Notes under the pieces: generated by a model
What the model saw: only the letters and a program-made list of their open reading frames with translations
Database searches by the model: none
Told to the model about the DNA's origin: nothing
Made by a program: the position numbers and the translations under genes
Source of the DNA: Planctomycetota bacterium
Lineage (GTDB): Bacteria > Planctomycetota > Planctomycetia > Planctomycetales > Planctomycetaceae
DNA: 64,000 bases
NCBI GenBank assembly: GCA_027618475.1
Contig: JAQCEJ010000007.1
Location: 1-64,000 of the forward strand
Direction: 5' to 3'
Shown: piece by piece, positions 1-64,000 of the stretch
How positions within the stretch are numbered: the first letter of the stretch is position 1
Layout: every line of letters begins with the position of its first letter

Positions 1-40
1 ACACACAACACCACAGCGCAAGTCGCCTCAGACTACCAAG

Positions 41-592
41 TTAACCCAGAGTGCGCGCTGGCCCTGGGTTCTTTTTGACTTTGGCATTGGCATTTTCTTC
101 GTCGGGGAACAGCACTTCGCCCGGTACGATGGCGGGCCTGTCTGCTCCTAACGGCTGCCACCAGAGAGTGATCCATGCACCGCCGTCATATTCAAAATAT
201 TCGACGGTAATTTTCTGAGGTTTACCGGTGAGCTCCACGGTTGCGGTATGAGAAACAAAACCACCGCGCCATTCGTTAATGACGGGTCGACCGTCGATAT
301 ATAAACGAAAACCATCATCCCCCATGAGTGTGAGTTTGTAGGCTCCCTTCACGGGGGCTTTGATGTAACCCGACCAGCGAATCGAAAAATGGTCGAGGGG
401 GAGACTTTTATCCGGACGAATATAGGCCCAGTGCCAATCGACATTGGGGTCGATGCGCGTCGTGACCAGTTGCTTCAGTTCCTGGTCGCCAAACAGTTCG
501 GCCTTCAGACCGTTGACGACATCGTCTCCCACGGCGGGTAATGTGCTTGTAACAATCAGGAGTACGAAGAGCCAAAAAGCAGAATACCGCAT
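41..592 (-). CDS. exported PA14-domain protein
   Basis: A 183-residue protein with an N-terminal signal peptide (hydrophobic stretch about residues 5-18, cleavage likely near Ala-Val-Gly-Asp). The rest is one PA14-like beta domain, recognisable from the DHFSIRWSGYIKAP and GDDGFRLYIDGRPVINEW stretches and the closing WWQP. PA14 domains are generally carbohydrate- or surface-binding modules attached to hydrolases; here the domain stands alone, so a binding or scaffold role outside the cytoplasm is inferred only. The ATG at 592 was chosen over an in-frame start at 670 because the signal peptide begins there and the upstream extension is very basic and unlike a leader. The gene is divergent from the PSCyt1 gene. 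The specific substrate is unknown. Confidence 0.75.
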   Translation of the reverse strand: MRYSAFWLFVLLIVTSTLPAVGDDVVNGLKAELFGDQELKQLVTTRIDPNVDWHWAYIRPDKSLPLDHFSIRWSGYIKAPVKGAYKLTLMGDDGFRLYIDGRPVINEWRGGFVSHTATVELTGKPQKITVEYFEYDGGAWITLWWQPLGADRPAIVPGEVLFPDEENANAKVKKNPGPARTLG

Positions 593-930
593 CTCGAAAC
601 GCCTTCTAGATTTCTTCCCGTTATTTCGTTCATTCTTCTTCACAAGACGATGACCTGGTGATACCGACAAAGTGAGTGCTATTGTACTGATATTGAGTCA
701 TTTTTCCATTCTGTGGCGGGTCCGGCCTCATAGAGGCCGATTACAATACTGGGGGGACGGCGTGAAATCGGGTTTATGATTTTGACGATGCTCGGCGCGT
801 CGGGTACAATCAGACCACCCCGAAATCGCGATGGACCGGTGATTGGTCGATCGCGCCGCCGGATGGATGTGTTGTTCGTGCCGAAGTCAGCTGTCATCCT
901 GCCGTCATCCAACCCAGCCGAGTGCCCGAC
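593..930. other. intergenic region between divergent genes
   Basis: No gene is seen in this 338-base gap. It holds a perfect 7-bp hairpin (CGGCCTC at 723-729, ATA loop, GAGGCCG at 733-739) and a good sigma70-like promoter at 782-810 reading towards the PSCyt1 gene. Short ORFs here look like noise. Confidence 0.6.
782..810 (+). promoter_or_regulatory. sigma70-like promoter for PSCyt1 gene
   Basis: TTGACG at 782-787 and TACAAT at 805-810 are separated by 17 bases, close to consensus. It lies about 120 bases upstream of the ATG at 931. Predicted by eye only. Confidence 0.45.
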
Positions 931-3570
931 ATGCAAATCGCCGTTTCGAATTTACTTCGCCGCGCGACGGATACGATCTTCGTGTCGGCAGCGATCGCCA
1001 TGGTGTTCGGTTCGACGGTTCATGCCGAGGAACCGGCGGGAGGGAAGATTGATTTTGCCCGGCAGGTGATTCCCATTCTGGCGGGGAAATGTTTTGCGTG
1101 TCACGGTCCCGATGAAAATCAGCGGCAGGGAGAATTGCGTCTCGACGTCGCCGAGAGAGCGCACGAGAAAGTGATCGTGCCGGGCAGCGCGGCGGAGAGC
1201 CCTATCATTGCGCGGATAACCAGCACTGATGCCGCGACGATGATGCCCCCTCCCGATTCGAAACTGACGTTAACCCCCGACGAGATCGCCACGTTGACGC
1301 AGTGGGTGAACGAGGGGGGAGATTTCCGCGTTCATTGGGCGTATCAGAAGCTGGTTCGTCCCGAAGTCCCGACGACGAAACGCGAACGCTGGTCTCGCAA
1401 CGACGTCGATCCTTTTGTGCTCAAGACGCTGGAAGACAATAACCTCGATCCGTCCGATGAAGCCGACAAGGTGACGCTTATTCGCCGACTGACGCTCGAT
1501 CTAACGGGATTGCCCCCGACGATCGCAGAGGTGGACGCCTTTCTAAACGACGACCGTATCAATGCATACGAACGGCTTGTCGATCGGTTGCTCGCGTCGC
1601 AGCACTACGGCGAGCGGATGGCGATGGAATGGCTCGACCTCGCACGATACGGTGATACCAACGGTTACGAAAGCGACAGCGATCGAGCAATGTGGTTGTA
1701 TCGCAACTGGGTGATTAACGCCTACAACACCAACATGCCGTTCGATCGGTTTACGGTCGAACAAATTGCCGGCGACATGTTGCCTCACGCCGACAAATCG
1801 CAAGTGATTGCGAGTGGATTCAATCGCAATACGACTTACAACGAAGAAAGCGGGTCCGACCCCGACGAATTTCGGGTGGTCTACGCGGTCGAACGAGCCA
1901 GTACGACGGGAACCGTCTTTCTCGGGTTGACGCTCGGATGTGCCCAGTGTCACGAGCACAAGTACGACCCGATTACGCAGAAAGAGTTTTATCAATTCTA
2001 TTCGTTCTTCAACAACGTCGACGGCGAACTGGGAGCGACGGGTCACGACATTCCGTTACCGCCGATCCTTTCGTTGCCGACCAAAGAACAGACGCAGCAG
2101 TTGCATTCAATTCGGATGGAAATCGACAGCGTGAATGAGGCAATCAAAGCCGCAGTCGCGCAGGTGAGCGCGGCGAGCGTTGCGGCGGAATTTCCCGGGC
2201 CTCCCGCCCTTCCTGTCGACGCCGATAAAGAACCGAAGCCCGAAGAAGTCACGCATTTCGCCGCTCAACCCGACTGGGAAGCGTATGAATTGAAACTCGC
2301 AACCAGCCGTGTTCCGGCAGAAATTCTGGAGCTCCTTAAGGTTGACGTCGCAACGCGAACAGAAGAACAACGGCAAAAACTGCACGACTATTTCGTCGAA
2401 AACGCCTACGCCACGGCAAAACCAATCTTCGATACGCTGCGTACTCGGCGCGACGAACTGACGTTGCGCGAAGCGGGAGTGAACAAGGCGATTCCCACGA
2501 CGATGATCATGCGCGACCCCGAAGAAAAAGTACCGGCGTTTGTGCTCATTCGCGGCGACTTTCTGCAGAAGGGGGACCAGGTTTCTCCCGATGTCCCGGC
2601 GATCTTTCCGCCGATGGGGGCGGAACAGCCGCGCAATCGGTTGGGTCTGGCGCGCTGGCTGATCGATCCCGACCATCCGCTGACAGCCCGTGTCGCCGTG
2701 AATCGGTTGTGGAAACAGTTTTTTGGTGCAGGGCTCGTCCGGACGATGGAAGATTTCGGGGTCCGCGGCGAATTGCCGTCGCATCCCGACCTGCTCGACT
2801 GGCTGGCGACCGAATTCATTCGCAACGGCTGGGATGTGAAACAGATTCAAAAGTTGATTGTGATGTCGGCCGCATATCGCCAGGCGTCGATCTATCGCCC
2901 CGATGCCGCCGCGATCGACCCCTACAACCGGTTGCTGGCTCAGCAGAACCGATTTCGCCTGACGGCCGAGGAAATTCGCGATTCGGCATTGGCGGTCGGC
3001 GGATTGCTCGACGATGAAATCGGCGGGCCGAGCGTGTTCCCATATCAGCCTGACGGCTTTTATGCGGACAAAGGACGATGGAGCTGGAAAACCAGCACCG
3101 GCAAAGATCTGTACCGTCGCGGCCTGTACACGTTCTGGCGACGGACGACGACGTATCCGACGTTTGCCATCTTCGATGCCCCGACGCGAGAAACGTGCAC
3201 TGTCGACCGTCCGCGCACCAATACACCATTGCAGGCGCTTGTCACGTTAAACGACCCGACGTTTGTCGAAGCAGCACGCGTTTTTGGCGAGCGGATTTTG
3301 CGTTCGGCGGCGACGACGCCGGAAGAGAAACTCACCTTCGCATTTCGCACGGCACTCTCACGCGCGCCGGACGACCATGAGAAACAAATTTTGCTCGACC
3401 TGTACCGCAAGGAATCCGAAAAATTCACGACCCATCACGAAGCCGCGAGCGAACTGGTGAAGCACGGCGAATATCGCGTCCCCGATGATCTGGATGTTGT
3501 GCAACTGGCGACGTGGACGGCTCTCACGAATGTGGTGTTGAATCTGGACGAAATGATCACGCGCGAATAA
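931..3570 (+). CDS. PSCyt1/DUF1549/DUF1553 planctomycete cytochrome protein
   Basis: An 879-residue exported protein with the domain order typical of planctomycetes: signal peptide (about 1-32), PSCyt1 cytochrome domain with a heme c motif C54-F-A-C57-H58, the DUF1549 domain (about 150-350) and the DUF1553 domain (about 560-850). DUF1549 contains a second CxxCH, C337-A-Q-C340-H341, in the characteristic CAQCHEHKYDP context. The family's reaction is unknown; its usual partner is a DUF1501 protein, which follows here after 44 bases, so the two are probably one operon acting outside the cytoplasm, perhaps in sugar or sulfated glycan turnover (inference from family distribution). The ATG at 931 is preferred to a GTG at 922 because it directly heads the signal peptide. 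Confidence 0.9.
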   Translation: MQIAVSNLLRRATDTIFVSAAIAMVFGSTVHAEEPAGGKIDFARQVIPILAGKCFACHGPDENQRQGELRLDVAERAHEKVIVPGSAAESPIIARITSTDAATMMPPPDSKLTLTPDEIATLTQWVNEGGDFRVHWAYQKLVRPEVPTTKRERWSRNDVDPFVLKTLEDNNLDPSDEADKVTLIRRLTLDLTGLPPTIAEVDAFLNDDRINAYERLVDRLLASQHYGERMAMEWLDLARYGDTNGYESDSDRAMWLYRNWVINAYNTNMPFDRFTVEQIAGDMLPHADKSQVIASGFNRNTTYNEESGSDPDEFRVVYAVERASTTGTVFLGLTLGCAQCHEHKYDPITQKEFYQFYSFFNNVDGELGATGHDIPLPPILSLPTKEQTQQLHSIRMEIDSVNEAIKAAVAQVSAASVAAEFPGPPALPVDADKEPKPEEVTHFAAQPDWEAYELKLATSRVPAEILELLKVDVATRTEEQRQKLHDYFVENAYATAKPIFDTLRTRRDELTLREAGVNKAIPTTMIMRDPEEKVPAFVLIRGDFLQKGDQVSPDVPAIFPPMGAEQPRNRLGLARWLIDPDHPLTARVAVNRLWKQFFGAGLVRTMEDFGVRGELPSHPDLLDWLATEFIRNGWDVKQIQKLIVMSAAYRQASIYRPDAAAIDPYNRLLAQQNRFRLTAEEIRDSALAVGGLLDDEIGGPSVFPYQPDGFYADKGRWSWKTSTGKDLYRRGLYTFWRRTTTYPTFAIFDAPTRETCTVDRPRTNTPLQALVTLNDPTFVEAARVFGERILRSAATTPEEKLTFAFRTALSRAPDDHEKQILLDLYRKESEKFTTHHEAASELVKHGEYRVPDDLDVVQLATWTALTNVVLNLDEMITRE

Positions 3571-3614
3571 TCGCCCTGGCCTGAGCATGAATCTAATCGG
3601 GAAATGATCTGGAT

Positions 3615-5051
3615 ATGAATCCGCTCGAACTCAATTATCAACTGACGCGACGACGGTTTCTCAATCGGACTTCGGCGGGATTGGGGGCCGCGGCGGTGAC
3701 GGGGTTGCTCAACCCGCAGTTGTTTGCCGCGAACGATATGAACGGCAACTCCGGTGCGATGGGCCGGCCGCATTTCCCGGCGAAGGCCAAGCGGGTGATT
3801 TACCTGTTCATGGCGGGGGGGCCGTCGCAGATCGATATTTTCGACCCCAAGCCGAAGCTGAAGGAACTCAACGGGCAGGAACTCCCCCCCTCGGTGAAAG
3901 GTGAGCAGCGGATCACACTGATGACCCGCAATCAGAAACAGTTGCTCGTTGCCGCCTCGCCGATGAAGTTCATCACGGCGGGAGAATCGGGCCAGGTGAT
4001 GAACGAGCATTTGCCGAATCTGGGAAAGGTTTCCGATGAAATCGCGATCATTCGGTCGATTACCAGCGAACCGATCAATCACGACCCGGCAGTCAACATG
4101 ATGCAGACCGGTGCCGGACGAGCCGGGCGGCCTTGCATAGGTTCGTGGCTGTCGTGGGGGCTCGGCAGCGAGAACAAGAATCTCCCCGATTTCGTCGTGC
4201 TGCTTTCGGGAAATACGGGTCAGCCGGTGATCACGCGGTATTATCACAGCGGGTTTCTTCCCAGCCGTCATCAGGGGGTCCATTTTCAATCGAAGGGAGA
4301 CCCGGTTCTGTTTCTCACGAATCCCAAAGGGATCGACCTGCAGACGCGAGGAGAGTTGATCGACGGCATTAACCGGCTCAACCAGCGACGGCTCGACGTC
4401 GTGGGCGACCCCGAAATTGAAGCCCGCATCAATTCGTTCGAACTCGCTTATCGCATGCAGAGCAGCGTTCCCGATTTGATGGATCTCAGCAGCGAATCGA
4501 AACAGACGCACGAGATGTACGGCACGAATCCCGGTGAAGTGTCGTTCGCCAACAACTGTCTGCTCGCTCGGCGGCTCGTCGAACGGGGAGTGCGGTTCGT
4601 GCAGCTTTACATGCGAGACTGGGACATGCACAGCAACATCATCGGACGCATGCCCGATAACTGCAAAGTCATTGATCAGCCGATCGCCGCGCTGATCACC
4701 GATCTCAAACAGCGTGGCATGCTCGACGAAACGCTGATCATCTGGGGGGGCGAATTTGGACGAACGACCTATTGCCAGGGAGACCTCAAAGAGACGTTCG
4801 GACGCGACCATCATCCCCGTTGCTTCTCGATGTGGCTTGCCGGCGGCGGCATCAAGGGAGGAATCACCCACGGTCAGACCGACGATTTCGGTTACAACGT
4901 CGTCTCCGACGGCGTACACGTTCACGATTTGCAGGCGACCATTCTGCATTGTCTCGGCATCGACCACGAGCGCATGACGTTCCGCTTTCAGGGACGCGAT
5001 CAACGTCTGACCGACATCGGCGGAAATGTCGTTCAGCCCCTGCTGGTGTAA
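3615..5051 (+). CDS. Tat-exported DUF1501 protein
   Basis: A 478-residue protein of the DUF1501 family. The N-terminus carries a twin-arginine signal (TRRRFLNRT at about 11-19, followed by a hydrophobic Ala/Gly-rich stretch), so it should be exported folded. The body has family landmarks such as RVIYLFMAGGPSQIDIFDPK near residue 60 and WGGEFGRT with a following GRDHHP near residues 376-396, resembling the metal-binding active site of sulfatase/alkaline-phosphatase-like enzymes, to which DUF1501 is distantly related. DUF1501 genes are routinely paired with DUF1549/DUF1553 genes, as here. The substrate is unknown. The gene ends 12 bases from the converging DUF481-like gene. Confidence 0.9.
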   Translation: MNPLELNYQLTRRRFLNRTSAGLGAAAVTGLLNPQLFAANDMNGNSGAMGRPHFPAKAKRVIYLFMAGGPSQIDIFDPKPKLKELNGQELPPSVKGEQRITLMTRNQKQLLVAASPMKFITAGESGQVMNEHLPNLGKVSDEIAIIRSITSEPINHDPAVNMMQTGAGRAGRPCIGSWLSWGLGSENKNLPDFVVLLSGNTGQPVITRYYHSGFLPSRHQGVHFQSKGDPVLFLTNPKGIDLQTRGELIDGINRLNQRRLDVVGDPEIEARINSFELAYRMQSSVPDLMDLSSESKQTHEMYGTNPGEVSFANNCLLARRLVERGVRFVQLYMRDWDMHSNIIGRMPDNCKVIDQPIAALITDLKQRGMLDETLIIWGGEFGRTTYCQGDLKETFGRDHHPRCFSMWLAGGGIKGGITHGQTDDFGYNVVSDGVHVHDLQATILHCLGIDHERMTFRFQGRDQRLTDIGGNVVQPLLV

Positions 5052-5063
5052 GCGGTCCCTTGA

Positions 5064-6221
5064 TTACCCGCGTGTATAAACGAGCGAGAAATTCGTCGTG
5101 TAATCGGAATCCAACCGCCCGGGGTTCGGTCGCGAATTGTATTCGTAACGAAAGTCGACCTTGAATTTCCAGCGTCCCCTCTCGTCGAGCGTAAAGAGCA
5201 CTCCATGTGATGAGACGATACGAATCAGCCCGAAGTCTTCGATGCTGGGGTGTGCCGTTGTACGGTGTTCGTACGACGCCGACGAACCGATCGGCCACAG
5301 TGTTTCGATTTCGGAAAACAGGTCGGGTGTCGTGCGATGATTTCCCGGATGAATGAATTTTTCGTACGTCACACCGGGACCGACGCGGGTGATCAGCTTT
5401 TTGTTCGGTTCGTTGATGAACTTGTAACCGAGTCCGCTCGATAACGTACCGCGATAATCGAGATTCTCGAATTCGTCGTATTCATTCTTCGTGACGACGT
5501 AGACGATCCAGTTTCCTTCGCGATTGAAGTCGGTATTCGAGTTAAGAATCCAACGGTTCGACGCAATGACGCCGCGGTTGCGTCCATATTGGCCGCTGAA
5601 GTCGACTTGCGTCGATCGCTGCTCGGTCTCGTGCTGAAATTTACCGCCGAGATTGACATACTCTTCGATGCTGTTGCCGCGAAGTACGCGTGCCCCGAGT
5701 TCGAGGCGGTGCGTCCAGGTTTCGAACGTTTCGCAAGTCCAGTCGTAGAATTCGTCCCAGTAACCGTCGTTCGAAAGTTTTCCCTCGCTCGGTACGAGGT
5801 TCCCGTCTGCATCAATCGTCGCTTCTGTCGGCGGCGGCCCCTCCGTCGGGTTCGTTCCTGTATCAACGACCGCGGCAGGGTCGGCGAGCACGTAGGTCGG
5901 AGGTGCTGTACCGTCGTCCGTTGGCGGCACGACTGTTGGCGCGGGGGGAGGTTCCGCCGGTGGATTGTTCGCCGACGAATCGCCGTCGGCGAGAAATTCA
6001 ATGCGCACGACCGAATCGAGCGGGATCGACGAAATCTTTCCGTCGGCGTCGATCCATTTCAGTGAATTGTCGACCACGTCGAGGCTGATGCCTTCCAAAG
6101 TCGTGCCATCCGTCAGACGAAGACGTTCTTGAGCCACCGCATCGCTCGAAACGAAGAGGCTCAGCGCAAACAGGCAAATCCCTGTCAACAGACTTGAAAT
6201 CAGACTCGGTTGCTTGATCAT
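5064..6221 (-). CDS. DUF481-like outer-membrane beta-barrel protein
   Basis: A 385-residue protein. It has a signal peptide (about 1-30, ending Ala-Val-Ala-Gln), then a small beta domain LRLTDGTTLEGISLD...PLDSVVRIEF (about 32-78), a Pro/Thr-rich low-complexity linker (about 82-130) and a C-terminal region of alternating beta strands (about 165-385) ending in Tyr-Thr-Arg-Gly. The barrel region resembles DUF481/YdiY-type putative outer-membrane proteins. The function is not known; a structural or porin-like surface role is inferred. The ATG at 6221 (MIKQPSLIS) starts a proper signal peptide and was chosen over an in-frame start at 6272. A promoter-like pair lies at 6328-6355. Confidence 0.7.
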   Translation of the reverse strand: MIKQPSLISSLLTGICLFALSLFVSSDAVAQERLRLTDGTTLEGISLDVVDNSLKWIDADGKISSIPLDSVVRIEFLADGDSSANNPPAEPPPAPTVVPPTDDGTAPPTYVLADPAAVVDTGTNPTEGPPPTEATIDADGNLVPSEGKLSNDGYWDEFYDWTCETFETWTHRLELGARVLRGNSIEEYVNLGGKFQHETEQRSTQVDFSGQYGRNRGVIASNRWILNSNTDFNREGNWIVYVVTKNEYDEFENLDYRGTLSSGLGYKFINEPNKKLITRVGPGVTYEKFIHPGNHRTTPDLFSEIETLWPIGSSASYEHRTTAHPSIEDFGLIRIVSSHGVLFTLDERGRWKFKVDFRYEYNSRPNPGRLDSDYTTNFSLVYTRG

Positions 6222-6327
6222 GAAAATTAAGCCTGAAGCGAGACCGTCTGACAACGGTCGGGCCACAGACATCGTGCATCGCCTTTTTGATCGATGGGAT
6301 GAATTCTTCCTTTATGTGCGGCCGGGC

Positions 6328-6355
6328 ATTCTATTGAATTTTGAAAATCGATCAA
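6328..6355 (-). promoter_or_regulatory. sigma70-like promoter for DUF481-like gene
   Basis: Reading on the minus strand, TTGATC (6350-6355) and TAGAAT (6328-6333) are 16 bases apart, about 105 bases upstream of the ATG at 6221. Predicted by eye. Confidence 0.4.
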
Positions 6356-6582
6356 TTCGAATTTGTAATCGACGATGCTATCAGGGGTTACGGTGTCACA
6401 TTTATTCTGCCAAAATAGGGTAACAGATCAGTTTTGACGCAAAGAAACAGGGGGCACACGGTCAACCTAGATTCGCCAATAATTTTTGGAATGAGGCCTG
6501 CTGTCGAATGGTTCTGGGTTGTCACGAGTCAACAGGGGAGATTAAACTGCCGAAATGTTATGAAATCGCCGCAGGTCGGTGC

Positions 6583-6618
6583 TATAATTCACTTTGAATG
6601 AAATTCACCTTTGAATTT
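6583..6618 (+). promoter_or_regulatory. TATAAT box with tandem operator-like dyads
   Basis: A TATAAT (6583-6588) is immediately followed by two short dyads: ATTCA-CTT-TGAAT at 6587-6599 and AAATTCA-CCTT-TGAATTT at 6601-6618. The centres are about 16-17 bases apart, the layout expected for a dimeric repressor binding at and just after the start of transcription. The -35 box is weak. The regulator is unknown. Confidence 0.4.
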
Positions 6619-6723
6619 TGACCGATAGTTTTATTAGTCGTCGGTGTCAAACCACGTACATGCCGTCGGTCTTGTTACAATCCAGTGAAAATGTGATCTC
6701 CCTGAGGAGAATGGAATCGCGGA

Positions 6724-7125
6724 ATGGCCCAGAAAACTGAGAAAAAATCACGCAAGAAACTTCCCAAAGAGGTCGCCGTTATCAATGCCGATAACTGCAC
6801 CGGTTGCGAGGCGTGCCTCGAGGTCTGCCCAGTCGACTGTATTTACAAAGTTCCCGGTGACCGCATTTCGGTGCTGCAATCGTGGTGCGAGATCGACGTT
6901 GAACGATGCGTCGGCTGCGAAGTCTGCGTGCATGTGCCGACGAAAAAGACCGATCCTTACGAACTGACGGTCTGTCCGTGGGACGCGATTGAAATGATTC
7001 CGACGATCGAAGTCGCCAAATACGTTTCGGAAAAAGGGGGCCCCCCCGAATATCTGAACGAAAACTGGGACCGCGTCGTCGAGCCTGCCATTCGCATGGC
7101 GGTGCTTGCGTCGGAACAAGCCTGA
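6724..7125 (+). CDS. two-[4Fe-4S] ferredoxin-like protein
   Basis: A 133-residue soluble protein with a Lys-rich N-terminus and a bacterial-type 2[4Fe-4S] core. Cluster-binding motifs are C25-x2-C28-x2-C31-x3-C35-P and C62-x2-C65-x2-C68-x15-C84-P; the second has an enlarged spacing between its third and fourth cysteines. Extra cysteines at 39 and 55 could be ligands or structural. It should carry electrons in the cytoplasm; the partner is unknown. A GAGGAGA element (6704-6710) sits 13 bases upstream of the ATG, rather far, next to an out-of-frame ATG at 6711. The 2-hydroxyacid dehydrogenase gene follows after 33 bases and may be co-transcribed. Confidence 0.8.
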   Translation: MAQKTEKKSRKKLPKEVAVINADNCTGCEACLEVCPVDCIYKVPGDRISVLQSWCEIDVERCVGCEVCVHVPTKKTDPYELTVCPWDAIEMIPTIEVAKYVSEKGGPPEYLNENWDRVVEPAIRMAVLASEQA

Positions 7126-7158
7126 CGGTCACTTTCTTCTTGCCGACGAGATTTGGAA

Positions 7159-8175
7159 ATGGGCGCGCGATTCCGAGTCTTGATCACTGATCGGCCCTGG
7201 CCTGACAGTCGAATCGAGCGAGAGATTCTCGGAAAAATTTCGGCGGAAGTGATCGAAGCACCGTCGGACGACGAACCAACTTTAGTTTCGCTCGCGCGAA
7301 ACGTCGATGCGATCGCCACCTGCTGGGCCAAAGTGATGAGACCCGTCATCGACGCGGCGGAACAGTGTCGCATCATCTGCCGTATGGGTATCGGTCTCGA
7401 TAACATCGCCGTCGATACGGCGACAGAGCGGGGAATTCCCGTCACGAATGTTCCCGACTATTGTGTCGATGAGGTCTCGGATCATACGATCGCCCTCATG
7501 TTGTCGTTTCTCAGAAAGACGGCGTTTTATCATGCTCGAACCAAGTCGGGCGAGTACAAATTGCAGGCCGGGCCGCCGTTGCGTCGGCTGTCGGCGTTAA
7601 CGCTCGGGCTGATCGGGCTCGGACGCACAGGACGGCTCGTAGGACAAAAAGCCCACGCCCTGGGGATGAACGTTATTGCGTGTACGCGAAGTCGCAACGG
7701 TTCTTCGTCAGCCCCATCGTCGCGGGGAACCAAAGGCGTGACCGAAGTGGGATTCCCCTGCCGATTTGTTCCGTTAGCTGAGTTGCTGGCCCAAAGCGAT
7801 GTTGTTTCGTTACACGCACCGTTAACCGACGAAACCGAATCGCTTATCGGACGCGAACAATTCGCATTGATGAAACCGTCGGCCTATCTGATCAACACGT
7901 CGCGCGGGGGATTGATCGATCACGATGCCCTTAATGAGGCTTTTGACAAGAATCGCCTCGCCGGTGCCGGACTGGATGTTTTTACGCCCGAACCTCCCGA
8001 TTTGTCGCTGCCGTTGTATCGCGACGAACGGGTTGTTGTCACACCTCACGCGGCGTTTCTGTCCGAAGAATCGCTGGTCGATCTCCGCACGTGTGTCGCT
8101 CATCAGATCAAGGGGGTGTTGACCGGAGAACAACCGAACAACATCGTCAATCCGGATTATGAGCACTATCGTTAA
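7159..8175 (+). CDS. CtBP-like D-2-hydroxyacid dehydrogenase
   Basis: A 338-residue NAD(P)-dependent D-isomer-specific 2-hydroxyacid dehydrogenase, closest by eye to the C-terminal-binding-protein-like branch (GIGLDNIAVDTATERGIPV, then PDYCVDEVSDHTIALML). The nucleotide-binding motif is GLIGLGRTGRLVG. The catalytic triad is complete: Arg in NTSRGGLID, Glu in FTPEPPD and His in TPHAAF. An insertion rich in Ser/Gly (about 175-190) interrupts the coenzyme domain. The reaction is interconversion of a 2-oxoacid and a D-2-hydroxyacid; the substrate cannot be told. The ATG at 7159, behind a GACGAG element, is preferred to the TTG at 7153. Confidence 0.85.
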   Translation: MGARFRVLITDRPWPDSRIEREILGKISAEVIEAPSDDEPTLVSLARNVDAIATCWAKVMRPVIDAAEQCRIICRMGIGLDNIAVDTATERGIPVTNVPDYCVDEVSDHTIALMLSFLRKTAFYHARTKSGEYKLQAGPPLRRLSALTLGLIGLGRTGRLVGQKAHALGMNVIACTRSRNGSSSAPSSRGTKGVTEVGFPCRFVPLAELLAQSDVVSLHAPLTDETESLIGREQFALMKPSAYLINTSRGGLIDHDALNEAFDKNRLAGAGLDVFTPEPPDLSLPLYRDERVVVTPHAAFLSEESLVDLRTCVAHQIKGVLTGEQPNNIVNPDYEHYR

Positions 8176-8313
8176 GACCAGTCGCTCTCCGGGACTGACA
8201 TCGTGGCCGAGGTGAAGACATTTCACCGGCGGATTTTCTCAGGGGCCGATTCGTGGGCTATATTTACCGGAGACAAGATCGTCCCCGATTCCCTCTGTCC
8301 ATTGACGTTTGAA

Positions 8314-9303
8314 ATGAAAAACAACGCTCGGAAAAGCCCTCCCCTTCCCGTCGATCGATTGCAACAGCAATTGACCGAAAAGGAAGAGGTGATAGCGGCA
8401 TTAACCGCACAACTGGAACAGGCAGCCGACGAATTAGATCGCCGGCACCGCTCCGGCCATGATCGCGGTATGACTGTCACCGGCGGCGGAAGCGGATTCC
8501 CCCCCGAGTTGATCGAACACCAGAAGGCAGTCACCGACGAGTTGCATGCCGCCGTCGAACGCTGGGACGAAATGCAGGTCTCGCTGACACTGGGTCGGCT
8601 GGAGATGCAACTCTTGGAAATCCGAGATTTGATTACAGGGACCGAACTCCCCACGGCGTCGCACAATGCCGTCGATCGATCTCCTTCGAAAAAGGCGAAA
8701 TCCGAACCCGACTGGGAATCGATCAAGTCTCAATTCATTGACGCTCCCGGCGACGAGTCGTTGGCAAACCCAGCTCCTCCGGCTCTCGATGAGAAGCCTG
8801 TTGATAACGAACCATCAGCATGCCGAACATCGGACAACGGAGCGGAAATACATGCTCGACCGATGCAGGATTGGGAAGCCGAAATTCCCGTCCCCGTCGA
8901 TATTGAATCGGCTGATACCGAGACGTTGAAAAACGCGATCGAGATTCGAGACATATTTATTGTCGAACTGACACAGCGGCTCCGATCGATTCCCATCGAT
9001 GCCCCGCCACGAAACTGGGATGGTTTGATTGCGGTCCCCGAAGAACTGCAGCGCGGGTTGGAAGCCGTACGCACAAGGTACGATGAAAAACTGCGTTGTG
9101 CCGAAATCGAACTATCGCTCGAACGCGCCCGACTCGGTCGGGAAGAAGCGCGTCTGCTCGAACTTAAAGAATCGCTCGAACAACAACTAAAACGGCACGG
9201 ACATCATCCGCAAGATCACGCCTCGGCACACGCCGCCAACGAGAATGCTCATGTCGACTCGCCGGACAAATCGAGCTTGTGGCGATTGCTGGGGAAGAAG
9301 TAG
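8314..9303 (+). CDS. hypothetical coiled-coil protein
   Basis: A 329-residue protein I do not recognise. Residues about 12-45 (LQQQLTEKEEVIAALTAQLE) and about 225-300 (repeated ELSLERARLGREEARLLELK pattern) look like coiled coil. The middle is acidic and low-complexity, and the C-terminus ends in SSLWRLLGKK, a short basic/aromatic tail. No signal peptide or membrane segment is seen, so it is probably cytoplasmic and structural. The ATG at 8314 is chosen; a GTG at 8203 would add 37 residues with no clear ribosome-binding site. It ends 33 bases from the converging glnE gene. Confidence 0.65.
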   Translation: MKNNARKSPPLPVDRLQQQLTEKEEVIAALTAQLEQAADELDRRHRSGHDRGMTVTGGGSGFPPELIEHQKAVTDELHAAVERWDEMQVSLTLGRLEMQLLEIRDLITGTELPTASHNAVDRSPSKKAKSEPDWESIKSQFIDAPGDESLANPAPPALDEKPVDNEPSACRTSDNGAEIHARPMQDWEAEIPVPVDIESADTETLKNAIEIRDIFIVELTQRLRSIPIDAPPRNWDGLIAVPEELQRGLEAVRTRYDEKLRCAEIELSLERARLGREEARLLELKESLEQQLKRHGHHPQDHASAHAANENAHVDSPDKSSLWRLLGKK

Positions 9304-9336
9304 GCAAATCGATTCGTCGACCGTTTGTCCTCGCAG

Positions 9337-12300
9337 TTACCGCGTTGTCCCGTCGAGGAGCGACCCTAGGTCGCGGATTTGTTCGTTGTGCCGTTGTAGA
9401 TCGTCCTGCAATTCGTCGACCTTCGACTGGTAACCGAGCCGGCGGGCGAGGAACAGGAATTCTTCACTCTGTGGAGGAGGAACTGTCAAATCCCAGGCGT
9501 TGCCGCGCACCATTCGCAAGGCATCGATCAGATGCCGCTGAAAGATGTAACCGTCGCGCAGTTTTTCGAAGTTGTCTTCCGAAAGAATTCCCGTTGCCCG
9601 CAAGGCATTCATCGCTTTGAGCGTATTCGTCTCTCGTAAGGCCGGATCGCGATGTCCGTATGAGATTTGCAATCCCTGAACGAGATATTCGCAATCGACG
9701 AGTCCCCCTTCGGTCAGCTTCGCGTTGATCGTGCCGGCGGTGACGAGCTGACGCAATTGCCGTTCGCGCATGGCCCGCATCGAATTGACGTCGAAGGGTT
9801 CGCCTGTAAAGACCAGCCTGTCGCGCAGGTCGACGATTTCTTGTCCGAACGCGAGATCTCCCGAGATGGGCCTAAGCTTGACGAGTGCCTGCCGTTCATA
9901 TGGCCAGGCGGGACCATCGGGACGAAAATATTGTTCGAATGCCTCGCGAGCCACGGCGAGACTTCCTGCCCGTCCATAGGGCCGCAGCCGTAAGTCGATG
10001 TGAAAAATCCCTTCGCTGCGCGATTGAATCGCCTGTGAAAACGTTTCGACCAGCTTGATGTAATACTCGGCTGCGGTGATGATTTCGGGACCGGCCGTCT
10101 TGCCGGAATCGTCGTACACGAACATCAATTCGATGTCCGAAGCGTAACCGAGTTCCCGGCCGCCGCATTTCCCCAACGCACAAATGCACAACCGGTTTGG
10201 CATCCCGTTTTCGAGCTGTGGTTGCCCGTAACGCGCGGCGAGTTCGTCGTTGCAGATGCGATATGCAGCGTCGACGGTCGCTTCCGCGACGTCGGTCAGT
10301 TCTTCAGAGAACTCACCGAATTCGTCGACGAGTTCCAGAATGTGCCGCATATCGGTGCGAAACATCTCGCGGTCTTTCCAGGCGTTCAGACACTTTCGTT
10401 TGTCTTCGGGCGACTTGGCGTCGGCGAGATCGTGTTCGAGTCCACTCTCCAGCTCGCTGCGAGGTTTGCGCTGCTTCAGCGCATCGACATCCTTCACGAC
10501 GGGAAATAGATTGTCGTGCTGCAACCTCAAAAAATCTTCCCAGAGGAAATTACTGACCCCCAGCAACTGTGCCAGAGCATCGAGAACCTGCGTGTTTTCG
10601 AGCGATGCGATGTCGGCTACCCAGTCGTCGCGGTCGAATAACTGTTCAAGAAAACCTTGAAACTGCAACAACGCCGTTTCGGGATTGGGAGACCGCGGCA
10701 ATAGATGGGTGAAGTGCTTGATCAGCACGATCGCCGTGCGCACTTCACGCTGTTTTTTGGGGTCGGTAATTTTGTCGCCGAGATGATCGGTCACCCAGAG
10801 CGTATCGTCGATCCTTTTGCCAATGGATTGAATCACCACGCGAACGCTATGGATGCCGCTAATAGCGAGTGCATTTGTCAGTTCATACAAAAATCCGATC
10901 GTATCTTCGGCACGAATGCGGAGCAGCGTGTGACTCGCCGATGTTTCGTTGTCGATCTCGACTTCGACAGGCAATAACGATTCGGGCAAACCGACGGCAT
11001 CGACGACCGCTTCGGCTGCCCGCTTGGCGAGAATTCCCTGAACTTCCTTCCGCTTTCCTTCCTGTTGCATCCGCATCACGTCGCATAAGTCGTCGCGCAG
11101 TCTCATCCAGACGGCATCGGTCTGACGATCGACGGGGGGCTTGACCGTAAATGCGCTGATGAACTTTCCGCGACCGGACAGACTGCGGCCTGACGCTGTC
11201 GGCGTGGCCGCTCCGTCCTTATATTCGTTGCCGGTCGGCAGGACAAACAAATGCCCGTCGACGATGTCGCAACCGTAAATGAAAAGATGGCCGCAGATGA
11301 CGGACAGTTTTCCGGCACAATCGTATCCCACGGTGGTCATGCGCCAGGTGCCGTCGTCGAGTTTTCCGATCGTCACCTCCATCGGGTTGGCATCCGACAA
11401 CCGTTCGAACAACGTGGCGTGATCGCGAATCTCTTCGGGTGAAAAGACCAGCGTGTACGACGGTTCGATGCCGAGCAACGGCGGGGGAAGAGCCGAATCA
11501 TCCTCGGTCGACCGGCTGGGCTTCTGTTCGAGAGGTTCGTCCGTGCCGATATATTTTTCGAAGATCGCACGAATCTGCCGGCAATGCTGACGGTAATACT
11601 GCAGAAACTGTTCGGCGTCAGGGTAATCGAGTCGCCGCGCCAGATACGAGAGTTCTCGATGGTCGTCGGGGAGTGCGTGCACCTGCTTGTAATGCATCAA
11701 CTGCAGCGCATGTTCGATCGTTCGTAAAAAGTGATAGCCGCTCGAAAGAATGCGGTATTCATCCCCCTTGAGATAACCAAAATCGACGAGCCGCACGAGG
11801 GCATCGAGTGTATTGATGCTGCGGACGGCGCGATTTTCGCCTCCGTACCGCAATTGCAGAAATTGGACGACGAACTCGATGTCGCGAATCGAACCTTCTC
11901 CCGATTTGACTTCTCCCCACTTGCGCCCCTGTTTTTCGAGATTCGCTTCGATGTTCTGTTTCATTTCGCGAATATTCCGGCGGACCTGATCGGCCGGAGA
12001 GGAATAAATAATCGGTTCGATCCGTTCGAGAAACCCCTTGCCGACGGCGTACTCTCCCGCGATGACGCGGGCTTTGAGCAAGGCCTGTTTTTCCCAGAGC
12101 ATGCCGTGCTGTCGTAAATAGCCGACGTGGGCATCGACAGTATTAACGAGCGGCCCCGACCTGCCCCACGGTCGCAGCCGCATATCGACGCGGTACATAA
12201 ACCCTTCCATCGTCGATTCCATCAGCGCTTTGATGAGCTGCTGCCCGAGTTTCCAGTATTGGGCCGCATCTTTTTCGACGAGAAAGACGAGATCGATATC

Positions 12301-13002
12301 CGAACTGTAGTTGAGTTCTTCGCCACCCAGTTTGCCGAACGCAAGGACGGCAAAACCGTCCACTGAAAGTTTCATGTCCTGAGCGAGTAGAATCAGACAC
12401 GACTGCACCAGGCTGTCGGTGAGTAGCGACAGCTGCACGGTGATCGACTTCAAATCCATCAGGCCGAACGAATCGCACGCCCCGATGCGCAGCAATTCCC
12501 AATGTTGAAATCGTCGCAGAGCATCAAACTTGGCATCGAGCGTGTAATGTTCGCCCGCGATTTGTTGCGCCTCTTCGACGAACTGCTGCTGGCTCTTGAA
12601 TTCGGCCAGGCGCTTGTGCCGCGTCAGTTTCGCGAGATAACTCGGATTGCGCAGCAGTATTTCGGTAAGAAACTGGCTGCCGACGAACAGTTTTACCAGT
12701 ATTTCAACTGCGCGCGGGTTCTGACTGAGATACAGAAAGAGCTGAGCACGATCGGGAATCGTCTGCACCAGCCGTTCGAAGTTCACTAAGGAACCATCGG
12801 GCGTTGCCGTTTCTGAAAGGGCAATCAACAACGGAGGCATCGACCCGGCCAGAAGCGTTCGACTCTGTTCGTCGGTGCAGAGATCCTGAAATCGCCGCTG
12901 CGCCGCCGGTATATCTGAAAAACCGACTGACTTCAACAGACGATGAATTTCAGGGTCATCCTCGGTATGTGGGTCTAACAGCAGGGAGGATCGCTCAAAC
13001 AT
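9337..13002 (-). CDS. glnE: GlnE-type adenylyltransferase with GlnD-like ACT insert
   Basis: A 1221-residue protein built as two GlnE nucleotidyltransferase halves. The first half has AFGKLGGEELNYSSDIDLVF at about 221-240 and VDMRLRPWGRSGPL at 272-285; the second has ALGKCGGRELGYASDIELMF at about 942-961 and IDLRLRPYGRAGSL at 1002-1015. GlnE attaches and removes AMP on glutamine synthetase; N- and C-terminal halves normally do removal and addition. The family is usually near 950 residues. The surplus is a block at about 515-770 with two ACT-like segments: ICGHLFIYGCDIVDGHLFVL (570-589) and a clear GlnD-type ACT at 691-740 (IRAEDTIGFLYELTNALAIS). In GlnD such domains bind glutamine, so direct glutamine sensing is inferred. 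The ATG at 13002 has a weak AAGAAG upstream. Confidence 0.88.
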   Translation of the reverse strand: MFERSSLLLDPHTEDDPEIHRLLKSVGFSDIPAAQRRFQDLCTDEQSRTLLAGSMPPLLIALSETATPDGSLVNFERLVQTIPDRAQLFLYLSQNPRAVEILVKLFVGSQFLTEILLRNPSYLAKLTRHKRLAEFKSQQQFVEEAQQIAGEHYTLDAKFDALRRFQHWELLRIGACDSFGLMDLKSITVQLSLLTDSLVQSCLILLAQDMKLSVDGFAVLAFGKLGGEELNYSSDIDLVFLVEKDAAQYWKLGQQLIKALMESTMEGFMYRVDMRLRPWGRSGPLVNTVDAHVGYLRQHGMLWEKQALLKARVIAGEYAVGKGFLERIEPIIYSSPADQVRRNIREMKQNIEANLEKQGRKWGEVKSGEGSIRDIEFVVQFLQLRYGGENRAVRSINTLDALVRLVDFGYLKGDEYRILSSGYHFLRTIEHALQLMHYKQVHALPDDHRELSYLARRLDYPDAEQFLQYYRQHCRQIRAIFEKYIGTDEPLEQKPSRSTEDDSALPPPLLGIEPSYTLVFSPEEIRDHATLFERLSDANPMEVTIGKLDDGTWRMTTVGYDCAGKLSVICGHLFIYGCDIVDGHLFVLPTGNEYKDGAATPTASGRSLSGRGKFISAFTVKPPVDRQTDAVWMRLRDDLCDVMRMQQEGKRKEVQGILAKRAAEAVVDAVGLPESLLPVEVEIDNETSASHTLLRIRAEDTIGFLYELTNALAISGIHSVRVVIQSIGKRIDDTLWVTDHLGDKITDPKKQREVRTAIVLIKHFTHLLPRSPNPETALLQFQGFLEQLFDRDDWVADIASLENTQVLDALAQLLGVSNFLWEDFLRLQHDNLFPVVKDVDALKQRKPRSELESGLEHDLADAKSPEDKRKCLNAWKDREMFRTDMRHILELVDEFGEFSEELTDVAEATVDAAYRICNDELAARYGQPQLENGMPNRLCICALGKCGGRELGYASDIELMFVYDDSGKTAGPEIITAAEYYIKLVETFSQAIQSRSEGIFHIDLRLRPYGRAGSLAVAREAFEQYFRPDGPAWPYERQALVKLRPISGDLAFGQEIVDLRDRLVFTGEPFDVNSMRAMRERQLRQLVTAGTINAKLTEGGLVDCEYLVQGLQISYGHRDPALRETNTLKAMNALRATGILSEDNFEKLRDGYIFQRHLIDALRMVRGNAWDLTVPPPQSEEFLFLARRLGYQSKVDELQDDLQRHNEQIRDLGSLLDGTTR

Positions 13003-13070
13003 GTTCGCTTCTTAAACGGCGTAGGAATTCAGTCAGAGATGATCGAGGCGATTTGCCGCGGCTGATCGGA

Positions 13071-14462
13071 TTATCGGGTGATCTCGATACCAGGATGACT
13101 CTCTTTGAACTTCGTGACCCCCTCTTCCGTCACCGCTGTCAAATTGAGTTCCAACCGTTTCAGATGCGTCAGCGGGTTTAAGTGTTCGAGTCCCGCGTCG
13201 GTGACGCCGGTCTCACTGAGGTTGAGTCGTTCGAGGTTCGTCAGCGCCTGCAATTGTTCCAGTCCCGCATCGGTAATGCGCGAATTGGCGATATCGAGAT
13301 CCCGCAAATTCGCAAACGATGCGATGCCGACGAGAGACTCGTCGTTCGTTTGCGTGCGCCACAGGTCGAGTTGCTTCAGCTGAGTGCAACCCGCCAGAGG
13401 AAGATAAGCCTCGGGAGATTGCCCCACCGGGTTTTCGCTTAAATCGAGCGTTTCGAGTTTCGTCATCTGCGAGAGCTGCGCGAGTCCCGCATCGGTAATC
13501 CCCGTGTCCCGCAGCAGGAGCATGTTCATTTCTGTCAACCCGGCGAGATGTGCTAGTCCTGGGTCGAGCGTCAATGTCCGTCTTAAAGCTAAGCGTTCGA
13601 GGTGTTTTAGCGACGTGAGGTTCTTGAGTCCTTCCCAGGTAATCTGCGTATCATCGAGTTCAAGGGCCTTTAAATGCGTATGAACCTTCACCGTTTCGAG
13701 CGTCTTGTCTCCCAGCGAATTCAGCAGAATCAGATTCAGTCGTTCCAGATTCGGCAGGTCGTTCAGATACTCGATCCCCGCATCAGTCACTTGCGTTCGT
13801 TGAAGTTTGATACTCCTCAGACTCTTCATCTTCCCCAGCGAAACAAGTCCCTCGTCGCCGATATTCGTGTTGCGGATGTCGATCTCTTTCAATTGTGTCA
13901 GAGGGAGCAGATGCGCCAGACCGGCGTTGGTAATATCGGTCTGGCGAATTTGCAGAACGACCAGATTCGTCAGCGACGACAGGGTTTTCAGTCCCTCGTC
14001 GGTGATCTTGGTTTTCTCCAGGCCCAGAATGCGGAGAGAGTTAAGCCCGGTTAGATGCGACAGCCCTGCATCGGTGATGGTGGGCCCCGTCAGTTCGATT
14101 CGTTCGACATGATGCAACCCTTCAAGAGCTTTCAAGTCGTCGTCCGAGATCACGCTCTGGGTCAGATCGACGGTGATCACCCGACCGGCGCTGTTTTTCG
14201 TTAATTTTCCGCCGAGCGTTTCGACCGCTGACACCGATTCGGGGTCATCCTCGGGACCGTTCGCATCAGGAGCGGCAACGTTTGGCGAGAGAGATTTGAT
14301 ATCGGTCGCCGTACCAGAGTCGCCGGAATGTCCCGAGTCCTTCGGGGGATCGACCGAGTTCGAGGTGCACCCCCAGTTCATGCCGAGGAACAACACGACA
14401 AGCAAAGAATGGCGTAAATTCAGCCGTAACAAGTTAATGCTGTATTCGAGATCCGTATTCAC
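13071..14462 (-). CDS. leucine-rich-repeat protein, probable lipoprotein
   Basis: A 463-residue protein. After a hydrophobic leader (about 17-31, ending Met-Asn-Trp-Gly-Cys, a weak lipobox) and a Ser/Gly/Asp-rich linker, nearly the whole protein from about 90 is a run of roughly 24-residue leucine-rich repeats of the form LTxLxxLxLxxTxITDAGLxHL, at least a dozen of them. Such repeats make a curved protein-binding surface; many planctomycete proteins carry them and no partner is known. The start is a GTG at 14462; a TTG at 14432 is possible. Downstream glnE begins 68 bases on, so the two may be co-transcribed. Confidence 0.8.
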   Translation of the reverse strand: MNTDLEYSINLLRLNLRHSLLVVLFLGMNWGCTSNSVDPPKDSGHSGDSGTATDIKSLSPNVAAPDANGPEDDPESVSAVETLGGKLTKNSAGRVITVDLTQSVISDDDLKALEGLHHVERIELTGPTITDAGLSHLTGLNSLRILGLEKTKITDEGLKTLSSLTNLVVLQIRQTDITNAGLAHLLPLTQLKEIDIRNTNIGDEGLVSLGKMKSLRSIKLQRTQVTDAGIEYLNDLPNLERLNLILLNSLGDKTLETVKVHTHLKALELDDTQITWEGLKNLTSLKHLERLALRRTLTLDPGLAHLAGLTEMNMLLLRDTGITDAGLAQLSQMTKLETLDLSENPVGQSPEAYLPLAGCTQLKQLDLWRTQTNDESLVGIASFANLRDLDIANSRITDAGLEQLQALTNLERLNLSETGVTDAGLEHLNPLTHLKRLELNLTAVTEEGVTKFKESHPGIEITR

Positions 14463-14512
14463 CGGTAAGACTCGCTTTCTTTCGGGCGATATTTTATGAC
14501 AAGCCGTTTTAT

Positions 14513-14574
14513 AACCCTCTGGTCGACGGGTTTTATAGGACCATTTGAACGCCTATTCCTTCGCTAACCGGGTT
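14513..14574 (+). repeat. intergenic repeat, copy A
   Basis: This 62-base segment begins AACCCTCTGG and ends TAACCGGGTT. It matches 54086-54144: the first ten bases are identical, the next dozen are similar, and the ends agree (AACCGGGTT), while the middle diverges. Inside it, AACCC and GGGTT arms around TCTGGTCGAC can form a hairpin. It lies upstream of the LRR gene and of the Gfo/Idh gene. Confidence 0.5.
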
Positions 14575-14742
14575 ATGAAACCAGTTCTAGTTGCGGCCAT
14601 TGGCGATTCCGTATTCTACCATGCACAGAGAGACAGAAAAAGCAGGTAGAGACTGTTCAAGCAGTGCTGATTTGTTATCATGATGAACGAGAAAATGCTT
14701 GTCCATTTCGCCCATCATACGTTCATACAATAGGAGTCATCG

Positions 14743-16068
14743 ATGCCACGCAAATCGACTCGTCGAGATTTCATCAAAACGTCGACCGCGCTCGGGACTG
14801 CGTTCTGGGTCGGCGGAAACACCGCCTGGACGCAACCCGCCTCTCCGCTCGAAAAACTGAATTTCGCCTGCATCGGCGTCGACGGCAAGGGATCGAGCGA
14901 CTCACAAGATGCCGGAAGCCACGGAAATATCATCGGCCTGTGCGACATCGACGACAATCGCATGCTGAAAAAAGCGGCTCAATTTCCGATGGCCGAAAAA
15001 TTCAACGATTACGCCGAGATGCTCGACAAACTCGGAGATAAAATCGACGCTGTGACCGTAAGCACCCCCGATCACAGCCACGCTCGTGCCAGTATCATGG
15101 CGATGAAACTGGGGAAACACTGCTTCTGTCAGAAGCCGTTGACATGGTCGGTGTACGAAGCCCGCAAGATGCGAGAAATTGCCGCCGAGATGAAGGTCGT
15201 AACGCAGATGGGAAATCAGGGAACCGCCGACAACGGTTTCCGCGAATCGGTCGAGATCATTCAGGCCGGTACTATCGGTGCTGTCAATGAAGTTCACGTC
15301 TGGACGAATCGACCGATCTGGCCGCAGGGAACCGGTCGCCCGACCGACACCCCACCTGTCCCGAGCAATGTGCATTGGGATTTATTCCTCGGCCCGGCAG
15401 CCGAGCGACCGTATCACCCCGCCTATCATCCCTTCGCCTGGCGTGGTTGGATCGATTTCGGAACCGGGGCGTTAGGCGACATGGCGTGCCATACGGCGAA
15501 CATGGCTGTGATGGCGCTCGATTTGTTTGACCCGTTAACGGTGGAAGCCGAAACCAGCGGCATCGTCGACGACGAAACGTTCCCCAAAGACTCGCAGATC
15601 ACTTTCGAGTTTGGTGAACGGGGAGATCGTCCTCCGGTGAAAATGGTCTGGTACGACGGGGGTAAACTTCCTCCGAAAGAATTGTTGTTTGGCGAAGAAA
15701 TCACCTCGAGCGGATTGTTGCTGATCGGCGAAAAAGGTTCGCTGTACACTCCCAACGATTACGGTGCCGCCCGCCTGCTATTGCCGAAAGAAGAATTCAC
15801 CGACTTCAAGATGCCGGAACCGACATTGCCCCGTTCGCCGGGACACTTCACCGAATGGGTCGTTGCCTGCAGTGGCGGCGGTTCACTCCCGATGTCGAAC
15901 TTCGACTACGCCGGACGCTTGACCGAGACGATTCTGCTCGGCAACGTGGCGATGCGTACCGGAGCAAAAATCGAATGGGACGCCGAGAAAATGGAAGTCA
16001 CGAATATTCCCGAAGCCAACCAGTATGTCACACGCGAATATCGAAAAGGATTCGAATTAGGTGTGTGA
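14743..16068 (+). CDS. Tat-exported Gfo/Idh/MocA family oxidoreductase
   Basis: A 441-residue protein with a twin-arginine signal ([14 protein letters not shown], about 5-18) and then a Gfo/Idh/MocA NAD(P)-dependent oxidoreductase fold. The Rossmann start is [15 protein letters not shown] with a GxxGxG-like turn, followed by GLCDIDD. The family EKP motif appears as CQKP (about 128-131). The second half has the substrate-binding beta sheet ([17 protein letters not shown]). It probably acts on sugars or polyols outside the cytoplasm, holding its cofactor because it is exported folded. A strong ribosome-binding site AGGAG (14732-14736) fixes the ATG at 14743. A clear terminator follows at 16131. 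Confidence 0.88.
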
Positions 16069-16130
16069 AACATCTGATCAAAGCATAAGCGAAAGTGGGA
16101 CAACATCTTTCGCGCACTCCACGTAAATTC

Positions 16131-16168
16131 AAAACGACCTGCGAACGCTGTTTCGCAGGTCGTTTTTT
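16131..16168 (+). terminator. rho-independent terminator
   Basis: A perfect 15-bp stem (16131-16145 pairs with 16152-16166) with the 6-base loop CGCTGT is followed by a T run (TTTTTT at 16163-16168, overlapping the stem base). It ends transcription of the Gfo/Idh gene. The A run on the other side may let it work in both directions. Confidence 0.9.
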
Positions 16169-16242
16169 CGTTAACGCCTTGCCGTTTGGCGTCGTAAGAT
16201 TCTTGCATCATAACGGTTACGGCGACGGATGACTCATTGATC

Positions 16243-16271
16243 TTGACGGGCTTTAAGATGTGCAGTATCGT
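16243..16271 (+). promoter_or_regulatory. possible promoter for TPR/cytochrome gene
   Basis: TTGACG (16243-16248) and TATCGT (16266-16271) are 17 bases apart, about 100 bases before the ATG at 16371. The -10 box is only a partial match. Confidence 0.3.
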
Positions 16272-16370
16272 CCCTCCCCCATCCAGATTTGTCCTCCCTT
16301 CTCACACGATCTCAGGCCAGCCGGCCTGTTCGACTCTCTCGGTCTCTGATCACCAGAAAGTCTCACCGAT

Positions 16371-17570
16371 ATGCATGTTTCCAATTCCGGTGACCGTCAT
16401 TATTGTTCGTCCCGCATCCTCACGGCAACCTGGGTTCTGCTTGGGCTCTTCGGCCTGTCGTCATTGCTGTTTGCGTTCGACGAAGTGCCGCTGAGCAGAG
16501 AAGGGATGCTCTTGTTGAAAAGCGGTAAAGTTGTCAGCGGACAACTCAATCAGGTGGCCGGGGGATATATGCTCACGCAACCGACGGGCGAAGTGCTCGT
16601 TCCCTTCGATCAAATCCAGTTCGAAGCCGAGTCGCTGCGCGAGGTTTACATTAAACAGGCCGAAGCCCTTAGACCTGATGAACGAACCGCATCGACTCAC
16701 ATATTACTGGCGCGATGGTGTCTCTCTTATCAACTTTACGAAGAAGCGCAAGGCGAACTGCGCGCGGCGATTCGACTCGAACCACGCCGAACGGAGGCCC
16801 GGATTCTCCTGAAACGTCTGCAAGACAACATTCTCGACCCGGTGACGTCCGAAACCTTTTCGTCGAAATCCGAAAACGGCGAATCGCGAGGAACAATGGT
16901 GTTATCCGATGGCAGCACGCAGCCGATTCAATCGCTCGCCGGACTCACGCGCGACAACGCCTTAAACTACATTCGCACGATTCAGCCGATTCTGATGAAT
17001 AAATGCGGCAACGCCAGTTGTCACGGCCCGACGGCGACCAATGGATTCAATCTTGAAGTCATTCCGTACGGGCAAGGTGTGCATCGAATCTCCATGGAGC
17101 GCAATCTCGCTTCTGTGATGAAGTTCATCGACGTCGAGAATCCGAAGCAAAGCCCACTGTTAACCGAAACGACTAATGCGCATGGCCCCGACGGAGTGTC
17201 GCTGTTCCTCGGCTCCAGTGGGAGCAAACAGCAAAAGGCACTCCGAAATTGGGTGGTGAGTATGGCACAGGAGAAAAAGGGTTCCTCGTCATCGAAACTT
17301 GTCCAGAACTCCTCGGAAAATGAAGCGGTGGTGCGCCACGAAGAGAATCGCCCCATGTCGCGTCGCCATGAGGTTCAATTGGCCGAGGAAGACCTTGATC
17401 CTCCCGAGTTATTGCCCGATCCGTTCGATCCCGAAGCATTCAACCGCCGTTATCATCGAAAGGCGGTTCGATCGGCGGTTTTCGAATCGTCGCAGGCGGA
17501 CGATCCACTCTCGGAACAGAATTCCAAGCGGCCTCTCGACGAAAATACCACACGGTTCCGATTCCGTTAA
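16371..17570 (+). CDS. exported TPR and cytochrome-like protein
   Basis: A 399-residue protein. An N-terminal hydrophobic segment (about 18-35) looks like a signal peptide or anchor. A short beta domain follows (LLLKSGKVVSGQL...VLVPFDQIQFE, about 48-84), then one or two TPR-like helical pairs (about 105-150, ARWCLSYQLYEEAQGELRAA). A cytochrome-like segment at about 195-300 contains C212-G-N-A-S-C217-H218, a CX4CH rather than the usual CX2CH heme c motif. The C-terminal about 90 residues are charged and low-complexity. The role is unknown; if heme is bound it may be redox-active. The gene ends two bases from the converging enolase-superfamily gene. Confidence 0.7.
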   Translation: MHVSNSGDRHYCSSRILTATWVLLGLFGLSSLLFAFDEVPLSREGMLLLKSGKVVSGQLNQVAGGYMLTQPTGEVLVPFDQIQFEAESLREVYIKQAEALRPDERTASTHILLARWCLSYQLYEEAQGELRAAIRLEPRRTEARILLKRLQDNILDPVTSETFSSKSENGESRGTMVLSDGSTQPIQSLAGLTRDNALNYIRTIQPILMNKCGNASCHGPTATNGFNLEVIPYGQGVHRISMERNLASVMKFIDVENPKQSPLLTETTNAHGPDGVSLFLGSSGSKQQKALRNWVVSMAQEKKGSSSSKLVQNSSENEAVVRHEENRPMSRRHEVQLAEEDLDPPELLPDPFDPEAFNRRYHRKAVRSAVFESSQADDPLSEQNSKRPLDENTTRFRFR

Positions 17571-17572
17571 CC

Positions 17573-18667
17573 TTAATCCGGTTGCGAAAACTCTTCGAGT
17601 GCCCCTTGATCGAGTTCGATGCCATGCCCCGGTCGATCGGGGGCGATCGCCATACTCTTCTCGAACCTGACAGGCTCTTTGGCGAGCTTGTTCCACGTCA
17701 GGTCCGAATATTCGAGATACAACACCTCGGGCAAACTCGCTGCGAGATGAACGCCGATTTCGAGTAGCGTATTTCCCAGCGAAACGGGAATGCCAAAATC
17801 ACCGGCGAGATACGCTGCCGCACGCGACATGCCGATCGACCCATGCACATTGAGCACATCGACGCCTCCCGCTTCGAGCAATCGGCGTTTTCCGGTAAAC
17901 CCAAGATACTCGCCCGTGTTGATGCGAGTCATTGGCAATGCTGTGCGGAGCGACGCATACCCGGCGTAATCTTCCCGCGTTATCGGATCTTCGACCCAGT
18001 ACAGGTCATAACCATGATCGAGATAAATCTGACAGCGGCGAATCGCTTCCTTCGGACTCCACGCTTCATTCGCGTCGATCATCAATTTCGCCTCGGTCCC
18101 CATCACGTCGCGAGCGATCGCAAGACGGTTCAAATCCCAGGCGATGTCGGGGTGTCCGACTTTGATCTTGATGCCAGTGAAGCCCATCGTTTTGAAATCG
18201 GCGAGGCGTTCGCGAAACTGGTCGTCATTCAAACGATAATCGAGAGTGCTGCCGTACGCGGGGACCGCCGATTTCGTCCCTCCCAACAATCGGTACAGCG
18301 GTAGATCGAGCGACTTGGCCATCAAGTCCCATACGGCGGTTTCAACGGCAAGAGGGAGTGTTGCGGCACCGACGTTGCCTCCGCGCGGCCGTGAGATCCC
18401 GAGGGCCAACCCGCACGGATTCTCCCCAATAATTGCCGGCCATGTGTTGTACTCGAACTGTGCGACAAGTTGTTTCAACCCCGGAGTCGGCTTCCCCTGC
18501 TGCAGATCGAAGCCGATTCCCGTCAGACCGTTCGCCGTGATGAGTTCTAGCACCGTCATCCAATGGACGGCAAATTCGACCTGAGAATCGCCGATCGGCA
18601 TGGCCAGATCGAGTCTCACGCGGTGCAGTTTGTAGTCGGAAATCGTCAACGATGTCGATGCGGCCAT
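17573..18667 (-). CDS. mandelate racemase/enolase superfamily enzyme
   Basis: A 364-residue member of the enolase superfamily. The barrel carries K167-x-K169 at the end of the second strand and metal ligands in D198 (MIDANEAW), E226 (VEDP) and E253 (NTGEYLG), so metal-assisted proton abstraction next to a carboxylate is expected. The C-terminal site that normally gives the second catalytic base has Asn in GNTLLEIGVHL where many relatives have His, so it cannot be a simple copy of mandelate racemase; a dehydratase or epimerase acting on a sugar acid is possible. The gene is divergent from the PhyH gene with 116 bases between them. Substrate unknown. Confidence 0.85.
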   Translation of the reverse strand: MAASTSLTISDYKLHRVRLDLAMPIGDSQVEFAVHWMTVLELITANGLTGIGFDLQQGKPTPGLKQLVAQFEYNTWPAIIGENPCGLALGISRPRGGNVGAATLPLAVETAVWDLMAKSLDLPLYRLLGGTKSAVPAYGSTLDYRLNDDQFRERLADFKTMGFTGIKIKVGHPDIAWDLNRLAIARDVMGTEAKLMIDANEAWSPKEAIRRCQIYLDHGYDLYWVEDPITREDYAGYASLRTALPMTRINTGEYLGFTGKRRLLEAGGVDVLNVHGSIGMSRAAAYLAGDFGIPVSLGNTLLEIGVHLAASLPEVLYLEYSDLTWNKLAKEPVRFEKSMAIAPDRPGHGIELDQGALEEFSQPD

Positions 18668-18783
18668 GCCTGAAAATCCTTGTGCCGGTAGGAAACAGTT
18701 TTCGAATCGGATATGATATCAGGGTTCGTTCATATTTGGCATCTGAATGATAGATATTTGTCTGATTCCCGGAGCACACGACT

Positions 18784-19653
18784 ATGTCAACGACGACCGA
18801 GCCGACCAACACGACGATTGAAGCGACCATTGTCGACACCGATTTTTCGAGCCTGTCGACGGCGCAGAAAATTAAACATCTCGAAATTGAGGGATATGTC
18901 GTCCTGCCGAAGATGATTTCTCCGGAAGCGATCACCAGCATCCGTGAAGAACTCGACCGGCTCCCGACGATACCCACCGACTACAGCGACAACCAGCGCG
19001 GACATCGCGAAGTTCATTTCAGCGATTCGCCCGCGTGCATCAATCTGATTGCCAATCCGCCGATGCTCGAATTTCTGTCGACGCTTTTCGGTGACGAACT
19101 CGTTTGCACGAGTTGCATGTTCGCCCTTTCCCGCCCCGGGCATCCCGGTATCGCTATTCACACCGATGCCCAGCCTTACGGGTCGGAAATTTTCGGCGTG
19201 CAGGCGAGCAGCCCCCGACTGGTGCGCGTGTTGTATTATCTCGACGATCTAACCCCGGAACGTGCCCCGCTGAAGGTCATCCCGCATTCTCATCTTTCGC
19301 TGCACGCCGACGGGAACCCGTACAATCGTTACCTGCGTCATCCTGAAGAGGTCATGGTTTGCTGCAAGGCGGGAGACGCAGCGATTATCAATCAGACGAT
19401 CTTTCACGCCAATTATCCGAACGTCAGTCAGGAAAACCGACGATTGCTCGCAATCGCCTATCGACCGGCCTGGGCCGGACCGATCGCCGACATTCCCGAC
19501 TGGCCCGCCGACAAAATTGCCGCGCTCCCCGATCACGTTCGCCCGTTATTTAACAGTCTGAACACTCGCAAGATCGATTTCAAAGTCCCCAATCGTCCCA
19601 CCAATATGCGCACTGAAGCACCAGGCATCAATCCCAGCCGCTGGAATGATTAG
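18784..19653 (+). CDS. phytanoyl-CoA dioxygenase (PhyH) family protein
   Basis: A 289-residue Fe(II)/2-oxoglutarate-dependent oxygenase of the PhyH family. The iron triad is visible as H126-T-D128 (AIHTDAQ) and H208 (FHANYP), and R219/R220 in ENRRLLAIAYRP fits the 2-oxoglutarate carboxylate anchor. PhyH enzymes hydroxylate an unactivated carbon of a small substrate; which one is not evident. It is cytoplasmic (no signal). GGAG lies about 10 bases before the ATG. It stands divergent from one enolase-superfamily gene and 125 bases before a Tat-exported Gfo/Idh-like gene, suggesting a shared catabolic locus (inference). Confidence 0.88.
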   Translation: MSTTTEPTNTTIEATIVDTDFSSLSTAQKIKHLEIEGYVVLPKMISPEAITSIREELDRLPTIPTDYSDNQRGHREVHFSDSPACINLIANPPMLEFLSTLFGDELVCTSCMFALSRPGHPGIAIHTDAQPYGSEIFGVQASSPRLVRVLYYLDDLTPERAPLKVIPHSHLSLHADGNPYNRYLRHPEEVMVCCKAGDAAIINQTIFHANYPNVSQENRRLLAIAYRPAWAGPIADIPDWPADKIAALPDHVRPLFNSLNTRKIDFKVPNRPTNMRTEAPGINPSRWND

Positions 19654-19778
19654 GTCCGATTTCAGGAATGAGTCGAGTGACATCTCTTCAAGGCGATACG
19701 CCCCGCATCGCCTTCGACATTGTTCATTCCTCGATCTTGTTCCTCCCGCCGTTTCTGTTCTCTTGAGAAGGTATTGTC

Positions 19779-21116
19779 ATGAATTCTCTGCACACACTGT
19801 CGCGACGATCGTTTCTTCAATTCAGCGGAGTTCTTGCAGGATCGTCGCTGTTGCCGTGGAATTCTCTCCGAGCCGGAGAGGCGGCATCCGAGCGTTTGAA
19901 AGTCGCCGCAGTCTTCACCCAGTTCACACATCGCTCTCATGCGAATGTGATTCTCGAAAACTTTCTCCACCCGTACATCTTCAACGGCAAGAAGACCGAG
20001 TCGGGAATGGACGTCGTTTCGTTTTACGCCGACCAGACGCCCGGCGGCGATATGTCGCACGACGTCGCCAAACAATTCGGCATTCCGATGTACGAGACGA
20101 TCGACCAGGCGTTGTGTCTCGGCGGCAGCGAACTCGCAGTCGACGCCGTTCTGTCGATCGGTGAGCATGGCAACTACCCGATCAACGAACTGGGACAGAA
20201 AGAGTATCCTCGCAAACGATTTTTTGACGAAATCGTCGCTGTGATGAAACGATCGGGGCGATTCGTTCCGGTGTTTAACGATAAGCATCTTTCGTATCGC
20301 TGGGACTGGGCGAAGGAGATGTACGACACGGCGTGCGAGTGCGGCATTCCCTTTATGGCTGGGAGCAGCGTTCCGCTGGCGCAACGGAAACCGATGCTCG
20401 AACTCCCCGATGATTTCGTTGTCGACGAAGCAATTTCGATTCATGGCGGCCCCCTCGAAATTTATGATTTTCACGGACTCGAAGTCTTACAGTCGATGAT
20501 CGAAGCACGCCGAGGGGGCGAAACCGGCGTCGCGAGCGTCGAATTCCTCAGCGGTGATGCCCTTTGGCAGGCCGCCGATGAAGGCCGCTGGTCGCGAGAG
20601 ATCGCCGAGCAGGCGATGATCGCCGAGCGGGGCGATCTGGGCGAGGGAAATCTCACCCGCTTTGAAGGAGAAGAAGAGAGTGATCCTCATGCCATTCTGA
20701 TTCAGTATACCGACGGAACGCGGGCGACCATCCTCCGACTCGGTAAGAGTGCCACGCGCTGGAATTTCGGATGTCGGCTCAAGGGATCCAACGATATTCA
20801 CGCCACTCATTTTTACGTCGGTCCGTGGAACAACCGAAACCTGTTCAAAGCGTTATCGCATGCGATTCAAGACCACTTCTGCAATGCGTGTGCTCCCTAT
20901 CCGGTCGAACGCACCTTGATGACGACCGGCATTCTCGATGCGGCGATGCATTCGCGAAAAGAACAGAATGCACTCGCCACCCCCGAACTCGAGTTCGCCT
21001 ACGACGCCAAAGATTTTCGCGCGATGCGAGAAACGGGAGCGTCGTGGAAGATCATCACCGACGACATGCCCGAACCGCGCGGACTGGATCGAAGTGGATT
21101 CGACCTGAAAGAATAG
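19779..21116 (+). CDS. Tat-exported Gfo/Idh/MocA-like protein
   Basis: A 445-residue protein with a twin-arginine signal (SRRSFLQFSG, about 8-17) starting at an ATG behind GAGAAGG (19765-19771). The body follows the Gfo/Idh/MocA layout (a Rossmann-like half to about 185, then a beta-sheet half), and matches a group common in planctomycetes. However the expected GxGxxG nucleotide loop is not visible after the first strand (VAAVFTQFTHRSHA), and the EKP motif is also absent (NDKHLSYRW instead). It may bind a cofactor differently or have lost oxidoreductase activity. Neighbours: PhyH upstream, a 2-hydroxyacid dehydrogenase gene converging 10 bases downstream. Confidence 0.75.
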   Translation: MNSLHTLSRRSFLQFSGVLAGSSLLPWNSLRAGEAASERLKVAAVFTQFTHRSHANVILENFLHPYIFNGKKTESGMDVVSFYADQTPGGDMSHDVAKQFGIPMYETIDQALCLGGSELAVDAVLSIGEHGNYPINELGQKEYPRKRFFDEIVAVMKRSGRFVPVFNDKHLSYRWDWAKEMYDTACECGIPFMAGSSVPLAQRKPMLELPDDFVVDEAISIHGGPLEIYDFHGLEVLQSMIEARRGGETGVASVEFLSGDALWQAADEGRWSREIAEQAMIAERGDLGEGNLTRFEGEEESDPHAILIQYTDGTRATILRLGKSATRWNFGCRLKGSNDIHATHFYVGPWNNRNLFKALSHAIQDHFCNACAPYPVERTLMTTGILDAAMHSRKEQNALATPELEFAYDAKDFRAMRETGASWKIITDDMPEPRGLDRSGFDLKE

Positions 21117-21126
21117 GCGGTCTCGA

Positions 21127-22152
21127 TCAGTTCCCTTGAATCTGCTCGGGGGTCAACTCGTTCAGCAGCGGTTCGCCGGCGCAGTAGCGTTTCAGATTGT
21201 TCGAGAAGATATCGAAAATTCGCTCTTGAAAATGCGGGCTCAAACTCGATCCCGAGATATGCGGCGTAAGCACGACGTTCGGCAGGCTCCACAGCGGGTG
21301 TTCGGGAGGAAGCGGATACGCATAATGCACGTCGATCGCCGCACCGCGAATCCATTGTTCTTTCATGCAGCGAATGAGAGACTGTTCGTCAATCAATCCG
21401 GCGCGTGCAGGGTTGAGCAGCACAGCCGAAGGCTTGAGCATTTTCAACTCGGTTTCCCCCATCATGCCCGCCGTAGCATTGGTGATCGGCATAGCCATAA
21501 TCAGGTAATCGAGGACCGAGAGAAACTCTCCCTTCTGATCAGGAGAAAAAACACGATGAGGGAGCGTCCCTTCGGGATCCCCGGTACCGGGGACACAATA
21601 GGTGAGAGGGCGGGACTTGGTCTTCCCGTTGCGTGTGAGCGTCCAGATTTCGAGACCCATCTGGCGAAGCTGTCGAGCGGTTTCGCGGGCCATGCCGCCG
21701 TAACCGTAAAATCCGACGACCGACCCCCGCAGTTCGGACTGAAATCTCGCCGCGCGGTCGAAACTCGCCTTCTTCTGATTGTCGAGCATTTCAAGCAGAT
21801 GGCGATGCCAGAGAATCATCATCATGACGTTCCACTCGGCCATGGGAATATCGAAATTCCCCAGTCCGTTGGTCACTCGAATCCCCCGTTCGACGAGCGA
21901 GTGTCCGAAAATCTGGCTGTATCCCGCCGAGGTAAGCTGGATCCATTTCACGGTGGTACATTCGTCGAAATTCGACGGAAGCAGTTCACAGAGCAGGCAA
22001 TCGGCCGCGTTTAACAAGTCGCGATCGACCGGCACGCCTGCAACTTCGGTCGAGGGACCGAGCAACACCTCATTCGCCCCGGCGTGGTGCAATTGTTCGA
22101 TGAACTGAGGTTTTGAATCCAGAAGAATGAGAACATTCGGATGAGACGTCAT
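21127..22152 (-). CDS. D-2-hydroxyacid dehydrogenase-like protein
   Basis: A 341-residue protein of the D-isomer-specific 2-hydroxyacid dehydrogenase family. The coenzyme loop is GFYGYGGMARETA (about 147-159). Catalytic Arg is R250 (NPARAGLID) and His H298 (TPHISGSS). In the family the general-acid partner Glu sits in the EPLP segment; here the segment reads DVHYAYPLPPEHPLW, so Y279 occupies the Glu position. Turnover may be altered or lost. The ATG at 22152 (MTSHPNVLI) is preferred to an in-frame start at 22215. It is the last gene of a run of four minus-strand genes from 26530. The substrate is unknown. Confidence 0.78.
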   Translation of the reverse strand: MTSHPNVLILLDSKPQFIEQLHHAGANEVLLGPSTEVAGVPVDRDLLNAADCLLCELLPSNFDECTTVKWIQLTSAGYSQIFGHSLVERGIRVTNGLGNFDIPMAEWNVMMMILWHRHLLEMLDNQKKASFDRAARFQSELRGSVVGFYGYGGMARETARQLRQMGLEIWTLTRNGKTKSRPLTYCVPGTGDPEGTLPHRVFSPDQKGEFLSVLDYLIMAMPITNATAGMMGETELKMLKPSAVLLNPARAGLIDEQSLIRCMKEQWIRGAAIDVHYAYPLPPEHPLWSLPNVVLTPHISGSSLSPHFQERIFDIFSNNLKRYCAGEPLLNELTPEQIQGN

Positions 22153-22233
22153 GATGAATTTCGGATTCGATGTCTTGAAAGGAGAAGAGCAACGTCGAAC
22201 ATGGTACGGCCACAACGGAGCTTTCGGCGCTGG

Positions 22234-23466
22234 TTAGACCGGCACCCCTTTGCCGCCGGGAACGACGTTCCATTCGTTCGTGTTGGGAACGAACGGGAAC
22301 TTCGCTTTGATCTCGTCGGTCAATCTCACGCCGAGGCCCGGTGCCTGAGGCGGAAGAATGTAACCGTCTTCGAATCGATAACCGTCGGCATAAATTTCAG
22401 TATGCAGCGGACCGGCCAGTGGCGGGATTTCGAGTATCGCAATGTTTGAACAGGCAAATGCGGCATGAATGTTTTCCATCACGCCGGCTCCCGAACTCCA
22501 CGCATGTGTGGCGACTTTGCGTCCCTGCCGGGCAAACATGTTGGCCGTTTCGACGAATGGCACGATGCCGATGTAAGAGGCATCGGGCTGGGCAATATCG
22601 AGCGCTTCGAGTTTCGCGTATTGTGCGAATTCTTCAATCGTCGTCAGACATTCGCCACCGGCGACGGGAACCTTCGTCGCCGCGCAGAGCTGCGAATATC
22701 CTTCGATATCGTTGTAATGCAAGGGTTCTTCAAAGAAGACGAGATCAAATGGTTCCAGAGACTTGAGCACTTTAATCGCGGTATCGGCGTTCCAGGCGTC
22801 GCCGTAGATCGCACCGTCGTTGCTCATGTGGGCATCGAGGGCCAGCGAAAAACCGTCGCCGGTATGTTGGCGAACGACATCGAGTTTCTCGCATTCGAGA
22901 TCGATCCACGCCTGCGGTGAATCGCCCCAGAACGATTGCTTCGCGTTCGGTTCGAACCAGCCGGTCGCCACTTTAGTGGCGCGGAAACCGGCCTCGCGAT
23001 AGGTGTCTATTTTTCGTAACAGCTCGCTCCACGGATAGGTGCTCACGCTCCCCGTTGCATAACAGAGCAATTTGTCGGCATGACGAGGACCGAGCAATTC
23101 GTGTACGGGTTTGCCTTCCATCTTGCCGCGAAGATCCCAGAGGGCACCTTCCAGACCGGCAAGAACGCTGACTCCCACCCCGAGGCGTGCCCAGAAGTTG
23201 GCACAGTGATACATTCGCCGCCACAATTCTCGCGGGTCGATTTCGTCATCCGACAGGCCGACCAGTATCGGCTTAAAAAATTCGACAATCGCCGGGACGA
23301 TCTCGGGGGCATGATATCCCGTGTAAGTCTCGCCGATGCCGATGAGTTCGGTGTCGGTATGAATTTCGATGAACGCCGCCGTTCTCTTCGTTCGAATCGA
23401 CGACACCCACGGGTCGTTGGTGCACGGCCCTGTTAACAATACGGTCTTGACGTCGGTAATCTTCAA
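22234..23466 (-). CDS. galactonate dehydratase-like enolase superfamily enzyme
   Basis: A 410-residue enolase-superfamily enzyme of the mandelate racemase/galactonate dehydratase type. Metal ligands appear as D211 (LALDAHM), E247 (FFEEPLH) and E272 (AGGECL). K165 in RATKVATGW lies at the second-strand base position, and H321 in ATHAWSSGAG with D295 in QPDAS can form the His-Asp dyad, so the enzyme is probably active, most likely dehydrating a sugar acid in the cytoplasm. The start is a TTG at 23466; a GAGGA about 8 bases upstream supports it and no in-frame ATG exists nearby. The glycosidase-like gene lies 24 bases upstream. Confidence 0.85.
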   Translation of the reverse strand: MKITDVKTVLLTGPCTNDPWVSSIRTKRTAAFIEIHTDTELIGIGETYTGYHAPEIVPAIVEFFKPILVGLSDDEIDPRELWRRMYHCANFWARLGVGVSVLAGLEGALWDLRGKMEGKPVHELLGPRHADKLLCYATGSVSTYPWSELLRKIDTYREAGFRATKVATGWFEPNAKQSFWGDSPQAWIDLECEKLDVVRQHTGDGFSLALDAHMSNDGAIYGDAWNADTAIKVLKSLEPFDLVFFEEPLHYNDIEGYSQLCAATKVPVAGGECLTTIEEFAQYAKLEALDIAQPDASYIGIVPFVETANMFARQGRKVATHAWSSGAGVMENIHAAFACSNIAILEIPPLAGPLHTEIYADGYRFEDGYILPPQAPGLGVRLTDEIKAKFPFVPNTNEWNVVPGGKGVPV

Positions 23467-23490
23467 GGGAGATAGTCCTCGTTCAAATGG

Positions 23491-25104
23491 TCATTCATCG
23501 GCGTTAAAGTACAGGGCATAGAACTTGATCTCTTCGCGCTTTGCGCCTTCGAAAGTGACGCGAACACGAATGGTTGTTCCAGCAACGTCGGACGCCTCGC
23601 CTTGCGTCCAGCGGACAGGAACCCGAACACCCGATTCTTTTACCACGGAGGCATTCTCATTCGCAAATGCGGCGAGTGGATGTTCAAATTCGTCAAGTAA
23701 TTCAATTCGTAATGTCGCATCGGGCGAAAGGCCATCGGCATTGACGATTAATTCTCCCCCCACAGGCACGACGAACGGCAGTGTCACCAGTTGAGACGGC
23801 GGTTCAGACTGCAGCGGGCTCAACGATGCAAAACCGTCGCGTCGCATCGTCAGCAGGCCGACGCCCCCATACGTTTCGGCACCGGTGGCAGAGGCGCTCA
23901 AATCCCAGTTGCCGTACCAGATGTATGTTTCGTCCCCCACCTGTTCGAATCCCTGTCCGGTAATCAAACCCCGTTGATCCCATTCGCCGTCGTCGCCGGC
24001 GGGAACAAAAACCGAGTCGATCACCGGTTCGCGGAATTTGATGCCGTCGTTGCTGATCAGCAGGCCGAGAGGCATCCGTCGGTCGGCGACGTTTTCCGAA
24101 CCTTCCCATAAACCGTGCAGACCGATCAACACATTGCCGCGATTCCAGATGCTGGCAGGAGAATGCGATTCCTTGCCCTGCGCCTGAGGTTTGGGAACAT
24201 AACCGTCTCGCATGTACGCAAACGACTTCGCGTGACTCCAATTCAAAAAGTCGTGCGAATGAAACGACGTCATCACTCGGCCGCACGGTGTGCCGTCGGG
24301 AAGATGAACCCAGGGGGAGAGCTGTTGTCCGGTGAGATAATACGTATCCTTCCACTTGTACAAGCCCATTTGCTCGGTGTGCTCGGGGGGGAGCGGCATG
24401 TCTTTCGTCGAAATGGCATAATTCTTCGGCGGACCGGCGGTCTGCAGCTTCCAGTGAAACCCATCGGCGCTCAACAGCGGAACCGAAGTCGTCCAACCGT
24501 AAGCGGGGGCTTCCTCCCAGCGAATCTGGTGGATCATTTTATAACGACGCTCGGGATCGGGATCGTCTGGTTCATGCAGAATGACGAGCGTCAATCCCGT
24601 GACGTCGGGGGGATCGATCAGCACCAGGTTGTTCTCTTTGCTGCCGCGATATTCAACAAGTCCAAGCTTCGGCTTGACCCAATGAATTCCGTCGTCGCTT
24701 TCGGCGTACGCCGCCATACAGCCTTTGTAGGCCGTTTTTCTGGCCACCGATTGAATCGCCTCGTGATCGATGGCGATGTACCACATGCGAAACTTGCCGT
24801 TCTCGCGGATGATCGACCCGTAAAACTGAGCACGATACGAATCGGGTTCTCCTTCTTTGCCGCGGGCCAGCACGGGGTTTTGCGGATGTTTCCGGGGCTG
24901 ATGAATCGTCAGTTTCAGATTCTGCTTGTAAGGAATCGAAACATCATCAAACGAAAAGATCGTCATCGACGACGACGATTCGCGCGTTGACGATTCGGCG
25001 GTGTGGCCTGTTTCCGCCGATGAGGCTATCGCGCCGGCGGCAATGGCGGGAATGAGAGAACTGCCGACGAACTGTCGGCGCGTCAGGCTGCTTTTGGGGG
25101 TCAT
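23491..25104 (-). CDS. Tat-exported beta-propeller glycosidase-like protein
   Basis: A 537-residue protein with a twin-arginine signal (SLTRRQFVGSS, about 6-16). The main part (about 45-420) has the repeated beta pattern of five-bladed-propeller glycoside hydrolases of the GH32/43/68 kind: blades with FRMWYIAID, AAYAESDDGIHW, TSVPLLSADGFHW, SFHSHDFLNWSHA and LLISNDGIKF are recurrent SxDGxxW-type strands. A C-terminal beta sandwich follows (about 425-537). Catalytic acids cannot be assigned by eye. It likely acts on or binds polysaccharide outside the cytoplasm. The ATG at 25104 is preferred to a TTG at 25125. It lies between an FG-GAP gene and the enolase-superfamily gene in one run. Confidence 0.7.
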   Translation of the reverse strand: MTPKSSLTRRQFVGSSLIPAIAAGAIASSAETGHTAESSTRESSSSMTIFSFDDVSIPYKQNLKLTIHQPRKHPQNPVLARGKEGEPDSYRAQFYGSIIRENGKFRMWYIAIDHEAIQSVARKTAYKGCMAAYAESDDGIHWVKPKLGLVEYRGSKENNLVLIDPPDVTGLTLVILHEPDDPDPERRYKMIHQIRWEEAPAYGWTTSVPLLSADGFHWKLQTAGPPKNYAISTKDMPLPPEHTEQMGLYKWKDTYYLTGQQLSPWVHLPDGTPCGRVMTSFHSHDFLNWSHAKSFAYMRDGYVPKPQAQGKESHSPASIWNRGNVLIGLHGLWEGSENVADRRMPLGLLISNDGIKFREPVIDSVFVPAGDDGEWDQRGLITGQGFEQVGDETYIWYGNWDLSASATGAETYGGVGLLTMRRDGFASLSPLQSEPPSQLVTLPFVVPVGGELIVNADGLSPDATLRIELLDEFEHPLAAFANENASVVKESGVRVPVRWTQGEASDVAGTTIRVRVTFEGAKREEIKFYALYFNADE

Positions 25105-25222
25105 GTGAAATCTTTCACGATGCAAATCGAGTCATGGGAGAGTTTATTTTTCGATGTTCCGGGTAATAGTTAACACCGATATTCGAATCACAAGGGACAC
25201 ACACGAGTAGAACGCGATGTCT

Positions 25223-26530
25223 TCATTTCTTCGTCGGCCCTTCGTTGCGCCACCAGCGCAGTTCGTTGTCGGTTCGCTCGGCACAGGCGGCGATGTCGAG
25301 ACGCTTGTCTCCGTCGAAATCGGCAAGAATCACCGTAACGGCATTCGTCCAGGGGGTTTTGAGCATGTGCATCGCCCACTCGCCCGTCGGGTCGCCCGAG
25401 TTTTCGAACCAGGCGATGCGTCCATCGGGGCTCCAGCCGGTGCCGACGATATCGATGTCGCCGTCGTCGTCGAGATCGCCTGCCACGGCTTCGAATCCGT
25501 GCGGAAAATGATGAACGACGTCGTGCTTGATCCATTCGGTCCCCCGTCCTGGGGTGCCGATGTTTTCATACCAGGCAATCTGATGAGATTCGACTCCCTC
25601 CGGAGAGGCTCCCCCCGCAATACCGAACGCCATGACGACATCGAGATCGCCGTCTTTGTCGATGTCGACTGGATGCCCGTGTGCGGGATACAACGTGTTG
25701 TCGTCGATCGCCGTTTTTTTCCATGTGTCGGTTTTGGGATTTTTCGGATTCGCATACCACATCACGTGATGCCCCGTCCGCGACGTACCTAGCAGATCGG
25801 GCTTGCCATCGCGGTTAAAATCGACGACGGCGATCGTACGTGTCTCACCGATCTCGGCGTCGATTTCGTGCCGCTTCCATTCGCTTCCGTTGCCGGGGCT
25901 CCCGACATTTTCGAACCAGTCGAATCGATTGCCGAACCGCCAGCTTGACGCCGCAACGTCGAGATCGCCGTCATCGTCGATATCGGTCAGAGCGACATCA
26001 TAAGAACCAGGAACTTCTTTTTCTTCGGCGACGCGATTCAACGTCCAGAGTTCGGTGATGTGGTCATTGCCGGGGTTGGCGTACCAGCGGATATCCCATT
26101 TTAGATTATCGACGATTACGACATCCAGATCGCCGTCCCGATCGATATCGCCGATATCATGCCGTTCGAGCCGAATCGGCTGATTCTCTTCGTTGTTGTA
26201 TTTTTGAATGAATGAGTGCGTGAACGTCCCTTTGCCGTCGTTGAGCAGCAGATAAAGATTGCTGTTCGGTTCGGCATCGGCGCTGGTGATGTCGAGATCG
26301 CCGTCACCGTCGAAATCCGCCGTAGCGATGCCATAGGCATACGTGTAATCGTGCAGCACCTGATGTTCGGTAAAAGTGAGCGGCCCGGCGACGACCTTTT
26401 TCGGAGCATCCTCACCTGGCGAAGGAACGCCCGAGACCGGTTTTTCTTGTGATAAGACCGGACCGGCGGCCAATGCGAGGACAACAACAGCCCATCGAAT
26501 GCGAGAAGTCAACTCGTAGAGGAACATCAT
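25223..26530 (-). CDS. exported FG-GAP/VCBS repeat protein
   Basis: A 435-residue secreted protein: signal peptide (about 1-25, ending Val-Leu-Ser-Gln), then seven FG-GAP/VCBS repeats, each with a calcium-type loop such as DFDGDGDLD, DIDRDGDLD, DIDDDGDLD, DFNRDGKPD, DIDKDGDLD, DLDDDGDID and DFDGDKRLD. This forms a seven-bladed, integrin-like beta propeller that usually binds ligands or polysaccharide. The ATG pair at 26530/26527 is preceded by AGGAG six bases away, so the longer frame to 26674 is not used. It is the first gene of the minus-strand run 26530 to 21127. Confidence 0.85.
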   Translation of the reverse strand: MMFLYELTSRIRWAVVVLALAAGPVLSQEKPVSGVPSPGEDAPKKVVAGPLTFTEHQVLHDYTYAYGIATADFDGDGDLDITSADAEPNSNLYLLLNDGKGTFTHSFIQKYNNEENQPIRLERHDIGDIDRDGDLDVVIVDNLKWDIRWYANPGNDHITELWTLNRVAEEKEVPGSYDVALTDIDDDGDLDVAASSWRFGNRFDWFENVGSPGNGSEWKRHEIDAEIGETRTIAVVDFNRDGKPDLLGTSRTGHHVMWYANPKNPKTDTWKKTAIDDNTLYPAHGHPVDIDKDGDLDVVMAFGIAGGASPEGVESHQIAWYENIGTPGRGTEWIKHDVVHHFPHGFEAVAGDLDDDGDIDIVGTGWSPDGRIAWFENSGDPTGEWAMHMLKTPWTNAVTVILADFDGDKRLDIAACAERTDNELRWWRNEGPTKK

Positions 26531-26977
26531 CGTGTCTCCTGAGTACGTATTTTCTTTGTTCTGACACCGGGTGACGAAAATTTCCGAACCCCGATGGCGT
26601 TTACACAATCTTCCCATTCTGAAGGCACATTGCGTATTCATGGAATGATGAAAGACGATTGTGCCCGGTTGCAACTCACAATGCCAGTTCTCAACCCCCC
26701 AATGAGGAGGAATTCAAGAATCGACGATGGCTCCCTGTAGAGGGCACCTGCTTCAAACCGTACTACAATTCCCCCCCTGGCTACACATGCTACGCATTCC
26801 ACCTATTATTACCACCTGTTTTCAGGCATTCTAAAACCTTAACATATTACTGCAATATACCTTAAGACATTTCATCAAATCACAGCTTGTTTTCAAACAG
26901 GTGTTTCATATAATCGTTTGAAACGCATGTTGTTTTTCCACAAACAGTGATCTGGTTCTTGTTCCGAGGTTGATTCC
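26531..26977. other. intergenic region ahead of TetR gene
   Basis: About 450 bases, AT-richer than the surroundings (about 26750-26900). The only clear signals are the promoter and dyad at 26887-26924. A 68-codon ORF at 26659-26865 lacks any coding look and was not called. Confidence 0.55.
26887..26924 (+). promoter_or_regulatory. promoter with operator-like dyad for TetR-HlyD-RND
   Basis: TTGTTT (26887-26892) and a consensus TATAAT (26909-26914) are 16 bases apart. A 6-bp dyad GTTTCA (26903-26908)/TGAAAC (26919-26924) brackets the -10 box, with 10 bases between the arms. This is the expected place for binding by the TetR encoded just downstream, giving autorepression (inference). Confidence 0.5.
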
Positions 26978-27642
26978 GTGACTGAACGTGACGACACGAC
27001 CTGCAATCGTATTTTGGATGCTGCAGGTGCCGTCTTTGCCGAACATGGCTTTGAAAAAGCCACGGTTCGTGAGATCTGTCGCCGCGCGGGAGTGAACCTT
27101 GCCGCCGTCAATTACCACTTTCGAGATAAGCGTCGGCTGTATGCAGAGACGATTCAACATGCCCACCGTCTGGCAGCGGTGCAGGTTCCGATGCCAAACT
27201 GGAGTCCATCGACTGCTCCGGCCCAAAAGTTGCGGGAATTTATTCGCACGATGATTCACCGTATGCTGGTCGTCAAATTGTTGCCGTGGCAAACACGGCT
27301 GATGATGCGTGAATTCGCTCAGCCGACCGGAGTCTGTCAGGAACTTGCCGAAAATTATATTCGCCCTCATTTTGAAATCTTGCTGGGGATCCTCGACCAG
27401 CTGATTCCGGCGGAAACACCTCCCCATCGCCGTTATAAACTGGGTTTCAGTATTGTCGGTCAATGTATGTCTATCATTTGCATGCTCCGGTCATCGAAAT
27501 CCTCTTACCGCGAGAGACGCTCGCCGAGCACTTTCAACCGGCGCAACTGGCAGAACATGTCGCAGAAGTCATGCTTGCCGCCTTCGATAAAGAACCACTG
27601 TTCAAAGAATCGTTCGTTTCGGACTCATCCTCAAAGAATTAA
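26978..27642 (+). pseudogene. TetR-family regulator, C-terminal frameshift
   Basis: A TetR/AcrR repressor gene. Residues 1-60 form the helix-turn-helix (ILDAAGAVFAEHGFEKATVR, then ICRRAGVNLAAVNYHFRDK). The C-terminal part looks like the CerR/DUF1956 group (GFSIVGQC followed by tyrosine). After GQC the open frame changes: codons from 27473 read nonsense (LRSSKSSYRERRSP), whereas the frame starting at 27475 continues naturally (HLHAPVIEILLPRETLAEHF) to a TAA at 27640-27642. One missing base near 27470-27474 (TCTTATCAT to TCTATCAT) explains this. So it is either a real frameshift or a sequence error. Start is GTG at 26978 behind CGAGGT. The intact protein would be about 221 residues. Confidence 0.75.
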
Positions 27643-27676
27643 GACGCTCGGACAGACGAGTCCGTGGAGTTCATTC

Positions 27677-29080
27677 ATGCATTTTCTTCGATTTCTGATG
27701 ATGGAGATCGTTCGCATTACCGTTCCGGTGGCGCTCTTAGCCGCGGGAATCGCCTCGTTTGTCGTCATTTCGAATCAGCGCAAGGTTCCGGAGCGCATCG
27801 AACGGATCACCGCGATTCCGACGGTCGAAACCGTCGCGGTGGAACTGCACGACAAGGCACTCAACTTCGATGTCGACGGCATGGTCGTTCCTCATCGCGA
27901 GATCAGTCTGTCCGGCGAAGTTCGCGGCCGCATCACGTACAAATCGCCGCTGTGCCGCGCCGGCCGATATGTCAAAGAGGGAGAGGTGTTGCTGCAGATC
28001 GATCCCCGTACGTACGAACTGGATGTCGAACGGATCACTGAAGAGGTGAATCAATCGAACGCCGCGATACGAGAAAACGACATCGAGATTCAAAACACGC
28101 AGGCGCTCATTGAAATCGCCGAAAAGGAAGCGTCGATTCAGCAGCTCGAATTCAAGAAAATCGTAGGACTGGGAGAGCGAAAGGCGATCAGCGAAACGCA
28201 GGTCAGCGAAGCCGAACGGGCCTATCTGGCGGCGAAAAGCAGCCTGACGATCTTGAAAAACCAGTTAAGCACCTACGAAGCCCGAAAACCCAGGCTGGTA
28301 AGCGTTCGCGATCTCGATCAGATTCGACTCGATCAGGCGCAACTCGATTTCGAGCGATCGACAATTCGTGCGCCGATCGACGGAATGGTCGTCAGCGAAT
28401 CGGTCGAAGTCGACAGTTTCGTTCAGCCCGGTACGCCGATGCTGGCGATGGAAGACATCAAAGCGGCAGAGGTGCGCTGCAACTTGCGGATGGAAGAGCT
28501 TGCGTGGTTGTGGCAACAGGATCAATCGGGATCGTCCCCTCCCCAGACGAACAGCCCCGAAAACGATTATCAGCTTCCGAACACTCCCGTGACGGTGACA
28601 TATCGCCTGGAAGATCGAGAGTACCAGTGGAGCGGCGTGTTGAATCGGTACGAAGGAATCGGACTCGACGAAAAAACACGAACGGTTCCTTGCCGCGTTC
28701 TGATCGAAGAACCCCGTTATCATCGGTTGCCGTCGGACATCGAATCGGCTGTTGAGGTCGGTCCGCGTGCTCTCGTACGGGGCATGTACGTACGGGTAAC
28801 CGTTCACGTTCGTCCTCGAAGCCGGCTGTTGCGCATTCCGCAACAGTCGATTCAACCGGGCAACATCGTCTGGAGCGTTCGAGACGGAAAACTCCACCGC
28901 AACGAACTGCGCAATCCTCATTTTCTTGACGAAGTCGCGCTCGTCGTTCCCGAGGCGAACGGATTACAGGCCGGAGATCAGGTCGTTATTACACCGCTGG
29001 CAGCGGCCGCGGAAGATATGGAAGTGACGACAAAACAGACTTCCATGACCGCGTCGATTGGGGAGCTCGTTCATGAATGA
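27677..29080 (+). CDS. HlyD/AcrA-type efflux membrane-fusion protein
   Basis: A 467-residue periplasmic adaptor for an RND pump. It has a membrane anchor (about 12-30), then a biotinyl-lipoyl first half (ISLSGEVRGRITYKSPL, GRYVKEGEVLLQIDPRTYEL at about 100-120), a coiled-coil hairpin (about 125-215) and a lipoyl second half plus beta barrel (FERSTIRAPIDGMVVSESVE near 225-245). It bridges the inner-membrane pump to an outer-membrane channel. The ATG at 27677 has GGAG (27666-27669) seven bases upstream. Because of the frameshift in the preceding TetR gene, the frame here runs back into TetR as one 700-codon ORF, which I do not regard as a genuine fusion. It overlaps the pump gene by 8 bases. 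Confidence 0.85.
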   Translation: MHFLRFLMMEIVRITVPVALLAAGIASFVVISNQRKVPERIERITAIPTVETVAVELHDKALNFDVDGMVVPHREISLSGEVRGRITYKSPLCRAGRYVKEGEVLLQIDPRTYELDVERITEEVNQSNAAIRENDIEIQNTQALIEIAEKEASIQQLEFKKIVGLGERKAISETQVSEAERAYLAAKSSLTILKNQLSTYEARKPRLVSVRDLDQIRLDQAQLDFERSTIRAPIDGMVVSESVEVDSFVQPGTPMLAMEDIKAAEVRCNLRMEELAWLWQQDQSGSSPPQTNSPENDYQLPNTPVTVTYRLEDREYQWSGVLNRYEGIGLDEKTRTVPCRVLIEEPRYHRLPSDIESAVEVGPRALVRGMYVRVTVHVRPRSRLLRIPQQSIQPGNIVWSVRDGKLHRNELRNPHFLDEVALVVPEANGLQAGDQVVITPLAAAAEDMEVTTKQTSMTASIGELVHE

Positions 29081-32000
29081 ACTAATTCGCCGCGCGATCC
29101 GAAATACACCGGCGATGAATACATTGATGTTCTCGCTGATTTTTCTGGGAATATTCTGCCTGTTCAACATGCGGCGCGAGGTTTTCCCCGAATTCGAACT
29201 TGAAATCCTTCTGGTGAATGTGATTTATCCGGGGGCCAGCCCCGACGAAGTCGAAGAGGGAATCTGCCAGAAAATCGAAGAAGCCGTTCGTTCGATCGAA
29301 GGGATCAAAAAACAGACGTCGATCGCCAAAGAAGGATCGGGATCGATCGTTCTCGAATTAAACGTCGGCGTCGATGCCCAAAGAATTCTGGGGGAAGTCC
29401 GTTCGGAAGTCGACCGCATCCCGAGTTTTCCACTGTTGGCCGAAGATCCCGAAGTCGAGCAGATCACACTCCGACAGCCAGCGATCTCGGTGGGTGTCGT
29501 CGGTCCCCGTAAATCACATTCGCATAGCGAACTCGAACTCCGTGAGATCACCGAGCAGGTTCGCGACGAATTGTTGATGCTGCCTGCCGTCTCGCAAGCG
29601 ACGATCGCGGGGGCCAAAGAATACCAGATCGACGTTGAAATTCCGGAAGAGACGCTGCGTCGTTACGGGCTGACCTTGCAGGATGTCGCCCGAAAGATTC
29701 GCCGCGAAAATCTCGAACTTCCCGGCGGCACGATTCGGACCGAATCTCAGGACATTCTCGTCAAAGGGAAAAAGAAAGGCTCGGTCGGACACGAGATCGA
29801 AACCATTCCGCTCATCACGCAGCCGAATGGAACCGTCCTCACCGTGCGCGATCTCGGCCGCGTGCGCGACGAATTTGCTGACATCGAGTCGAGCACTTAT
29901 ATCGACGGACTTCCCGGGATGGCGATTTCCGTCGAACGGACATCCTCAGAAGATTTACTGGCGATGACCGATGCCGTTCACGAATACGTCCGCACGAAAA
30001 TTCTTCCGCCGGGTTATAAACTGGTGACATGGAGCGATCGGTCGGTTGAAGTGCGAGACCGCTTGCGTCTATTGAGCGTCAACGGCGTTCAAGGACTTGT
30101 TCTTGTCCTCATTATGCTGGCACTTTTTCTGAATCTGCGACTCGCCAGCTGGGTGGCTGTCGGCATTCCCTTTTCGATTCTTGGTGCGTGTGCCCTGCTC
30201 TATTTTTCGGGCCATACGCTCAACATGCTGACAACCTTTACGTTCGTCATGGCACTCGGCATAGTCGTCGACGACGCCATCGTGATCGGCGAAAACATTC
30301 ATGCGCATCGACTGATGGGGAAAGGCCCGCTGCAGGCGGCGATCGACGGAACGATGGAGGTCGCCGCCTCGGTAACGGCTTCGGTGGCAACGACCGTTAT
30401 TGCCTTTTTGCCGCTGATGTTCGTCTCGGGAGTGATGGGAAAATTCATTGCCGTGATGCCGGTGGCTATGATCTCGATTCTCGTATTTTCGTTGCTGGAA
30501 GGGTTATTCATTCTGCCGTGTCACCTCGCGCATGAATCGGAGCCGGGTGAGACGGGTCCGTGGAAGACGGCATTTCGATTATACAAACGCATGCCTCGTC
30601 TGTTGCGGTGGACGGTCGGCCCGTTGCTACTGGGAGTGGCGTTCATTCTCGACCAGTTCGTGTATCCGATTCGCCGGTTGAATTCATTTGTCGATCTGCT
30701 GAATCGAGGCACGAATTACGCTGTGGAGTTTGTTGCAGCCCGGTTATATCTGCCGATGCTCCGTGGGTCGTTACATCGTCCCTCAGTGGCATTGTCGGCT
30801 GCTATGGCCCTGTTGTTGATCGCCCTCGGACTGATTCGCGGCGGGATCGTTCCCTTCATCATTTTTCCCAAGAACGACAGCAACACCATTCAGGCGAACG
30901 TTACGTTTCCTGACGGAACGCCGGTCATCGTCACCGACAAGGCCACGAAACAACTCGAAGAAGCGATATTTCAGGTGAACGAGAAATATCGGGAACTCGG
31001 CGAACCTGTTTTGCGGCTGACCCGCCGTTCGGTCGGTTACCTGACCATGCAACAGGGGGCCGGTCCGCAGATGACGTCCAGCGGAGGACACATCGGAGGA
31101 CTGACGGCCGAACTTGAAGATACGTCGATTCGAACAATCGAAAGCCAAAAGATATTGAACGATTGGCGCAAGGTCGCCGGTGAATTTCCGGGGGCCGAAA
31201 GCGTGACATTCGGAGCGTTCGATCATGGTCCCGGAGGGACTCCGATCGAATTCAAATTACTGGCGCGCCGTGAAGACATGGACGACCTGGAGGGCGCTGT
31301 CGACGCGACCAAGCAACGCCTGCAGGAGTTTCCGGGCGTGTTCGACATCGCGGACGATTCGAGCCCTGGTAAATGGGAGTTTCAACTCAAAGTCAAAGAG
31401 AACGCCGTCGCGATGGGGGTTCCCTTACAGGAACTGGCCGAAACGGTTCGTGCATCGTATTTCGGCGAAGAAGTGATGCGGCTGCAGCGCGGACGTCACG
31501 AAGTCAAACTGATGGTTCGTTATCCGCGTGAAGATCGCCGTTCGCTGGCCAAATTCGACGATATTCGCGTTCGAGCCGGCGATTACGCCGAGCGTCCGCT
31601 GTCCGAACTGGCCGATGTCAAAATCGATCGCGGGTACTCCGAGATCAACCGGGTCAATCAGTTGCGTTCGATCACGATTTCGGCGGATGTCGACGAATCA
31701 CAGGCCAACGCGCGCGAAATCGTGTCGGCTTTACAGACACAGTTCATGCCTCAGTTGTTCAAACAATACCCAAACATTTCCGTCCGCTGGGAAGGGCAAC
31801 AAGAGCAGACCAACGAATCGGTCCGCAGCCTGATCATCGGACTGGCCATCGCATTGCTCGCGATGTTCGCGTTGTTGACATTCGAATTCACTTCGTACTT
31901 TCAACCGCTGCTCATTATGGCGATTATCCCCTTCGGCATCGTGGGGGCGGTTTTCGGACACGCGATTCTCGGTATGCCGTTGACGCTGTTCAGCCTGTTC

Positions 32001-32426
32001 GGTCTGGTCACCCTCACCGGCGTCGTCGTCAACGATTCGATCGTGCTGATCGATTTTATTAACCACCGCGTACGCAACGGCGAGCCCTTGCAGACCGCGA
32101 TTCTCGATGCGGGGAGTCGGCGGATGAGGCCGATCTTTCTCACGTCGGTAACAACTGTCGCCGGTTTGTTGCCGCTGTTGTTCGAAACGTCGTTTCAGGC
32201 ACAGATTTTGATCCCGATGGCGGTCAGTATCTGCTTCGGATTGACGTTGTCGACGTTGCTGGTGCTGATCATCGTGCCGACGCTCTACCAGATACACGCG
32301 ACAATGACGGGCGCGTTTGAAGTCACTCCTGTCGACGGGACGTTATCCGAGTCCGACGAAAATCACGATCCGGTGCTGACGGCTTCCCGTCCGCTCGATG
32401 AACCGGTTCACGCCGACGTTTCGTGA
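29073..32426 (+). CDS. RND efflux pump inner-membrane permease
   Basis: A 1117-residue RND transporter (AcrB-like, hydrophobe/amphiphile efflux group). About twelve membrane segments are visible: one near 14-32 and two sets of five or six around 340-520 and 915-1085. The proton-relay motif is GIVVDDAIVIGENI in the fourth segment (about 400-413). Large periplasmic loops (about 40-335 and 560-860) take the substrate. It uses the proton gradient to expel substrates with the HlyD-type partner. Its ATG at 29073 overlaps the adaptor stop (ATGAATGA), showing translational coupling; GGGGAG lies 7 bases upstream. The 3' end overlaps the converging CDF gene by 19 bases. The substrate is unknown. Confidence 0.9.
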   Translation: MNELIRRAIRNTPAMNTLMFSLIFLGIFCLFNMRREVFPEFELEILLVNVIYPGASPDEVEEGICQKIEEAVRSIEGIKKQTSIAKEGSGSIVLELNVGVDAQRILGEVRSEVDRIPSFPLLAEDPEVEQITLRQPAISVGVVGPRKSHSHSELELREITEQVRDELLMLPAVSQATIAGAKEYQIDVEIPEETLRRYGLTLQDVARKIRRENLELPGGTIRTESQDILVKGKKKGSVGHEIETIPLITQPNGTVLTVRDLGRVRDEFADIESSTYIDGLPGMAISVERTSSEDLLAMTDAVHEYVRTKILPPGYKLVTWSDRSVEVRDRLRLLSVNGVQGLVLVLIMLALFLNLRLASWVAVGIPFSILGACALLYFSGHTLNMLTTFTFVMALGIVVDDAIVIGENIHAHRLMGKGPLQAAIDGTMEVAASVTASVATTVIAFLPLMFVSGVMGKFIAVMPVAMISILVFSLLEGLFILPCHLAHESEPGETGPWKTAFRLYKRMPRLLRWTVGPLLLGVAFILDQFVYPIRRLNSFVDLLNRGTNYAVEFVAARLYLPMLRGSLHRPSVALSAAMALLLIALGLIRGGIVPFIIFPKNDSNTIQANVTFPDGTPVIVTDKATKQLEEAIFQVNEKYRELGEPVLRLTRRSVGYLTMQQGAGPQMTSSGGHIGGLTAELEDTSIRTIESQKILNDWRKVAGEFPGAESVTFGAFDHGPGGTPIEFKLLARREDMDDLEGAVDATKQRLQEFPGVFDIADDSSPGKWEFQLKVKENAVAMGVPLQELAETVRASYFGEEVMRLQRGRHEVKLMVRYPREDRRSLAKFDDIRVRAGDYAERPLSELADVKIDRGYSEINRVNQLRSITISADVDESQANAREIVSALQTQFMPQLFKQYPNISVRWEGQQEQTNESVRSLIIGLAIALLAMFALLTFEFTSYFQPLLIMAIIPFGIVGAVFGHAILGMPLTLFSLFGLVTLTGVVVNDSIVLIDFINHRVRNGEPLQTAILDAGSRRMRPIFLTSVTTVAGLLPLLFETSFQAQILIPMAVSICFGLTLSTLLVLIIVPTLYQIHATMTGAFEVTPVDGTLSESDENHDPVLTASRPLDEPVHADVS

Positions 32427-33403
32427 GAGGAATGTCCGGACTGAGCGGCGCACGTTTCCCCTTCGAGTTCGATTTCGACGGTGACATGGGCGAACTTCTG
32501 TTTTCGCAACAGGTCGTGAACCTGATGCTTGGCGGCAATGATGTCTTCGCGCGTGCTCGCCGATTTCATCACGAGATGCGTTGAAAACACATGACTTTCA
32601 CCGTCGTTCGTCCACGTATGCGTATGGTGCGAACCGACGACACCGGAGATACGTTGCATTTCTCGATCGAATCCCTCGACATCGAAACCGGGGGGAACGC
32701 TCTGCATAAACACCAGAGCGACCCGCTTCATGTTGCGAAACACGTTGTAGAGAATAAACAACGAGATCAACAGCGAGAGAATCGGATCAATGATCGGTGC
32801 GTCCCAGACCATCATCACCGCACTGCCGACGAGTACGGCTCCCCAGCCGAGCGTATCTTCGATCAGATGCCAGCTGACGACCTTCTCATTGAGAGATTCC
32901 CCGCCGTGCAGCTTCCACGCCGCGTATCCGTTAAACAGTATGCCTACGACGGCCATGGCGAACATTCCGGGAGCGTGAACCTCGGTCGGATCGCGAAGGC
33001 GTTCAAGAGAACTCTTGACGATCCACGCCAGTCCGCCGATCAACACCAGTCCTGTTATCAGGGCCCCGAGCGTCGAAAAGCGACGGTAACCGTACGTAAA
33101 TGTCGCGTCAGGACGCTTCGCCGAAAGTTTTTGCAGGTACCACGCCAATCCGATGGAAAACGAATCGCCGGCGTCGTGCAGCGCATCGCTCAGTATGGCG
33201 ACGCTGTTTGTCCATATTCCGCCGGCAATTTCGAGCAGGGTGAAACCGAGATTGAGCAAAAAAGCAAACTTGAGATTGGCACCCGAGGAAAAATGATGGT
33301 GGTGATGTCCGTCACAGACATGCGGAGTCGGATGATGAGGCTCCCGCTCGGATTCGTTCGATTCTCCTGCCGGATGATGTACGTTGTGGATCATGGTGCT
33401 CAT
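32408..33403 (-). CDS. cation diffusion facilitator (CDF) metal transporter
   Basis: A 331-residue CDF-family metal/proton antiporter. A His-rich N-terminus (GHHHHHF, about 32-38) is followed by six membrane segments. The transport site is built from H76-D77-A-G-D80 in SDALHDAGD of the second segment and HLIEDTLGW in the fifth; the cytoplasmic C-terminal domain (about 240-310) has further His residues (GSHHTHTW). It exports Zn2+ or a related divalent metal. The ATG at 33403 is taken, one codon inside a TTG at 33406. It may share a transcript with the ExbD-like gene 109 bases upstream, but that spacing is not decisive. Confidence 0.88.
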   Translation of the reverse strand: MSTMIHNVHHPAGESNESEREPHHPTPHVCDGHHHHHFSSGANLKFAFLLNLGFTLLEIAGGIWTNSVAILSDALHDAGDSFSIGLAWYLQKLSAKRPDATFTYGYRRFSTLGALITGLVLIGGLAWIVKSSLERLRDPTEVHAPGMFAMAVVGILFNGYAAWKLHGGESLNEKVVSWHLIEDTLGWGAVLVGSAVMMVWDAPIIDPILSLLISLFILYNVFRNMKRVALVFMQSVPPGFDVEGFDREMQRISGVVGSHHTHTWTNDGESHVFSTHLVMKSASTREDIIAAKHQVHDLLRKQKFAHVTVEIELEGETCAAQSGHSSHETSA

Positions 33404-33512
33404 CAACGAGGCGCTGGATGTTCCGGTGGAGTCGAAAAGTGACAGGAGACGTGAACCCGACCACGTGTGATGATTGGCATTTTCGAGATGTTGTCAAGAT
33501 CATCCCGCCGCC

Positions 33513-34280
33513 TCAGCGAATGGGACGTTCGGGTTTGTGCGGCTGATAGCCGAGTACCGAAAACTCGAACCGTGTCGCATCGCCGCGATCGTCCTGCATA
33601 CGACGGGCGGCCAGTTGCAAACCGCGAATGGCGCGCTGACGGTCGTCGGCCCGCGTGTCACCGTACGAAAGCAACATCACAACCAGTCCTTTGGGTTGCG
33701 GAAGTTTCTTGTAAGCATCGAACAGACGTTGAGCGAATCCTTCAGCATCGCTCGCGCGAAACGTCTGTTCGGAGTCCCCCGCCATCAACGTCACGACGCC
33801 GTTATCGGCGAGATAAAGTTCCCACACATCGCTGCGCTTGCGCAACTCGACATACGTCTGCAGGAACTGCAACATACGGCGTTGCTGTCGTTCCGCCGAT
33901 TCGGTCGTTACCGCTTCAGCGGGGGGTTCGACCGGTGAAATCACCGATTCGCCTGCCAGACGTGCTACGAGGTCTTTCATCAGGCCGTTCATTTGTTGAG
34001 GTGGAATCTGCAATTGAAGCAAGAACAGCTCCATCAATTGCCGATTCAGCTCCTGCGATTGTCGGACGTCCCCCTGCAACTGCGTGAGTTGACGATGGAG
34101 ACGGTCGGCCGTACGCTGCAGATCCTGTTGCATCTGGTCCGAACGTTGCTGCGATATCGCGGCTGTTTTCTGCTGATGTGCCGCCGACTCCCTGACTTCA
34201 AGATATTGGGCAAAAATCACGATCAGCAACAGATCGAGCAGCGGAGTCAATTGCAGCATGATGCGGCGGCGCGTCAACAT
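33513..34280 (-). CDS. ExbD/TolR-like protein with divergent C-terminus
   Basis: A 255-residue protein with one N-terminal membrane segment (LTPLLDLLLIVIFAQYL, about 11-27) carrying Asp16, the residue that takes protons in ExbD, TolR and MotB. A long Gln-rich coiled coil follows (about 35-95). The C-terminal domain (about 130-255, with ELYLADNGVV and GLVVMLLSYGDTRADDRQRA) is not the usual ExbD fold that I recognise. Its start codon overlaps the stop of the ExbB-like gene by 7 bases. It probably pairs with that protein to turn proton flow into force across the cell envelope; the target is unknown. Confidence 0.72.
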   Translation of the reverse strand: MLTRRRIMLQLTPLLDLLLIVIFAQYLEVRESAAHQQKTAAISQQRSDQMQQDLQRTADRLHRQLTQLQGDVRQSQELNRQLMELFLLQLQIPPQQMNGLMKDLVARLAGESVISPVEPPAEAVTTESAERQQRRMLQFLQTYVELRKRSDVWELYLADNGVVTLMAGDSEQTFRASDAEGFAQRLFDAYKKLPQPKGLVVMLLSYGDTRADDRQRAIRGLQLAARRMQDDRGDATRFEFSVLGYQPHKPERPIR

Positions 34281-34930
34281 TCGACCGGTTCCTCCGGTTG
34301 AATGGTCAATTCTCGTTTGACGCTGTTAATGAGTTCGCGAACGTGCTGCCGATTTTCGGTCAGCCGGCCGAACCGCGTTTCGAGCAGACTGTTGATGAAC
34401 ATAAGCACGAGCGCGGCGACCAGCCCGGCAAACGTCGACCAGATGGCGTCTCCGAAACGGAGGACGATCATCGAAACCGTCAACGTGGCGTCACCGTTTT
34501 CCCCCGTCTGCAGTGCCGAACCGATCGCCAGAATCGTCCCGAGAATTCCCATTAACGGATAGGCTTCGATCATCGTCCGGCAGACGTGATACGCCGATTC
34601 GAACGAGAGCGAATGCAGATAGCGCCGCTTTTCGTCGAGAATCTGAATTCGTTTCAGCAGCGTCTGCCGATCGTCCTGCCGTTCCGGTGTCGCCAGTACG
34701 TCCTGTACGTCGGCGACAAACGCTTCGATCTGGTCGGTCAGATGCCCGGTAAATCCGAGCGTGCTGCGGTGCGGTAACCCCCGCGTATAATCGTCGAGCG
34801 TTCCGGCGATCATTTTCAAATCGCGGTGATACCAGATCCAGAGAACCAAAAAAAAGAGGAGATGAATCGCCGCACAAACACCGATAACAGGTGTAAACAG
34901 CGATGAAATCCCATGCAGCCATTCCGACAT
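34274..34930 (-). CDS. MotA/TolQ/ExbB-family proton channel protein
   Basis: A 218-residue membrane protein with three transmembrane stretches: about 14-35 (VIGVCAAIHLLFFLVLWIWY), about 126-145 (YPLMGILGTILAIGSALQ) and about 160-185 (STFAGLVAALVLMFINSL). The second has the glycine-rich segment seen in TolQ/ExbB proton channels. A cytoplasmic loop of about 85 residues lies between the first two. The ATG at 34930 has GGGGAGA five bases upstream and is preferred to an ATG at 34948 that overlaps the metW stop (ATGA). It should form a stator complex with the ExbD-like protein encoded next. Confidence 0.75.
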   Translation of the reverse strand: MSEWLHGISSLFTPVIGVCAAIHLLFFLVLWIWYHRDLKMIAGTLDDYTRGLPHRSTLGFTGHLTDQIEAFVADVQDVLATPERQDDRQTLLKRIQILDEKRRYLHSLSFESAYHVCRTMIEAYPLMGILGTILAIGSALQTGENGDATLTVSMIVLRFGDAIWSTFAGLVAALVLMFINSLLETRFGRLTENRQHVRELINSVKRELTIQPEEPVEC

Positions 34931-34944
34931 GCGTCTCTCCCCGA

Positions 34945-35619
34945 TCATCGCGTCTGTGAGGGACGAATTGAATGCGTCCGACGGAGTTCTTCGGCAACCA
35001 GATTTCCCTGAAGAATATACAGCGCACTTTCGGCACGCAGATTAGCCGCCCAGGCGCGTTTCACCGCTCTCCCGCCGATGATCGGCAGTTCGGCGACAAT
35101 GCGAAAGTTCAACGTTTCGGCCAACTCTCGCATATCATGCATCGACATGAAATGCAGGTTCGGCGTGTTATGCCATTCGTACGGAAGCGAGTCGGTCACG
35201 GGTGCCCGCCCCTGCAAAATCACTTGCCGACGGACTTTCCAATGTCCGAAATTCGGGACAACGACGATTGCCTGGTGGGCAATCCGCAGCATTTCACACA
35301 GAACGTCGGTCGGATGACGGACTTCCTGCAATGTCTGACTCAAAATCGAAAAATCGAACGATCCTGAGGGAACGATATTCAGCCCCTTGTCGAGATCGGT
35401 ACGAATGACCGGCAGCCCCTTCCCCAGCGCCCGGATGAACTGATCTTCGTCGACTTCGATCCCCAATACGTCGGCGTCACGTTCATCGCGCAAACGGACC
35501 ATCAGTCGTCCATCTCCGCAGCCGAGGTCGACGACCCGTCGGCCGTTCGGAATCTGCTCGAGAATGACCTGATCGGTCGACACGTTGCGAGGATCGGGAA
35601 GTCGATAACGGGAAGCCAT
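34945..35619 (-). CDS. metW: MetW, methionine biosynthesis methyltransferase-like
   Basis: A 224-residue class I SAM-methyltransferase fold protein. The SAM loop is VVDLGCGDGRLMVRL (about 31-45); the family signature FSILSQTLQEVRHPTDVLCEM (20 or so residues near 97-117) is present. MetW works with MetX in the homoserine O-acetyltransferase branch of methionine synthesis. It follows metX by 22 bases and precedes the ExbB-like gene by 14, so the four genes 36823 to 33513 form one unit. The ATG at 35619 lacks a strong ribosome-binding site and may be translated by coupling. Confidence 0.88.
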   Translation of the reverse strand: MASRYRLPDPRNVSTDQVILEQIPNGRRVVDLGCGDGRLMVRLRDERDADVLGIEVDEDQFIRALGKGLPVIRTDLDKGLNIVPSGSFDFSILSQTLQEVRHPTDVLCEMLRIAHQAIVVVPNFGHWKVRRQVILQGRAPVTDSLPYEWHNTPNLHFMSMHDMRELAETLNFRIVAELPIIGGRAVKRAWAANLRAESALYILQGNLVAEELRRTHSIRPSQTR

Positions 35620-35641
35620 GATGAAGATATTGCAAGAAGGG

Positions 35642-36823
35642 TTATTGTCGAATGGATTTCAATGTCTGATCCAAAAACGGACTGACGATCCGCGCCAGTT
35701 GTTCGAGCTCGATCAAAAAAGAATCGTGTCCAAACGGACTGTGTAATTCAATAAAACTGACATGGCGTTTGGCCGCAATTAAAGCATTTGTAAGTTCGAG
35801 ACTCTGGCTGGTCGGAAACAACCAGTCGGTATCGTACGACGCGATTAAAAATCGAGCGGCGGTTTTTCCGAGAGCATCTGTAATCGAACCATATGCCTCG
35901 GCGAGATCGAAGTAATCCATCGCCCGCGTGATGTATAGATAACTGTTGGCGTCGAACCGTTCGACGAAACGCGACCCCTGATAATGCAGATAACTTTCGA
36001 TCTGAAATTCGGTTTCTTTGAGCAAGTCGTACGCAAACGCCGATCCGTTTTGCAGACGTCGGCCGAATTTCATTTCAATCGACGCTTCGGAAAGATACGT
36101 GATGTGTGCGAGCATTCGCGCCAAGGCGAGACCGTAACGGGGCACCTCCTTGCCGTAATAATCTCCCTCGCGAAAATGCGGATCGGCAGAGATCGCCCGG
36201 TTCCCCACGCAGTTGAAAGCGATCCCTTGTGCCGACAGCCGGGCTCCGGCCGCGAGCACGATCGCCGCGCCGACGCGCTCGGGAAACCGTGCCCCCCATT
36301 CGAGCACCTGCATGCCGCCGAGGCTTCCGCCGATAACAGCGAGCAGTTTTTCGATACCCAGGTGATTCATCAGTGCCGCCTGCACTTCGACCATATCGCC
36401 GACGGTGATGAAAGGAAACCCGCGTCCATAATGCTGGTCGGTCGCGGGATTAATACTGCCGGGGCCGGTTGTCCCCTGGCAGCCTCCGAGAATATTCGCA
36501 CAGACGACGTGGTATTTCGAGGTATCGAGACCTTTTCCCGGCCCGATAAATCCATCCCACCAGCCGGGTTTGTCAGAACCATGATGCCAGCCGGCGGCGT
36601 GCGCGTCACCTGTCAGCGCGTGACAGACATAAATCACATTGTCGCGCTCGGGACTGAGTTCTCCATATGTCTCGTAAGCGACCGTGATTGGGCCGAGCTT
36701 TCCCCCTCCCGCAAGATTCAGAACGCCCGGCGACTCGAACAGCGTGACGTATTCCTTCTCCACCAGCCCGATCGAGCGGTCGTCGATTTGTTTCGAGTTC
36801 TCTTGAATGAGTTCTTGAGACAT
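35642..36823 (-). CDS. metX: homoserine O-acetyltransferase
   Basis: A 393-residue alpha/beta-hydrolase enzyme that acetylates L-homoserine with acetyl-CoA, the committed step of methionine synthesis. Nucleophile S167 lies in GGSLGG; the acid is D333 (DTDWLFP) and the base H366 (SPFGHDSF). The GWWDGFIGPGK and NILGGCQGTTGPGS stretches are family landmarks. The first residues (MSQELIQ) start at the ATG at 36823; the longer frame to 36940 reads through the palindromic leader and is not plausible. Linked directly to metW. The homologue of succinyl-using type is less likely by length and motifs, but acyl specificity is not proven here. Confidence 0.9.
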   Translation of the reverse strand: MSQELIQENSKQIDDRSIGLVEKEYVTLFESPGVLNLAGGGKLGPITVAYETYGELSPERDNVIYVCHALTGDAHAAGWHHGSDKPGWWDGFIGPGKGLDTSKYHVVCANILGGCQGTTGPGSINPATDQHYGRGFPFITVGDMVEVQAALMNHLGIEKLLAVIGGSLGGMQVLEWGARFPERVGAAIVLAAGARLSAQGIAFNCVGNRAISADPHFREGDYYGKEVPRYGLALARMLAHITYLSEASIEMKFGRRLQNGSAFAYDLLKETEFQIESYLHYQGSRFVERFDANSYLYITRAMDYFDLAEAYGSITDALGKTAARFLIASYDTDWLFPTSQSLELTNALIAAKRHVSFIELHSPFGHDSFLIELEQLARIVSPFLDQTLKSIRQ

Positions 36824-36854
36824 CCAGACGCCTGTGAATTGGGACAAGGTGCCA

Positions 36855-36872
36855 CGGGAGGCTCGCCTCCCG
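36855..36872. repeat. palindrome in metX leader
   Basis: CGGGAGGC (36855-36862) and GCCTCCCG (36865-36872) form an 8-bp inverted repeat with a 2-base centre, 32 bases upstream of metX. It resembles short dispersed palindromes of planctomycete genomes, or could act as an RNA hairpin in the metX leader. No T-run follows. Confidence 0.45.
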
Positions 36873-36967
36873 AAATCTTCGCGTTCGTTATACGTGTCAA
36901 GTAATACAGACTGGCGGATATGACGCCAGAGACACCACATTTTTGGTTTTTTGTTGCATCGTTGATC

Positions 36968-38785
36968 TTACGCAACGCCGCGGGCATCCGCCAGCGTTAG
37001 AAACTGCTCGACACGCGATTCGACGACACCGATGCTCTTTTCCCAAAAATCGGGTTCGCCTAAATGATAACCGAATGCCTCCGAGACTGCCGATTCCGCC
37101 CGGCGAGATCCGGTTGCCATGAGAAATTGGCGGTAACGAGCCGGAAATTCCGCTCCAAACGATTCAGCCAGACTGTAAATTCCCAGTGACAATAAGTAGC
37201 CGAACGTGTACGGGAAATTATAGAACGGCAATCCACTGATGTAGAAATGCAGCTTTGAAATCCAGAAACCCGGGTTCCAGCCGTCGTCGGTCAGACAGTT
37301 CAAATAGGCTTCGCGCTGCGCTTCTACCATCAATTGAGAGAGTTCCTCGGGTGAAAGTTCGCTTTCTTTGCGCCGACGGTGAAAATGATCTTCGAAAATA
37401 AAACGGGCGTGAATGTTCATCATAAAGGAGACCGCATCCGAGAGCATATGATCGAGCAACAACAGTTTCTTGTCGTCGGACTCTGCTGTCGATAGTTGCT
37501 GATCGCCCAAGACCGCTTCAGCAAACGTCGACGCCGTCTCGGCGAGATTCATCGGGTAATCCTGCAAGACCCACGGTTCATCCCTCAACACGTAAGAGTG
37601 GTACGCATGACCCAGTTCATGTGCGAGTGTCGACATGTTGTCACTCGTACCGACGTAGGTCATAAAGATGCGAGACTCTTTGTTCGTCGGAAAACCAGTG
37701 CAGAACCCCCCCTGACGTTTACCGGCACGGTTCTCGGCTTCAATCCAGTGCTTTTCGATGGCCAGCCGTGCGAATTCTCCGAAGTCGGAACTGAAATCGG
37801 TAAACGTTTTGATGATCAAATCACACGCCTTGTCGTACGAGATCTGCGAACCGCCGCCGCCGCCAACGGGGAGCGGCGCCTGCAGGTCGTACCACGCGAG
37901 CTGTTTCAATCCGAGGAGCTTCGCCTTGGCCTGCAAATATTTCACGAGACACGATTTCTTTTCGGTGACGACACGCCACATCGTCTCTAACGTCGCGCGT
38001 TCCATACGATTGTGCGCCAGCGGAAGGACGAGATGATCTTCGAGACCGAGCCGACGGTAACGGGTCAGCCTCGTCCCCGCGATATGGTTCAGCGACTCGG
38101 CACACGCTTCGCCGATGCGATTCCAAGCCTTGTTCGCCGCGAAGAAATTGTTCGATCGCACCGAACGGTCGGCCGCATCGTATTGCACCTGACTCGGCGA
38201 TTTCTCGACGAGTTCTCCTTTCTCCATCACCGTGATTTTCAGCGAACCTGAAAGCCGATCGTACAAACGGCCCCAGGCATGGATTCCGTCCACCGCCAGA
38301 TCGGCTGCGAGTAATTCTTGATCTTTCGGCAATCGGAGTCGCGCCCACTGCTGACTTTCTTCGAGAAAGAACGCGAGTTCTTTAAGTCGCTTGTCGGCTT
38401 TCAAGAATGATTCGAAAGCCCGAAGCTCGACTCCTTGCAGTGCGAACTGTACGTTGGCAGAAATTCGTTCGCGATCGGGTTCAAGCGTGGCTAACTGGGC
38501 TTCCCACTGCTGAAAGACGCGATTCGTCACCTCGGCTGCGGCGTGGCATCCGAGAAACGCATTGAAATCGCTGGCACGCATGCCAACCGTTTCGAAGTCG
38601 GAGAGAAACGCGACCCACTGATCGACCGACTCGCGATTGTTTCCATCCGGTGCCGGTAGATTCTCCGAACGATCGGCCAATCCGATTAAGTCTCTTTTGA
38701 ACTGATCGTAGGCTTTGCGAAATTCATCGCTTTGCGGATTCGGCAAGAGTGAATCGAGATCCCATACCTGTGCATAAGCTGTCAC
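36968..38785 (-). CDS. pepF: M3-family oligoendopeptidase F
   Basis: A 605-residue M3-family metallopeptidase, the size of PepF. The zinc site is H389-E390-L-G-H393 in TLAHELGHAYHSY, with E416 (NLAETASTFAEA) as the third ligand. It cleaves short peptides in the cytoplasm (no signal peptide). The start is a GTG at 38785 with AGAGGA about nine bases upstream. It is transcribed towards metX, with 144 bases between, so co-transcription is possible but unproven. Confidence 0.9.
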   Translation of the reverse strand: MTAYAQVWDLDSLLPNPQSDEFRKAYDQFKRDLIGLADRSENLPAPDGNNRESVDQWVAFLSDFETVGMRASDFNAFLGCHAAAEVTNRVFQQWEAQLATLEPDRERISANVQFALQGVELRAFESFLKADKRLKELAFFLEESQQWARLRLPKDQELLAADLAVDGIHAWGRLYDRLSGSLKITVMEKGELVEKSPSQVQYDAADRSVRSNNFFAANKAWNRIGEACAESLNHIAGTRLTRYRRLGLEDHLVLPLAHNRMERATLETMWRVVTEKKSCLVKYLQAKAKLLGLKQLAWYDLQAPLPVGGGGGSQISYDKACDLIIKTFTDFSSDFGEFARLAIEKHWIEAENRAGKRQGGFCTGFPTNKESRIFMTYVGTSDNMSTLAHELGHAYHSYVLRDEPWVLQDYPMNLAETASTFAEAVLGDQQLSTAESDDKKLLLLDHMLSDAVSFMMNIHARFIFEDHFHRRRKESELSPEELSQLMVEAQREAYLNCLTDDGWNPGFWISKLHFYISGLPFYNFPYTFGYLLSLGIYSLAESFGAEFPARYRQFLMATGSRRAESAVSEAFGYHLGEPDFWEKSIGVVESRVEQFLTLADARGVA

Positions 38786-38901
38786 GTTCTATTATCCTCT
38801 CTGAAATCATTACCCGGAGATGTTCGCGCGAAGGAGCGTCGACCGATCGCCAAGTTTACCGGCAACGCCGCTCTCCCCGCCAGAGAGCCACGCCGCAGCA
38901 A

Positions 38902-38953
38902 GGGAACCTGGTTTCTGTTATCGGACGCCGTTCGTTGAGGTGGGCAGGTTCCC
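38902..38953. repeat. long inverted repeat, hairpin candidate
   Basis: GGGAACCTG (38902-38910) and CAGGTTCCC (38945-38953) pair perfectly over 9 bp around a 34-base loop. It lies in the 298-base gap between pepF and the small exported protein gene, in which I see no other gene. Could be a regulatory RNA hairpin or a dispersed repeat. Confidence 0.4.
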
Positions 38954-39083
38954 AATTTCGACACGAAAACTCATGTCGTAAGTCGCATTCATCGCGGCGA
39001 ATGCTCGATGAACTCAGTTGCGCGAAGAGGGAGCGCACCGATAATCGATTTGTGTGGCCATCAGAGCCGCGCTGCGGTCAGGC

Positions 39084-39602
39084 TTATTTGTCTTCGTCGA
39101 CTTTCGCTTCAATTACTCCCCACATATGGCCCCCGACTTCGCCGTGCTGCCAGGTGCCGGCGTAGCGATCGCCATAGAACATCACGCGGGCGGTAAACGT
39201 ACCGAGGCCGGGTATCGTCAGATCGGTCAGCGTAATGACCGGCGTGTCTCCAGCCCAGAGAACTTTGAGTGTCATCGGCACTTCGACATCGTTCTTGCCG
39301 TATTTGATGCGAGCCGTAAACGTCCACAGATCGCCACGGGCCTTTTCGACTTTCTTGAGTTCGTAACGTTCTTCGTGCGGGGTCTTATTTTCCTGCCCCG
39401 CAACGGTGAACGAGCCGACGAGCGCGGCCCCCGTCAGTTGTTCGGCGAAGCGGTTTTCGAGTTCGTCCTGCGTCAACTCAAGATTCTTTTTCTCAGCTGT
39501 CGGTTCTTTCTTTTCGTCGTCTGCGTATCCGCTGAGCCTCATCGTGCACAAAAAACTGCTGACAATCAGCCCCGCGATTATCGTGCGTTTTCGAAGTGTC
39601 AT
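39084..39602 (-). CDS. small exported protein of unknown function
   Basis: A 172-residue protein with a signal peptide (about 1-27, hydrophobic IIAGLIVSSFLCTM), followed by a charged linker (DDEKKEPTAEKK) and a beta-rich domain (about 60-165) containing GSFTVAGQEN, FTARIKYG, FTARVMFYGDRYAGTW and GHMWGVIEAK. No family is recognised; the lipocalin-like run of strands suggests a small-molecule or protein-binding role. A strong promoter at 39692-39720 and an AGAGGAGAAG just before the ATG at 39602 support the call. It is divergent from mazG. Confidence 0.7.
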   Translation of the reverse strand: MTLRKRTIIAGLIVSSFLCTMRLSGYADDEKKEPTAEKKNLELTQDELENRFAEQLTGAALVGSFTVAGQENKTPHEERYELKKVEKARGDLWTFTARIKYGKNDVEVPMTLKVLWAGDTPVITLTDLTIPGLGTFTARVMFYGDRYAGTWQHGEVGGHMWGVIEAKVDEDK

Positions 39603-39691
39603 GAGTTCTTCTCCTCTGGTTGATATACAGGCCGTGGTCGATTTTCTTAAATTGGCGAATCCTGAAGGATACGTCGCACCGGCGATCCGCT

Positions 39692-39720
39692 ATTATATCC
39701 GATGTCTGAGAGCCGGCCAA
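39692..39720 (-). promoter_or_regulatory. sigma70-like promoter for small exported protein
   Basis: On the minus strand, TTGGCC (39715-39720) and a consensus TATAAT (39692-39697) are 17 bases apart, about 90 bases before the ATG at 39602. Confidence 0.5.
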
Positions 39721-39780
39721 CTGACGGAAATTCGTCAGCGTCTTTGTAACCAAAAACTGTATTCGCGAGACTAAAGTGTT

Positions 39781-40707
39781 ATGACCGATTCGCAATCGAC
39801 CTCTGCCGCATCCAGCCATGATATGCATAGCACGGGAATTCCCCCTGACCCGGGAAAGCTAGGACCGGCTTTTCTAGCCTTTGCGCAGATCATTGCCCGA
39901 CTGCGCGCCCCCGACGGTTGTCCCTGGGACCGTGTGCAGACACTGGCGTCGATCAAACCGTACACTTTGGAAGAAACCTACGAATTACTCGCCGCGATCG
40001 ATTCCGATGATAACACCGCGATTTGCGAAGAACTGGGCGATGTGCTGTTACAAGTGGTGCTCGATGCACAAATCGCCGCCGACGAAGGGCGTTTTACACT
40101 GATCGATGTCATCGAAGGAATCGCCGAGAAAATGGTTCGCCGCCATCCGCACGTATTTGCCGACGCTCACGCCGAGACGCCCGGTGATGTGATCTCGCAT
40201 TGGGAACGGGCCAAGAACAACGAAAAAGAACGTGATTCGATCTTCAGCGGCCTACCGAAAGCCTTACCGGCGCTAGCCCGTGCGGCACGGGTCACCCATA
40301 AGGCGGCACGTGTCGGTTACGATTTTCCTCAGCGCGAAATGCTCTTCGACAAACTGAATGAAGAACTGCAGGAACTGGCGCGGGAATTGTTCGCCGACGG
40401 CCGAATTCCTCATGCCCCCGCCGGCGTAGAGGCCGAAGTGGTCGCGGATCAGCCGATCAAAGATCCCGCACAATTGCGGCGAATCGAAGACGAACTGGGA
40501 GATGTGCTCTTCGTTCTGTCGAACATTGCCCGCCGCTGGGGCGTCAATCCGGAAGAAGCACTGCGGCGTAGCACCGAGAAATTCGAGTCGCGGGTTCGCT
40601 ACATCGAAGCCTCTCTGGCAAAAGAGGGACGCGAAATGAAGCAGGCGACGTTACAGGAGATGGAGAACCTGTATCAGCAAGGAAAAAAACAGGTCCGTCC
40701 GTCGTAA
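39781..40707 (+). CDS. mazG: MazG nucleoside triphosphate pyrophosphohydrolase
   Basis: A 308-residue MazG protein. The MazG signature CPWDRVQTLASIKPYTLEET is followed by YELLAAID and EELGDVLLQVV, giving the Glu and Asp residues that bind Mg2+ (pattern EExxE and EELGD). A second MazG-like helical half follows to about 300 (ELGDVLFVLSNIARRWG). It hydrolyses nucleoside triphosphates to monophosphates and pyrophosphate, limiting aberrant nucleotides. It has an N-terminal extension of about 25 residues relative to many MazG proteins. An ATG at 39781 begins the frame. The following glgC is separated by 168 bases. Confidence 0.88.
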   Translation: MTDSQSTSAASSHDMHSTGIPPDPGKLGPAFLAFAQIIARLRAPDGCPWDRVQTLASIKPYTLEETYELLAAIDSDDNTAICEELGDVLLQVVLDAQIAADEGRFTLIDVIEGIAEKMVRRHPHVFADAHAETPGDVISHWERAKNNEKERDSIFSGLPKALPALARAARVTHKAARVGYDFPQREMLFDKLNEELQELARELFADGRIPHAPAGVEAEVVADQPIKDPAQLRRIEDELGDVLFVLSNIARRWGVNPEEALRRSTEKFESRVRYIEASLAKEGREMKQATLQEMENLYQQGKKQVRPS

Positions 40708-40875
40708 GAATTCGAACAATACGATGCGTTCATTCACGCGAATAATTTTGCGGAATCTGTTAGAATGACTTGAGATATCGTCCATCAGACGAAAAACGCG
40801 ATCGGGAGAATAGCGACGTGTTGTTCTCCACACGTTCGCCGGGTCACGAATGCTATCGTTTAGGAATAATTGGTC

Positions 40876-42183
40876 ATGCCGCAATCTACCATTTCACTGA
40901 TACTGGGAGGAGGCAAAGGAACGCGACTGTTTCCTTTAACCCAGTATCGCTCCAAACCGGCGGTTCCGCTGGCGGGTAAATACCGTATCATCGATATCCC
41001 GATTTCGAACTGTATTAACAGCGGGATGAATCACATTTATCTGCTCACGCAGTTCAATTCGGTGAGCCTGCATCGCCATATTCGTCAAACGTATTCGTTT
41101 GACCGCTTCGGCGGGGGATTCGTTGAAATTCTCGCCGCGCAGCAGACGATGGATTCGATGACCTGGTATCAGGGAACGGCCGACGCCGTCCGCCAGCATT
41201 TGCGATACATCCAACAGCACGGCATCGACACGGTCATCATTCTTTCGGGTGACCAGGTCTACCGCATGAATTATCACGAGATGCTCGAAACGCATCGAAA
41301 GAGCGGTGCCGACGTCACCATCGCCGCCGTTCCCGTGTCGCGTGACAAGGCGGATGCCTTCGGCATCATGCGGCTGGACGACACCGGCCGCGTCGAAGGA
41401 TTTCTGGAAAAACCGAAGACCGATGCCGAGATCGAACTCGTCAAAACCGACCCCGCATGGATCGATGCGCACGGCGTCGAAAGCAAAGGTCGCGATTGCC
41501 TGGCCAGTATGGGCATTTATGTGTTCGACCGCGACACGCTGGTCGAGCTTTTAGAGAAAACGACGTATCAGGATTTCGGCAAAGAAGTTTTTCCGCTTTC
41601 GATTCGTGTCCGCAAGGTGCAAGTGCATCTCTTCGACGGTTATTGGGAAGACATCGGCACGATTCGCTCATATTTCGAAGCAAATCTCGAACTCGCTTCG
41701 CGCGAACCGCCGTTTTTGTTCGCCGATAAAAGGATGCCAATTTTCACGCAGCCGCTGATTCTTCCGCCGACGCGCAACGAACAGAGTACGATCTCGCACA
41801 GCCTGGTCGCCGACGGCTGCCGCATCGACGGAGGAACCTCGATCGAACGAAGCGTCGTCGGCTTGCGTTCGCAGTTGGGGCAGAACGTCAAAATCCGCAA
41901 ATCGATTTTGATGGGAGCCGATTATTATGAGGATCCCCCACACCGCGCCGACCGCCCGCAAGTGGGTGTGGGGGATGGTTCGGTCATCGAAGGAACCATC
42001 GTCGACAAGAATTGCCGCATTGGCCGGAATGTGAAAGTCGTTCCGACTTCCACGAATATGGAAGATGGTCAATACGGGAAAGCGATCGTCCGCGACGGCG
42101 TCATCTGCATCCCCAAAGACACCATCCTCCCCGACGGCTGGTCGTTTGCCGAGCAGACCCGAACGGAGTGTACGGAGTTTTGA
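40876..42183 (+). CDS. glgC: glucose-1-phosphate adenylyltransferase
   Basis: A 435-residue ADP-glucose pyrophosphorylase, the first step of glycogen synthesis (ATP plus glucose-1-phosphate to ADP-glucose plus PPi). The N-terminal pyrophosphorylase domain has GGGKGTRLFPLT and RSKPAVPLAGKYRIID; the YQGTADAV segment and the substrate region GLEKP-type loop (EGFLEKP) are present. The C-terminal half is a left-handed beta helix (VVGLRSQLGQNVKIRKSI, DGSVIEGTIVDKNC). Length is normal for the family. The ATG at 40876 is preferred to a TTG at 40870. It converges on the nuo operon. Confidence 0.92.
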   Translation: MPQSTISLILGGGKGTRLFPLTQYRSKPAVPLAGKYRIIDIPISNCINSGMNHIYLLTQFNSVSLHRHIRQTYSFDRFGGGFVEILAAQQTMDSMTWYQGTADAVRQHLRYIQQHGIDTVIILSGDQVYRMNYHEMLETHRKSGADVTIAAVPVSRDKADAFGIMRLDDTGRVEGFLEKPKTDAEIELVKTDPAWIDAHGVESKGRDCLASMGIYVFDRDTLVELLEKTTYQDFGKEVFPLSIRVRKVQVHLFDGYWEDIGTIRSYFEANLELASREPPFLFADKRMPIFTQPLILPPTRNEQSTISHSLVADGCRIDGGTSIERSVVGLRSQLGQNVKIRKSILMGADYYEDPPHRADRPQVGVGDGSVIEGTIVDKNCRIGRNVKVVPTSTNMEDGQYGKAIVRDGVICIPKDTILPDGWSFAEQTRTECTEF

Positions 42184-42199
42184 TGACTATGTCCGATCT

Positions 42200-42226
42200 C
42201 GTTCCCAAGCTCCAGCTTCACGAACG
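42200..42226. repeat. degenerate dispersed palindrome
   Basis: The sequence CGTTCCCAAGCTCCAGCTT followed by CACGAACG folds as CGTTC/GAACG and AAGCT/AGCTT arms. It resembles a palindromic repeat seen in many planctomycetes and cyanobacteria, with one arm changed. It lies between glgC and nuoN. Confidence 0.35.
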
Positions 42227-42301
42227 ATGGTTGCCCCTTATTGTGGAGAAGTCGATACGGTGGCATTCGTTTTCTGTGAATGGGACCGGAACCAATCGCC
42301 C

Positions 42302-42329
42302 ATTTCCGCGATCACCAGATCGCGGAAAT
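42302..42329. repeat. perfect 12-bp hairpin between glgC and nuoN
   Basis: ATTTCCGCGATC (42302-42313) pairs exactly with GATCGCGGAAAT (42318-42329) over a 4-base ACCA loop. Neither side has a T-run, so a classical terminator is not supported; it sits between two convergent genes and could block RNA polymerase or be a dispersed repeat. Confidence 0.45.
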
Positions 42330-42400
42330 CGCTCCACTCGGAGGCATCGGCAAAGTGGCGTTTTCAAAAACTGGCCAATCCTATTGCTTAACAGGCTCAG

Positions 42401-43906
42401 TCAAACCGCTGCGATCATCGCGATCCATTGCCAGAGCCAGTGCGGTACGGCGAACAATCCTAGAACTACGGTCGCGCACAGCACAACGCCGATGAACGAC
42501 GGCACATCCTGATTGCGGTCGACCGGCTTTGCCGGCGGGTCGAGGTACATCGTGGCGACGAGTCGCAAATAATACCAGGCACCGATCGCTGCGTTCACCG
42601 CCATGAAACCGGCGAGCCAGCGGCCTGACGACGTCCCTTCGGACCATGCCGCCATAAACAGATTCAATTTTCCCAGAAACCCGGCGGTGGGTGGAAGCCC
42701 CGTGAGACTGAACAGAAAAATCGCCGTCATCAACGCGGCGGTCGGATGCGTCTGACTGAGTCCCGCCAGATCGCTCACCGTTTCAATCGAGCGATCGGTT
42801 CGGTTGAGATAAACCAGAATCGCGAAAACGCCCGCCGTCATCGCACCGTAAACGGCGAGATAGAACAACACAGCCTGCACGCCGGCCAAGGGGGCGATTC
42901 GGTTCTGCTGGATCGCCAATCCCACGAGCAGGTAACCGGCATGGGCAATGCTCGAATACGCAAGCAATCTCCGAATGTTGTTCTGCAACAAGGCAAACAC
43001 GTTACCGACGATCATCGTGATGACGGCGATGATCCACAGGGCCGGCGCGCCGATGTGTAACAGAACGCCCGTGGTATCGAGCAAACCGAAAATGCGAACG
43101 AATGCCGCCACACCGACGATTTTGGGAACGACAGCGAGTAACGCCGCTCCGAGAAAAGATGTCCCTTGAAAAACGTCCGGAGCATAAAAATGAAAGGGGA
43201 CCGCCGAAAGGCGAAACCCAAGCGCGGCGATGATCAACAGCGTCGGTACGACCAACACGACAGGAACGCCGCTCAGTCCGGACGATTGCAGTCCCGATTG
43301 TATCGCCTGCAGATGCGTACTTCCGGTCACGCCGTACAGATAACTGAAGCCGAACAACAATAGCGCCGATGAAAACACACTGAGCAGAAAATACTTCGTC
43401 ACCGCCTCCTGAGCGACGGCGTCTTTACGCGAGAGGTACATCAGCACGTAGGTGGGAATGCTGACGAGTTCGAGTGCCAGAAACAGATACACGAGGTCGT
43501 TCATGACCGACACCAGCGACACACCGGCGAGAGTGATTAACAGACAGCCGTGCGTTTCGGCAGCCTGGTTATCGGGAATCTGATTCCAGCTCAGCAACAC
43601 CAACACAATGCCGACGGCGACAGTCAATCCCCGCGTGAACCAAACGAGGCCGTCGATTTGAAACGGACTGTAGAGCGAACTTGCACCGCCGTACGGCACA
43701 GAGGATGTATTCCAGAGCACAAGCGAGAACACGAGCGCGATTAACGTCAGGCCGCCCCAGCGATGACGCAATCCCGCCGGTGCCGTACCGTCGCTGCTGA
43801 CGAGAAACGGCGCCGCGAGAAATTGCACGCACGCCGTCACTATCAAAACCAGTTCCGGAAGAATGCGCGACACGCTGTCGGCGAATATTTCAACGGACGA
43901 TATCAC
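42401..43906 (-). CDS. nuoN: NADH-quinone oxidoreductase subunit N
   Basis: A 501-residue antiporter-like membrane subunit of complex I, last gene of the operon. About 14 hydrophobic segments are seen. Its proton-channel part includes AVPFHFYAPDVFQG and LAYSSIAHAGYLLVGLA (the family signature around the middle). It pumps protons through the membrane arm. The start is a GTG at 43906 because AGGAG lies 8 bases ahead; it overlaps nuoM by 17 bases. A longer GTG frame to 43927 is less likely. Confidence 0.88.
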   Translation of the reverse strand: MISSVEIFADSVSRILPELVLIVTACVQFLAAPFLVSSDGTAPAGLRHRWGGLTLIALVFSLVLWNTSSVPYGGASSLYSPFQIDGLVWFTRGLTVAVGIVLVLLSWNQIPDNQAAETHGCLLITLAGVSLVSVMNDLVYLFLALELVSIPTYVLMYLSRKDAVAQEAVTKYFLLSVFSSALLLFGFSYLYGVTGSTHLQAIQSGLQSSGLSGVPVVLVVPTLLIIAALGFRLSAVPFHFYAPDVFQGTSFLGAALLAVVPKIVGVAAFVRIFGLLDTTGVLLHIGAPALWIIAVITMIVGNVFALLQNNIRRLLAYSSIAHAGYLLVGLAIQQNRIAPLAGVQAVLFYLAVYGAMTAGVFAILVYLNRTDRSIETVSDLAGLSQTHPTAALMTAIFLFSLTGLPPTAGFLGKLNLFMAAWSEGTSSGRWLAGFMAVNAAIGAWYYLRLVATMYLDPPAKPVDRNQDVPSFIGVVLCATVVLGLFAVPHWLWQWIAMIAAV

Positions 43907-45647
43907 GATCGCTACTCCTCGCTGCACCGACAGGTATTTGCGTCACGGCATGAGCGGAAGCCCCATGCTGATGGCGTTGACTTTGAATTTCTTTCGAAAC
44001 CGCTTGCGCTGTGGCTTCGCGGTTCTGGTTTTCGAACAACGTCGTCCGGTCGCGCTCAAATTGACGTACCAGACCGTTCACATCGGGTTCGATCGTTTTC
44101 ATCACCGGTGACGGATAGACGCCAATCCATAAACAAAGAACGGCCAACGGCAAGACGGCGATCGCTTCGCGGAGCTGGATGTCGGGAACGTGCTCGGTAT
44201 GCGGAGGTATTTTTACAGGTCCAAAAAATCCACGTTGCAACAGCGTCAGCAGATACCAGGCACCCAGAATGACTCCCGAGGCCCCGATGACCGCATAGAT
44301 CGGATGGGCTTCGAACATGCCGAGCAACGATAGAAATTCGCCCACGAAACCGTTAAGCCCCGGCACCCCCATGCTCGCAAAACAGATGAAAATCATCGCG
44401 ACAGAAATCAACGGGATCTTTTGAGCAAGTCCGCCGAGTTCGGTCAGCTGCCGCGTGTGATAGCGTTCGTAAATCATGCCGACGAGCAAGAACAAAGCAC
44501 CGGTTGAAAGTCCGTGATTGAGCATTTGCAGAATGCTGCCGCTGATTCCCGCGGCGTTGAGGGCGAACAGACCGAGCATGCAAAATCCGAGGTGGCTGAT
44601 GCTGCTATAGGCGACCAGGCGTTTGATGTCGTTTTGCGCGAGGGCACCGAGGGCACCGTAGATGATGCCGATCGTCGAGAGCGTGGCGATTAATGGGACG
44701 CCAACCTGAATACAGGCATCGGGCAACAGCGGCAACGCCAGACGAAGAAAGCCGACCGTTCCCAATTTCAGTAAGACGCCGGCCAGTAATACACTTCCCG
44801 CCGTCGGTGCTTCCACGTGCGCGAGCGGCAACCAGGTATGAAACGGCACCAGCGGGACTTTGATCATGAACCCCGCTGACAAAGCGAGAAATAAGGTAAC
44901 CTGCATCGAAACGTGCATCGGATTTTCGGCCAATGCTCGCGAAAGTTCGGGGAGTGAAAACGGATTAGACAGGGGTATCTGTTGATTGGTCTGAATGATC
45001 AACATGACCAGCCCCAGTAAGGTCACCAGACTACCCGAGAGCGTATAGATGAAGAATCGTGTCGCCGCGTAACGGCGTTGTGCCCCTCCCCAGATGCCGA
45101 CCAGAAAGAACAGGGGAATCAGCGTAAATTCGAAGAAGATATAGAACAACACAAGATCGAAAGCGCAGAAGGCCCCGAGCAATCCGGTCTCGAGAATCAG
45201 CAAACAGACATAATATTCGGTCACGCGTTCGCGGACCGATTCCCACGAAATCAGGATTGCGGAGACGGTCAACAACGACGTCAAAAGCACCATAAGTATG
45301 CTGATGCCATCGAGCCCGAGATAGAATTCGAGTTTAAGGCCGCGTCCGTAGCGTTCGGCTACCGGTATATTTTTGTTGGCATGTGATTCACTAAAATCGA
45401 GCCAGGTGTGCCGAAATCCCAGTCGAGGCTGAACAGGGTTCTGCTGCGTCGATGCGCGCGAAACTCCCCCCTGCTGATTCATGTTCGAGGCATCGTGCGC
45501 GGCGAGTGTGAGCGACAAACCGAGAGTCGCCAGCGATACCCATAGGGCCGTCCAGCGCGAGACTGATGTCTCTGATGATCTGAATATCATCAGCAACACG
45601 GCACCGACCGCCGGCAGAAAAATCATGATTGGAATCAAACTCGACAT
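43890..45647 (-). CDS. nuoM: NADH-quinone oxidoreductase subunit M
   Basis: A 585-residue membrane subunit of the complex I proton-pumping arm, homologous to Mrp antiporters. Key segments are HTWLPLAHVEAPTAGSVLLA and LVAYSSISHLGFCMLGL, typical of NuoM, with about 14 transmembrane stretches. It starts at the ATG at 45647. A polar region near 55-100 (MNQQGGVSRASTQQ) is longer than in many NuoM proteins. It follows nuoL by 149 bases, the longest gap inside the operon, containing an AT-rich run. Confidence 0.9.
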   Translation of the reverse strand: MSSLIPIMIFLPAVGAVLLMIFRSSETSVSRWTALWVSLATLGLSLTLAAHDASNMNQQGGVSRASTQQNPVQPRLGFRHTWLDFSESHANKNIPVAERYGRGLKLEFYLGLDGISILMVLLTSLLTVSAILISWESVRERVTEYYVCLLILETGLLGAFCAFDLVLFYIFFEFTLIPLFFLVGIWGGAQRRYAATRFFIYTLSGSLVTLLGLVMLIIQTNQQIPLSNPFSLPELSRALAENPMHVSMQVTLFLALSAGFMIKVPLVPFHTWLPLAHVEAPTAGSVLLAGVLLKLGTVGFLRLALPLLPDACIQVGVPLIATLSTIGIIYGALGALAQNDIKRLVAYSSISHLGFCMLGLFALNAAGISGSILQMLNHGLSTGALFLLVGMIYERYHTRQLTELGGLAQKIPLISVAMIFICFASMGVPGLNGFVGEFLSLLGMFEAHPIYAVIGASGVILGAWYLLTLLQRGFFGPVKIPPHTEHVPDIQLREAIAVLPLAVLCLWIGVYPSPVMKTIEPDVNGLVRQFERDRTTLFENQNREATAQAVSKEIQSQRHQHGASAHAVTQIPVGAARSSDRDIVR

Positions 45648-45796
45648 ACCACGTTCATTCTTTCAATTGGTTTCATCATCGTCTGTTCGCCCGGCGGCGG
45701 AGCGACGACAACTCATCCCGTACATCGAACTCTCACCGGCCTAGATTATGACACTCGACTAACGAAATTTATTTTTTTATTATGCCTCGGGACTGA

Positions 45797-47839
45797 TTAA
45801 CCAGCCCAAGCCTGCATCATCAGCAACACCATCACGATCAATCCACCGAACATGACCAGCAAATACGAGGGCACCAGTCCGTTTTGCAGGGGCTGGAGAC
45901 CACGCCCGAACCAACGAGGTACGGCTCCGATAAAATCGAGAAGTCGATCGATCACATAACGATCGAACAACAGACACAATTGAGCCAGCCCGCGAAGCGG
46001 CAGAACCAGTAACGCGAAAAAGATCTCGTCGAGATAGAATCGCTCTTGCGACCAGCGATACATCGATCCCATGCGGTTGGCCCACGCGGTGATCTGCACG
46101 CGCGAGCCAACATAGGCTGCGTAGGCCAGACCGATACCTCCGAGGGCAACCACCGTGCTGATGAGCATGACGTCCCAGTGCAGATGATGTTCGCCAGCCG
46201 CCGGTAGTCCCGGCGTTTTTTCGAGATAATGGGCGAACAACGTCGTTGGTCCTACGATCAGACCGATGGTCAGCGAGAAAAAGGCCAACACGCGCAACGG
46301 TTGTGCCATTGCAGGAGGTGCCTCGTGCGGATGATGTCCCGCTTCGGGGGGAAATCGCTCCGGTCCGTGAAACGTCAAGAAATAAGCGCGAAACGTATAA
46401 AAGGCGGTCAACAATGCCGTTATTAACGCGATGCACCACAGGACGAAAAACAGAGTGCCATACGTTTCGTGGTGCGTCGCCTGTGAAAGTGCCGCGATGA
46501 TGTCATCTTTACTCCAAAAACCCGAAAGCAACGGAAACCCCGCCAGCGCCAATGCACCGGCGAGAAAACATCCGTGCGTCGTCGGCATGACCCGCTTCAA
46601 CCCCCCGAAACGCCGCATGTCGATGACGTCACCCATAGAGTGCATCACACTCCCGGCGGAGAGGAATAATACCGCTTTGAAAAACGCATGGGTAAACAGG
46701 TGAAACATCGCCGCGGTGACGGCAAATGTGGCGAACTCGGCTCCCGCCGCTGCGCTTCCGAGTGCAAGAAACATGAAACCGAGCTGACTGACCGTCGAAT
46801 AGGCGAGCACCCGCTTCAAGTCGAATTGCGTCAGCGCAATGAGTGCGGCGACGAGCGCGGTAATGCCGCCAATCGTCGCGATTGTCACCTGCACTTCGGG
46901 AGAGTGAATGTAAAGAGGCGTGCAGCGGGCAACCATATAAACACCGGCCGTTACCATCGTCGCGGCGTGAATGAGCGCACTGACGGGGGTCGGTCCTTCC
47001 ATCGCGTCGGGCAACCAGACGTGCAGCGGAAACTGTGCCGACTTTCCCATCGCGCCGATAAACAACAAAATCGTGATCCCGTATATCAATTCAGGACTGG
47101 TCGCTGCAATTCTGGCGATGAGATCGGGACGTCCGAGTACGCCTTCATAATCGAGCGTTCCGAACGTCGTCCAGATGAGAAAAATTCCGAGGAGAAACCC
47201 AAAGTCGCCGATGCGATTGACGACGAACGCTTTTTTCGCTGCGGCGGCCGCACTGGGACGGGTGAACCAGAAACCGATCAGCAGATAACTGCACAGCCCC
47301 ACCGCTTCCCAGAACACAAACAGCAGCAGAAAGTTGTTCGCCAGCACCAACATGCACATCGAGAACACGAACAGAGAAAACGCAGCGAAAAAGCGGGGAT
47401 ACCCGGGATCGCCGTGCATGTATCCACCGGCGAAAATCGCGACGAGTAAACTCACAAGAGTGACCGTCGTCAGCATGATGGCGGTCATGGCATCGGCACG
47501 AATATCGACGCCGATCCGCAAATCGCCGACGTGCAGCCATTCGTAACCGTTCGATTTGTAGATGGCGGAAAGACCGTTATCGCCGACGCCCAACGTCGTG
47601 TGAGACTGCGAAACGGCTTCGACGTTTTCATCGCCGTGAGAGACTGAAGCGTGCCCTCCCTTCATCCCTGAAAAAAGGACGATCAGCGAGAGCAGCAGCG
47701 ACACCGTGATTCCGGCGATGCAGACCTGATGGCTTCGCTCTCCGAAGAACGCCTTTCCGAACAGGGCGAGTAATGCCGCTGCCAGCAGCGGCGCCCCCGG
47801 AATGAGCCACAAGCCGGTTTCCATAAAGTTCTCAAACAC
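45797..47839 (-). CDS. nuoL: NADH-quinone oxidoreductase subunit L
   Basis: A 680-residue antiporter-like subunit with about 16 membrane segments and the C-terminal lateral helix region that spans the membrane arm. PDAMEGPTPVSALIHAA and LAYSTVSQLGFMFLALG are hallmark segments. The start is a GTG at 47839, overlapping the end of nuoK (GTGTTTGA) with AGGAGAG about 8 bases upstream, so translation is coupled. An ATG at 47824 has no comparable site. Confidence 0.9.
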   Translation of the reverse strand: MFENFMETGLWLIPGAPLLAAALLALFGKAFFGERSHQVCIAGITVSLLLSLIVLFSGMKGGHASVSHGDENVEAVSQSHTTLGVGDNGLSAIYKSNGYEWLHVGDLRIGVDIRADAMTAIMLTTVTLVSLLVAIFAGGYMHGDPGYPRFFAAFSLFVFSMCMLVLANNFLLLFVFWEAVGLCSYLLIGFWFTRPSAAAAAKKAFVVNRIGDFGFLLGIFLIWTTFGTLDYEGVLGRPDLIARIAATSPELIYGITILLFIGAMGKSAQFPLHVWLPDAMEGPTPVSALIHAATMVTAGVYMVARCTPLYIHSPEVQVTIATIGGITALVAALIALTQFDLKRVLAYSTVSQLGFMFLALGSAAAGAEFATFAVTAAMFHLFTHAFFKAVLFLSAGSVMHSMGDVIDMRRFGGLKRVMPTTHGCFLAGALALAGFPLLSGFWSKDDIIAALSQATHHETYGTLFFVLWCIALITALLTAFYTFRAYFLTFHGPERFPPEAGHHPHEAPPAMAQPLRVLAFFSLTIGLIVGPTTLFAHYLEKTPGLPAAGEHHLHWDVMLISTVVALGGIGLAYAAYVGSRVQITAWANRMGSMYRWSQERFYLDEIFFALLVLPLRGLAQLCLLFDRYVIDRLLDFIGAVPRWFGRGLQPLQNGLVPSYLLVMFGGLIVMVLLMMQAWAG

Positions 47840-48275
47840 GAGTAACGCTCTCCTGCTTGTTGAATTGTGGTAACCGTCCGGCCGGTGTCAGCCGTGGATC
47901 GACGGAGAACTCTTCTTCTTGCGGTTCGACGACGGTCGCCCGGCGTTCGAGTCGAACATCACACAGCGGTTTCGCCTCGCCCAGCTCGCCCCAGACGTCG
48001 ACATCCAACGTTTTTCGTCGCTTGTAGAGCGACAGTATCAGCACGAGCGCCAACCCGGCCTCGCAGGCGGCGACAGTAAGAATCATGATGGTAAACGACT
48101 GCCCCTGGTTGTGCTGATGTTCGTAGTTAAAGGCGACGAGATTGATCCCAACGCCATGCAGCATCATTTCAGCAGACAGCATCATGACGATCAGATTGCG
48201 GCGCGTGAGAAAACCGATCGCCCCCAGCACGAACAAGGCTGCCCCCACGATAAGGTACTTGTCCAACTCAGTCAT
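47832..48275 (-). CDS. nuoK: NADH-quinone oxidoreductase subunit K, extended
   Basis: A 147-residue subunit; NuoK is usually about 100. The first about 100 residues hold three transmembrane helices with the conserved acidic residue-containing stretch MMLSAEMMLHGVGINLVAFN. The extra 45 C-terminal residues (KTLDVDVWGELGEAKPLCDV onward) are hydrophilic and not part of the canonical subunit. The ATG at 48275 overlaps the nuoJ stop as TAATG; a longer frame to 48326 starts in nuoJ and is rejected. Confidence 0.87.
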   Translation of the reverse strand: MTELDKYLIVGAALFVLGAIGFLTRRNLIVMMLSAEMMLHGVGINLVAFNYEHQHNQGQSFTIMILTVAACEAGLALVLILSLYKRRKTLDVDVWGELGEAKPLCDVRLERRATVVEPQEEEFSVDPRLTPAGRLPQFNKQESVTRV

Positions 48276-49090
48276 TACAGCGTCCCTTGTGATCGACGGG
48301 GAGCCATGGCGATGGCTCCGATGCACGCGACCAGCAGTAAAGTTCCCGCGAATTCGACAGCGAACAGATAATCGCCAAACAACGACCGCCCCAGTCCGTG
48401 CAGAGAACCGACCTCCCCTTCGGGGTGTCGGCTCCAGGCGTTTGCCTGTTCCGTCTCGGCGGAAGTGAAATAGCGATGTCCCTGTGCCGCAGGTGCTTTC
48501 GCGACTTCAGTCCCGGCTGCGGATGTTGCCGGTGATGCCGCCGAAATAGAAATCTTAGGCCAGGAAGAGATTCCCAGAATCAGGCTGCCGAACAACACCA
48601 TGCCGAATACCGTCGTCAGTAACGGACTCGATGACGTCGCATCATAACCGGCCGTTCCTTCCTGCTGTGCGAGCATCAATACAAATAAGAAAGTCACGAT
48701 GATCGCGCCGGCATAAACGATGACCGTCGCCGCTGACAAAAACGGTGCCGATCGGAGCAAAAACAAGCCGCACACGCTCAACGTCACAATCGCAAACCAG
48801 AGTGCCGAATACGCCGAATTCCGGCTGGTAATCATGCAGATTCCCCCGAGTATGGCGCCAGTCGAAAACACGCCGAACAACACGTCGGTCACAGCGATGT
48901 GTCCTAATCCGGTCAGCGAAAACAGACTTCCCCAGATCAACGCCAACGCCAGGATTTGTGACAGTCGCGACAGTCCCTTGCCACCGCGCGGAAGCAACCA
49001 GACCAGCGACAGGCCGATCACGATCACCGGCAAAATGATCGCCCACGGAGTTTCCATTTGAGCTAACAAAGTGGTATCCAACGAAAACAT
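48275..49090 (-). CDS. nuoJ: NADH-quinone oxidoreductase subunit J, with insert
   Basis: A 271-residue membrane subunit, larger than the usual about 170-190. Five transmembrane helices are seen; the core NuoJ feature is SALWFAIVTLSVCGLFLLRSAPFL followed by VIVYAGAIIVTFLFVLMLAQ (counting 20 residues at most per segment). The surplus is a low-complexity Ala/Ser/Thr-rich stretch between the last helices (about 180-230, SISAASPATSAAGTEVAKAP). Starts at the ATG at 49090. Confidence 0.87.
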   Translation of the reverse strand: MFSLDTTLLAQMETPWAIILPVIVIGLSLVWLLPRGGKGLSRLSQILALALIWGSLFSLTGLGHIAVTDVLFGVFSTGAILGGICMITSRNSAYSALWFAIVTLSVCGLFLLRSAPFLSAATVIVYAGAIIVTFLFVLMLAQQEGTAGYDATSSSPLLTTVFGMVLFGSLILGISSWPKISISAASPATSAAGTEVAKAPAAQGHRYFTSAETEQANAWSRHPEGEVGSLHGLGRSLFGDYLFAVEFAGTLLLVACIGAIAMAPRRSQGTL

Positions 49091-49130
49091 GTCATCATCC
49101 TAAAAACATCGGTGCAAAACCGATGATACA

Positions 49131-49754
49131 TCAATGCGACGAATCGTTCGCCGGGCGGGATATGATCGGTAACGGCGGTGGTACTTTGCCCGGGGGCATC
49201 GGTTGTACAATTTCTGATGCCGGACCGAGCACTCCGCCGTGCGTTCGTACGGGATCTTTGGGCAATTTGACTGTTTGATCGAAAATCGACAGCAGCTTAT
49301 CCTTGTCGTACAGCATCTCCTCGCGTGTTTGCCCCGAGATGTCGAATTCGCTGGTGAGTTCGATGGCATCGCAGGGGCACGCTTCTTCGCACATGCCGCA
49401 ATAGATGCATTTGAGTTCATCAATTACAAAACGTTCGGGGTATTTGTCGCGATCCTCCCACGGTGCCTCGGCGGCGTCGATGTAGATACAATGCGCAGGG
49501 CAGGCGGTCGCACACATAAAACAGGCAACGCATTTAACACGCCCTTCGTCATCCCGATTTAACCGATGCACCCCTTTGAAGTTGGCAGGCAGGTTCGGTT
49601 TGACTTCGGGAAATTCCTGCGTCACAGTCTTGTTATCGAAGATGTGGCCAACGGTCGTTTTCAACCCCTGGGCAATCGCCGGCAAAAACGTCGACTCCCA
49701 GAAACTCAATTCGGGTTCCGAAACCCAGCAGATTTCTTTATCTTGTATCGCCAT
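49131..49754 (-). CDS. nuoI: NADH-quinone oxidoreductase subunit I (2 x [4Fe-4S])
   Basis: A 207-residue ferredoxin-type subunit that passes electrons from NuoG to NuoB. The two cluster motifs are CVACFMCATACPAHC and CIYCGMCEEACPCDA, each CxxCxxCxxxCP. The C-terminal tail (about 165-207) is variable and Pro/Gly-rich, beyond the family core. It begins at the ATG at 49754, 61 bases after nuoH. Confidence 0.92.
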   Translation of the reverse strand: MAIQDKEICWVSEPELSFWESTFLPAIAQGLKTTVGHIFDNKTVTQEFPEVKPNLPANFKGVHRLNRDDEGRVKCVACFMCATACPAHCIYIDAAEAPWEDRDKYPERFVIDELKCIYCGMCEEACPCDAIELTSEFDISGQTREEMLYDKDKLLSIFDQTVKLPKDPVRTHGGVLGPASEIVQPMPPGKVPPPLPIISRPANDSSH

Positions 49755-49815
49755 ATTACGCTCTCTATTTGACTCTCACGACGACGAAGTATTCTCCTCG
49801 ACGCGGCATTATGAA

Positions 49816-50946
49816 TCAGTGTTGCAAAGGGGACGCCGCTCGTTTCGGGCTCGGCGTCATTGAAATCAGGCCGGTGATGATCACGAGTGCCAGCGATACC
49901 GGCAGCAGCCACCACCAGCTGAGTGAGAATTGACGTACGAACATCGTACAGACCACGTTGCACAGCGACAGCGGAATGAAGACTTTCCACGCCAATCCCA
50001 TCAATTGATCGAAACGGAAACGAGGAAGCGTCCATCTCAATAACATCACAAAGGTAATGCACGCCAGCACCTTCGTGTGCAACACCGCAAATTTGACGAT
50101 CCATGCCCCTGCATAATGGCTATCCGGAGTGGCAATCCACGGAAAATTCCAACCCCCGAAAAACATGATGGCCATCAGAAAACTGACGGTAATCACGTGA
50201 GTGTATTCCGCCAGGAAGAACATGCCGAATTTCAGCGCACTGTACTCCGTATGATATCCACCGACGAGTTCTTGCTCGCATTCGGGCAGGTCGAACGGAA
50301 GTCGATTCGATTCGGCGAGAGCGCTGGTGAAGAAAATCATTGCCGCCAGCGGTTGAAACCAGATATTCCAGCTCCCTATCCCCCCTTCGGCTTGACGCTG
50401 TAAGATCGTTTCGAGATTCAGCGAGCCCGACAACAAGGCAATGCCGAGAATCGACATGCCGAGCGGGATCTCGTAACTCACCACTTGGGCACTGGCCCGC
50501 AGCGAACCGAGCGCACTGTATTTGTTGTTGGACGCCCAGCCCCCGAGAATAATGCCATATACCGCAAGCGACGTGACGGCGAAGATAAAGACGATACCGA
50601 TATCGATACCCGGAGCGATCATCGCCTGCCACGACGTCGAATCGGTCGTCGTCGGACCGATCGGGACAACGGCGAGCGCAAGCATCGTCGTCATGACGGA
50701 AATTGTCGGCGCGAGTAGAAACAGGACCTTATTCACATGGGAGGGAATGACATCTTCTTTGAGCAGAAACTTCATTCCGTCGGCAATCGGCTGCAACAGA
50801 CCGAATTTACCGACGCGATTGGGGCCGACGCGATCCTGCATCCAGGCGGCGACTTTGCGTTCCAGCCAGATCAGGTACGAACAGCCTCCCAGCACTCCGC
50901 CGAGTACGACGCCGATCGTGATCAATGTGGAGATCAGTGGATTCAT
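49816..50946 (-). CDS. nuoH: NADH-quinone oxidoreductase subunit H
   Basis: A 376-residue membrane subunit with about eight helices that forms the quinone entry chamber next to NuoB and NuoD. Landmark stretches are ERKVAAWMQDRVGPNRVGK near residues 30-48, ESNRLPFDLPECEQELVGGY near 217-236 and RWTLPRFRFDQLMGLAWK near 311-328. Length and motifs are normal. ATG at 50946. Confidence 0.92.
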   Translation of the reverse strand: MNPLISTLITIGVVLGGVLGGCSYLIWLERKVAAWMQDRVGPNRVGKFGLLQPIADGMKFLLKEDVIPSHVNKVLFLLAPTISVMTTMLALAVVPIGPTTTDSTSWQAMIAPGIDIGIVFIFAVTSLAVYGIILGGWASNNKYSALGSLRASAQVVSYEIPLGMSILGIALLSGSLNLETILQRQAEGGIGSWNIWFQPLAAMIFFTSALAESNRLPFDLPECEQELVGGYHTEYSALKFGMFFLAEYTHVITVSFLMAIMFFGGWNFPWIATPDSHYAGAWIVKFAVLHTKVLACITFVMLLRWTLPRFRFDQLMGLAWKVFIPLSLCNVVCTMFVRQFSLSWWWLLPVSLALVIITGLISMTPSPKRAASPLQH

Positions 50947-50984
50947 GAAAATGACTCAAATAATTCAGGCTGTTTCAGAGGACT

Positions 50985-52679
50985 TTATGGGGATGTTGCG
51001 GCATTCGCGACAACTGATGCGTTGGTCGGTTTTCCAGGTGTATCCAGCATCACGCCAAATTCTCCCAGCGGGTGGGTCAATGCCTGCAACGCGGAAATGT
51101 GTTCGGCAATTTCATTCCGCAGTCGACCCGCGTTAAACAGTCCGCGGCGTCCAGCCAACTCCCATAAAATACGATTGTCCGGACGGGCTTCTTCCGGCGA
51201 ATGAATCGCTCGTTTGATGGGCTGCGCCAGACCGGCGTGATTAACGAATGTGCCGTCACGTTCCGCAAACGAACCTCCCGGCAACACATAGTGAGCCCGC
51301 CGGCTCGCCGCTGACGGAAGAATATCTTGCACGATGGTTAACTTCAATGTGTCGAGCAATGCTCCCTGCTCATCGGTCAGCCACGGTTCGTGCGGATCGC
51401 CTCCGACGAGATACGCGGCGTCGATCTGTCCCGCTGAAACCGCTTTCCAGAAATCGTCCATCGATAAAGTCGATCCCTGAAAATGCCGAATGATCGCTTC
51501 GACTCCCTGACGATTCGGACATTTCTCGGCACGAATCGTAAATCGCGTCGGTGCCACTGCGTTACCGTGTACGTCTTTCGGATAACAATCGTCATCGCCG
51601 ACGACTCGCACCGGCCCGAGGTACAGTCGAATCTCTTTCGACAGGTTTTTCAAATAACCTGCGAGCAAATACGCTTCTTCGACGGTCATCCAGGGTGAAA
51701 GCACCGCTGCGACCGCCTGCGGTTTGGCGGTAATCGCTCCCTCGATCGCGGCTCGCACACCGGGAAGAATCGTTTCCCAGTCGGTGGGCTGCTGATCTCC
51801 TTCCAAACGGACCAGCGGTTGCGTCAATCGGTCGGGGCTGTTGATGTACTTATAACCGAAACGTCCTTCGTCGCACATGAATTCCCCTTGCGCGAGAGGA
51901 TTATGTCGCGGTTTGAATCGATAAACGACGTCTTTGTTTTGATCGACGCGAATGCTGCAACCCGTGCTGCAATTGGGACAGACGCTCGACGTCGATTCAA
52001 GCCACCAGACCCGCTGTTCGTACAAAAAATCTTTGCTGCACAGTGCACCGACAGGGCAGATATCGACAACGTTTCCCGCGAGTTTGTTGTTGCACGGTTC
52101 GCCGGGGAAAATATCGATCTCGGCGTGGCTCCCGCGTTCGATGACCTGTAACTCACCCGTACCGCTGATCTCGCGGGTGAATCGCACACACCGGGTACAC
52201 ATGACGCAGCGATCGGTAAACAGCGTGATCTGGTCGCCGATGTGGTCTTTATCGGGTTTAAGCAGTTTCGGCTCTTGCAGCCGGCTATATCCCCGGCCGT
52301 ATTTGTAGCTGTAATCCTGCAAAAAACATTCTCCCGCCTGATCGCAAACGGGGCAATCGAGCGGATGATTCAAAAGCAGATATTCGAGCGTTGCTTTTTG
52401 AGCGGCAAGGACGGCGGGACTGTTGCTGACGATAACTGTCTCGGCCTTAACCGGCGTCTGGCAGCCGGGAACAAGCTTCGGGACCATTGCGATGGTGCCG
52501 TCGGGCTTGCGTTCGCCGACTTCGACGAGACACATGCGGCAACTCGCCACGACCGACAAGTCTTTGTGCCAGCAATAGTGAGGGATTTCAACGTCGGCAC
52601 GTTGAGCCGCCTGAATGCAGTTCAAGCGCTCGTCGGCTCCGATTTCAATTTCGCGTCCGTTGACGATAACTGTCGGCAT
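50985..52679 (-). CDS. nuoG: NADH-quinone oxidoreductase subunit G
   Basis: A 564-residue iron-sulfur subunit, shorter than the about 900-residue E. coli form. The N-terminus holds a [2Fe-2S] site (C in NCIQAAQ, HYCWHKD, ASCRMCLVEVG), then the His-Cys [4Fe-4S] site (HPLDCPVCDQAGEC) and the CVMCTRCVRF/CPVGAL cluster. A further CPNCSTGC...C set matches the N7-type cluster. After it, only a partial molybdopterin-oxidoreductase-like domain remains, without a bound cofactor signature. ATG at 52679. Confidence 0.9.
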   Translation of the reverse strand: MPTVIVNGREIEIGADERLNCIQAAQRADVEIPHYCWHKDLSVVASCRMCLVEVGERKPDGTIAMVPKLVPGCQTPVKAETVIVSNSPAVLAAQKATLEYLLLNHPLDCPVCDQAGECFLQDYSYKYGRGYSRLQEPKLLKPDKDHIGDQITLFTDRCVMCTRCVRFTREISGTGELQVIERGSHAEIDIFPGEPCNNKLAGNVVDICPVGALCSKDFLYEQRVWWLESTSSVCPNCSTGCSIRVDQNKDVVYRFKPRHNPLAQGEFMCDEGRFGYKYINSPDRLTQPLVRLEGDQQPTDWETILPGVRAAIEGAITAKPQAVAAVLSPWMTVEEAYLLAGYLKNLSKEIRLYLGPVRVVGDDDCYPKDVHGNAVAPTRFTIRAEKCPNRQGVEAIIRHFQGSTLSMDDFWKAVSAGQIDAAYLVGGDPHEPWLTDEQGALLDTLKLTIVQDILPSAASRRAHYVLPGGSFAERDGTFVNHAGLAQPIKRAIHSPEEARPDNRILWELAGRRGLFNAGRLRNEIAEHISALQALTHPLGEFGVMLDTPGKPTNASVVANAATSP

Positions 52680-52719
52680 ATGAGTTCTGCTTCGATATCT
52701 ATCGTTTTTCGTTCGTCAG

Positions 52720-54048
52720 TTAATGAGCATCTACCAAAACCGGCAATTCGCTTTTCATCCCTTTTGCGATGTATTCTTCGAATTCGCCGCGAAATTTTTT
52801 GATCGCGTTTTTCACCGGCCATGCGGCACCGTCGGATAACCCGCAAATCGTTGTGCCGGGGATGATTCCCATCGACCCGGCGACTTCCATCAACAGGTCG
52901 AGATCTTTGCTCTTGCCGAATCCCGAACGAATACGCTCGAGGATTTTTCGCATCCAGTCGGTTCCTTCGCGACAGGGTGTGCATTGTCCGCACGATTCGT
53001 GGGCCATGAACCGGCAACAATTGAAGAGGACGTCGACCATACTCGTGTGATCATCGATGACGACCACCGCCGCCGTCCCCAGTCCGAGGCAGCCGGCTTT
53101 ACCCGGTCCACTAAAATCGAGAGGTGTATCGAGTTCGTCGGCACTCAAAAAACCCATGCTGATGCCGCCGGGAACGACCGCCTTCACCTTGCGGCCTTTC
53201 CAGACGCCCCCTCCCTGCTCTTCGATCAGTTGCCGTGCCGTGACACCGAGTGGCAATTCGTAACATCCCGGTTTGTTGACGTGCCCGCTGATGCAATAGA
53301 GCTTCGGACCGAAACTGCCGGGATCGCGCGGATTGTTCGGATCGGGCGGAACCCCCATCGAACGAAACCAGTCGACGCCGCGCCTCACAATGTGTGTGAC
53401 GCACGCCAGCGTTTCGATGTTATTGACGATCGTCGGTTTGCGAAACAGCCCTTCGATAGCAGGGAACGGCGGCTTGATCCGCGGCCAGGCTCGCTTTCCT
53501 TCGAGGCTCTCGATGAGTCCCGTCTCTTCACCGCAGATATACGCACCGGCTCCGCGATGCAGATAGACGTCGAGACAAAAATCAGTTCCCAGAATATTCT
53601 TGCCGAGCAGATTCGCGGCGTAACATTCATCGATCGCGTTTTGCAGCACGCGGTAACTTTTGCCGAATTCGTATCGCAGATAAATGTAAGCGGTCTGAGC
53701 TTTAATGGCCCGGCAGGCGATGGCGATCCCTTCGATGATCTGATGCGGGTCACCTTCCATAATCACGCGGTTGTTGAACGTCCCAGGTTCGCTTTCGTCG
53801 GCATTGACGCAAAGGTAAATCGGCCCCGGATGATCTTTCGGCAGAAAAGTCCACTTGAGTCCGCAGGGAAAACCGGCCCCACCACGCCCTCGCAAGCCCG
53901 AGGCTTTGACGATATCGGTCACTTCAGCGGGGGCCATCGACAGCGCTTTCTTCAGCCCGTCATACCCCCCATCGGCCTGATACGACGCGAGCGATGTCGC
54001 ATCGGGCTTCCCGATACGCGCCATCAACACAGGTTCAAACTCGGCCAC
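52720..54048 (-). CDS. nuoF: NADH-quinone oxidoreductase subunit F
   Basis: A 442-residue flavoprotein that takes electrons from NADH. FMN/NADH site: GRGGAGFPCGLKW near 51-63, with GEETGLIESLEGKRAWPR near 170-187. The [4Fe-4S] cluster is bound by SCGQCTPCREG and a distal Cys (TTICGLSDG). The start is a GTG at 54048 preceded by AAGGA; the in-frame TTG at 54063 has no good site. It is separated from nuoE by an intergenic stretch holding repeat copy B. Confidence 0.9.
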   Translation of the reverse strand: MAEFEPVLMARIGKPDATSLASYQADGGYDGLKKALSMAPAEVTDIVKASGLRGRGGAGFPCGLKWTFLPKDHPGPIYLCVNADESEPGTFNNRVIMEGDPHQIIEGIAIACRAIKAQTAYIYLRYEFGKSYRVLQNAIDECYAANLLGKNILGTDFCLDVYLHRGAGAYICGEETGLIESLEGKRAWPRIKPPFPAIEGLFRKPTIVNNIETLACVTHIVRRGVDWFRSMGVPPDPNNPRDPGSFGPKLYCISGHVNKPGCYELPLGVTARQLIEEQGGGVWKGRKVKAVVPGGISMGFLSADELDTPLDFSGPGKAGCLGLGTAAVVVIDDHTSMVDVLFNCCRFMAHESCGQCTPCREGTDWMRKILERIRSGFGKSKDLDLLMEVAGSMGIIPGTTICGLSDGAAWPVKNAIKKFRGEFEEYIAKGMKSELPVLVDAH

Positions 54049-54085
54049 AATGTATTCCTTCAACTCTTGTGAGTAACGCTAACAA

Positions 54086-54144
54086 AACCCTCTGGACGAC
54101 GAGCTTTCACAGGAAAAATAGCCGTAAAAAACGCCAACCGGGTT
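54086..54144 (+). repeat. intergenic repeat, copy B
   Basis: This 59-base segment starts AACCCTCTGG and ends CAACCGGGTT, matching the 14513-14574 element. The AAAACCCTC/GAGCTTT arms around TGGACGAC form a short hairpin. It lies in the nuoE-nuoF gap, so it is transcribed as part of the operon mRNA. Confidence 0.5.
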
Positions 54145-54148
54145 TTCA

Positions 54149-54622
54149 TTAGGGCTTCTTAATGAGTTCACGGGTGCTTTCCGCCGTCATATTGGGATAA
54201 CATTCGTCATTCACCAGCACGCACGGCGCACCTTCACAGACGCCGAGGCATTCGGCGAATTCCAAAGTGACTTCTCCGTCGGCTGTCGTTTCTCCCGGTT
54301 TGACGCCCAAATCGTGACAGACATCGGCTAACAGTTCTTCACCGCCGCGGAGCATGCACGAGATGCTGCGGCAGACCCAGACTCTTTTTTTCCCCAGTGG
54401 AGCTTTTTCGTCGCGGAAAAAACCGTAAAACGACATCGTGTCGTGCACTTCAGCCGGGTGCAGTTCGAGCAATTCGGCAATCTCGCGCATGGCTTCGATC
54501 GACACCTGCCGCTGTGCATCCTGCACGATGTGCAAGGCATTGAGCGTGACGGCCCGTTTGTTCGGATATTTCGGAAACTCCGCCCGAATTCGCTCCCGTA
54601 TTTCTTCGCTCAAAGCACCCAT
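54149..54622 (-). CDS. nuoE: NADH-quinone oxidoreductase subunit E
   Basis: A 157-residue thioredoxin-fold [2Fe-2S] subunit next to NuoF. Cluster ligands are C-R-S-I-S-C (CRSISC) and C-L-G-V-C in ECLGVCEGAPC. A helical N-terminal part precedes (about 1-75). Length is normal. ATG at 54622. Confidence 0.92.
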   Translation of the reverse strand: MGALSEEIRERIRAEFPKYPNKRAVTLNALHIVQDAQRQVSIEAMREIAELLELHPAEVHDTMSFYGFFRDEKAPLGKKRVWVCRSISCMLRGGEELLADVCHDLGVKPGETTADGEVTLEFAECLGVCEGAPCVLVNDECYPNMTAESTRELIKKP

Positions 54623-54662
54623 CTATTAAACTCCGTTTGACGGTTTACAATGCCCCGTCCTG

Positions 54663-55883
54663 TTATCGATCTAACTCGGCCGCGATGATGTTCAAACTTC
54701 CCAACACCGCCACCACGTCGCTTAGCGTATGCCCCTTCATCATGAGCGGGAAGACACTGAAGTGAATGAACGACGGCGGTCGCGTGCGCGCCCGGTAAGC
54801 ATTCGGCTTACCGTCACTGACAATATAAAACCCAAGTTCGCCGTTAGGAGATTCCGTCGCCGCATAAAGTTCTTCAACCGGAGGGACGAAGCCTCGATTG
54901 GGCATCATGATTTCGAAATGCTGAATCAGACCTTCGATACTGCGGTACACATCGGTCTTCGTCGGCAGCACGGCTTTTCCATCAGGATCGACATTGATCG
55001 GTCCGCCGGGAATGTTCTCGATCGCCTGTGTAATGATATGAACGCTTTCCAACAGTTCTTGCATACGGACGAGATATCGAGCGTAGCAGTCCCCCTCTTT
55101 CGCACAGACGACCTGGAATTCGAGATCGGGATACGCCAGATACGGCTCGTCTTTTCGCAAATCGCGTACAACGCCACTGGCGCGGGCGAGTGGACCGGTC
55201 ACGCTGTAGTTGATGGCGTCTTCTTTTGTCAGGACGCCAATCCCCTTTGTTCGATCGATGAAGATTCTGTTGCGCGTCAACAGGCGATGAATTTCCGCAT
55301 GGGTCTTCGGAAACTGCTTGATGAATTCGCGAACCTTATTGACCCATTCGAGATTAACGTCGTACAACATGCCGCCGACGCGCGTGTAACTCGAATGAAA
55401 CCGTTGCCCCGAGGCATATTCGCAGATATCGTAGATTAATTCGCGCTGCTGGAAGGCGTACAAAAAGACGGTAAAGGCTCCGAGATCGAGTCCGGTCGTG
55501 CCGACGTTAAGCAGGTGATCGTGCAACCGCATCAGTTCGGCGAGTATCGTCCGCACGTATTTGCAGCGGGGCGTCAGTTCAATCTCCATCAATTTTTCGA
55601 CCGTGTGATGCCAGGCGATTTCGTTCGCCAGTGGTGAGATATAATTCATCCGGTCGACGATGGTGACGTACTGATTGTAGCTGAGATCTTCGGAGAGCTT
55701 TTCGAACCCGCTGTGCAGAAAACCGATGTCGGGAATCGCGTTCACGACGCGCTCGCCGTCGAGCGTCAGGATCAACCGCAATGTGGTATGTGTCGCGGGG
55801 TGTTGCGGCCCGAAGTTGAGCGTCCACAGATAATCCTTATCTGTAGAGTTGGCCGTCGCGAGTTCCGATAATGTAAAAGGCAT
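54663..55883 (-). CDS. nuoD: NADH-quinone oxidoreductase subunit D
   Basis: A 406-residue hydrophilic subunit that forms the quinone site with NuoB. GPQHPATHTTLRLILTLDGE near residues 26-45 contains the conserved His pair; RDLRKDEPYLAYP and the closing MMKGHTLSDVVAVLGSLNII segment are characteristic. It is the usual size and lacks a fused NuoC. ATG at 55883. Confidence 0.93.
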   Translation of the reverse strand: MPFTLSELATANSTDKDYLWTLNFGPQHPATHTTLRLILTLDGERVVNAIPDIGFLHSGFEKLSEDLSYNQYVTIVDRMNYISPLANEIAWHHTVEKLMEIELTPRCKYVRTILAELMRLHDHLLNVGTTGLDLGAFTVFLYAFQQRELIYDICEYASGQRFHSSYTRVGGMLYDVNLEWVNKVREFIKQFPKTHAEIHRLLTRNRIFIDRTKGIGVLTKEDAINYSVTGPLARASGVVRDLRKDEPYLAYPDLEFQVVCAKEGDCYARYLVRMQELLESVHIITQAIENIPGGPINVDPDGKAVLPTKTDVYRSIEGLIQHFEIMMPNRGFVPPVEELYAATESPNGELGFYIVSDGKPNAYRARTRPPSFIHFSVFPLMMKGHTLSDVVAVLGSLNIIAAELDR

Positions 55884-55959
55884 GTCAGCGAGCCTTGGGA
55901 TGATGTCGCACTGTTGATATCAAATGTCAGATGTTAAATGATGAGTAGCGGAACGAAAC

Positions 55960-56454
55960 CTAGCTTTCGGCGCGGGTAATCACGGGGAAATTGTGCCGCT
56001 CCCCGCGTCCTCGCAATGGATAATCTTTTCGCAGCGGAAACGCCGTGAATTCTTCGGGCATTAATATCCGTCGCAAATCGGGATGCCCTTTGAATGAAAT
56101 GCCGAACATGTCGAAGACTTCCCGTTCGAGCCAGTCCGCTCCACGCCAGAGCGAAAAAACGCTCGGTACTTCCGGGTGGGGATCGTTCACAAATGTTTTG
56201 ACGATGAGCCGCTCGCCCGTCTGCGTATTGAGCAAAATGTAGACGACACCGAAGCGATCGACGGCGTCAGGGAAATCAAGATAATCGACCGCCGTGATAT
56301 CGCTAAGTTGATCGAAGCCGGCATCGTTCTTCAGGAAGGTCAGAACTGAGAGCAGACAATCAATCGCTACCACCGCTCGGTGGTTGTCGCGGAATTGACT
56401 GAATTCGAACGCATTGGCACCGAACTTTTGTACGAGTTGTTCTTCGATGGTCAT
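55960..56454 (-). CDS. nuoC: NADH-quinone oxidoreductase subunit C
   Basis: A 164-residue hydrophilic subunit. The family segment [20 protein letters not shown] and [20 protein letters not shown] are both present near the C-terminus. It is separate from NuoD, as in most bacteria outside enterobacteria. The ATG at 56454 has AAGGA about 9 bases upstream; a TTG at 56475 is less likely. Confidence 0.92.
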
Positions 56455-56504
56455 GAACGATGATCCTTGCTGCAACGGCGGCCTCAGCTCGGCCTGACGT
56501 TGGA

Positions 56505-57080
56505 CTATTGCTCGTCAGCCTGAAAGAGCAACTGCTCCTGTTTGCTGCGTCGAATTTCGTCTGCTGCCATGGGGAGCGGGCCTTCCGGCAGCGTCCGCTT
56601 GCCAAATTCGTGTCCGGTGAACGTCCCCGTTTTCTTAATCTTGTCTTGTAATTCGATCAGGCCGCGCAGCAATTGCTCGGGTCGTGGCGGGCATCCGGGA
56701 ACGTACAAATCGACGGGGATGAAACGATCGACTCCTTGAACGACGGCGTACGTATCGAAGACCCCTCCCGTACAGGCACAGGCTCCCATCGAAATGCACC
56801 ACTTCGGCTCCGGCATCTGTAACCAGATACGTTGGAGCACAGGGAGCATTTTCATCACGACCCGTCCGGCAACAATGAGCAGATCGCATTGCCGCGGACT
56901 GAAACGCATCACTTCGGCACCGAAGCGCGCGATGTCGTGACGCGATGCCCCCGTTGCCATCAGTTCGATTCCACAACAAGCCGTTGCAAATGGCATCGGC
57001 CACAGGCTGTTCGACCGCGCCCAGTTGGCCGCCGCGTCGAGTTGCGTCATAAACACATTTTCCGGCAGGTCTACCGCCAT
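56505..57080 (-). CDS. nuoB: NADH-quinone oxidoreductase subunit B
   Basis: A 191-residue subunit that holds the last cluster (N2) before quinone. Its Cys ligands are visible in [21 protein letters not shown] and VPGCPPRPE. The ATG at 57080 has GGGAG seven bases upstream and overlaps the nuoA stop by 10 bases. An ATG at 57101 in the same frame lies inside nuoA and is rejected. The C-terminal about 30 residues ([19 protein letters not shown]) extend beyond the core. Confidence 0.92.
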
Positions 57081-57460
57081 CGGAAGACTCCCTTCCGCCA
57101 TGCATAAACATAGGCAATAACCAGCGTCGCCATGAACACCAGCATTACGCCGAACACCAGATCGCTGAGCACGGGATCGATGCCGTTCGGACCGGCATAA
57201 GCACTGACTGCCCAGGGATACAAAAAGAGCAATTCCACATCGAATACCAGAAACAGAATGGCAACCAGATAAAACTTCACATCGAACGGCTGACGGGCAT
57301 CGCCGACAGGGTCCATTCCCGACTCATAGGGCATCTGTTTCACGGGAGTTTTTTTGCGAGGACCAATCGTATGTGCAAGAATAAGATTCGTAATCACGAA
57401 TCCAATCAGCACGACGATGAAGATCAGCACAGGCTGAAACGTCGCGAGTTCACTATCCAT
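57071..57460 (-). CDS. nuoA: NADH-quinone oxidoreductase subunit A
   Basis: A 129-residue, three-helix membrane subunit and the first gene of the operon. The signatures [20 protein letters not shown] and [16 protein letters not shown] are typical. GAGGA about 11 bases before the ATG at 57460 sets the start; upstream in-frame ATGs at 57478 and 57511 have no site. Confidence 0.92.
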
Positions 57461-57824
57461 TCTGTCGAGGTTCCTCATCTGTATTGTAGCAAGAGAGGCC
57501 GTCGATCCCATGCCTCCCGCAGCGTGTCTTCAGCAATGAAGAGGGCATGTTATGCGATGGCAGATTCGCATGCAAGCCGTGCCATGCCAGCAGTTTGTAT
57601 TTCCAACCACGGCTGAAAAAATCCTCATTTTTGAGAATTATTTCATCTTCAACAGCGATATTGGCGTCAACCTCTTCACAAAATACAATAAACGGCAAGT
57701 CCGAGCGGCAGAAACAGGTTTCTCATCGCAGCTCGTTTGTTAAAATGGGAAGCGAACCGACGTTAAATTTTCTCTATCTCGCTGCCTCCATTGCGATAGT
57801 GCCCCAGCATGAAACGGGAGTGAC
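57461..57824. other. nuo operon leader and divergent gap
   Basis: About 360 bases between nuoA (minus) and the cytochrome-propeller gene (plus). A possible minus-strand promoter is at 57547-57575. An 81-codon minus-strand ORF at 57453-57698 with a TTG start overlaps the nuoA start and was not called. Otherwise nothing recognised. Confidence 0.5.
57547..57575 (-). promoter_or_regulatory. possible promoter of the nuo operon
   Basis: On the minus strand TTGCAT (57570-57575) and TAACAT (57547-57552) are 17 bases apart, about 90 bases ahead of the nuoA ATG. The -10 box is a partial match. Confidence 0.3.
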
Positions 57825-59729
57825 ATGAACGCCAGACTTGGTCGTTTTGTTAGTTCGATGTGCAGCATCGGTGTTTGTACCGTCGTGGCGACGTTGTTTG
57901 TAGTTACCGGTGAAAACGTCGGACAATCGGAATCTTCAGGTGCGGCATCTCCAATGCCCGATGTTTTCGCCGACATCGATCGCAGCCCTAACGCGCTGGC
58001 GATCTCGCCCGGTCACGATCGCATGGCCGTCGTGAATCACACGTCCGATTCGATTTCCATTGTGTCGATCGCCGATGAACGATTGGAATTTGAAGTCTCT
58101 CTGCGCGGCGATGTGCAAAATAGTCGAACTTTAACTCCTGCTCCCTGGGATGTCCTCTGGATCGACAATGAGCACCTCGCTGTTTCACTCATGCAAAGCG
58201 ATCAACTGGCGATCTACAAAGTCAGCGACGATACCCTTTCATTAGAGCAATTGATCGATGTCGGCGATGAGCCGCGCGGGTTGGCGCTCGCAACCTCTCA
58301 CGACGATGCGGTGGAGAAAACCATATTTGTCTGCCTGGCAGAAGAAGACGCCGTCGTCGCGGTAACCTGGCCGGAAGGAGAGTTGAACGACCGAATCTCC
58401 GTTGGCGGTCATCCACGGACAATCGCTGTTTCTCCCGATCAGCAATGGCTTGTGACCTGCTGCTCGACGCCGGGAGAAGTATTCGTGCACGATGCGCAGA
58501 CCCGAGCATTCAAACAAAAGCGATATGTATTTGATCGTGCTTTTAATCTCGGTCGTCCTTTTATCGCGGCCGATTCGTCTCAGGTCTTCGTCACCGGAGC
58601 AATCAATCGGGCATTTCCGATTCATCCCGATAATATCGAGCGTGGTTGGGCGATTGACAATCGCCTCACGCGAATTCCGCTCCCCGAAGGACCGTATTGG
58701 GAACAGAAACAGCTCGGCCTTGATCCTCGTGGCAATGCGGCGGGGGACGCCAACGCCATCGCCGTCAGTCCCGACGGCCGGTGGTGGGCAGTCACGTGCG
58801 GCGGAAGTCACGAGTTGCTTTTGCTTAACGATGAAGCCATGATCTGGCCCTCGGCCGATCCAGGAGATTTTTTACCGCCGTTGTTTCAATACAAGCCGGA
58901 TATGTTGCGTCGCATCGAACTTGGTGGACGACCGTGTGACCTCGTCTTCGTGAACGATCACACGATCTGGATTGCGAATTATCTTTCGAACTCGATTCAG
59001 ATTGTCGATGTCAACGCGTCGCTGGTGACGAAGACCATTTCACTCGGCGGCCCCGAGACGCCGAGCCTGGCACGTCGCGGCGAAGCGATCTTTTACGATG
59101 CGGACCGAACCCTCAACGGATGGTTCAGCTGTCACACCTGTCACACCGACGGCCATACCAACGGCCAGACATTCGACACCGTAAACGACGGTACGCTCGA
59201 TACCTTCAAACTTGTCCCATCACTTCGCGGCGTCACGCAGACAGGTCCGTGGACATGGCACGGCTGGCAACAGAATTTAACCGCCTCCATTCGAAAGTCA
59301 CTCACCGACACCATGAATTCCGAAATCGAGATTACAGACGACGACCTGAACGCCGTGTATGCGTTTCTCGAAACGCTGCATCAACCAGAGATTCACAAAT
59401 CGATGACGAATGCCGACGTCGCCGCGTCGGTATCACGCGGCGAATTGATCTTCCTTGGGAAGGGAGGCTGCGCGACCTGTCATCAGGGGACATATTATAC
59501 GAAACCCGAAGTGATGACGGTCGGTCTCGAAACGACGCGCGACTACTTCAAAGGATTCAATCCTCCCTCACTGCGCGGTTTGCGTCATCGCCGCCGATTT
59601 CTACATGACGGCCGTGCCGAGTCGCTGGAACAGGTACTCACGGGGGGCCATCGTCCCGAAAACGTTTCCGGTGAAGCGTTGACGGATGCCGAGCTTCACG
59701 ATTTGATTTCGTTCCTGCGCACATTATGA
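57825..59729 (+). CDS. exported beta-propeller di-heme cytochrome c protein
   Basis: A 634-residue secreted protein. After a signal peptide (about 1-35), residues 45-400 hold YVTN/NHL-like propeller blades (for example NALAISPGHDRMAVVNHTSD, ANAIAVSPDGRWWAVTCGGS). From about 415 the protein resembles cytochrome c peroxidase-like di-heme modules with two heme c sites: C436-H-T-C439-H440 and C549-A-T-C552-H553. It probably moves electrons outside the cytoplasm; peroxidase activity is not shown. GGGAG lies 4-5 bases before the ATG. It precedes mnmE by 16 bases, an unusual pair probably on one transcript. Confidence 0.83.
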   Translation: MNARLGRFVSSMCSIGVCTVVATLFVVTGENVGQSESSGAASPMPDVFADIDRSPNALAISPGHDRMAVVNHTSDSISIVSIADERLEFEVSLRGDVQNSRTLTPAPWDVLWIDNEHLAVSLMQSDQLAIYKVSDDTLSLEQLIDVGDEPRGLALATSHDDAVEKTIFVCLAEEDAVVAVTWPEGELNDRISVGGHPRTIAVSPDQQWLVTCCSTPGEVFVHDAQTRAFKQKRYVFDRAFNLGRPFIAADSSQVFVTGAINRAFPIHPDNIERGWAIDNRLTRIPLPEGPYWEQKQLGLDPRGNAAGDANAIAVSPDGRWWAVTCGGSHELLLLNDEAMIWPSADPGDFLPPLFQYKPDMLRRIELGGRPCDLVFVNDHTIWIANYLSNSIQIVDVNASLVTKTISLGGPETPSLARRGEAIFYDADRTLNGWFSCHTCHTDGHTNGQTFDTVNDGTLDTFKLVPSLRGVTQTGPWTWHGWQQNLTASIRKSLTDTMNSEIEITDDDLNAVYAFLETLHQPEIHKSMTNADVAASVSRGELIFLGKGGCATCHQGTYYTKPEVMTVGLETTRDYFKGFNPPSLRGLRHRRRFLHDGRAESLEQVLTGGHRPENVSGEALTDAELHDLISFLRTL

Positions 59730-59745
59730 TCGCCGAATCTCTGCA

Positions 59746-61131
59746 ATGAACTTAAATCTCGATGACACAATTGCCGCGTTGGCATCGGCCGCCGGACCGG
59801 GGGGGATGAGCCTGATTCGCGTGAGCGGTCCGCAAACGCGCGACATCATCGGTGCCATGTTTCTGCCTTTCGATGTTCGACGATGGGAGGTTAGCGAACG
59901 CGCGCAGAATCATACCGGACGAATTGTCGTATCGTCGATGTCGAGTTCGATTCCGGTGTCGGTTTACTTTTGGCCGAACGCCAGGAGTTATACCGGTCAG
60001 ATTTCCGCCGAGATTCATCTGCCGGGATCGCCGCCGCTCGTGGATGCCGTGCTGGCCGATCTGTTTCACGCTGGTGCCCGTCCCGCCGAGGGGGGAGAGT
60101 TCACGCTAAGAGCCTTTCTCGCCGGGAAAATCGATCTCGTGCAGGCCGAAGCGGTTCTCGGTGTCATCGATGCCTCATCGCAAAACGAATTGTGCGTTGC
60201 ACTCGATCAGCTGGGAGGTGGTATTTCAGGACGGTTTTCGCACATCCGCCAGCAACTTTTAGAACTCCTCGCCGACTTAGAAGCCGGGCTCGATTTCGTC
60301 GATGAGGATATCGAGTTTGTGACGCGGCCCGAAGTTCAACGACGACTTACAGAATCTCGCGACGAACTGCTCGACATCGAACGCCAGGCGCACAATCGCA
60401 TGCAATCGGTCGGTCGACCACGTGTCGCACTCGCCGGGCTTCCCAACGCGGGTAAAAGTACGTTGTTCAATGCCCTCGTTGGTACTCAGTCGGCGATCGT
60501 GTCGGACGAAGCCGGCACAACGCGCGATTATCTGAGTCAACTCATCACATGGAATAATTCGACGTGGGAACTGATCGACACAGCGGGATGGGAACCCGTC
60601 AATGAAGGAATCGAAGGACTCGCGCAACAGCTTCGCACCGACCAATGGCAGCGTGCCGATCTCATTATTCTCTGTGAAGCAAAGGATCACCCTTCGACCG
60701 ACACCGCGACCGATCGTCAATTGATAGACCACATCCTGGCGTTCGGCCCTCCCGTCATGCGTATCCGGACAAAAGCGGACCTGATGATGAATAGAAATAC
60801 CGATACAGCGCACACGTCGGTTCTCGAGGTGAGCGCACGACTCGGCGACGGACTCGATGCACTCAATCATGCCATCGCTGAAAAACTGACCGGAAACGGC
60901 GCGAGCGAATCTTTTTGGCTCGGAAGTACAGCAGCACGGTGTCACGACAGCCTGGCAGCGGCACTGGACGCCATCGGCCATGCGATCGACGCGACGAACG
61001 CCAATTGGGGAGATGAAATCGTCACCGGCGAATTGCGGCAAGCCCTCAATCACATCGGCCGAATAGTCGGCGCAGTTTACACCGACGATGTACTAGACCA
61101 GGTTTTCAGTCGCTTCTGCATCGGCAAATAA
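59746..61131 (+). CDS. mnmE: tRNA modification GTPase MnmE
   Basis: A 461-residue GTPase that, with MnmG, adds the 5-carboxymethylaminomethyl group to wobble U34 of certain tRNAs. The N-terminal tetrahydrofolate-binding domain (about 1-120) begins with DDTIAALASAAGPGGMSLIR. The GTPase has G1 GLPNAGKS (231-238), G2 TTR (258-260), G3 DTAG (278-281) and ends in the obligatory FCIGK (457-461). The G4 motif reads TKAD rather than NKxD, as noted in the findings. It begins 16 bases after the cytochrome-propeller stop. Confidence 0.93.
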   Translation: MNLNLDDTIAALASAAGPGGMSLIRVSGPQTRDIIGAMFLPFDVRRWEVSERAQNHTGRIVVSSMSSSIPVSVYFWPNARSYTGQISAEIHLPGSPPLVDAVLADLFHAGARPAEGGEFTLRAFLAGKIDLVQAEAVLGVIDASSQNELCVALDQLGGGISGRFSHIRQQLLELLADLEAGLDFVDEDIEFVTRPEVQRRLTESRDELLDIERQAHNRMQSVGRPRVALAGLPNAGKSTLFNALVGTQSAIVSDEAGTTRDYLSQLITWNNSTWELIDTAGWEPVNEGIEGLAQQLRTDQWQRADLIILCEAKDHPSTDTATDRQLIDHILAFGPPVMRIRTKADLMMNRNTDTAHTSVLEVSARLGDGLDALNHAIAEKLTGNGASESFWLGSTAARCHDSLAAALDAIGHAIDATNANWGDEIVTGELRQALNHIGRIVGAVYTDDVLDQVFSRFCIGK

Positions 61132-61662
61132 TAGAACCGATTTTAATCCGGATGACGACGGTATCGTGGCACCGAGGGCCGCCGGACACAGCCATCCGCG
61201 CTTCAAGCGTCGCGTGTGACGGCAGTTGTATGGATCCGTGTTCGTGGCAGACGAGTTTTCCGATTCTGCCGGTTTCGTGTGTCGCTAAATATAATTGCTT
61301 TTTTCTCGTGTGATTGAACACGTGGAATCAACATACGATGACAACAATCAAGCAGAATCGTAACCAGTCGGGACATGCGGGGATCGCCTGGAGTGTGGTA
61401 AGGGGGGGGCAAGTACCACGATTTATCGGCGAATCATTGCGACGCCATCAGAAAATCCGCCAAAACGAGCCCGCGATGATTCGATCGGATGCACAATCGA
61501 AATCGCCGGTTCCTATTCACAACGCAACTGACACAAACCGCAATATCTAACATTACGGCAGGGCAATGAATCAGCGTCGATTTCGAACGTCGAGTGCTAC
61601 GGATCCTACTGATCCGTCACGGGTCCGGAATGAAACGAATCACGCTGAAAAAGATGCGATGA
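61132..61662. other. intergenic region between mnmE and nusB
   Basis: About 530 bases without a gene I can support. It contains a perfect 7-bp hairpin ACGGATC-CTACT-GATCCGT (61599-61617), 46 bases beyond the nusB stop and without a T-run. A 78-codon plus-strand ORF at 61314 and others look like noise. No tRNA is seen. Confidence 0.55.
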
Positions 61663-62196
61663 CTATTCGACGTCGTCATCGTCTTCGTCGGTCGACAAGG
61701 GTTCTTTTTTCTCGATCGACACATCCGCTGCATCCGGCAGCGTTTCGTCTTTGAGCTTGAGAGGAATTTCAGGATGGACCCCCGCCGGAGTTGTCCGCTT
61801 GCTCTCCGGTATCAACCGGTCGAGAATTCCATTGACGAATTGGGATGATTGTGCCGTGCCGTACCGTTTCGCCAGTTCAACCGCTTCATCGATGACGACT
61901 TTAGGGGGGGTGTCGGTGAACATCAACTCGAATGTTCCCAATCGGATGATATTACGGTCGGTCGGTGGCATGCGGGAGATCTTCCAGTGCATGGCGACCG
62001 ATTCGATACTCGCATCGAGCTGCGAACGAACCTCGCGCACTCGAATGAACAACGACCACGAAAACTCGGCGAGTTGAAAGTCGCCCAGTTGTTCCTCAAT
62101 CGTCGCACGGATCGCTTTCGCATCGGCATCGGGATTGATGTCGATCATATAGAGCATCTGCACGGCGAGTTCGCGTGCTTTGCTGCGTTTAGACAT
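61663..62196 (-). CDS. nusB: transcription antitermination factor NusB
   Basis: A 177-residue NusB. The core starts SKRSKARELAVQMLYMIDIN and has PKVVIDEAVELAKRYGT near residues 100-116; the C-terminal about 40 residues are acidic and low-complexity, ending in DEDDDDVE. NusB binds boxA RNA with NusE and supports ribosomal RNA transcription. The ATG at 62196 gives the usual start; an ATG at 62205 two residues earlier is too close to AAGGAC. It lies 215 bases downstream of ribH, the frequent neighbour. Confidence 0.9.
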   Translation of the reverse strand: MSKRSKARELAVQMLYMIDINPDADAKAIRATIEEQLGDFQLAEFSWSLFIRVREVRSQLDASIESVAMHWKISRMPPTDRNIIRLGTFELMFTDTPPKVVIDEAVELAKRYGTAQSSQFVNGILDRLIPESKRTTPAGVHPEIPLKLKDETLPDAADVSIEKKEPLSTDEDDDDVE

Positions 62197-62411
62197 ACTT
62201 GCCATCGTCCTTATCGTATCGCTTAAACCGTCGATGAAAGTCGACGGCCTTGTCGTTAAATCACAAATTCCATGGTTCTGCATTCTCTAAAACTTCGGTG
62301 ATGTGAAACCGACGTCTTCAGAGGCAGCGACTTGATTCACACACGTTTCTCGACGAAGTCGCATCGTGCATTATATCCGAAGATCAGAGGTGTGAAGAGG
62401 GGAGATTAGGA

Positions 62412-62894
62412 TTACTTTCCGCCGGATTCCGAAAGCGTTCGCAGCAGATTGACCATCTCGATCGCGGCGAGGACGGCTTCGTCTCCTTTATTCCCCATTA
62501 TTCCGCCAGCACGCTCCAAGGCCTGCTCCATCGTCCCGCAGGTCAACACCCCGAATGTAACGGGAATGCCGTACTTCAGCCCGGCATTCATCAGGCCCGC
62601 GGCGACCTGTTGGTTGATGTATTCATGATGGCTGGTCGCGCCTTGAATCACGGCTCCCAGACAGCAGACTGCGGCGAATCGACCCGTTGCGGCCAGGCGA
62701 TCGGCGGCAAGCGGAATTTCAAACGCCCCGGGAACCCAGGCGACGGTAATGTGGTCGTCCTTAACGCCATGCCGGTGCAATGTGTCGATTGCTCCATCGA
62801 GCAGTTTCTTCGTCACAAGATTATTGTAACGCGAAACCACCAGCGCGTACGCCCCTTCAGCCGTCGGACGGTTCCCTTCCAATTGTCGAATCAT
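62412..62894 (-). CDS. ribH: 6,7-dimethyl-8-ribityllumazine synthase
   Basis: A 160-residue lumazine synthase, last but one step of riboflavin synthesis: it joins 5-amino-6-ribitylaminouracil and 3,4-dihydroxybutanone phosphate. [15 protein letters not shown] (about 55-69), [14 protein letters not shown] (near 80-93, with the active His pair) and [18 protein letters not shown] are diagnostic. The ATG at 62894 is preferred to a GTG at 62909. It lies 63 bases after rho. Confidence 0.92.
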
Positions 62895-62957
62895 TGTGAT
62901 TTTTCTCACTCACCAACCGAGAGTGGATTGTCGCATGAGTGCCGTTATTTGTGCGAT

Positions 62958-64000
62958 TTACGACAGATTCATGCTCATTAAAAATTCTTCATTCGTCTTT
63001 GTTCGTTTCAAACGGCTGGTCAGCAGTTCCATCGCTTCGACGGGATTCATATCGTTAAGTACGCGGCGAAGGATCCAGACACGGCGGAGTTCGTCTTCGT
63101 CCATCAGCAATTCTTCGCGACGCGTGCCCGACTTGTTGACGTCGACCGCGGGCCAGACGCGTTTCTCGACCATGCGACGATCGAGATGCAATTCGGTGTT
63201 GCCGGTCCCCTTGAATTCTTCGAAGATGACTTCGTCCATGCGGCTGCCGGTATCGACGAGGGCTGTTGCCACAATCGTGAGGCTCCCCCCTTCTTCGACG
63301 TTTCGTGCCGCACCGAAAAATCGCTTGGGGTGCTGCAAAGCGTTGGCATCGACACCCCCCGAAAGAATCTTTCCGGAATGCGGCGTCTCGGTGTTCCATG
63401 CTCGTGCCAGTCTCGTGATGGAATCGAGGAAGATGACGACGTCCTGGCCGTATTCCACCATTCGCTTCGCTTTTTCGATCACCATTTCGGAGACTTGTAT
63501 GTGCCTGCTGGGTGGCTCATCGAATGTACTGCTGATGACTTCACAATTCCGGCTCTTGACCTGCCGTTCCATGTCGGTCACTTCTTCCGGTCGTTCGTCG
63601 ATCAGCAGGACGATGACATAGGCCTCGGGGTGATTGATTAACACCGATTGCGCCATCTTCTGCAAAAGAATCGTCTTACCGGCACGAGGTGGCGAGACAA
63701 TCAGACCGCGTTGCCCCATGCCAATCGGGGCGACGATGTCGACGACGCGGGTGCTCAGTTCCATCGGGTCTGTTGTCAGTTTCAAACGAGTTTCGGGATG
63801 CAACGGTGTCAGATCGTCAAAAAAGACTTTCTCGGTGAGGAGATTGGGATCTTCTCCATTGATCGCTTCCACGCGCAACAAGGCAAAATATCGCTCGTTT
63901 TCTTTCGGTGGTCGAATCTGCCCAGCCACCGTTGCCCCCGTACGGAGTCCGAAACGGCGAATCTGACTAGGAGAGACGTAAATATCGTCGGGACACGGCA
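62958..64000 (-). CDS. rho: transcription termination factor Rho, 5' end missing
   Basis: The C-terminal about 347 residues of Rho; the frame stays open to base 64000 and the N-terminus lies outside the window. Seen parts: [20 protein letters not shown] (an RNA-binding stretch), the P-loop [11 protein letters not shown], the Walker B region [16 protein letters not shown] with the arginine-rich connector, and the C-terminal end [11 protein letters not shown]. It is a hexameric ATP-driven RNA helicase that ends transcription. The GTG at 63929 is internal. ribH follows. Confidence 0.93.

Follow-up and report, generated by a model that had tools for sequence, protein, structure and literature searches.

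Nitrogen control has its textbook bicyclic cascade in the relay that runs from GlnD through PII to GlnE. In Escherichia coli GlnE, the N-terminal half is deadenylylating and the C-terminal half is adenylylating. A central regulatory region lies between the halves of the E. coli enzyme (PMC12409994). The ACT domains of GlnD are reported to serve as the part of that enzyme which senses glutamine (PMC3173338, citing Zhang et al. 2010), and glutamine itself reportedly regulates the E. coli ATase (GlnE; Jiang, Mayo and Ninfa 2007, cited in PMC3026816). The glutamine response of E. coli GlnE comes without ACT domains. Direct glutamine sensing by GlnE is therefore not new in principle; what would be new is a dedicated ACT sensor. 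GlnD-like ACT repeats tied to nitrogen metabolism also occur in plant ACR proteins and in the mycobacterial 180-kDa glutamate dehydrogenase, where, unlike in the protein described here, they are not attached to an adenylyltransferase. In the literature outside subscription journals, no paper was found that relevantly connects GlnE with ACT domains, Planctomycetes or Chloroflexi.

The glnE gene described here, glnE-ACT, is located in a stretch of 64,000 nucleotides (the window) from a bacterium of the Planctomycetaceae. An earlier, sequence-only reading had proposed two GlnD-like ACT segments between its catalytic halves and had assumed that GlnE obtains its glutamine signal through PII, a premise that is incomplete in view of the reported regulation of the E. 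coli enzyme.

Architecture of the GlnE-ACT protein

The gene and its parts are located in the window as follows:

9337..13002, (-) strand: glnE-ACT gene, 1221 aa, with Pfam and NCBIfam matches
11551..12825, (-) strand: N-terminal half, residues 60-484, GlnE and GlnD_UR_UTase, motif SSDIDL at 223-238
11062..11382, (-) strand: ACT1, residues 541-647, loop GYDCAGKLSVICG at 559-571
10693..10965, (-) strand: ACT2, residues 680-770, loop AEDTIGFLYELTNAL at 698-712
9367..10635, (-) strand: C-terminal half, residues 790-1212, GlnE and GlnD_UR_UTase, motif ASDIEL at 944-959

Pfam detects GlnE twice (3e-98) and GlnD_UR_UTase twice (5e-37) in the 1221-aa protein, each GlnE nucleotidyltransferase domain being followed by a helical domain of the GlnD_UR_UTase type, which is the arrangement by which members of GlnE are recognized. 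The two complete nucleotidyltransferase motifs expected at about residues 221 and 942 are found as GKLGGEELNYSSDIDL (residues 223-238) in the N-terminal half and GKCGGRELGYASDIEL (residues 944-959) in the C-terminal half. Together with the third acidic motifs, DMRLRP at 271-280 and DLRLRP at 1001-1010, they give both halves the metal-binding acidic motifs that characterize GlnE. The NCBIfam GlnE model PRK11072 is matched with 497 bits, above its cut-off of 487. The N-terminal half matches the E. coli N-domain structure 1v4a (4e-47), and the full-length AlphaFold model matches 1v4a as well as 3k7d, the structure of the E. coli C-domain. The pTM of this model is 0.56, and the domain arrangement, including contacts between the ACT domains and the halves, is therefore not reliably placed. 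By family membership, the protein is a bifunctional glutamine synthetase adenylyltransferase/deadenylylase. It has the halves, motifs, predicted fold and order of the E. coli ATase, and differs from it in that the halves are separated by about 280 additional residues, which contain two ACT domains. A further difference is found in the motif of the C-terminal half (window 10126-10173), which reads SDIEL (D-x-E), whereas ordinary planctomycete GlnE has SDLDL or SDIDV; D-x-E is present throughout the ACT clade and is a signature of it.

The extra block, previously estimated at about 250 residues, comprises about residues 490-770 and occupies the place of the E. coli central regulatory region. Pfam gives one ACT-type match in it, at 681-756 (2.5e-7, above the model cut-off), in agreement with the GlnD-type ACT domain that had been placed at about 691-740. 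The AlphaFold model of residues 505-778 (mean pLDDT 86.6, pTM 0.85) has two ACT-type units, one spanning about residues 541-647 and the other about 680-770. The second ACT-like segment of the sequence-only reading is thus present, although the range given for it (545-590) covers only the first half of ACT1. With significant ACT and GlnD matches and a predicted ACT fold, the block is not an ordinary GlnE linker.

Two GlnD models align with the insert: TIGR01693 matches residues 512-759 to GlnD positions 627-844 of 850 (4e-23), and PRK05092 matches residues 514-759 to positions 701-920 of 940 (9e-29). These alignments span the whole tandem-ACT tail, the last quarter of GlnD. In a profile-profile comparison (hhalign), the insert family matched 21 GlnD tails over 225 columns (99.8%, E 2.7e-30), so the likeness is not due to chance. 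A PDB sequence search with the insert profile gave just a weak ACT match, to an acetolactate synthase subunit (E 0.34), and a comparison of folds was therefore required. In Foldseek, the best matches in the PDB were the ACT region of the mycobacterial 180-kDa glutamate dehydrogenase, SerB2 and plant ACT-like domains. The insert thus consists of two adjacent ACT domains that can be aligned end to end with the GlnD pair and, judged by these alignments, is homologous to the GlnD C-terminus over both domains. The nucleotidyltransferase and UR_UTase domains of the two proteins are also related. On the other hand, the HD uridylyl-removing domain of GlnD was not matched in the protein by Pfam or NCBIfam, and its full-length TIGR01693 score is 81 bits against a cut-off of 519.

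The beta1-alpha1 loop carries the aspartate and glycine of ACT sensor modules in both domains, as D-T-I-G in ACT2 and D-C-A-G in ACT1; some relatives deviate from this. Across 55 proteins, D-x-x-G-F-L of ACT2 and G571 of ACT1 are invariant or nearly so; the ACT1 loop is degraded in some host-family members (L029-L031). The loop that reads D-R-x-G in GlnD reads D-T-x-G in GlnE-ACT, and ligand specificity may therefore differ.

Elsewhere in the window, a single frame at 26978-29080 (+) encodes both a TetR/CecR-type regulator and an HlyD-type efflux adaptor, and an AcrB-type pump (29058-32426) comes directly after it.

Distribution and phylogeny

In a sample of 195 planctomycete genomes, the insert was matched (over or across) in all 21 genomes from the host family and also in a few other families (f6, f28, f39, f47 and f48). 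No insert match was found in the GlnE of the other families of this sample, including f2 and f3 of the host class; these enzymes are mostly about 950-1160 aa long. The architecture is thus not planctomycete-wide, which had been left as a question. A scan of 84,980 species genomes resulted in 511 candidate loci. Among the best 80 of the 511, every locus combines the insert with GlnE parts, and some of these loci are truncated at a contig end; they come from Planctomycetaceae (including Gimesia), Chloroflexota, Calditrichota and KSB1, plus a few other groups. Only 6 of the 201 genomes sampled in the phylum of an Anaerolineales MAG have GlnE-ACT, which is therefore patchy and not universal there. 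In two MAGs (L123 and L134), GlnE-ACT is split over two overlapping frames, and these may be assembly errors.

In a tree of the C-terminal half, built with the insert left out and with planctomycete GlnEs only as outgroup, all ACT-bearing GlnEs are on one side of a 100% branch. In the ACT tree, the ACT domains of GlnE-ACT form one clade apart from those of 20 GlnDs (96%). Because the insert ACTs form this separate clade, a recent copy of the host's own GlnD tail is ruled out as their source. The simplest reading of both trees would be one ancient acquisition of the ACT pair, with later spread or loss. Along the GlnE tree, GlnD changes between presence and absence at least 8 times.

Relay genes in the carriers and one-headed forms

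The single GlnE of the host genome is GlnE-ACT. The search for glnD and glnB suggested by the sequence-only reading found both genes: one PII and one full-length GlnD are encoded in an amtB-glnB-glnD cluster on another contig. This GlnD carries its own ACT and HD domains, and the PII keeps the uridylylated tyrosine (RGAEY loop). The target of GlnE is also present, as the genome has two type I glutamine synthetase (GSI) genes, both with the adenylylation-loop tyrosine (DRDIYDMSPEE and DKDMYDLTPEE). As the cluster is intact, the insert can only supplement GlnD-PII in the host and cannot replace the relay. It had been proposed that the enzyme bypasses or supplements this relay; supplementing fits the host, while bypassing does not and fits the non-planctomycete carriers instead.

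GlnD is present in 28 of the 29 planctomycete genomes with a two-headed GlnE-ACT and absent in 52 of the 53 such genomes outside the phylum. The sole exception is a Spirochaetales MAG (G213, locus L148), in which a divergent glnD (381 bits), PII, glnA and glnE-ACT are all located within 15 kb. The next GlnD score is 77 bits, and matches of this kind are GlnE-ACT itself or shorter frames hitting the HD region. PII matches in the 53 non-planctomycete genomes are strong in 13 (E below 1e-20), weak in 11 and lacking in 29. Carriers are mostly MAGs, and as a control, ribosomal S8 was found in 34 of 37 checked non-planctomycete carriers. A search with PF03710 gave no second GlnE in any of the 37, making GlnE-ACT their only GlnE. 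In about 20 loci, almost all of them from Chloroflexota, GlnE-ACT has a glnA nearby that keeps the adenylylation tyrosine, in the motif D-K-D-L-Y-(D/E/S)-L-P; the Chloroflexota carriers are related and therefore not independent cases. Two planctomycetes (G011 and G012), one of them also without PII, have an ordinary GlnE without GlnD, so a missing GlnD need not be compensated by ACT domains.

Tyr51 of PII was considered as a marker of lost uridylylation. It is absent in three PIIs (G222, G230 and G057), yet kept in six Anaerolineae-type PIIs without GlnD, and is not decisive. The PIIs of four GlnD-less carriers (L150, L153, L154 and L155) have a T-loop without the tyrosine that GlnD uridylylates. 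Weak PII-like domains were also observed inside open frames of ~670-700 aa in several relatives (e.g., G018:C1:358285-358563 and G108:C1:5144014-5144286).

In addition, one-headed proteins have been identified, in which the two ACT domains are followed by a single GlnE half with a C-half-type motif (D-x-E). They occur in three planctomycetes (G057, G082 and G027) and in two genomes (G246 and G323) from the phylum of an Anaerolineales MAG:

L156:1715-4120, (-) strand: one-headed GlnE, tandem ACT and single nucleotidyltransferase half, without the deadenylylating half
L042:914-4186, (+) strand: one-headed GlnE, perhaps ending in the apparent start of a further half
L172:1615-5064, (-) strand: one-headed GlnE, tandem ACT and single nucleotidyltransferase half
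L173:2680-5274, (+) strand: one-headed GlnE, tandem ACT and single nucleotidyltransferase half
L174:2984-5629, (+) strand: one-headed GlnE, with the apparent beginning of another half at its end

GlnD was not found in any of the five genomes, and the three planctomycetes contain no second GlnE domain anywhere. Since the lone half carries the C-half motif, the ACT pair is tied to the adenylylating half. The one-headed form may be ancestral or derived, as the C-half and ACT trees fit either, and it raises the question of the route of AMP removal.

Proposed sensing role and alternatives

GlnE-ACT has been kept in genomes without GlnD and PII, often close to glnA, which argues for an input of the enzyme's own, with the ACT pair as the obvious candidate. 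GlnE-ACT can thus probably read the nitrogen state of the cell by itself. Binding of glutamine or a close amino-acid signal to the ACT pair would shift the balance between the halves, so that glutamine synthetase would tend to gain AMP when glutamine is high and to lose it when glutamine is low. In the host, this sensing would work alongside GlnD-PII. In the carriers that lack GlnD, Chloroflexota and allies, about half of which also lack PII, the nitrogen signal would enter mainly through the ACT pair, and a single protein would do the switching for which the relay needs two steps. It is reasonably probable that a GlnD-type tandem ACT pair was gained once between the halves of GlnE and senses glutamine or a close amino-acid signal there, shifting their balance.

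The ACT pair could instead sense another amino acid or metabolite (e.g., glutamate, glycine, serine or histidine) as a second input, with glutamine being detected in the way E. coli GlnE does it. The ligands of ACT domains include many amino acids, the residue that follows the loop aspartate is not the one found in GlnD, and among solved structures the best matches are ACTs from other enzymes. The closest sequence relatives over both domains, however, are GlnD tails and not other ACT families, and this explanation is considered rather unlikely. Less likely still is a ligand-free structural or docking module, serving dimerisation, the spacing of the halves or PII docking. Its position in place of the E. 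coli central regulatory region and the degraded ACT1 loop of some members would suit such a module, but the columns that are invariant in the family include the ligand-loop positions of ACT2, and PII docking cannot be a general role because 29 of the 53 non-planctomycete carriers have no detected PII. A chimeric assembly or a fusion of neighbouring genes has a negligible probability and is refuted: the same architecture, without internal stops, recurs across the 21 sampled host-family genomes, of which several consist of a single contig, and at every one of the best 80 of the 511 loci, some of these truncated at contig ends.

Returning to amino-acid sensing by the ACT pair, a further-reaching proposal is more tentative, with chances slightly below even: GlnE-ACT would be a self-contained glutamine-sensing switch, used instead of the GlnD-PII-GlnE cascade by many Chloroflexota, Calditrichota and relatives, with leaner one-headed forms in GlnD-less planctomycetes and Chloroflexota. 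If true, a widespread GlnE with a sensor of the GlnD kind would show how the relay can be collapsed into one protein. Some carriers have both GlnD and PII (planctomycetes), some have PII alone and some have neither of the two (many Chloroflexota), so that GlnE-ACT would also offer a clean system in which to ask what the PII step adds.
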